Below, in pieces: positions 1 through 21,731 of a stretch of 21,731 nucleotides of DNA. Numbering within the stretch: position 1 is the first letter of the stretch; each line of letters begins with the position of its first letter. This DNA is from a virus, in the IMG/VR virus record IMGVR_UViG_3300037040_000085, positions 1 to 21,731 of that record; one strand, written 5' to 3'. Below the pieces are notes generated by a model. The model did no database searches. It was given only the letters and a program-made list of their open reading frames with translations, and had not been told where the DNA came from. Made by a program: the position numbers and the translations under genes.

Positions 1-1052
1 GAAACTCGGTTATATTGGTTCCACAAGCCAACCCAAGCGCCGCCGACGGGGCCGCCGCTCGCGGCAGCAGGCGTCGGGTTGAATGTCACCGTCGCCGCGC
101 CGGCATCGCAAGCGATCGTGCCGACGTAGAAGCCGTAGCCGGCAGCGGGGCCATTGGTGATCGGCAGCGAGTTGACCAAGAAGCCTTGCACGCGATTCAG
201 CGACAGCGCGCGCGTCGTGGGATTCGTCCATGCAGGTCCGCGCGACAGTGTCGCTACGCCGGCTTTGAACCAAACGAATAGGTCGTAAAGACCGCCGGCG
301 ACCGCGGCGGCAGGCGAATTTGTCGTGTCATTGAGTGGCTGGCTGATCTCGGCGAACACCGTCGAACTCCACGCCGAGCCGTTCCACTGTGGCACGATAG
401 CGCCGACGTAAGGCGTGTAGATAAGCCCGCTTGCCGCGGTCACTGTCGCCGATAGCACCGGCACGCCGCTGGTCAACGTCAGCCGGCCGCTGGGCAGGAA
501 AGCGACACCAGTTCCCGCCAGCGGCGACCACAAAGCGCCGTAGCCCTCGAATTGACTGAGCGACGTGTTGTAGCGGATCATACCCGCTACCGGTGAGGCG
601 CTGCGCTGCCCGGTCGTGCCGGCCGGAATTTCGATCTCGCCGGTGCCGGTCATCAGGAGATCGGTGGCGAACGTAGCAGCGCCGGTGACAGCAAGCGTTC
701 CACCGATCGATGCGTTACCGCCGAACGTCCCGTTGCCCGAGACGGCCAGGTTGGCGAAGTTCCCCGGCGAATTTGATCCGGGCGGCAGCAGCAGCCAAGC
801 GCCGCTGGCGCCAGTTGGTTCGATGACCGTTGAACCGTTGTCGACCGCCGTGCTGGCGGCGCTGTACCAGAACAGACCCTGCAGCCCGTCGCCTTCGGAG
901 GCGCCACCGAGCACCGACACACACATATCGTTGAGCGCGGTGAAGGTGCGCAACTGAGCGAAGTTCTGAATAACTTGGACGTAGGTGTTGAGCAAGTCGG
1001 CAGGGACGACGCCCGTACCTTGAACGCTGACGGTGGGGAGCGGCTGAGCCAT
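1..1052 (-). CDS. Tail fibre protein, C-terminus cut by window edge
   Basis: The frame is open from an ATG at 1052 to the left edge: 350 residues are visible and no stop is seen. Residues 1-95 are a virion-attachment-like module with the pattern FWYSAAS..DNGSTVI..TG...GAWL, shared with the next gene upstream. A fibre shaft follows, with the common phage motif GMIRYNTSLSQFEGYGALW. The visible end (YDLFVWFKAG, LSRGPAWTNP, GLWNQYNRV) resembles a C-terminal domain common in phage fibre and surface proteins. The start overlaps the upstream stop by one base (TGATG), which suggests translational coupling. Its likely role is receptor recognition at the tail. The family call is from recognised motifs; how much is missing is unknown. 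Confidence 0.8.
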   Translation of the reverse strand, partial: MAQPLPTVSVQGTGVVPADLLNTYVQVIQNFAQLRTFTALNDMCVSVLGGASEGDGLQGLFWYSAASTAVDNGSTVIEPTGASGAWLLLPPGSNSPGNFANLAVSGNGTFGGNASIGGTLAVTGAATFATDLLMTGTGEIEIPAGTTGQRSASPVAGMIRYNTSLSQFEGYGALWSPLAGTGVAFLPSGRLTLTSGVPVLSATVTAASGLIYTPYVGAIVPQWNGSAWSSTVFAEISQPLNDTTNSPAAAVAGGLYDLFVWFKAGVATLSRGPAWTNPTTRALSLNRVQGFLVNSLPITNGPAAGYGFYVGTIACDAGAATVTFNPTPAAASGGPVGGAWVGLWNQYNRV

Positions 1053-1618
1053 CAGGACACCCTGAACCACTTGCTGACCGAAGCGGTGTATTGCCACGCC
1101 GTGTGGCCGTTCGCCGCGAGCGTCGTAATCGCGCTGAGAATCGTTTGGCCCGTCGGCGCGCTTAGTGTGAGCGCAGTGATAGTTTGGCTCGACGAGATGC
1201 TGAGTGTCTGGCCATCGATCGGCGTCACAGGGAAGATGACTGCGCCGGTCGCGAGCGTGCCGGCTGGGTCGAGCAGCAGCGACGTGACGCCGTTCGCCAC
1301 CTGAATCGAGAAGCCGGTCGTCGGCGTCTGGTAGGAGTAGACCGTCGCCAGCTTCAGCCACGCGCCAGAGACGGCGCCGGTCGGCACGATGACCGTCGCG
1401 CCATTGTCAGTCGCCACGCTGGCGGCGCTGTACCAGAACGTGCCGCCCAGCCCATCGCCGGGCGACGCGCCGCCCTGCACGATCGCCAGCATACTTGTCA
1501 GGCCGGTGAAGGTTCGCAGCTGCGCGAAGTTCGTCACCGTCTGGACGAACGTGTTCAGGTTGTCGCTCGAGACGACAGCGAGACCTTGAACGAAGACGGC
1601 GGGAAGCGGTGCGGTCAT
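1052..1618 (-). CDS. Short tail fibre-like protein, paralogue of the downstream fibre
   Basis: This 188-residue protein starts MTAPLPAVFVQG. Its first ~95 residues closely match the start of the downstream fibre (shared blocks NFAQLRTFT, GGAS.GDGL, FWYSAAS, DNG.TVI). The C-terminal half differs: NGVTSLLLDPAGTLATGAV and a LSISSSQTITALTL...GQTI segment, a beta-rich ending widespread in phage fibre proteins. This suggests a duplicated attachment module carrying a different distal domain. No strong Shine-Dalgarno sequence sits before the ATG (GGAGAG lies about 26 bases upstream), so translation is probably coupled to the 51-codon ORF ending 10 bases upstream. Its role is probably fibre or fibre-base component; binding specificity cannot be read. 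Confidence 0.78.
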   Translation of the reverse strand: MTAPLPAVFVQGLAVVSSDNLNTFVQTVTNFAQLRTFTGLTSMLAIVQGGASPGDGLGGTFWYSAASVATDNGATVIVPTGAVSGAWLKLATVYSYQTPTTGFSIQVANGVTSLLLDPAGTLATGAVIFPVTPIDGQTLSISSSQTITALTLSAPTGQTILSAITTLAANGHTAWQYTASVSKWFRVS

Positions 1619-1628
1619 AGCGACGAGC

Positions 1629-1784
1629 CTACCATAATTTCACTCTCTCCACCAACGCCCCGCGGCAAGCAGGGGTCATGCATGGCTCAGCCTTTCGATT
1701 GGGCCAGTCGACGAGCGGCGCGCGCTCACAAAGGGTCAGAAAGCCGCCGAGACAAGCGAGCCAGAAGATGGCGAGCCAAGTCAC
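1629..1784 (-). CDS. Small membrane-anchored protein, 51 aa, GTG start
   Basis: The gap between the fibre gene and its upstream neighbour holds an ORF of 51 codons on the same strand. Its GTG start overlaps the upstream TGA (GTGA, 4 bases), the junction style used throughout this operon, and it stops with TAG 10 bases before the next ATG. The protein begins MTWLAIFWLACLGGFLTLCE, one hydrophobic stretch of about 16 residues, then a polar, mildly basic tail. It has four cysteines but no canonical lipobox. I do not recognise the family. A small lysis-related or envelope protein is possible from size and topology, but nothing proves it. Support is the coupling geometry and membrane-like composition; no strong ribosome binding site is seen. 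Confidence 0.5.
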   Translation of the reverse strand: MTWLAIFWLACLGGFLTLCERAPLVDWPNRKAEPCMTPACRGALVERVKLW

Positions 1785-2131
1785 GCGATTTCGCCAATTG
1801 CCGGCTGCGTGTAGGTCGGGTCAGGCGTCACGCCGTCAGCGAGGAACTTGACCGGCGGATAGATGGTCACGTTGGCCGGAATCGCCAGCAGCCCGCTCGC
1901 GAAAGGATTCAATCCGTTGATGCGCAGCCGAGCCCAGTAACCCGTCTGGCCATCGACCGCGCCGACGACATTGAGGAAGTAGCTCGCCTGCGGATTGGGG
2001 TCGCCAGGAACCGGCCCCTGCGTGATGAACGCGCCAGCGCCGCCATTCGCCGCCGCGTTCCAGAAGCCCATCGCCTCTGCGAGGGCCTGAAGCGTCGGCG
2101 CGTCGGTCGAGTTGATCACGAAGTCGGTCAA
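1781..2131 (-). CDS. Phage protein of unknown function, 116 aa, TTG start
   Basis: The protein begins MTDFVINSTDAPTLQALAEA and has a conserved-looking core with NPQASYFLNVVG and GYWARLRINGLNPF. I recognise no domain with a known function. The only in-frame start near the upstream stop is a TTG that overlaps the preceding TGA by four bases (TTGA). No Shine-Dalgarno sequence precedes it, so expression is probably by re-initiation. An internal GTG at codon 5 is an alternative start. It lies between a lectin-like surface protein and the fibre genes, so a fibre accessory or chaperone role is possible but is inferred from position only. Confidence 0.65.
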   Translation of the reverse strand: MTDFVINSTDAPTLQALAEAMGFWNAAANGGAGAFITQGPVPGDPNPQASYFLNVVGAVDGQTGYWARLRINGLNPFASGLLAIPANVTIYPPVKFLADGVTPDPTYTQPAIGEIA

Positions 2132-3681
2132 TGGAGGGGTGTCCCTAGGAGGGTGTTGCGTTGAAGAACGGGGGCGTGGAGGACGGAGTTGTAGAGGGCG
2201 AGCTTGCGGATGTAGCCGCCGATGAAATCGGCGCTACCTTGAGTGCCCAAGTACCTAGACGAGGACGATGGGAACGTTGCCGAGTAATTACTAGGTGACG
2301 TGCCGTTCGAGGCTAATTGTATCTGCGTTTTAGATGCTGTTACCGCGACCCTATTCGTGTTCGTTGGAGTTACAGTCCCGTCGGTAAAGCCCGTTGTGCC
2401 ATTGTATGCGCTTACAACATTACTCGATATATAAGCATAGTAGTTCAGCGGACCCTGCCCCCCGATTAACATCGCGACACTCGCATTCACACCGCTCGAC
2501 TCAACAACGGCGCTCCACGATGCCCCCTGCAGCACCCCCAGCGCCGGCCCCACGATGCCAACCACGTCCGCCGCGCGGGTGACGGCGGAAGCTCCGCTTG
2601 GGATGGCACTCGTCGGAAACGCGCCTAGCTCAACCTGCGGATAACTCATCGCTCCAAGCGTCGTGACGGTGACAACGAGGCTCGTGGTTGAGGTCGTGCC
2701 GGTGTACGTCGTGCGCGCGGGATAGGCGCTGCCAGTCATCACTTGCGTGAGTGCGCCGGAAAGCGTCAGAACGCCTGTGCCGTAGAAACTGATCGAATAG
2801 GCCGAGCCGTTGACGACGGCGATCGTCTGTGTCGCGGGCGCGCCGGAATTGAGATAGAGGTTCGTCCGGGCCTCCTCGACCCTCAGCCCCCGCGGCGCGA
2901 GCGCGGTCGGATCGTAGTCAAACGCCGGGCCGTAGTAGGCCGCGCTCGTAGTGATGACCTGATCGCCGGGGCGGGGAGTGGTTTCGTAGGTGACGACGGA
3001 GAGGGTAGCACCATAGACATAAATAGTCTGAGCCGTTTCCCATGTAGAATACCCACCAAAACCTACACGTGGGCCGCTCCCTATTGACCCGGAAGGAGCA
3101 ACTCCGTAAACAGCAAAGTGTTGCCACGCCGCCGTTACGGAAACGGTATTCACACTAGGATCAGACCAAAATTTGCCCGCGACATCATCCCCGATAATCG
3201 GAACTACCGCTGTTCCAGACAATGTTCTCGCCCAGAACGAGAACATAAAAGTACGCCCAACTATGGTACAACCTGTTGCTGATGGTTGTCCAACAAAATT
3301 ATCAGCAGCGTTAGCCGTAACAATCTTGTTTGCTGAATTACCTCCAAGTGGATCAGTAACATCTGATGTATTAGACGTAACCGTCGCATGGCTGGCAGAC
3401 CACGCCGCGTTGCTAAACGTATTTGAATACGTCAGCAGATTATTCGGCGCATACGTGATCACCCCCGTCGCGTCGATGATCGTCCGCAGCGACGGGCCGG
3501 AATAGGTGTAGAGGCTCGACGGGAGGGTCGAGTTGATCGCGGTGAAGTCGGTGTAGACGGCGGGGGCGTAGCCGCCGGATAGCACGACCGCCTTCTGACT
3601 TGGGCTCAACGCCACCGCAGGCGCGAGCAGCCCGAGGGTCAGGCCAAGGATGGCGACGAGGGTGCGGAGGGAGGGGCGCAT
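2128..3681 (-). CDS. Signal-peptide-bearing carbohydrate-binding surface/fibre protein
   Basis: This 517-residue protein has three visible parts. Residues 1-25 look like a Sec signal peptide: basic start MRPSLR, hydrophobic core, PAVA-type cleavage site. Two jelly-roll-like modules follow, marked by NNLLTYSNTFSNAAW and VELGAFPTSAIPSGASAVTR, joined by LRVEEARTNLYLNS; these motifs are common in phage receptor-binding and carbohydrate-binding proteins. The C-terminus resembles a concanavalin/LamG-type domain (ASWSAVVESS ... GGYIRKLALYNSVL). It starts one base into the upstream stop (TGATG). Parts of the gene are much richer in A+T than their surroundings. Likely role is binding a surface glycan as a fibre or decoration. 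The signal peptide is odd for a cytoplasmically assembled virion part, so an exported protein is the alternative. Confidence 0.72.
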   Translation of the reverse strand: MRPSLRTLVAILGLTLGLLAPAVALSPSQKAVVLSGGYAPAVYTDFTAINSTLPSSLYTYSGPSLRTIIDATGVITYAPNNLLTYSNTFSNAAWSASHATVTSNTSDVTDPLGGNSANKIVTANAADNFVGQPSATGCTIVGRTFMFSFWARTLSGTAVVPIIGDDVAGKFWSDPSVNTVSVTAAWQHFAVYGVAPSGSIGSGPRVGFGGYSTWETAQTIYVYGATLSVVTYETTPRPGDQVITTSAAYYGPAFDYDPTALAPRGLRVEEARTNLYLNSGAPATQTIAVVNGSAYSISFYGTGVLTLSGALTQVMTGSAYPARTTYTGTTSTTSLVVTVTTLGAMSYPQVELGAFPTSAIPSGASAVTRAADVVGIVGPALGVLQGASWSAVVESSGVNASVAMLIGGQGPLNYYAYISSNVVSAYNGTTGFTDGTVTPTNTNRVAVTASKTQIQLASNGTSPSNYSATFPSSSSRYLGTQGSADFIGGYIRKLALYNSVLHAPVLQRNTLLGTPLH

Positions 3682-4370
3682 CAGTTTTCGTACCCCGAGG
3701 CGTCAACGGAATAGGCCCCGACGCCCGGCGTGTACGTCGCAGTCGCCACGGCGCAGGCGTAGATGTTGGCGGAAGGCGACGTGTCTTGGTTTTTGTAGGA
3801 GGCGGGTGGCAGGAAATCGACCTCGAAATAGGTCTTGGCGTCGCCTTGGGTTTGGGCGACTGCGGCAGGCGTCGCGCTAAATGGCTGGGCGATTAGGTGC
3901 AGATCGTCCGTCGCCGACCCGACGAAGTTGGAGTTATCCGTGCAGGTGGTCGAGGCTGGGGATTTGTCCCAAATACGCCACAGCAGCCCCGTCGTGTCGC
4001 CCGCAACCGAGTAGCCGAAGAAGCGAGAGACTGCGCCAGAGCCGCCCGCAACGCGCGCCACAGGGATCGTGAACAAGCCGCCGACGACCTTGCCGGCGGT
4101 GTGGGACGAATTGGCTGGCGTCTGCGTTGCCCCCGCGCCAAGAGCAGGAGCCGTCCCCGAGTCAAACCCCGCCACATACAGAGGCGCTCCGCTGCTGTTG
4201 GTTGGGGAGACACAGAGATCACCCGTCAAATCTATTGTCAACGGAAACGGCTGGCTTACCGTCAGCGATTGACCGCCGCACGCCGACACGGTGAAGGCCG
4301 AGGCCGTCTCAGCTTGCGCCGGCGAGCAGAGCCAAGCCGCTGCAAGTGCGGCGAACAAAATTCTCTTCAT
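3681..4370 (-). CDS. Predicted exported protein with four cysteines
   Basis: The first 20 residues (MKRILFAALAAAWLCSPAQA) are a textbook Sec signal peptide with an AQA cleavage site before ETAS. The predicted mature protein is about 209 residues, beta-rich and Ser/Thr/Gly-rich, with exactly four cysteines (31, 53, 143, 206), consistent with two disulfides in the periplasm. No catalytic motif or known domain is recognised. The start lies one base after the upstream stop (TGAGATG), and the stop overlaps the next start by one base, so it is embedded in the fibre operon. Roles to consider are surface exclusion, receptor masking or a secreted adhesin; all are inference. The export prediction is the strongest part of this call. 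Confidence 0.68.
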   Translation of the reverse strand: MKRILFAALAAAWLCSPAQAETASAFTVSACGGQSLTVSQPFPLTIDLTGDLCVSPTNSSGAPLYVAGFDSGTAPALGAGATQTPANSSHTAGKVVGGLFTIPVARVAGGSGAVSRFFGYSVAGDTTGLLWRIWDKSPASTTCTDNSNFVGSATDDLHLIAQPFSATPAAVAQTQGDAKTYFEVDFLPPASYKNQDTSPSANIYACAVATATYTPGVGAYSVDASGYEN

Positions 4371-4371
4371 C

Positions 4372-5013
4372 TCACGTCATCCATCGACAGAGAAAAGCCC
4401 AGCCGGTCGTTCCGCCGAACATCGCGATCGAATCCGTGGGGCACGACGTGCCGTTGAGAATGAGCGGCGCGCTGGCCGCCGACAGCAGCATGCCCGACGT
4501 CGCCGACGGCACGGCGCAGCCATAGGGGTCGAGATCGCTATTCATGATGAAGACGTAGGGTGCGATCACGTAGCCGGCGCCAGGATCATCGATGACGATC
4601 GACGAAATGGACAGATTCGGCGTCGAGCCGGTCATCACGCAGTGGGCGCGCGCGACTCTCCCGGCGACGATCGACGAGTTGGGCCCGTCGCCGCCCGGCT
4701 GATTGAGGCCGAGAAAAGCCGTGTTGCCCGAGTAGCCGCCGCCGGCGAAGCGCACGACCGGCGGCTTGGAGAAGTTGAAGCCGGCGTTCGTCACCGTGAT
4801 CGAACTGATAGCGCCGTTGGTCAGTGCCGCCGTGGCGCGCGCCGAGCCGAACTCAAACCACAGCGGCCCCGCCGACACATTCTGCAGCATCAGAAAGGAG
4901 CGGGACGGCGTCTCCGGCAAGATTAGCTGCGGCGTGCCGCCGGTCGTAACTGAGCCGTCCGCGGTGAAGAGAGGATGGCGCTTGGCCTGATTGCCTGAGC
5001 CCACAAGTTGCAT
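4372..5013 (-). CDS. Virion-cluster protein with GxGY-type beta repeats
   Basis: This 213-residue protein is the first gene of the fibre block. It starts at an ATG preceded by AAGGA at a 9-base spacing, and 119 non-coding bases with a promoter-like motif lie upstream. Residues 1-65 form a beta-rich domain (SFLMLQNVSAGPLWFEFGSA) like small phage head or tail decoration proteins. From residue 71 come two diverged repeat units (SSITVTNAGFNFSKPPVVRF, then SISSIVIDDPGAGYVIAPYV), the type also found in the nozzle and in the head protein after the capsid gene. The C-terminus ends TTGWAFLCRWMT. A structural or decoration role is likely; its place in the virion is unknown. Confidence 0.7.
   Translation of the reverse strand: MQLVGSGNQAKRHPLFTADGSVTTGGTPQLILPETPSRSFLMLQNVSAGPLWFEFGSARATAALTNGAISSITVTNAGFNFSKPPVVRFAGGGYSGNTAFLGLNQPGGDGPNSSIVAGRVARAHCVMTGSTPNLSISSIVIDDPGAGYVIAPYVFIMNSDLDPYGCAVPSATSGMLLSAASAPLILNGTSCPTDSIAMFGGTTGWAFLCRWMT
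4543..4803 (-). repeat. Two diverged GxGY beta-repeat units in a fibre-block protein
   Basis: Codons about 71-157 of the host gene encode two units with the pattern V/I-T/D-x2-G-x-G/N-Y/F-x3-P-x-V-x-F. The units are more degenerate than the array in the tail nozzle gene but keep the Gly-Tyr/Phe and Pro-Pro/Ala-Pro positions. Confidence 0.55.
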
Positions 5014-5054
5014 CGGATTTTGTCCTTTTCGCCTTTAGAGGGCTTGACTGCTTT

Positions 5055-5075
5055 CAATACTATGGTATGGATACG
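5055..5075 (-). promoter_or_regulatory. Candidate phage promoter/operator before the fibre block
   Basis: In the 119-base gap 5014-5132 the - strand reads GTATCCATACCATAGTATTG. It matches the sequence just before the portal gene (+ strand, 20981-20999) at about 15 of 18 positions, in the same orientation relative to the downstream gene. The ACCATAG core resembles the end of single-subunit phage RNA polymerase promoters (T7 and SP6 types end in CACTATAG). A host-type promoter or repressor site is the alternative. The start of the downstream gene is about 42 bases away. Apart from a 14-codon ORF considered doubtful, nothing else was seen in this gap. Confidence 0.42.
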
Positions 5076-5132
5076 TCTCTGGCGCGGCCTGCTAGGTTAC
5101 GGCTAGCTCCGGTAGGGTGCGGTTTGGCGGGG

Positions 5133-5468
5133 TCATAGACCTCTCCCACGACGAAGATCAAGAAGCACGAGAGGAAGTATCACGCCAACAGTGAACACAC
5201 ACAGGATTAAGAGGCTGTTGAGTGTTTGCTCTCGCATCGCGTAAAGAGCCAAAGTGAAAACGAAGATAACAGCCACCAGCATCAGCGCTTTCGGGGCGAG
5301 AATAAAGCCAATTCCCCTGAGCGTGGCGACGAGCGTGTCATGCGTCGAAGAGTCCGGTTCCACCGGCGGGGTCTGGGGCACCGGGTTCGGCGGGTTCGGA
5401 ACTGCTCTCGGCCGCTGGGGGACGTCCTCGACGCTTAGGCGTCTCACTGAACTGTCGCTTGATGTCAT
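5133..5468 (-). CDS. Holin-like small membrane protein with Pro-rich N-terminus
   Basis: This 111-residue protein has a hydrophilic, proline-rich N-terminus (about 1-45), two hydrophobic segments (about 54-78 and 84-104), and a short basic tail (RRGRGL). Two helices with both ends cytoplasmic fit a class II holin, and T7-like phages often keep the holin gene between the ejection proteins and later genes; holin is therefore an inference from topology and position. The N-terminal coding part overlaps the upstream gene by 131 bases in another frame. GAGGGAAG lies upstream of the ATG but spaced rather far. A later GTG (codon 37) would shorten the overlap while keeping both helices, but has no ribosome binding site either. 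Confidence 0.6.
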   Translation of the reverse strand: MTSSDSSVRRLSVEDVPQRPRAVPNPPNPVPQTPPVEPDSSTHDTLVATLRGIGFILAPKALMLVAVIFVFTLALYAMREQTLNSLLILCVFTVGVILPLVLLDLRRGRGL

Positions 5469-5664
5469 CGAACTTGGTCTTCCCTCGCTCCGGCGGCTTC
5501 AGCACGTTGCGCGTCTTGGCCCAATCGACGACCGCCTGAAAGGCCTTGACGCGATCCGACAATTCGACCTTCGGCGGCTCGGCGCCCTCCACCTTAGCAC
5601 CGAACCCAGCGGCGTCCAACAGGCTTGCCGCGGCTTCGTCGATCGTGTCGAGAAGGTCGCTCAT
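5338..5664 (-). CDS. Small basic-tailed protein with AT-hook-like motif; possible small terminase
   Basis: The protein (108 aa) begins MSDLLDTIDEAAASLLDAAG. A helical middle follows (LSDRVKAFQAVVDWAKTRNV), then a basic stretch PKRRGRPP at residues 76-83, which matches the core of an AT-hook (GRP flanked by Arg/Lys), and a disordered Pro/Ser/Glu tail. The ATG overlaps the upstream TGA by four bases (ATGA). Its position just after the last ejection protein and beside a holin-like gene parallels T7 genes 17.5/18, so a small terminase subunit or DNA-packaging partner is possible. That is inferred from order, size and DNA-binding character only. The last 131 bases are read in a second frame by the next gene. 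Confidence 0.62.
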   Translation of the reverse strand: MSDLLDTIDEAAASLLDAAGFGAKVEGAEPPKVELSDRVKAFQAVVDWAKTRNVLKPPERGKTKFDDIKRQFSETPKRRGRPPAAESSSEPAEPGAPDPAGGTGLFDA

Positions 5665-8468
5665 CGAACATTGACCCGGTGCTGGATGTACCGACCGGCC
5701 TCTTCGCCCATGAGCCCGACAGCGACGGCGGCGCCGACCATCTTGGCGAGCCTGACCGCGTGTTCGTGATCGGCGTTCTTTGTCTCGGCCTCACGCACAG
5801 CGCTGAAGAACTTCTGGTATTGGGCCTCACTGATCGAGCCGCGATCGTACAGCTTCTTGGCCGTCGACTCCGCCGCCGAGACGATTTGCTTCGGCGTGTT
5901 CTTCGGTTCGTTCATCTCGATCTCGAGACGACGGATGTCGCTGCGCGCGGCGACCGCTTTGGTCTTTGTTTTGGCGAGATCCTCGATATTGCGCTGCGTC
6001 TCCGCCGCGCGCCGCGGCGCTGCCTCGACAGCCTCCAAGCTCGGCTTGATTGCGGAGAACTCCTTGTCGAGACCCGTCTTCTCCAGCACCATCCGATTGT
6101 TGCTGAGGAACGAGCGCAGTTGCGCCGCCGTCGGCGTGCGCGCCGTCGCGCCCGAGCCGTAAAGCTCGTGCTGCAAGACATTGCGCGTCGACTCGCGAAT
6201 CGCCGGGTTCTTCTGGATCAGACGTTGGAGCGCCTCGGCCCCGGCTTGCGTCTTGCCGGTGACGGCGCGCTTGATCGCCACCGGGTCCATCGTTCCGGCG
6301 CCGGAGTAGGGATCTTCCATCGCAGCTTTCTTAAGCGCGCCGGTTCGCTCATAGACGTCAAGCGGCCGGCTGAGCCGCGCGTAGGCCTCGCGTGCCGCCT
6401 TCATCTGCGGATGTGTTTTCTCCAAATTCGCCAGAAAATCGTCGCGAACTTCGGTCAGCCGATGAGCGGCGTTGGGCGACATCTCGTCGATGTGCTTGTT
6501 GAGCGTCTCGAGGATTTCACGCGCCTGGCGGATCGACACCGCTTGAATCGCCGGCTGCCCCTTGACGCTCGGCGCGTTGGTCAACGACTTACGGAATTGG
6601 CTGAGCGCCGCCTTGAGTTCGGAGCTCTTGGTCTCAGCTTCCGCCGCCTTGGCTTCAGCGGCGAAGCGACCCGTCGGCACCGACGGCGCGCCGCCATCTG
6701 ACTTGACGGCCTTGTCGAAGCCCGACTTCGTGGCGCGCTCGGCCTTCAAAGCCTCCATATCGGCGACCGCTGTCTGGTGAACCTGCTCGCCCAACGCCTC
6801 GGGCGTCGAAACCGGTTTGGCGGCCTCGGCGGCCTCGGCGGTGATCTTCTCCTGGTGCGCCGCCGTGTCGGCCACGCCGGCCGCTGCTTCCTTCTTGGCG
6901 CCCATCTTGTCGATCTGTGCCAGCTTGGCGGTCCGCTCCTCGGCGGTCAGCGCCTTGCCGGTCTCGGCGTTGACGCCCTTGCGCAACTCCTCGGACAGTC
7001 GGCGCGCCTCGCCGCCCCAAACGTCGCCGACTTCCTTGCCGACCCACTTGGCGCCGCCGGCGATCGCCGGAAAGGCGCCGCCCGCCGCGCCGCCAACTGC
7101 GCCGCCGACCATCGCCTGCTTCAGCTTCTCATCAGCGCGCTTCTTAGGATCGGTTTCGTCGGTCGGCGTCATCAGCCCGGCGCCCGCGCCGCCCCGCGCG
7201 CCCTCGAAAACGCCGCGCCCGAGCCGCGCCAGCGTCGGTCCTTCCTCGACCAGTTCCTTGCCGACCGTGCCTGCCGCCTTGGCCCCAGCGCCGACCGGAA
7301 CCAACTGCGCAGCCACGTTGCCGAAGGTCTGCGCCTGCGGCGAGCCGACTTTCCCCAGCAGACGAGCGGCTTCGGCTGAGCCTTCGCCCACGTCGCCAGG
7401 GATGCCCGAGAACAGTTCGAACGGTGCGCGCGCCGCGCCCGCGAGAGCGCCCGCCGCGCCCGACGCCTCGTCCTTGGCGAACTCGCCTGGCGACTTCGGC
7501 GCTAGAAACTCAGGGTCGCCGGCGAGGTTGGCCATCAGCCGATGCGCGTAATCCGGCGGCTTGTCTTTGTCAGCTTCCGCATAAGGGTTCTTGCCGACAT
7601 CCTGCGCGTAAGCCTCTTGCGGATCGAACGGAACCATCTTGGCGCCAGGCGGAAGCGGCGGAGCCTCAGACGCTGTGGCCTTCGTATCCTCGTCCATCGG
7701 AACAAGCCTGGCTCCAGGCGGAAGCGGCGGCGCCGAAGCGTCGTTCGTCGCGTCTGAAATCGCATCGGAGGCGACCTGAGGTTGAGAATTTTCGACGGAT
7801 TTCGTCTGAGTGGCGTCGAAAGCCGTTCCGTCGAAGTCCTTAGTCATCATTCCGTAGATCTGGCTCAGATTTCTCGGCTGGTTCGGATCGCCGCCGTGAA
7901 AGAAGATCGTCGGATTGTATTTTGCTTCGAGCGGAAACAGCGCCGCGGCGTTGGTCGTCGGCTCAACCTGCATCGCTTTCAGAAATTTTGGGCCGCCGCC
8001 CGTTCCGAGAAAATGCATCATGTAGAGGTTGGACGGCGTCGGATCGAACCCCTCTTTCTGCAGGACGCGCGAATTGTCGGCGGTCAGCGCCTTCATCGCC
8101 TGATCCTGCTTGTCGCCGTTCCAGATATCCTCGGGCCGCAGCCCCAGCTCAGGATGCGCGGCGGCGACGCCCAGCCACGTCCGCTGCGTGAACTGGTAGC
8201 GGCCGAACGCCGTGCCGTTGCCGGCCATGTCGTTGCCGCCGCTCTCGCGCCGGCGCACGGTCGCCATATAGTCGCCGCCCGCCGGCTGCGCACCGGCGGG
8301 AGCGCCGCCGGCCGCCGGCGCGTTGAAGTAGCCCGGATGCGTCTCGGGCGTGATCTTGCCGGGCTTCACCGCGGGCTGGGGAGTGGCCTCCGGGGGCGGC
8401 GCAAGCGGAACCGTCGGCGCCCAAGGCGTCGTTTGGTCGAGCGCAGCGCTGTCATCCAGCAGGCTCAT
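5661..8468 (-). CDS. Internal virion protein with lytic transglycosylase domain
   Basis: This 935-residue protein resembles T7 gp16 in placement and architecture. After a Pro/Ala-rich leader, residues about 66-170 carry a lysozyme-like transglycosylase domain: RRRESGGND with the likely catalytic Glu75, GRYQFTQRTWLGVA, and NLYMMHFLGTGGGPKFLKAM. It would cut peptidoglycan during DNA entry. A linker with two copies of APPLPPGAK/R follows, then Gly/Ala-rich and long helical regions, and a small hydrophobic patch near the C-terminus (GAAVAVGLMG). Start and stop overlap both neighbours by four bases (ATGA). AAAGGGG lies about 10 bases before the ATG. The domain call is strong; assignment as the ejectosome inner-membrane component is inferred from gene order. 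Confidence 0.85.
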   Translation of the reverse strand: MSLLDDSAALDQTTPWAPTVPLAPPPEATPQPAVKPGKITPETHPGYFNAPAAGGAPAGAQPAGGDYMATVRRRESGGNDMAGNGTAFGRYQFTQRTWLGVAAAHPELGLRPEDIWNGDKQDQAMKALTADNSRVLQKEGFDPTPSNLYMMHFLGTGGGPKFLKAMQVEPTTNAAALFPLEAKYNPTIFFHGGDPNQPRNLSQIYGMMTKDFDGTAFDATQTKSVENSQPQVASDAISDATNDASAPPLPPGARLVPMDEDTKATASEAPPLPPGAKMVPFDPQEAYAQDVGKNPYAEADKDKPPDYAHRLMANLAGDPEFLAPKSPGEFAKDEASGAAGALAGAARAPFELFSGIPGDVGEGSAEAARLLGKVGSPQAQTFGNVAAQLVPVGAGAKAAGTVGKELVEEGPTLARLGRGVFEGARGGAGAGLMTPTDETDPKKRADEKLKQAMVGGAVGGAAGGAFPAIAGGAKWVGKEVGDVWGGEARRLSEELRKGVNAETGKALTAEERTAKLAQIDKMGAKKEAAAGVADTAAHQEKITAEAAEAAKPVSTPEALGEQVHQTAVADMEALKAERATKSGFDKAVKSDGGAPSVPTGRFAAEAKAAEAETKSSELKAALSQFRKSLTNAPSVKGQPAIQAVSIRQAREILETLNKHIDEMSPNAAHRLTEVRDDFLANLEKTHPQMKAAREAYARLSRPLDVYERTGALKKAAMEDPYSGAGTMDPVAIKRAVTGKTQAGAEALQRLIQKNPAIRESTRNVLQHELYGSGATARTPTAAQLRSFLSNNRMVLEKTGLDKEFSAIKPSLEAVEAAPRRAAETQRNIEDLAKTKTKAVAARSDIRRLEIEMNEPKNTPKQIVSAAESTAKKLYDRGSISEAQYQKFFSAVREAETKNADHEHAVRLAKMVGAAVAVGLMGEEAGRYIQHRVNVR
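7645..7730 (-). repeat. 69-bp in-frame partial duplication in transglycosylase linker
   Basis: A 17-base sequence (ccaggcggaagcggcgg on the + strand) occurs at 7645-7661 and 7714-7730, offset by 69 bases or 23 codons. The protein consequence is two linker units, APPLPPGARLVPMD and APPLPPGAKMVPFD, just after the catalytic domain. Confidence 0.75.
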
Positions 8469-10387
8469 TGCGCCGCGACCCCTTTAACCCACTGGTTATT
8501 AACCAGCCACATGTAGCTACCGTCAGCAAGTTGCGCCTTGCTCGTGGCGCCAGGCGGCGCTTTCAAAGCGCCCTGCGGCGCGCCGCCAACCGCGGGCGCG
8601 GCGCCCGGCGGAGCATCATACGTCACCTTACCCTTTAACTTCGGCATCGGCGGCGCGGGCCGCCCGGCGAGCAACGCCGACACCCGCTGGCGATCCCACT
8701 GAACATATGGCTCGGCGATGGAACCCGTATCAGGATCGATGAACAGCTTTCGCATCGTATCGGCAGGAATGCCAGTCATGTCAGCAGCAGAAGTGTAGTG
8801 ACTGAATTGCGTCGCGTAACCAGCGACTTGGCCGCCGAGAAGCTCTCTTACCGCATGAATGATGTCCAGCAGCGATTCCTTACCGCGAGATGGGTCGAAC
8901 ATCGCAGACAGCTTCTCGCGTTCGTCCACCGATAGATTTCCAGCGCCGGAGATCGCCTTAGCGATCTCGTTGCCGACAATATCGCCCTTGACCTCCTCTT
9001 CGGCCAAGTCGCTGTTATTGATTTGGTTGGCGATTCCGACAAACATCTTATTAAATAGGCGAGTATCCGAGCCATTCGGCAGCGCCATGACCGCCGCCTC
9101 CATCGAATCGAGATGGTTCACGCTGACCGTCAAATAGCGGATGCCTTTGGCGGACGGACCGGCTGCGGCGTCGAGGCGCTGCTTCTTTGCCGCGTCGTAC
9201 CACTGAGCGCTAAAGCCGTCCTTGCCCTCTTCCTTGGCGATCTCGAAAGCGCGCAGGTTCGTCTGCTCCCAGGTGTTGTTGCGCGCAGCCACGGCAGGCG
9301 AAGCCAACGGCAGTTTCAGATCGACCATCAGGCGTGCGTTCTCTTCGATCTGCTCAGGCGCGAGCGGCTGTGTTCGCGCGCCACCCTTCTCCGCGATCTT
9401 CAATCGCTCCTCTGCGACCTTTTGACGCGCCTCGTCGGCCTTGGTCTTCTCCTCCAACTGCTCGCCTTGCATGTCGATCTTGGCGGCGGCTTCCTTGGAC
9501 TTCTCGGCGAGTGCGGCCTGATCGTGTTCGATCTTCCTCTCAAGATCGAGAAACTTCGGCTCGGCGGGGTCGGCGGCGACCAACTGCTCCGCTTGAGTAA
9601 GCGAATCAGCTTTCTTAAACTCAGGGTCGGCGGCTAGGGCCATAGCCGCAATCTTGCCGGCGTACTTTTTGTCAATCTCGTCCTCTCTGACCTTCGTCTG
9701 CTCGTCATGCCAATTCAGCATATCTTCATGCTTCGCCCAGCCGATCACGCCGCTCTGTTCCATCACTTCCAACGCCACTTTGTCTTTGAACGCCGTGCCG
9801 AGAGCCGTGATGCGCGCGCGATAATCCGCCGTCTCTTCTTTGGTCAAATCGGTGTTGTTCCTGATTCGGTCCTTAACCGATTCGAGCAGATCCTTGTAAG
9901 CGTCGCGTTGGTATTCGTAGAGCTTATGCGACTGGTCGACCGCATCCTTGTACTGCTCATAAGACTGCTTCGCCTTATCGGCGTCTTGCTCTTTGAAAGC
10001 CTTCATCACAGCAGCGCCGGCGTTCATCGCCGTCGTCATCGGCGTGCGCGTGAAGTGCGAAGCCAACATGGCGAAACCCATCGCCAACGAACCCCACGCT
10101 TCAAGCGGAGTCGTCTCTTTCGGCGGCGCATATGGCGCCTGCGGCTTGTAGGCTGGCGGTGCATTCTTAGCGAAGAAATCGCCCTCGATCCGCTGATTGT
10201 CGGCCTTGGCCTTCTCCAGCTTCGCGTCGTGCTCCGCCGTCTCCGCGTCGATCTTGCTGCTGAATTCCTCGAAACCCTTGTCCAAGTCGGTGTGCAAATC
10301 GGCAAGCGGGCTCGGCTGCGACGAGAGCGCCGCAGCGGCGCTACCGGAAGAGAACGGGTCGGCGGCGAGCGGAAAAGCGGTCGGCAT
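8465..10387 (-). CDS. Internal virion (ejection) protein, coiled-coil rich
   Basis: This 640-residue, largely helical and charged protein occupies the place of T7 gp15. Coiled-coil-like stretches occur near residues 37-72 (ETAEHDAKLEKAKADNQRIE) and in the middle (KIEHDQAALAEKSKEAAAKI onward). A short Gly/Ala/Met patch (SLAMGFAMLASHF, TTAMNAGAAVM) could touch membrane. The C-terminus is Pro/Ala-rich and ends SYMWLVNNQWVKGVAAQ. No enzymatic motif is seen. GGGGTGATCG precedes the ATG, giving a usable Shine-Dalgarno sequence, and the stop overlaps the transglycosylase start by four bases. The role is inferred: packaged in the head and ejected to form part of the DNA conduit across the periplasm. 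Confidence 0.75.
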   Translation of the reverse strand: MPTAFPLAADPFSSGSAAAALSSQPSPLADLHTDLDKGFEEFSSKIDAETAEHDAKLEKAKADNQRIEGDFFAKNAPPAYKPQAPYAPPKETTPLEAWGSLAMGFAMLASHFTRTPMTTAMNAGAAVMKAFKEQDADKAKQSYEQYKDAVDQSHKLYEYQRDAYKDLLESVKDRIRNNTDLTKEETADYRARITALGTAFKDKVALEVMEQSGVIGWAKHEDMLNWHDEQTKVREDEIDKKYAGKIAAMALAADPEFKKADSLTQAEQLVAADPAEPKFLDLERKIEHDQAALAEKSKEAAAKIDMQGEQLEEKTKADEARQKVAEERLKIAEKGGARTQPLAPEQIEENARLMVDLKLPLASPAVAARNNTWEQTNLRAFEIAKEEGKDGFSAQWYDAAKKQRLDAAAGPSAKGIRYLTVSVNHLDSMEAAVMALPNGSDTRLFNKMFVGIANQINNSDLAEEEVKGDIVGNEIAKAISGAGNLSVDEREKLSAMFDPSRGKESLLDIIHAVRELLGGQVAGYATQFSHYTSAADMTGIPADTMRKLFIDPDTGSIAEPYVQWDRQRVSALLAGRPAPPMPKLKGKVTYDAPPGAAPAVGGAPQGALKAPPGATSKAQLADGSYMWLVNNQWVKGVAAQ

Positions 10388-10390
10388 CGA

Positions 10391-11572
10391 TCACCCCACA
10401 GCCTTTAAGCCCATGCCGGCCATCCCGCCGGCGAAATTGGCGATCGAAGCCGACAGCGCCGCGTCCTGCTTGATCGAAGCGTCCATCAGGCTCTGATAAA
10501 GCTGAGCCGAGAACTCGCTCTCGCTGACGCCCTGCTGAAGTAGGTTCATGGCGATCTGCGCGCCATGGCTGACTGTCGTCTGCGAAAGATTGGCGAGATC
10601 CTGAGCCTCCGCGCTCGAACCCGTCTGGCCGCGCGAAGCGTACTGCGAACGGATCATCGCCGCAGCGGAATCATGCGCCGACGACAGCCCTGCCGAAACA
10701 CCGGGCGGCAGCGTGCCAGAAGTCAAGTAGGACTGAAGTTCCTGGCCCTGCGCCGACATCTGCGCCGCCTCGGCGCTGACTTGGCCCTGGTAAGCGGGCT
10801 TCTTGTCTCCTTGCAAAATTGACGACGCCAAGCCGCCGGCGCCCAGCGCCATCGGCCCATAGGATTTCAGCATGCCAAGCACACCAGCGTCGGTCCCCGC
10901 CTTTGCGCCTGGGCCAAGAGCGCCTGCAACTTCTGCTCCTGGTGCGGCCGTAGTCGCTGGCGCAGCTGCGCCGGGCGCCGCGGCAAGGCCCGTCGGCGCG
11001 CTCGACGTCCCGAGCGCCGATGCGGCCGTGTCGCCGGTCAGACCTGACGACGTGCCAGCGCCACCGCCGGCGCCAGTCAGCGATGAATCACCGAGACCAA
11101 ACTCGCCGGTGGCGCTCGGCGCCGCCGCGGCGCTGGCAGGCGCAGCAGCGCCAACAACCGACCCTGCCGGCGCACCAACGCCAGGTGCAGCACCAGAAGC
11201 CACGGCAGTTCCAGGCACTGTTGCGGTGTCGAGACTCGTACCAAGGGAGCCAGGTACGCCAGCGCCCATTGCTGGCGTAGAACCAAGCGCGGGCATGTCC
11301 GAAGTAGCCCCAGTAAGAGCCGAGCCTAAACCGCTAAGAGCGCTCCCCGTTGCATCAGCGGCCCCAAATCCAGCCGCGATTTCAGCATCTGTAGTGCCGG
11401 CCATCCCAAGACCTGTCACGACAGACCCTACATCCAAAGGCGCAGTCGCGCCCGCCAAAGCCAATGGTGCGCCAACGTCAGCCGCGACGGTCGCGCCAGC
11501 GCCAAGCGCCGCGCCAGCCGCGCCAATGCTGTCCGTGATGGCCGCAATAATCGGAATCGAAACGCATCCCAT
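10391..11572 (-). CDS. Internal virion protein (gp14-like), Ala/Gly-rich
   Basis: The protein (393 aa) has a long low-complexity N-terminal part, up to about residue 245, made mostly of Ala, Gly, Ser, Thr and Pro. The structured C-terminal part, with IRSQYASRGQTGSSAEAQDL and QIAMNLLQQGVSESEFSAQL, matches a pattern widespread in the first ejection protein of short-tailed phages (a short arginine-glycine-serine segment followed by an amphipathic helix). It lies directly before the two larger ejection proteins, as gp14 does in T7. The start is two bases after the acetyltransferase stop, and the next gene starts three bases after its stop. A membrane-inserting role at the outer envelope is inferred from the T7 analogue. 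Confidence 0.72.
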   Translation of the reverse strand: MGCVSIPIIAAITDSIGAAGAALGAGATVAADVGAPLALAGATAPLDVGSVVTGLGMAGTTDAEIAAGFGAADATGSALSGLGSALTGATSDMPALGSTPAMGAGVPGSLGTSLDTATVPGTAVASGAAPGVGAPAGSVVGAAAPASAAAAPSATGEFGLGDSSLTGAGGGAGTSSGLTGDTAASALGTSSAPTGLAAAPGAAAPATTAAPGAEVAGALGPGAKAGTDAGVLGMLKSYGPMALGAGGLASSILQGDKKPAYQGQVSAEAAQMSAQGQELQSYLTSGTLPPGVSAGLSSAHDSAAAMIRSQYASRGQTGSSAEAQDLANLSQTTVSHGAQIAMNLLQQGVSESEFSAQLYQSLMDASIKQDAALSASIANFAGGMAGMGLKAVG

Positions 11573-11574
11573 CG

Positions 11575-12045
11575 TCAGTCTCTCAGCCAGAGATAGTACT
11601 CATGCTTGATCAGCACCGCTTTGAGCCGTCTGAACCATACTCCAAGACGAGCCCCGCGGCCAAGCATTCGGTGGTGCATCAGCGCGTAGTCGGCGCCGGC
11701 CGCCTTGAGGCCGGGAAGCGAAAAAGTCAGCATCCGATAGCCGAGGCCGGCGAACCGAGGATCGATGTAGATCGCACCCTGGTTCGCCACGATCAGCCCC
11801 TTCGATTCGATATCGGGCATCAGGCTCCATGAGAAATAGCCGACCAGGCGACCGCCGACCCGCGCCCCGACCACGCGAAGCACCCCGGCCCTTTCCGCGT
11901 CAATCATCGCCTGCTCGTCGATCTTGCACGGCCTTTTCTCGGCGAGAACGCCCTCGACCTCGTTGAAATGTGCTCGCACCAGCACTTCGCCTTCAGGCCA
12001 CGCCGACGCCCACGTCTCCCATGCAATAACCACGGGATCATCCAT
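11575..12045 (-). CDS. GNAT-family N-acetyltransferase
   Basis: This 156-residue protein starts at ATG 12045, overlapping the sulfotransferase stop by eight bases; an in-frame TTG at 12072 would add nine residues, but its GGGAGG abuts the codon with no spacing. GNAT hallmarks are visible: a beta strand pair around GARVGGRLVGYFSWSLMPDI, then GAIYIDPRFAGLGYRMLTF, where RFAGLG fits the R/Q-x-x-G-x-G/A acetyl-CoA loop, then an amphipathic helix and ALMHHRMLGRGARLGVWFRR near the end. The substrate cannot be told. Small acetyltransferases occur in this position in other short-tailed phages; virion-protein or host-target modification is possible. Confidence 0.75.
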   Translation of the reverse strand: MDDPVVIAWETWASAWPEGEVLVRAHFNEVEGVLAEKRPCKIDEQAMIDAERAGVLRVVGARVGGRLVGYFSWSLMPDIESKGLIVANQGAIYIDPRFAGLGYRMLTFSLPGLKAAGADYALMHHRMLGRGARLGVWFRRLKAVLIKHEYYLWLRD

Positions 12046-12610
12046 GACCGACAGCCGAACAGTGCGCTGCAACCTCCCGCTTCATCGCATCAATCGAGAC
12101 TTGATTCGCTGCAACCTCCCGCAACTCAGCTACGAGATCGATCTGGACATTGACGTGCGCCCATCGCGCGTCCCACTCCGGCTTCCAGCCATAGATAAGG
12201 CAATGCTCGAACATGCGCCGACGGTTCTTCTGCTCGTACAGATCACGAAACGACATCGACAGCACGCCTGGCTCGCGCTCGATCTCGTCGAGAATAGCGT
12301 CGCGCTCCTCCAGATCCCCGGCGCGCGGCACGATCCCAAACTGCGACAGGCTCAACTTCACATCCTCAATCGGCCGCCGCACGACGGCGATCGCCGCTGC
12401 GGGAAACCGCTCGCGCAGCAGACGCCAGCCTGCCATCGCACCGGTCTCGACCGTGCCGATCATACCGCTATCGAAGTTGTGAAAGAAGTCGTCTATCGAA
12501 GCGCTCCGCGCCGCGATGTCGTGGCCGACACACTCGCCACTGTACGACAGATACTTCGAAAGCCACGCCGTTCGGCTGCGAGGAAGAGCGAAAACGACGA
12601 ACGGCCTCAC
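12038..12610 (-). CDS. Sulfotransferase-like protein (PAPS-binding fold)
   Basis: The start is set at GTG 12610, because GGAG lies eight bases before it and this leaves two bases after the upstream stop; a longer frame reaching 12670 would overlap the upstream gene by 58 bases. The product (190 aa) begins MRPFVVFALPRSRTAWLSKY. The PRSRTAW segment (residues 10-16) is the 5'-phosphosulfate-binding loop of sulfotransferases. AIAVVRRPIEDVKLSLSQFG contains the matching 3'-phosphate element, with Arg78 and Ser87. It would move sulfate from PAPS to an unknown acceptor. Set between the tail nozzle block and the ejection genes beside an acetyltransferase, it may modify a virion protein or host glycan; that is inference. 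Confidence 0.78.
   Translation of the reverse strand: MRPFVVFALPRSRTAWLSKYLSYSGECVGHDIAARSASIDDFFHNFDSGMIGTVETGAMAGWRLLRERFPAAAIAVVRRPIEDVKLSLSQFGIVPRAGDLEERDAILDEIEREPGVLSMSFRDLYEQKNRRRMFEHCLIYGWKPEWDARWAHVNVQIDLVAELREVAANQVSIDAMKREVAAHCSAVGHG
12066..12122 (-). repeat. 15-bp direct repeat, 42-bp period, in sulfotransferase 3' end
   Basis: The + strand sequence gctgcaacctcccgc occurs at 12066-12080 and again at 12108-12122, exactly 42 bases (14 codons) apart. In the protein this gives REVAA twice near the C-terminus. It is a small in-frame duplication; no wider array is present. Confidence 0.7.
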
Positions 12611-12612
12611 AC

Positions 12613-13023
12613 TCAAATCTCCAATTTCAGTTCGGCTTGCTGATGCTCGAGATAATGGAGACGCACCCACGCCTCGAACTGTGGCTTGTCGCCGAAATTG
12701 ACGTCCTGCAAATCGCTGCTTTGCAAGCCGAGAACACCGTTCATGTCGCCGTGAAGCTGCGAGTTGTTCTGCAAGAAATCGCCGATCGCGTTAGAGTCGA
12801 TCGGGTCGACCTGATAGTCGCTCAGATCGGCGCCATATTTTGTCTTGATCGCCGCACGGATACGGTCGTGGCTGTTGCGATGGTCCCACGAAAACCGATT
12901 CCAGCCGTCAGGCGTTTGCGGGAGATTCTCGAGCGCTGCCAGCATATCATTCGCCAGTTCGATTACTGCGCCCAGCGGGGCGAGTCGGTCCTGGCTCAAC
13001 CTGCGGAGATGTCCACGGCTCAT
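12613..13023 (-). CDS. Phage protein of unknown function, 136 aa
   Basis: The protein begins MSRGHLRRLSQDRLAPLGAV and contains WNRFSWDHRNSHDRIRAAI and LHGDMNGVLGLQSSDLQDVN; it ends LHYLEHQQAELKLEI. It looks globular and helical, but I recognise no family. The ATG is preceded by GGTGG at about eight bases, a fair ribosome binding site. The first 77 bases overlap the end of the small upstream gene in another frame, and the stop lies two bases before the sulfotransferase GTG. Position after the tail nozzle gene suggests a tail or assembly accessory role, from context only. Confidence 0.68.
   Translation of the reverse strand: MSRGHLRRLSQDRLAPLGAVIELANDMLAALENLPQTPDGWNRFSWDHRNSHDRIRAAIKTKYGADLSDYQVDPIDSNAIGDFLQNNSQLHGDMNGVLGLQSSDLQDVNFGDKPQFEAWVRLHYLEHQQAELKLEI
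12619..12622 (-). promoter_or_regulatory. Ribosome binding site that sets the sulfotransferase start
   Basis: GGAG on the - strand, followed by ATTTGAGT and then GTG, gives an eight-base spacing. It overlaps the last codons of the upstream gene and supports the short GTG start over the longer frame. Confidence 0.7.
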
Positions 13024-13162
13024 CGCGATTCCACCCCATCCCCCGCCACGACGCGGTCCCGTTGACAGTCTGAGCTAAAAAACCGTCAGCGCCGCGCGGA
13101 TTCTCGCCGCGAGCGACGTTCTTCTCAAAGTCCATTTTGACGCCGGTGGTGCGCATGGCCAT
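12947..13162 (-). CDS. Small phage protein of unknown function, 71 aa
   Basis: The start is placed at ATG 13162 because AGGAG lies seven bases before it; a GTG at 13177 in the same frame overlaps the nozzle stop but would put the ribosome binding site inside the gene. The protein begins MAMRTTGVKMDFEKNVARGE, is polar, and has GFLAQTVNGTASWRGMGWNR in the middle and a basic Pro-rich tail. No family is recognised. Its last 77 bases overlap the start of the next gene out of frame. The ribosome binding site is among the best in this block, which is the main evidence that it is translated. Confidence 0.55.
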   Translation of the reverse strand: MAMRTTGVKMDFEKNVARGENPRGADGFLAQTVNGTASWRGMGWNRDEPWTSPQVEPGPTRPAGRSNRTGE

Positions 13163-13173
13163 GGGGTTTCTCC

Positions 13174-15729
13174 TCACGTGAAGAACGCGTCTTGCTCGAT
13201 GTAGCCTATCACGAGATCGGCCAGGGTGAAATCAGGACTGTTGCTGGCGAAGCGTAAGCCCATCGAAAAGAAGGCGTTGCCCTGGATCGACGTGCCCCAA
13301 ACGTTCCAAGCCGGCGCCGGGGACGCTATGGCGACCTGGTTGAGGAACGGCGCCGACACGCCTTCTGGCACGGTGACGGCGAAGCCGTTGATCGCGCCGC
13401 CGCCCATACCGGAGATCGTCGCCGTCAGCGCGCCGCTAATTCCGACCTCACCGATGGAGTTGTCCTGCGCCTGCATCCAAACGCCTTGCGCCGCCTTTTC
13501 GATGAAGATGCGGTCGGACCCGTAGAGCTTCGTGTCAAACCGCGACTGAAGGTTTGACGACGGCGCTGAGAACAGCGGGTAAATTGAAATCCCGTCAGTC
13601 CCAAAAGCATTGTATATGGAGCCGGTCTTCTGCGTAGAAATGAATTGAAGACTGACTGTTTGCGACATGACAGCCCAGTCCTTCTCGTTCCACGTCGCCA
13701 TAACGTTGCGCGTCGCGCCCGTGTCGGGATCGACGACCGTCATCAGCAGCAGATAGTGCTTGATGTTGAAGATCGTCGCGATTGCCGAGCACGGCGTCAC
13801 CGCACCCGCCGTCGGCGGGAAGATCGCGTTGGTGAACAACTGGTCAAGCTTGCCGCTGATCTTGGTCGCCGCGCCGCCGTACAGACCGTAGATCCCGGCT
13901 CGATTAGCAAAAATCGTCGAGCGACTAAAATCCTGCAGCGAATCGCGCCACGCGCAACCCACCTGCGGATCGACGTTCTGGTAGTTGAACGTCGTGGTCG
14001 ACGGACTGCCCGACGTGTTGACGTTGGAAATAACGCTGACCGAGCCGTTGCCGAGCGCATAGAGATAGCCCGACGATTGGCGGACCTGCGTGTATTGGAG
14101 ATCGAGAAAAGCGTCGGTGTTGACCGCGCTGACGCCGCCATCCGAAGTGGCGAAATCGACAAACGATCCTGGTGCAGACGCCTGCCAATTACCGCCAGGC
14201 GGCAGCGTCGAATATGGTGACGGCGCTGGATCAAAAATCCACATCCGCGACAGATAGGTCTCCATCACCGAACCGCTGACGCCAAACGGCATCAGCGTCA
14301 GCGTCGCCGCGGCGGCGTTGTTGGCGCCGGGCTGAACGATAACCGCAGGCGCCGTCGTGTAGTACTGACCGACAGCCGACACTTCAACCGAATCGATCGA
14401 CGTTGGTGCATACAAAACCGTGGCGCCGGCGCCTGAACCGCCACCGCCGGTGAACGTAACTTGGACCGGATCTGTGTAGCCGAAGCCGGGGTCCGTCAAC
14501 GTGATGTAGCCCACCGCGTCGCCGTCAAGAACCGCCGCCGCCGCGGCGTTTGAGCTGCCACTGCCACCGCCAACGAACGCTATCGTCGGCGCTGAAGTGT
14601 AACCAGAGCCGCCTGCCGTCAGATTCACCGAGGCAACTTTCGTTGCAGTGAGCACCGCAATCGCAACAGCGCCTGCGCCTGCGCCGCCGATGAGCTCCAG
14701 CAGCGGAACTGACGTGAAACCGCTACCGCCATTAGCGACTGCTATTCCACCAACGCCTGTCGGAACCAGAACGGCACTCGCCTGAGCGCCGACGCCATCA
14801 CCAACGATGAGCACGCCTGGCGCTGTCGTGTAGCCGGAACCGGCGTTGGTCATCGTGACTGCCGTAATGGCCCCACCGACGATCGTCGCCGCCGCCGCAG
14901 CGTTCACTCCGCCGCCACCACCCGTGAATTGAACGCTAGCGAATGTGTAGCCCGAACCGGGAACCGTGACCGTCACGCCGGCGGCAGACGTCGCAGTGAG
15001 CGCGGCAACGAGAACCGGCGATGTGTCGGTCCCGCCGCCACTGAACGCTACCTGGACGACATCACCCGGCTCATAGTTCGAGCCTGGATTGGTGATGTTC
15101 ATCTCGACGATCTGACCGCCGATAATGACTGGTGTAATCGTGATACCCGAGCCGAAACCGCCATAAACCGTCAGGTTCGGCAGTGACGAATAGGCTGCGC
15201 CTCCCGAAGTGAGGTTGACGCCAGCTGGCGCGACTGTTCCGGCCGAATAGAGCAGCACGCCGTCCCATGCCCAGTAGTCGTCCTGCGTGTTGCGATTGCT
15301 GATGAGCAGATACTGCGTGCCCCACTGCCGCGCGTAGGGCAGATAGCCGGTCGAAGCCTGGTAAAACATACCGGGCGGGCCGATCTTCGTCTGCGCCAGC
15401 GACGACATGCTGACTTGGATAGCCGAGCCGTCGGAAAGGAAAACAGCACAGTAATAAACGATTCCAATGTTGAAGAAGCACTTCCAAACGATTGTCAGGC
15501 CGCCCGGCGCCGTGAAAATCGGCGTGCCTTTGTCCCACACCGTGCGCAGGTTGCCGTCACCCAGCCGAACGAAGTTCTCCAGCCACAAGAACTCGTTGTC
15601 AGCGATCGCCACTGGCGACGCCTGAACGTTCATTCCACCGAACGGGAATGGGCTATAGGTTTTGAATCCATCCGGCAGGCCGAGCGACTGCTGAGCCTTC
15701 GACGAAAGCTGGCCGCGCGGATCAGGCAT
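13174..15729 (-). CDS. Tail nozzle / tail tubular protein B-like, with inserted repeat array
   Basis: This 851-residue protein follows the adaptor gene, as gp12 does in T7. Residues 1-170 (SPFPFGGMNVQASPVAIADN, FLWLENFVRLGDGNLRTVWD) and 484-851 (METYLSRMWIFD, FVDFATSDGG, YALGNGSVSVISN, NRAGIYGLYGGAA, NVMATWNEKDWAVMS) have the repeated short beta-strand style of propeller-like short-tail nozzles. Between them, residues 171-483 are eight GSGYT-type repeats that interrupt the segment starting YWAWDGVLLYSAG. The C-terminus ends VIGYIEQDAFFT. GGAGG precedes the ATG by six bases, and the start overlaps the upstream stop by eight bases. The nozzle call rests on order and style; the repeats are seen directly. 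Confidence 0.75.
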   Translation of the reverse strand: MPDPRGQLSSKAQQSLGLPDGFKTYSPFPFGGMNVQASPVAIADNEFLWLENFVRLGDGNLRTVWDKGTPIFTAPGGLTIVWKCFFNIGIVYYCAVFLSDGSAIQVSMSSLAQTKIGPPGMFYQASTGYLPYARQWGTQYLLISNRNTQDDYWAWDGVLLYSAGTVAPAGVNLTSGGAAYSSLPNLTVYGGFGSGITITPVIIGGQIVEMNITNPGSNYEPGDVVQVAFSGGGTDTSPVLVAALTATSAAGVTVTVPGSGYTFASVQFTGGGGGVNAAAAATIVGGAITAVTMTNAGSGYTTAPGVLIVGDGVGAQASAVLVPTGVGGIAVANGGSGFTSVPLLELIGGAGAGAVAIAVLTATKVASVNLTAGGSGYTSAPTIAFVGGGSGSSNAAAAAVLDGDAVGYITLTDPGFGYTDPVQVTFTGGGGSGAGATVLYAPTSIDSVEVSAVGQYYTTAPAVIVQPGANNAAAATLTLMPFGVSGSVMETYLSRMWIFDPAPSPYSTLPPGGNWQASAPGSFVDFATSDGGVSAVNTDAFLDLQYTQVRQSSGYLYALGNGSVSVISNVNTSGSPSTTTFNYQNVDPQVGCAWRDSLQDFSRSTIFANRAGIYGLYGGAATKISGKLDQLFTNAIFPPTAGAVTPCSAIATIFNIKHYLLLMTVVDPDTGATRNVMATWNEKDWAVMSQTVSLQFISTQKTGSIYNAFGTDGISIYPLFSAPSSNLQSRFDTKLYGSDRIFIEKAAQGVWMQAQDNSIGEVGISGALTATISGMGGGAINGFAVTVPEGVSAPFLNQVAIASPAPAWNVWGTSIQGNAFFSMGLRFASNSPDFTLADLVIGYIEQDAFFT
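14281..15219 (-). repeat. Array of eight ~39-residue GSGYT-type protein repeats
   Basis: Eight consecutive units of 36-42 codons encode a pattern such as VTMTNAGSGYTTAPGVLIVG, followed by a Gly-rich turn, an Ala/Val strand and an xGxI/V ending. Units begin VNLTSGG, MNITNPG, VTVTVPG, VTMTNAG, IAVANGG, VNLTAGG, ITLTDPG and VEVSAVG. Divergence between units is large at DNA level, so this is not a recent tandem expansion. Confidence 0.8.
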
Positions 15730-15997
15730 TGCGCGCCTCCGCGGCGGCGCGCTCGGCGTCGAGCACCTTCTGGAATGCCTCTCGCGTGCGTGCGATCGTC
15801 ATCGTACTGGCGGCAATCGCGGCGCGCTGCGCCTCACGAATCTTCTCAGTTCCGGGCTGCGAGCCGAGATCGATCAGTGTGTCGAGCAACAGCGCCAGCG
15901 TCGCCGTGCGCACCGGCGTCTCGACGCGCGCCGGATCGAGCCCGTCGCGAATCACGCGGGCCTGAGCGATCGTCGAAGCAGTGTGATCCTGCGGCAT
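15722..15997 (-). CDS. Small helical phage protein, 91 aa
   Basis: The protein begins MPQDHTASTIAQARVIRDGL and is almost wholly helical, with ETPVRTATLALLLDTLIDLG and a charged Ala/Arg/Glu C-terminus (IARTREAFQKVLDAERAAAE). No known domain is recognised. It lies between the adaptor and the nozzle gene, 18 bases after the adaptor stop, and overlaps the nozzle start by eight bases. No clear Shine-Dalgarno sequence precedes its ATG. A tail-assembly helper or minor head-tail protein is plausible from position. A promoter-like motif lies about 30 bases upstream inside the end of the adaptor gene. Confidence 0.68.
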   Translation of the reverse strand: MPQDHTASTIAQARVIRDGLDPARVETPVRTATLALLLDTLIDLGSQPGTEKIREAQRAAIAASTMTIARTREAFQKVLDAERAAAEARNA

Positions 15998-16015
15998 TAT
16001 GTCACAAGCCTAGCA

Positions 16016-16816
16016 CTAAAGTGCTGAACTATAGTATGACTTGACCTTGCCGCCGTCCACGGCGACACGCGCGACGCCTATGCCGCTGGCGAACTGATCC
16101 TCCATCGCCTGCGCCTGAGCGTAACGGCCGCGCGACATGAACGAAAACTTGGCGGCGCCGAACATCAACGCGTCCTGAAACCCGCTAGGGATGACGTCGA
16201 AGTCGTCGTCAGTGTTCAGGTTCTTCGGCGTGCAAATCGCGTCGAGCTCCATCTCGGTCGCCTGAGACGGCGCAGGGTACACCCAGATCTCGCCCTGAGG
16301 CCCGTCATTGTAGACCGACCACAGCACCGGCCATGACGTGTTCAGCACCGAATAGGCGCGCGCGTAGGCCTGAAGGTCGTCCCAAGGCATCCAGTCGAGT
16401 TGCGGTCGCGTCGTGCCACCCCAGTTGACCGCCAGCGCGACAGCGTCGATCACCTCGTCGCAGCCGGCATACTGAGCCTGAAGAGCAGGATTGAAGAAGC
16501 CGACGAATGGATAGCGCTCGACGCCGGGAATCGTCATCATCGCATTCTGCACCGCGCCATATGACCCCGACAGGGCCTGCGGAAAAGCGCCGGGCAGCGC
16601 GCCGGGCTGCATCGCGCCGGGGATCGCGTAACCCGGCTGTGCGCTCGCGCCGAACGCCGATTGACCCGTCACCAGCCGGCGAATGCACGCCGTGCGCTTG
16701 GCACAATCACGCCTCGCTTGATTGCACCACCTAACTAGCTGACTTCTCGACGTGAATGAAAAATTAGGGTCATTCAACAGTTGAGATGCGTCATTGATGA
16801 TCTGGGATAGCGGCAT
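16016..16816 (-). CDS. Head-tail adaptor / tail tubular protein A-like
   Basis: The protein (266 aa) has an N-terminal helical region, LVRWCNQARRDCAKRTACIR, typical of phage adaptor proteins (P22 gp4 / T7 gp11 type). A central part follows with QLDWMPWDDLQAYARAYSVL and GEIWVYPAPSQATEMELDA, then IPSGFQDALMFGAAKFSFMS and an RYAQAQAMEDQF helix, the usual C-terminal half of this family. A Gly/Pro/Ala-rich insert near residues 55-90 is unusual. It would sit under the portal and receive the nozzle. A strong terminator lies just upstream of its ATG, so it may need its own promoter or read-through. Only a weak GGTG stands before the start. Confidence 0.78.
   Translation of the reverse strand: MPLSQIINDASQLLNDPNFSFTSRSQLVRWCNQARRDCAKRTACIRRLVTGQSAFGASAQPGYAIPGAMQPGALPGAFPQALSGSYGAVQNAMMTIPGVERYPFVGFFNPALQAQYAGCDEVIDAVALAVNWGGTTRPQLDWMPWDDLQAYARAYSVLNTSWPVLWSVYNDGPQGEIWVYPAPSQATEMELDAICTPKNLNTDDDFDVIPSGFQDALMFGAAKFSFMSRGRYAQAQAMEDQFASGIGVARVAVDGGKVKSYYSSAL
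16025..16045 (-). promoter_or_regulatory. Candidate promoter motif in adaptor 3' end
   Basis: The - strand reads AAGTCATACTATAGTTCAGC within the last codons of the adaptor gene. It shares the ATACYATAG core with the motifs before the portal gene and before the fibre block, and it points toward the small helical protein and nozzle genes. It may be a coincidence, since it is also coding (SYYSSA). Confidence 0.25.
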
Positions 16817-16826
16817 GGCACACCAA

Positions 16827-16862
16827 TGAAAAGCCCGCGCCCGCTGTTCGCAGGCGCGGGCT
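16827..16862 (-). terminator. Rho-independent terminator after the head gene block
   Basis: AGCCCGCGCC (16832-16841) pairs perfectly with GGCGCGGGCT (16853-16862) around an 11-base loop. Read on the - strand, the ten-pair GC-rich stem is followed by TTTTC. It lies between the YodC-like gene and the adaptor gene, matching the position of T7 T-phi between capsid and gene 11. Read-through would set the ratio of head to tail proteins. Confidence 0.82.
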
Positions 16863-16884
16863 CTGAAACACCGTCAGCGTCGTA

Positions 16885-17160
16885 TTAGTCCTTGAGCGGA
16901 TCGACCGGAGCGACCGGCGTCTTGATGTTCAAAACCTCGACCGGGAACTTGGCCGTGACCGGTGCGCCAGCCGTGCTGAAGCCGTAGCAGACGGCGACGA
17001 GAGACTCTTCGACGAAAGTGGCGCCCGGCGTCATCGGCGAAATCACGCCCAGAGAATCGGCCGCCGCGAAGCCAATGACCGTGAAGTCCGGGCTCCCCGA
17101 CTTGAGATTGACGACGTCGCCAATCGAAACTGCTTTGAACTTCGTGACAATCTGGGTCAT
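16885..17160 (-). CDS. Small YodC-like (DUF2158-type) protein
   Basis: This 91-residue protein contains IGDVVNLKSGSPDFTVIGF near its start and VAVCYG...KFPVEVLNI near its end. The GDVVxLKSGxPxxTV signature and the closing F-P-x-x-x-L segment resemble the DUF2158/YodC-like SH3-type fold of small bacterial proteins. AGGAG lies eight bases before the ATG. It is the last gene of the head block, directly before the terminator, which fits a head decoration or stabilising role; no function of the family in virions is known to me. It ends with a Pro-rich tail (TPVAPVDPLKD). Confidence 0.65.
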   Translation of the reverse strand: MTQIVTKFKAVSIGDVVNLKSGSPDFTVIGFAAADSLGVISPMTPGATFVEESLVAVCYGFSTAGAPVTAKFPVEVLNIKTPVAPVDPLKD

Positions 17161-17192
17161 GTGCGCGTCTCCTGTTGAACTAAGCCTTCAAC

Positions 17193-18308
17193 TCATTGCG
17201 GCGTCAGATAGCTCGTGTCGGACACGAAGTACCCCATCGTGGCAAGCGCGCCGGTCGCGCCACCAGGCGTCGTGATCTGGTTGTTCATGATGACCAGCAG
17301 CGGCGTACCCTGATAGATGCCGCCATCCTGGACTACCGCCGTCGTATAGGCAGTAAGCACGCCGCCGGCGATCGGAATGTAGAGGCTGGCGTTTCGGCCC
17401 TTGACGAGACTCCGCTGCACCGCAACGTTAAGCACGGTGGAGTTGGCCGCAGTCGGCTGATCGATGCCAACAATCCAAGCCAGCGAGCCGGTAACACCCG
17501 ACGCGCCGTTCGAGAAGGAACCGGACTGCAAGCCCGTGATCGACCAGTTCATCAGCACCGTCGCGGCGGCCGAGTTACCGCCGCCACCGGCGAACGACAA
17601 CGTCGGGATCGGCGTCGCAGAGCCAGCGGAGAAGGCAATCGGTGTGCCGTGATCGAGACAGAGCAGCGCAGTGATCGTGCCAGAACCTGTCAGAACGGCA
17701 ACCGCGGCGGCGTTGTAGCCAACGGTCGTGGCGTTCTGCCCTTCGCGCGGATCATTGAGGAAGGTGATCGTCGGCGGCGAGAGATAGCCGGCGCCCTGAT
17801 CAACCACCGTGACCGTCGAGACGGTTGAGCCCGACAGCGTGCAGAACGCCGTCGCCTGAACGCCACCCGGAGGCGGCGCCGAAATCTGAACCTGCGGCGC
17901 GTAGGTGTAGTTCGTGCCGGCGTTGGTGACGGTAACGGTCTGACTGATCGCGCCGCCGACAATTGCCTTCCAGATCGAACCTCCCGCCGAAGCCGTGACA
18001 GTCGGCGCCGAAGTGAAGGATGTGCCAACATTGGTCAGCACCGCACCAACCGCGCAGCCATTCTGGTTGGCGAGGCGGTAGTTATTACCGTCCGAGGCAA
18101 TGTACTCGACGCTGCCGCCACCCGAACCACCAACCGTCCGCCAAATCTGTGTGATCGGGTCGTACTGCTGGACTACGGAATATGGGCCGGACCGCACTTC
18201 GAACCAGCCAGCCGGAATGGTCGAGACTTGGCCTGCCTTCAACGCGACGACATTAGTCGTCAGACCCTTGAGGGACGGAGTGAGGCCGTTGCCACCGTAG
18301 AGACCCAT
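17193..18308 (-). CDS. Head-block structural protein with GxGY-type repeats
   Basis: The gene directly follows the capsid gene, and AAGGAG sits eight bases before its ATG, overlapping the capsid stop region, so strong expression is expected. The protein (371 aa) has an N-terminal domain with PAGWFEVRSGPYSVVQQYDP, then about four repeats at residues 88-259 (TVTVTNAGTNYTYAPQVQIS, TVTVVDQGAGYLSPPTITF, and others), then a C-terminal domain with GRNASLYIPIAGGVLTAYTT and GIYQGTPLLVIMNN. The repeats are like those in the nozzle and the fibre-block protein. A head decoration or spike protein is the best guess from place and composition. Confidence 0.7.
   Translation of the reverse strand: MGLYGGNGLTPSLKGLTTNVVALKAGQVSTIPAGWFEVRSGPYSVVQQYDPITQIWRTVGGSGGGSVEYIASDGNNYRLANQNGCAVGAVLTNVGTSFTSAPTVTASAGGSIWKAIVGGAISQTVTVTNAGTNYTYAPQVQISAPPPGGVQATAFCTLSGSTVSTVTVVDQGAGYLSPPTITFLNDPREGQNATTVGYNAAAVAVLTGSGTITALLCLDHGTPIAFSAGSATPIPTLSFAGGGGNSAAATVLMNWSITGLQSGSFSNGASGVTGSLAWIVGIDQPTAANSTVLNVAVQRSLVKGRNASLYIPIAGGVLTAYTTAVVQDGGIYQGTPLLVIMNNQITTPGGATGALATMGYFVSDTSYLTPQ
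17532..18047 (-). repeat. About four GxGY-type protein repeats in the head-block protein
   Basis: Codons 88-259 of the host gene encode units beginning AVLTNVGTSFTSAP, TVTVTNAGTNYTYAP, TVTVVDQGAGYLSPP and a degenerate ALLCLDHGTPIAF. Spacing is 36-49 residues, looser than in the nozzle array. Confidence 0.65.
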
Positions 18309-18320
18309 AGCAATTTCTCC

Positions 18321-19391
18321 TTAAATCACAGCAGGTTGCGTTCCAGGAACGGCCTGCCACGCCGCGCCAGTGATGCCCGTGACCTGCGCGCCCGAGGACG
18401 GCTTGGCGCAGACGAGATCGGCGCACGAGATGAGAACGCCGACATCGGCGATCTGGCCGACGTTGATCAACGGCTCGAACCCCGAGAAGGTCATCGGCGC
18501 GTATTCGGACATGTACATGCCGGTGTAGCGGCTGTTGATGAAGAACGCCGAGCCGAGCGGGCAGAACGGATCGGGGAAGATCGGCGTGTCGAGCACCTTG
18601 ATGCCGCGGAAGCCCGCGTTGACCACGTCGTCCTTCTCGTAGATCGAGCGCGGACGAGTCTGGTACATCTCGAGGCTCATGAAGTCGGTCATCAGCTCGG
18701 CCCAATTGGCCGGGTTCATGACGCCGAAGTCGGGAGCTTCGCCGCCGGCGCCGGACTGGATGCGCGTCAGAATCTGCGCCGCGCCGACGCGCGTCGTGAC
18801 CGCGGCGCCGGTGTTGTTGATCAACTGGCCGGACCAGAACGAGCCGGGGGTACGTGCGATGCCGCCATAGGACGGGACGTTGGTGCCGTCATCATAGGCC
18901 TGCGACAGGCTATCCCACATCTGCGCATTGGCGTAGTTGTTCGAATAGAGCGCCTGCGCGTAGGCCTGCTTGATGACGACCGCGGCGTCCGACATGACGG
19001 CGCGCAGCTTGGGAATGACAACTTCGGAACTCTGGAGAATCGACTCCATGCCGAAGAAGCCAATCGGCACCATGCCGAGCTTGAGACTGAACTGCGCGTT
19101 CTGGATTGCCGCCTGATCGGTCGGCATCGGGAAGTTGCCGTCGAAGCCACCCCACGAGAACTGGACGAAGGAGTTGCCCTGCACCGGAACGGTGATCTGG
19201 GAAACGCCGCCGCGCGCCGCCTTGCTGTTCGACATGAGCAACGACAAAAGTGCGTGAGATTGGTATACTTGAACATAGCAACTCGGTAAAAAGGCTCTCC
19301 GCGTGAGGGCAGCCATCTGCGCCCCCAAACTACCTCCGGGAGTAATGCCAGAGCCCGTGAGAGTGCTTACCGGAGAATTGGGATAGGCCAT
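18321..19391 (-). CDS. Major capsid protein
   Basis: The protein (356 aa) starts MAYPNSPVSTLTGSGITPGG and is preceded by GAGGT with a short spacing to ATG, as expected for a highly expressed gene. It has the layout of HK97-fold capsid proteins: an N-terminal arm, an extended loop region with ITVPVQGNSFVQFSWGGFDG, a spine-helix region near LRAVMSDAAVVIKQAYAQAL, and a C-terminal axial domain with NAGFRGIKVLDTPIFPDP, GSAFFINSRYTGMYM and a Phe/Gly turn. Position between scaffold and decoration genes supports the call. It forms the icosahedral shell. No protease domain or frameshifted extension is visible. Confidence 0.82.
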   Translation of the reverse strand: MAYPNSPVSTLTGSGITPGGSLGAQMAALTRRAFLPSCYVQVYQSHALLSLLMSNSKAARGGVSQITVPVQGNSFVQFSWGGFDGNFPMPTDQAAIQNAQFSLKLGMVPIGFFGMESILQSSEVVIPKLRAVMSDAAVVIKQAYAQALYSNNYANAQMWDSLSQAYDDGTNVPSYGGIARTPGSFWSGQLINNTGAAVTTRVGAAQILTRIQSGAGGEAPDFGVMNPANWAELMTDFMSLEMYQTRPRSIYEKDDVVNAGFRGIKVLDTPIFPDPFCPLGSAFFINSRYTGMYMSEYAPMTFSGFEPLINVGQIADVGVLISCADLVCAKPSSGAQVTGITGAAWQAVPGTQPAVI

Positions 19392-19399
19392 GATCTACC

Positions 19400-19570
19400 T
19401 CACATACCGAACGACAGCGCGCCTAAGACTGCGCTCGACTGGTTGACTACCTCGTGGCTAAGGCCATGCTCGGTAAGAAGAGCCCGCGCCGCCGCGATCC
19501 TGTCTTCCAACCTCTGGCCGCTCGGCTGCTGCACGATCCACAGCTCAACGTATGTGCGGAGATACTTCAT
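19400..19570 (-). CDS. Small protein, 56 aa, between scaffold and capsid genes
   Basis: The apparent gap between scaffold and capsid genes holds an ORF beginning MKYLRTYVELWIVQQPSGQR. Its ATG overlaps the scaffold TGA by four bases (ATGA) and its TGA lies eight bases before the capsid ATG, inside the capsid ribosome binding region. The product has an amphipathic middle (LEDRIAAARALLTEHGLSHE) and ends ALSFGM. I recognise no family. Perfect packing between two genes and sensible amino-acid composition support translation; it may assist capsid assembly. Confidence 0.6.
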   Translation of the reverse strand: MKYLRTYVELWIVQQPSGQRLEDRIAAARALLTEHGLSHEVVNQSSAVLGALSFGM

Positions 19571-20157
19571 TGGGTTCCCAATGTCTCCCGCGTGAAACCG
19601 TCCGGGTCGCGCAAGAACGCCTCGATCTGGTCGTCCTGGTACTTGACCGGATTGCGGTGCAGCTCAGCCCGAGCCTCGTCCGCGTTCTTCGTGCCGAACA
19701 AATCAAGATCCTGAGATCGCCAAGTCGGTCCGGCCGGCGCGGTCGGCGGCGTCTTGGAAGCGACCCAAGCCGCAGCGGCGTCAACCGCGACGCCGACGTC
19801 GCCAGACACGCCCATCTCCTTGACGCGAGCGACAGCCTTGTCGATACCATCTTCGGTCAAGCTGTAATCGCGGCGCGCCTTGTCAATCGCCTGTTCGATC
19901 ATTGTTTTGGCGCTGTGCTCTTCCCATGCCATGCGCTCTTCAGCGCGTGCTTTCTCGATCTTATCGAGACGCTCCCTGAGCATGACATTCTCGGCCCGAA
20001 GCGGCGCAACAAACGGCGCCACGGTGTCGTCGATGATCTTGGCGTCGGGGAACTTCGCCTTGGCGGCGCGGCGAACCTTCTCGCCGATCTCACCATCGCT
20101 CCACAACTGCTCGAGCAGCTCGGCGGCGCGAATCTGAGCTTGGGTGGCCTCGGCCAT
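19567..20157 (-). CDS. Putative scaffolding protein
   Basis: The start is set at ATG 20157, one base after the upstream stop and with GAGGG upstream; the same frame extends to 20292, but that stretch encodes Arg/Ser-rich sequence inside the upstream gene. The product (196 aa) begins MAEATQAQIRAAELLEQLWS and is acidic and helical, with a coiled-coil-like stretch ENVMLRERLDKIEKARAEER. It ends with a flexible linker and a compact C-terminal segment (YQDDQIEAFLRDPDGFTRET). This architecture, and the position immediately before the capsid genes, fits an internal scaffold that is removed on DNA packaging. The function is inferred; no motif is diagnostic. Confidence 0.68.
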   Translation of the reverse strand: MAEATQAQIRAAELLEQLWSDGEIGEKVRRAAKAKFPDAKIIDDTVAPFVAPLRAENVMLRERLDKIEKARAEERMAWEEHSAKTMIEQAIDKARRDYSLTEDGIDKAVARVKEMGVSGDVGVAVDAAAAWVASKTPPTAPAGPTWRSQDLDLFGTKNADEARAELHRNPVKYQDDQIEAFLRDPDGFTRETLGTQ

Positions 20158-20158
20158 T

Positions 20159-20359
20159 TTACTTGGCCCTCGGCGCCGAGCCGCGCGACCCGTCCTTGCC
20201 GACGTGGTCGATCGACTTGATCCCGCTGAGACTGCCCTTCGGCTGAGCCGACGGGCGAGCGCCGATGTCCATCGCCTCGAAATCAGCGACATATTCCATC
20301 AGACTGCGATCGATCTTGACGTCGCCGTCATACGGCTTGGGGAATTTTCCGCTCGTCAT
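20159..20359 (-). CDS. Small head-cluster protein, 66 aa
   Basis: AGGAG lies six bases before the ATG, and the start follows the upstream stop by one base (TGAGATG). The product begins MTSGKFPKPYDGDVKIDRSL, has an acidic middle (MEYVADFEAMDIGA) and a basic, Gly/Ser/Lys tail (KGSLSGIKSIDHVGKDGSRG) suggestive of disorder. No family is recognised. It stands between the Pro/Met-rich protein and the scaffold, so a head-assembly role is plausible by position. Confidence 0.68.
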   Translation of the reverse strand: MTSGKFPKPYDGDVKIDRSLMEYVADFEAMDIGARPSAQPKGSLSGIKSIDHVGKDGSRGSAPRAK

Positions 20360-20360
20360 C

Positions 20361-20762
20361 TCAAGCTCCTGGCATCGGTGGCATCGGGGGCCCGCCGCCG
20401 CCGTCAGGCGAAGGCGGAGGAGCAGCGCCCGCTCCGGGCATCTGCGGGGCCGGCGCGCCGGCCTGCTTGGCGTTTCGCGCCATCTCGACGAGTTGCTGGA
20501 TCATCGCGCCGGGATCGCCCTTCGCGCCGCCCTCTTTCTCAACGGCCTTGCCGATTTCGGTCAAAGCCTTGAGACAGGCGGTGTGGATGGCTGAACCCAT
20601 CGGCAGCGCGGGAAGCGCTTCCTGAAGAGTCTTCAGCCCCAGCTTCAGCTTCTCCATGCCGCTCGCCGCCGCGCCCTTCATCGGACCGGGCGCTGACGCT
20701 GGGCCAGCCACACCCGCCTGTGGCGGGAAGGGCGGAGCGCCGGGCATCATCGGCATAGGCAT
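20361..20762 (-). CDS. Pro/Met/Gly-rich head-cluster protein, 133 aa
   Basis: Both ends are low-complexity Pro/Met/Gly (MPMPMMPGAPPFPPQAG at the start, GGGGPPMPPMPGA at the end) around a helical core (GMEKLKLGLKTLQEALPALP, then HTACLKALTEIGKAVEKEGG and MIQQLVEMARNAKQAG). GAGG lies nine bases before the ATG. Proteins of this style commonly lie just downstream of the portal gene in short-tailed phages; here it is next to the portal but on the opposite strand. The function is unknown; an assembly or portal-associated role is a guess from position. Confidence 0.7.
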   Translation of the reverse strand: MPMPMMPGAPPFPPQAGVAGPASAPGPMKGAAASGMEKLKLGLKTLQEALPALPMGSAIHTACLKALTEIGKAVEKEGGAKGDPGAMIQQLVEMARNAKQAGAPAPQMPGAGAAPPPSPDGGGGPPMPPMPGA

Positions 20763-20782
20763 TCTGAAAAACCTCAGTGTGT

Positions 20783-20810
20783 TGGGCGAGGCGCGCGAAC
20801 GCCTCGCCCA
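20783..20810 (-). promoter_or_regulatory. Strong hairpin between mini-ORF and first head gene
   Basis: An 11-pair perfect stem (tGGGCGAGGCG with CGCCTCGCCCa) closes a six-base loop. On the - strand no T-run follows directly; TTTTT comes about 13 bases later, next to the following gene's ribosome binding site. It could be an attenuator, an RNase processing site or an mRNA-protecting structure. Confidence 0.6.
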
Positions 20811-20831
20811 TTGTTCACGGACGACCCGGAA

Positions 20832-20870
20832 TTACTTCCGGCGGCCCTTACGACCCTTGTGACGCGCCAT
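20832..20870 (-). CDS. 12-residue basic mini-ORF with perfect ribosome binding site
   Basis: The - strand reads ATG to TAA for MARHKGRKGRRK. AAGGAG lies six bases before the ATG, as good as any ribosome binding site in the window. Eight of twelve residues are Lys, Arg or His. It is the first translatable unit of the leftward operon, directly followed by a strong hairpin and then the Pro/Met-rich head gene. It may be a leader peptide or a very small nucleic-acid-binding protein. The short length makes codon statistics useless, so the case rests on the ribosome binding site, position and composition. Confidence 0.5.
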   Translation of the reverse strand: MARHKGRKGRRK

Positions 20871-20925
20871 GGGAGTCTCCTTGTTGACGAGAGGGAAGAG
20901 ACTAGCCTCACCCCTACGAGCCGAG

Positions 20926-20955
20926 AGACTACGCTGGACCAGAAGCGCGTGTCAA
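20926..20955 (-). promoter_or_regulatory. Candidate host-type promoter for the leftward operon
   Basis: TTGACA, a perfect -35 hexamer, lies at 20950-20955 on the - strand. After 17-18 bases comes a weak -10 (GTAGTC or TAGTCT at 20926-20932). The mini-ORF starts about 56 bases further on. It lies in the divergent region 20871-21006, which contains no gene. Confidence 0.4.
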
Positions 20956-20980
20956 TATATCGTGCGAAAAAGGCGAAGCT

Positions 20981-21003
20981 TATCAATACCATAGGATGGT
21001 ATC
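20981..21003 (+). promoter_or_regulatory. Palindromic promoter/operator motif before the portal gene
   Basis: ATACCAT (20986-20992) and ATGGTAT (20996-21002) form a perfect 7+7 palindrome around AGG, just before the portal ATG. Read as TATCAATACCATAGGATGG it matches the motif before the fibre block. AGGA within it (20993-20996) could also be the portal ribosome binding site (spacing about 10), so regulator or polymerase binding and translation initiation may overlap. Confidence 0.45.
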
Positions 21004-21006
21004 AAA

Positions 21007-21731
21007 ATGAGGATACCCCGTGACGCCAAGCAGCTGACCCAGTTCGTCCGCGAGACCGCGTCGCACTGCATGTCGTCCCGTCAGGCGCGAATGAACCGTG
21101 GCGCCTTCTATCAGGGCTACATCGACACCGGCTCGTCAGACGCAACGACGCCGGCGATGTACAACAAGCTGTGGGTGTCGCTCGACGACCTCGAATCCCT
21201 TCTGTTTTCCCCCGTATCGCTGCGCTTCCACATCGGCGACCCCGACTATCCCTCGGTGATCAACGAAGCCAAAGGCCGTGCCGCAGCCGCGCACATCCGA
21301 AACCAATACCGGCGCTGCGACGGCGATTCGATGTTCAGCCAGGCGGTCAACATCGGTCTGGTGCGCGGCAAAGGAATCATCAAACAGAGCTTCGCCAGCG
21401 GACGGTTGTCGACATGGCTGGTGCAGCCTGAAGATTTCGGCGTGCTGCGCGAGAACTACGACCGCCTCGACGAGAACATGGGCGCCTTCAATCATTCGAT
21501 GCTGGTCACGTTCGACCAATTCGTCGGCCTGGTGAAGAACCACCCCGACAAGAACGAGATGCTGAAAAAGGTCAAAGCCTATACACGCGACAGCGCTGGT
21601 CTGACCGACACGCGCGGCGGCACGGCGATGAACATCACCGTCGGCGGGCTCTACCCGATGCAGGCGGCGGGACAAGGCGGCCCCCAGATAACCGGGCGCG
21701 TCGACTGGATGGGCCGACCGCAACCGCAGCT
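21007..21731 (+). CDS. Portal (head-tail connector) protein, C-terminus beyond window
   Basis: The frame opens at ATG 21007 (TAG is in frame shortly upstream) and stays open to the right edge: 241 residues are visible. It begins MRIPRDAKQLTQFVRETASH, then SRQARMNRGAFYQGYIDTG, MYNKLWVSLDDLESLLFSPV, RFHIGDPDYP, VNIGLVRGKGIIKQSF and LSTWLVQPEDFGVLRENYDR. The order of an N-terminal helix, a short loop with tyrosines, then a wing of alternating strands and helices is that of portal proteins of short-tailed phages. It would form the dodecameric ring at one capsid vertex for packaging and tail attachment. It is the only + strand gene seen and diverges from the rest of the head genes. Confidence 0.75.
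   Translation, partial: MRIPRDAKQLTQFVRETASHCMSSRQARMNRGAFYQGYIDTGSSDATTPAMYNKLWVSLDDLESLLFSPVSLRFHIGDPDYPSVINEAKGRAAAAHIRNQYRRCDGDSMFSQAVNIGLVRGKGIIKQSFASGRLSTWLVQPEDFGVLRENYDRLDENMGAFNHSMLVTFDQFVGLVKNHPDKNEMLKKVKAYTRDSAGLTDTRGGTAMNITVGGLYPMQAAGQGGPQITGRVDWMGRPQPQ

Follow-up and report, generated by a model that had tools for sequence, protein, structure and literature searches.

We identified a very short gene, encoding a peptide rich in lysine and arginine, that by sequence comparison is conserved in hundreds of uncultured tailed phages, next to their head genes. The pattern of codon differences among relatives indicates that it is a genuine gene under peptide-level purifying selection, and its coding character is well supported. 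We propose, with moderate confidence, that the product is a nucleic-acid-binding micro-protein, most likely one whose target is the phage DNA, either as it is packaged or inside the head.

The window (the whole stretch of DNA analyzed, 21,731 nucleotides) is a 21.7-kb uncultured-virus record. A sequence-only reading had pointed to a 12-codon Lys/Arg-rich ORF with an AAGGAG ribosome binding site and to an 11-pair hairpin, 21 bases past its stop and before the first head gene; both are present (Table 1). The ORF, which encodes MARHKGRKGRRK, is the sole one of 9-25 amino acids with at least 50% Lys/Arg and a Shine-Dalgarno (SD) sequence on either strand of the window. Its placement at the head of the late operon rests on an upstream TTGACA box with a weak -10 element, TAGTCT; a stricter promoter scan did not list the site. 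In the relatives that we call clade A (below), promoter-like sites were present within 150 nt upstream of the micro-ORF in 46 of 58 distinct loci, and none were found downstream, an arrangement that makes a transcript shared by the micro-ORF and the head genes plausible in this clade. At 20982-21003, the interval that separates the start of the portal gene from the leftward promoter-like site contains an inverted repeat, GATACCATcctATGGTATTGATA. Many clade-A loci have a version of it centred on ATCCTAT, and the repeat may therefore be an operator serving both directions.

Table 1. Features of the window around the micro-ORF and in the adjoining head genes
Feature	Position	Strand	Basis or remark
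SU10-type adaptor	16016-16816	leftward genes	
Major capsid protein	18321-19391	-	phrog_9953 major head protein, E 5e-19
First long gene of the leftward head operon, Pro-rich, 133 aa	20361-20762	-	Pfam and PHROG searches negative
11-pair hairpin, TGGGCGAGGCG-TTCGCG-CGCCTCGCCCA	20783-20810	-	Conserved, with compensatory changes; missing in some lineages
Small stem-loop over the stop codon, CCGGAA-GUAA-UUCCGG	20826-20841	-	Clade-A folding; suggestive
Basic micro-ORF MARHKGRKGRRK, 12 codons + stop	20832-20870	-	ATG at 20870, TAA ending at 20832 (direct reading); conserved position, composition, synonymous pattern
Shine-Dalgarno AAGGAG	20877-20882	-	6-nt spacer to the ATG of MARHKGRKGRRK; direct reading
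5' leader stem-loop, AGGGG-TGAGGCTAGTCTCT-TCCCT	20892-20915	-	Just upstream of the SD; by inspection
Promoter-like site, TTGACA (20955-20950), 18 nt, TAGTCT (20931-20926)	20926-20955	-	Weak -10
Portal gene, divergent, N-terminal part	21007-21731	+	tblastn to annotated portals of MW202825 and MW202753

The portal assignment rests on tblastn matches to the annotated portals of MW202825 and MW202753 (E values of 7e-13 and 4e-11, respectively). Searches of Pfam and PHROG with the proline-rich gene that opens the leftward operon gave no match. Within the run of structural genes, a 210-aa ORF (12038-12670) matches phrog_10855 (hydrolase) and phrog_38824. The only match to a cellular genome, a single contig of a Geobacteraceae metagenome bin, was too little to name a host.

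A search of viral contigs (IMG/VR) with the window's capsid protein yielded the 67 loci of clade A. In nearly all of them, a Lys/Arg-rich ORF of 9-23 codons preceded by an SD lies some 1.3-1.5 kb upstream of the gene for the capsid protein; the SD was one of the criteria by which the ORFs of relatives were sought. Among the exceptions, the ORF is displaced in two loci (L013, L033) and is lost to a search cut-off in two more (L040, L042), and in L048 and L069 the contig is cut off or another ORF occupies the place of the micro-ORF. By eye, L048 has a frame resembling a GIY-YIG endonuclease at the expected place upstream of the head genes (L048:1-450). In several members of the clade (L032, L036-L039), the region upstream of the capsid gene contains as many as three basic micro-ORFs in tandem, one of them with a cysteine (MASCRSKKRSTRK).

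Two deposited Manatee Spring phages, MW202753 and MW202825, have capsid proteins about 37% identical to that of the window and carry two tandem basic ORFs, at which the existing annotation has antisense hypothetical genes only. These opposite-strand genes, at 4740-5038 of MW202753 and 25683-25943 of MW202825, are probably wrong annotations. The IMG/VR relatives of the two phages make up clade B, which is larger than clade A, with at least 598 matching contigs. Among the clade-B loci with enough upstream sequence, 57 of 59 contain one or usually two basic ORFs (MYKKMKRGRKTRR, MARKARKGRKGRK), a count that includes L130 and L159, in which the ORF pair lies just beyond the searched distance. The commonest peptides are MYKK(M)KRGRKTRR and MARKARKGRKGRK. 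Loss of the ORF in close relatives with the flanking genes kept was seen only in L192 and L194, two of the 61 clade-B loci examined. Neither of the two basic ORFs is present there some 1.3-1.5 kb upstream of the capsid gene, and the flanking genes are intact; an unrelated ORF detected in each locus does not count among the 57. The peptide is thus not strictly required in these two phages, or it is encoded elsewhere. In both loci a promoter-like site comes immediately after the small gene that follows the portal. L099 and L109 form a third group, in which the peptide is MVRNRRHKGRKGRK and only a few bases separate the ORF from the start of the next gene.

A DNA scan for the coding sequence of the first clade-B peptide, independent of the capsid gene, gave at least 115 matches. 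Among the 115 matches listed, 114 are ORFs of 12-14 amino acids with an ATG and an SD, a second basic ORF follows in 111, and 111 have the TGGCT core that marks the leader RNA of clade B. The density of SD-led basic ORFs (per kb) at this interval is 1.32 in clade A, versus 0.0014 elsewhere, and 3.46 in clade B, versus 0.0039; that is, such ORFs are about 900-fold rarer in the rest of the same DNA than beside the head genes, and the few matches outside the interval are displaced copies of the same peptides. The micro-ORF is more than a chance occurrence, and these comparisons indicate that it is conserved across two to three phage clades. No convincing counterpart was found in Mx8, Mx9, BUCT555, ppBjS10J-1, Mwe-JY13, the TM7 phage or MW202803, a set of structurally related phages (including Bradyrhizobium and Microcystis phages) with more distant capsid proteins.

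The peptides are built of basic-basic-small triplets and end in Arg-Lys or Arg-Arg, with the C-terminal Arg-Lys-stop almost invariant. Arginine codons exchange between CGN and AGR with the arginine kept. Synonymous changes account for 0.73 of single-base codon differences in clade A, and for 0.87 and 0.81 in the first and second clade-B peptides, shares that were counted over pairs of related, distinct sequences and hence carry no simple P value; the expected share for these peptides is 0.24-0.26. The excess is large in all three sets of peptides, and with 73-87% of differences synonymous where about 25% are expected, selection acts on the peptide itself. An overlapping 72-aa ORF in another frame of the same strand is interrupted in relatives. 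Read-through or a frameshift fusing the first and second peptides was rejected, because the spacer between them varies in length and the frame is not kept. Pfam gave no match to the 21-23-aa variants even at E = 10 (the 12-aa form being too short to scan), nor did PHROGs and PDB searches with the longest variants.

The RNA upstream of the ORFs bears on the reading that the peptide is an autoregulator, an arginine-rich peptide that binds the structured leader or the hairpin and represses or antiterminates. In clade B, a stem AGGG/CCCT lies between the two peptides, and the bases of its loop pair with a stretch immediately upstream of the second SD. Across 40 sequences (L134:3517-3577, L088:4493-4553 and 38 further loci), 90.8% of the cells of this pseudoknot are paired, versus 80.5% in shuffled controls, with 53 two-sided changes versus 16.8, and every slid control was far lower. 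The covarying, pseudoknot-like element is probably a new phage cis-regulatory RNA, and its location before the second peptide suggests translational control. By inspection, most clade-A relatives have a pre-SD stem-loop with a similar GG...CUC-type loop and changing stems, and a crude single-locus test found the stem significant in only 22 of 54. The pseudoknot, the recurring clade-A loops, and a size and charge typical of arginine-rich RNA-binding peptides all favor autoregulation. Against it, a covariance model of the clade-B leader (without the pseudoknot) matched no clade-A leader, and homology between the leaders of the two clades is not supported. We also rejected the idea that the loop of the clade-A leader pairs with the SD, since the complementarity showed no convincing locus specificity: a loop pairs with its own SD at -8.5 kcal/mol, barely better than with the SDs of other loci (-7.9 kcal/mol), and better in 20 of 33. 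Rfam, at the gathering score, gave no matches in the window and 13 related loci.

Known phage regulators offer partial parallels. The N protein of lambda, which acts on boxB, and Nun of HK022 are short, Arg/Lys-rich peptides with structured RNA in the same transcript, a combination that the micro-ORF shares. Lambda N, however, has further domains, whereas the micro-ORF persists where the downstream hairpin is missing and has no conserved boxB-like loop; a search for a hairpin with a fixed loop of that kind found none, the loops after the ORF ranging from 4 to 30 nt with no common sequence. T4 gp32, a nucleic-acid-binding protein, represses its own mRNA, whose leader contains a pseudoknot (PMC535899, PMC3014915), and the clade-B pseudoknot invites the same comparison. 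Gp32 is, however, a large, folded single-stranded DNA-binding protein, and the clade-B pseudoknot is structurally different, with its regulatory role a prediction. Overall, we consider it unlikely that autoregulation is what the peptide is for, but with host targeting it is one of the two chief rivals to a role on phage DNA.

Alternatively, the peptide might be directed at the host (its ribosome, RNA polymerase or a nuclease) and be encoded beside the head genes by chance. Many short phage proteins target host machinery (PMC11323111), and the composition is compatible with ribosome or polymerase binding. In two clades and the third, sister group, however, the gene keeps a fixed site next to those for the portal, the scaffold region and the capsid, and this favors a head-linked role over host targeting, which we regard as quite improbable.

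The hairpin downstream of the ORF in the window has 11 perfect pairs, or 12 with an additional U.G, and was recovered as a BLAST self-match and as part of the minimum-energy fold (z = -2.2, 146 nt). In clade A, a hairpin stronger than in shuffled sequence follows the ORF in 51 of 54 distinct loci, mostly 5-25 bases past the stop. Compensatory changes, for which the earlier reading had proposed a comparison of relatives, were found in nine close aligned sequences: pairing is maintained in all 90 cells, and changes on both sides of a pair number eight, versus 2.8 in shuffled controls. TTTT occurs at the 3' arm of 16 of 48 distinct hairpins, and no terminator-like site was found in the window. 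Four loci (L058, L061, L099, L109) keep the ORF and lack the hairpin. The persistence of the ORF in these loci, the variable loops and the few TTTT tracts suggest that the hairpin is a generic element of mRNA ends or stability and not the target of the peptide. A role for the hairpin alone as an RNA processing element, conserved with compensatory changes and not in its loop sequence, is possible. A smaller stem-loop over the stop codon, CCGnAA-GUAA-UUnCGG, gave a significant fold in 16 of 45 distinct clade-A loci (about 2 expected); its stem sequences differ, and the bases change together between lineages, which is suggestive only of a real element.

The sequence-only reading had also raised attenuation-like control, in which the speed of the ribosome over Arg/Lys codons, or a stalled nascent chain, would set read-through of the hairpin into the head genes. 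The micro-ORF resembles leaders of the hisL/trpL type in being a short, SD-led ORF followed by a hairpin and standing before structural genes. It would be the first ORF in the transcript, a hairpin follows closely in most of clade A, and the nearly invariant Arg-Lys-stop would suit such a device. In contrast to those leaders, the hairpin is dispensable and usually has no U-tract, different peptides occur in tandem, which would not be expected of a leader, and clade B has a promoter-like box between the basic ORFs and the head genes. This TTGAC box lies within 170 nt after the last basic ORF in 53 of 54 distinct loci, and as close as one base past the stop in L162, L177 and L180; the same distance upstream of the first basic ORF contains such a box in 21 of 54. 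With the ORF persisting without a hairpin and the clade-B box intervening before the head genes, the attenuation proposal is not supported, and we think it improbable. Least credible of all is a conserved RNA element with an incidental short frame and no functional peptide, since structured RNA does flank the ORF on both sides but the codon-position and synonymous pattern and the AGA/CGN exchanges are unexpected under selection on RNA.

Of the options in the sequence-only reading, the last, that this is one of the smallest DNA/RNA-binding proteins of phages, has the best support; selection on the peptide, the tandem, paralogue-like copies and the occurrence in two to three clades speak for it, with binding itself a prediction. 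The occurrence of different basic peptides in tandem, the strong SDs and the location beside the genes for portal and capsid are what one would expect of a polycation that acts in trans and is produced in quantity. We envisage a unit beside the head genes with its own punctuation (leader structure, SD, ORF and hairpin), the product of which would be a free, trans-acting, polycationic micro-protein of 9-23 residues. Synthesized in large amounts, as its sequence signals suggest, it would bind phosphate backbones and could neutralize or condense the phage DNA, or enter the capsid with the DNA, much as microviruses use their J protein. RNA or the ribosome would be an equally suitable target for a polycation. 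The hairpin after the ORF would stabilize or end a short mRNA, giving peptide in excess over the head proteins, and in clade B the pseudoknot may control translation of the second peptide. The fullest form of the proposal is more tentative and less likely than not: that these are a widespread, hitherto unannotated family of virion micro-proteins of 9-23 residues, often a two-peptide set, that condense or guide the double-stranded DNA in the heads of tailed phages and control their own synthesis through the leader RNA.

By analogy, the micro-protein would work most like microvirus J and recalls the internal proteins of T4, although on the features tested it is a member of neither group. Microvirus J proteins are roughly 23-38 amino acids long, and like the micro-protein they are very small, strongly basic and encoded beside capsid genes. 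In phiX174, some 120 copies of J per RF coat the replicating DNA, and within the virion the protein appears to guide the genome (PMC13386984). J belongs to single-stranded DNA microviruses, whereas the phages described here are tailed, double-stranded DNA phages with a portal and a tailed-phage major capsid protein. The micro-protein is also shorter (9-23 amino acids) and often of two tandem kinds, and the likeness between the two is one of analogy. The internal proteins of T4 (IPI-III) are packaged with double-stranded DNA in the head of a tailed phage, with lysine-phosphate contacts (PMC3012670). They are folded, bear a capsid-targeting sequence and are proteolysed, whereas the micro-ORFs encode a basic stretch only. 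The basic-basic-small triplets and RGR core also resemble AT-hooks and tails of the histone H1/Hc2 type; the proline of the AT-hook is absent, however, and the 21-23-aa variants have no Pfam match.

Genes of 9-14 codons fall below the length limits of standard gene callers. A literature comparison that did not take in the principal survey of small genes in phages (Fremin et al. 2022) returned no specific report of this micro-protein family, and its novelty is provisional. A conserved family of genes this short beside the head genes, in a clade of at least 598 IMG/VR contigs, would point to a missed class of phage genes. If the fullest proposal is true, few structural proteins that bind the genome of any virus would be as small as these peptides, which would be a counterpart of microvirus J in double-stranded DNA phages. 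The family would open to test the idea that the handling of packaged DNA in tailed phages involves tiny polycations dedicated to the task.
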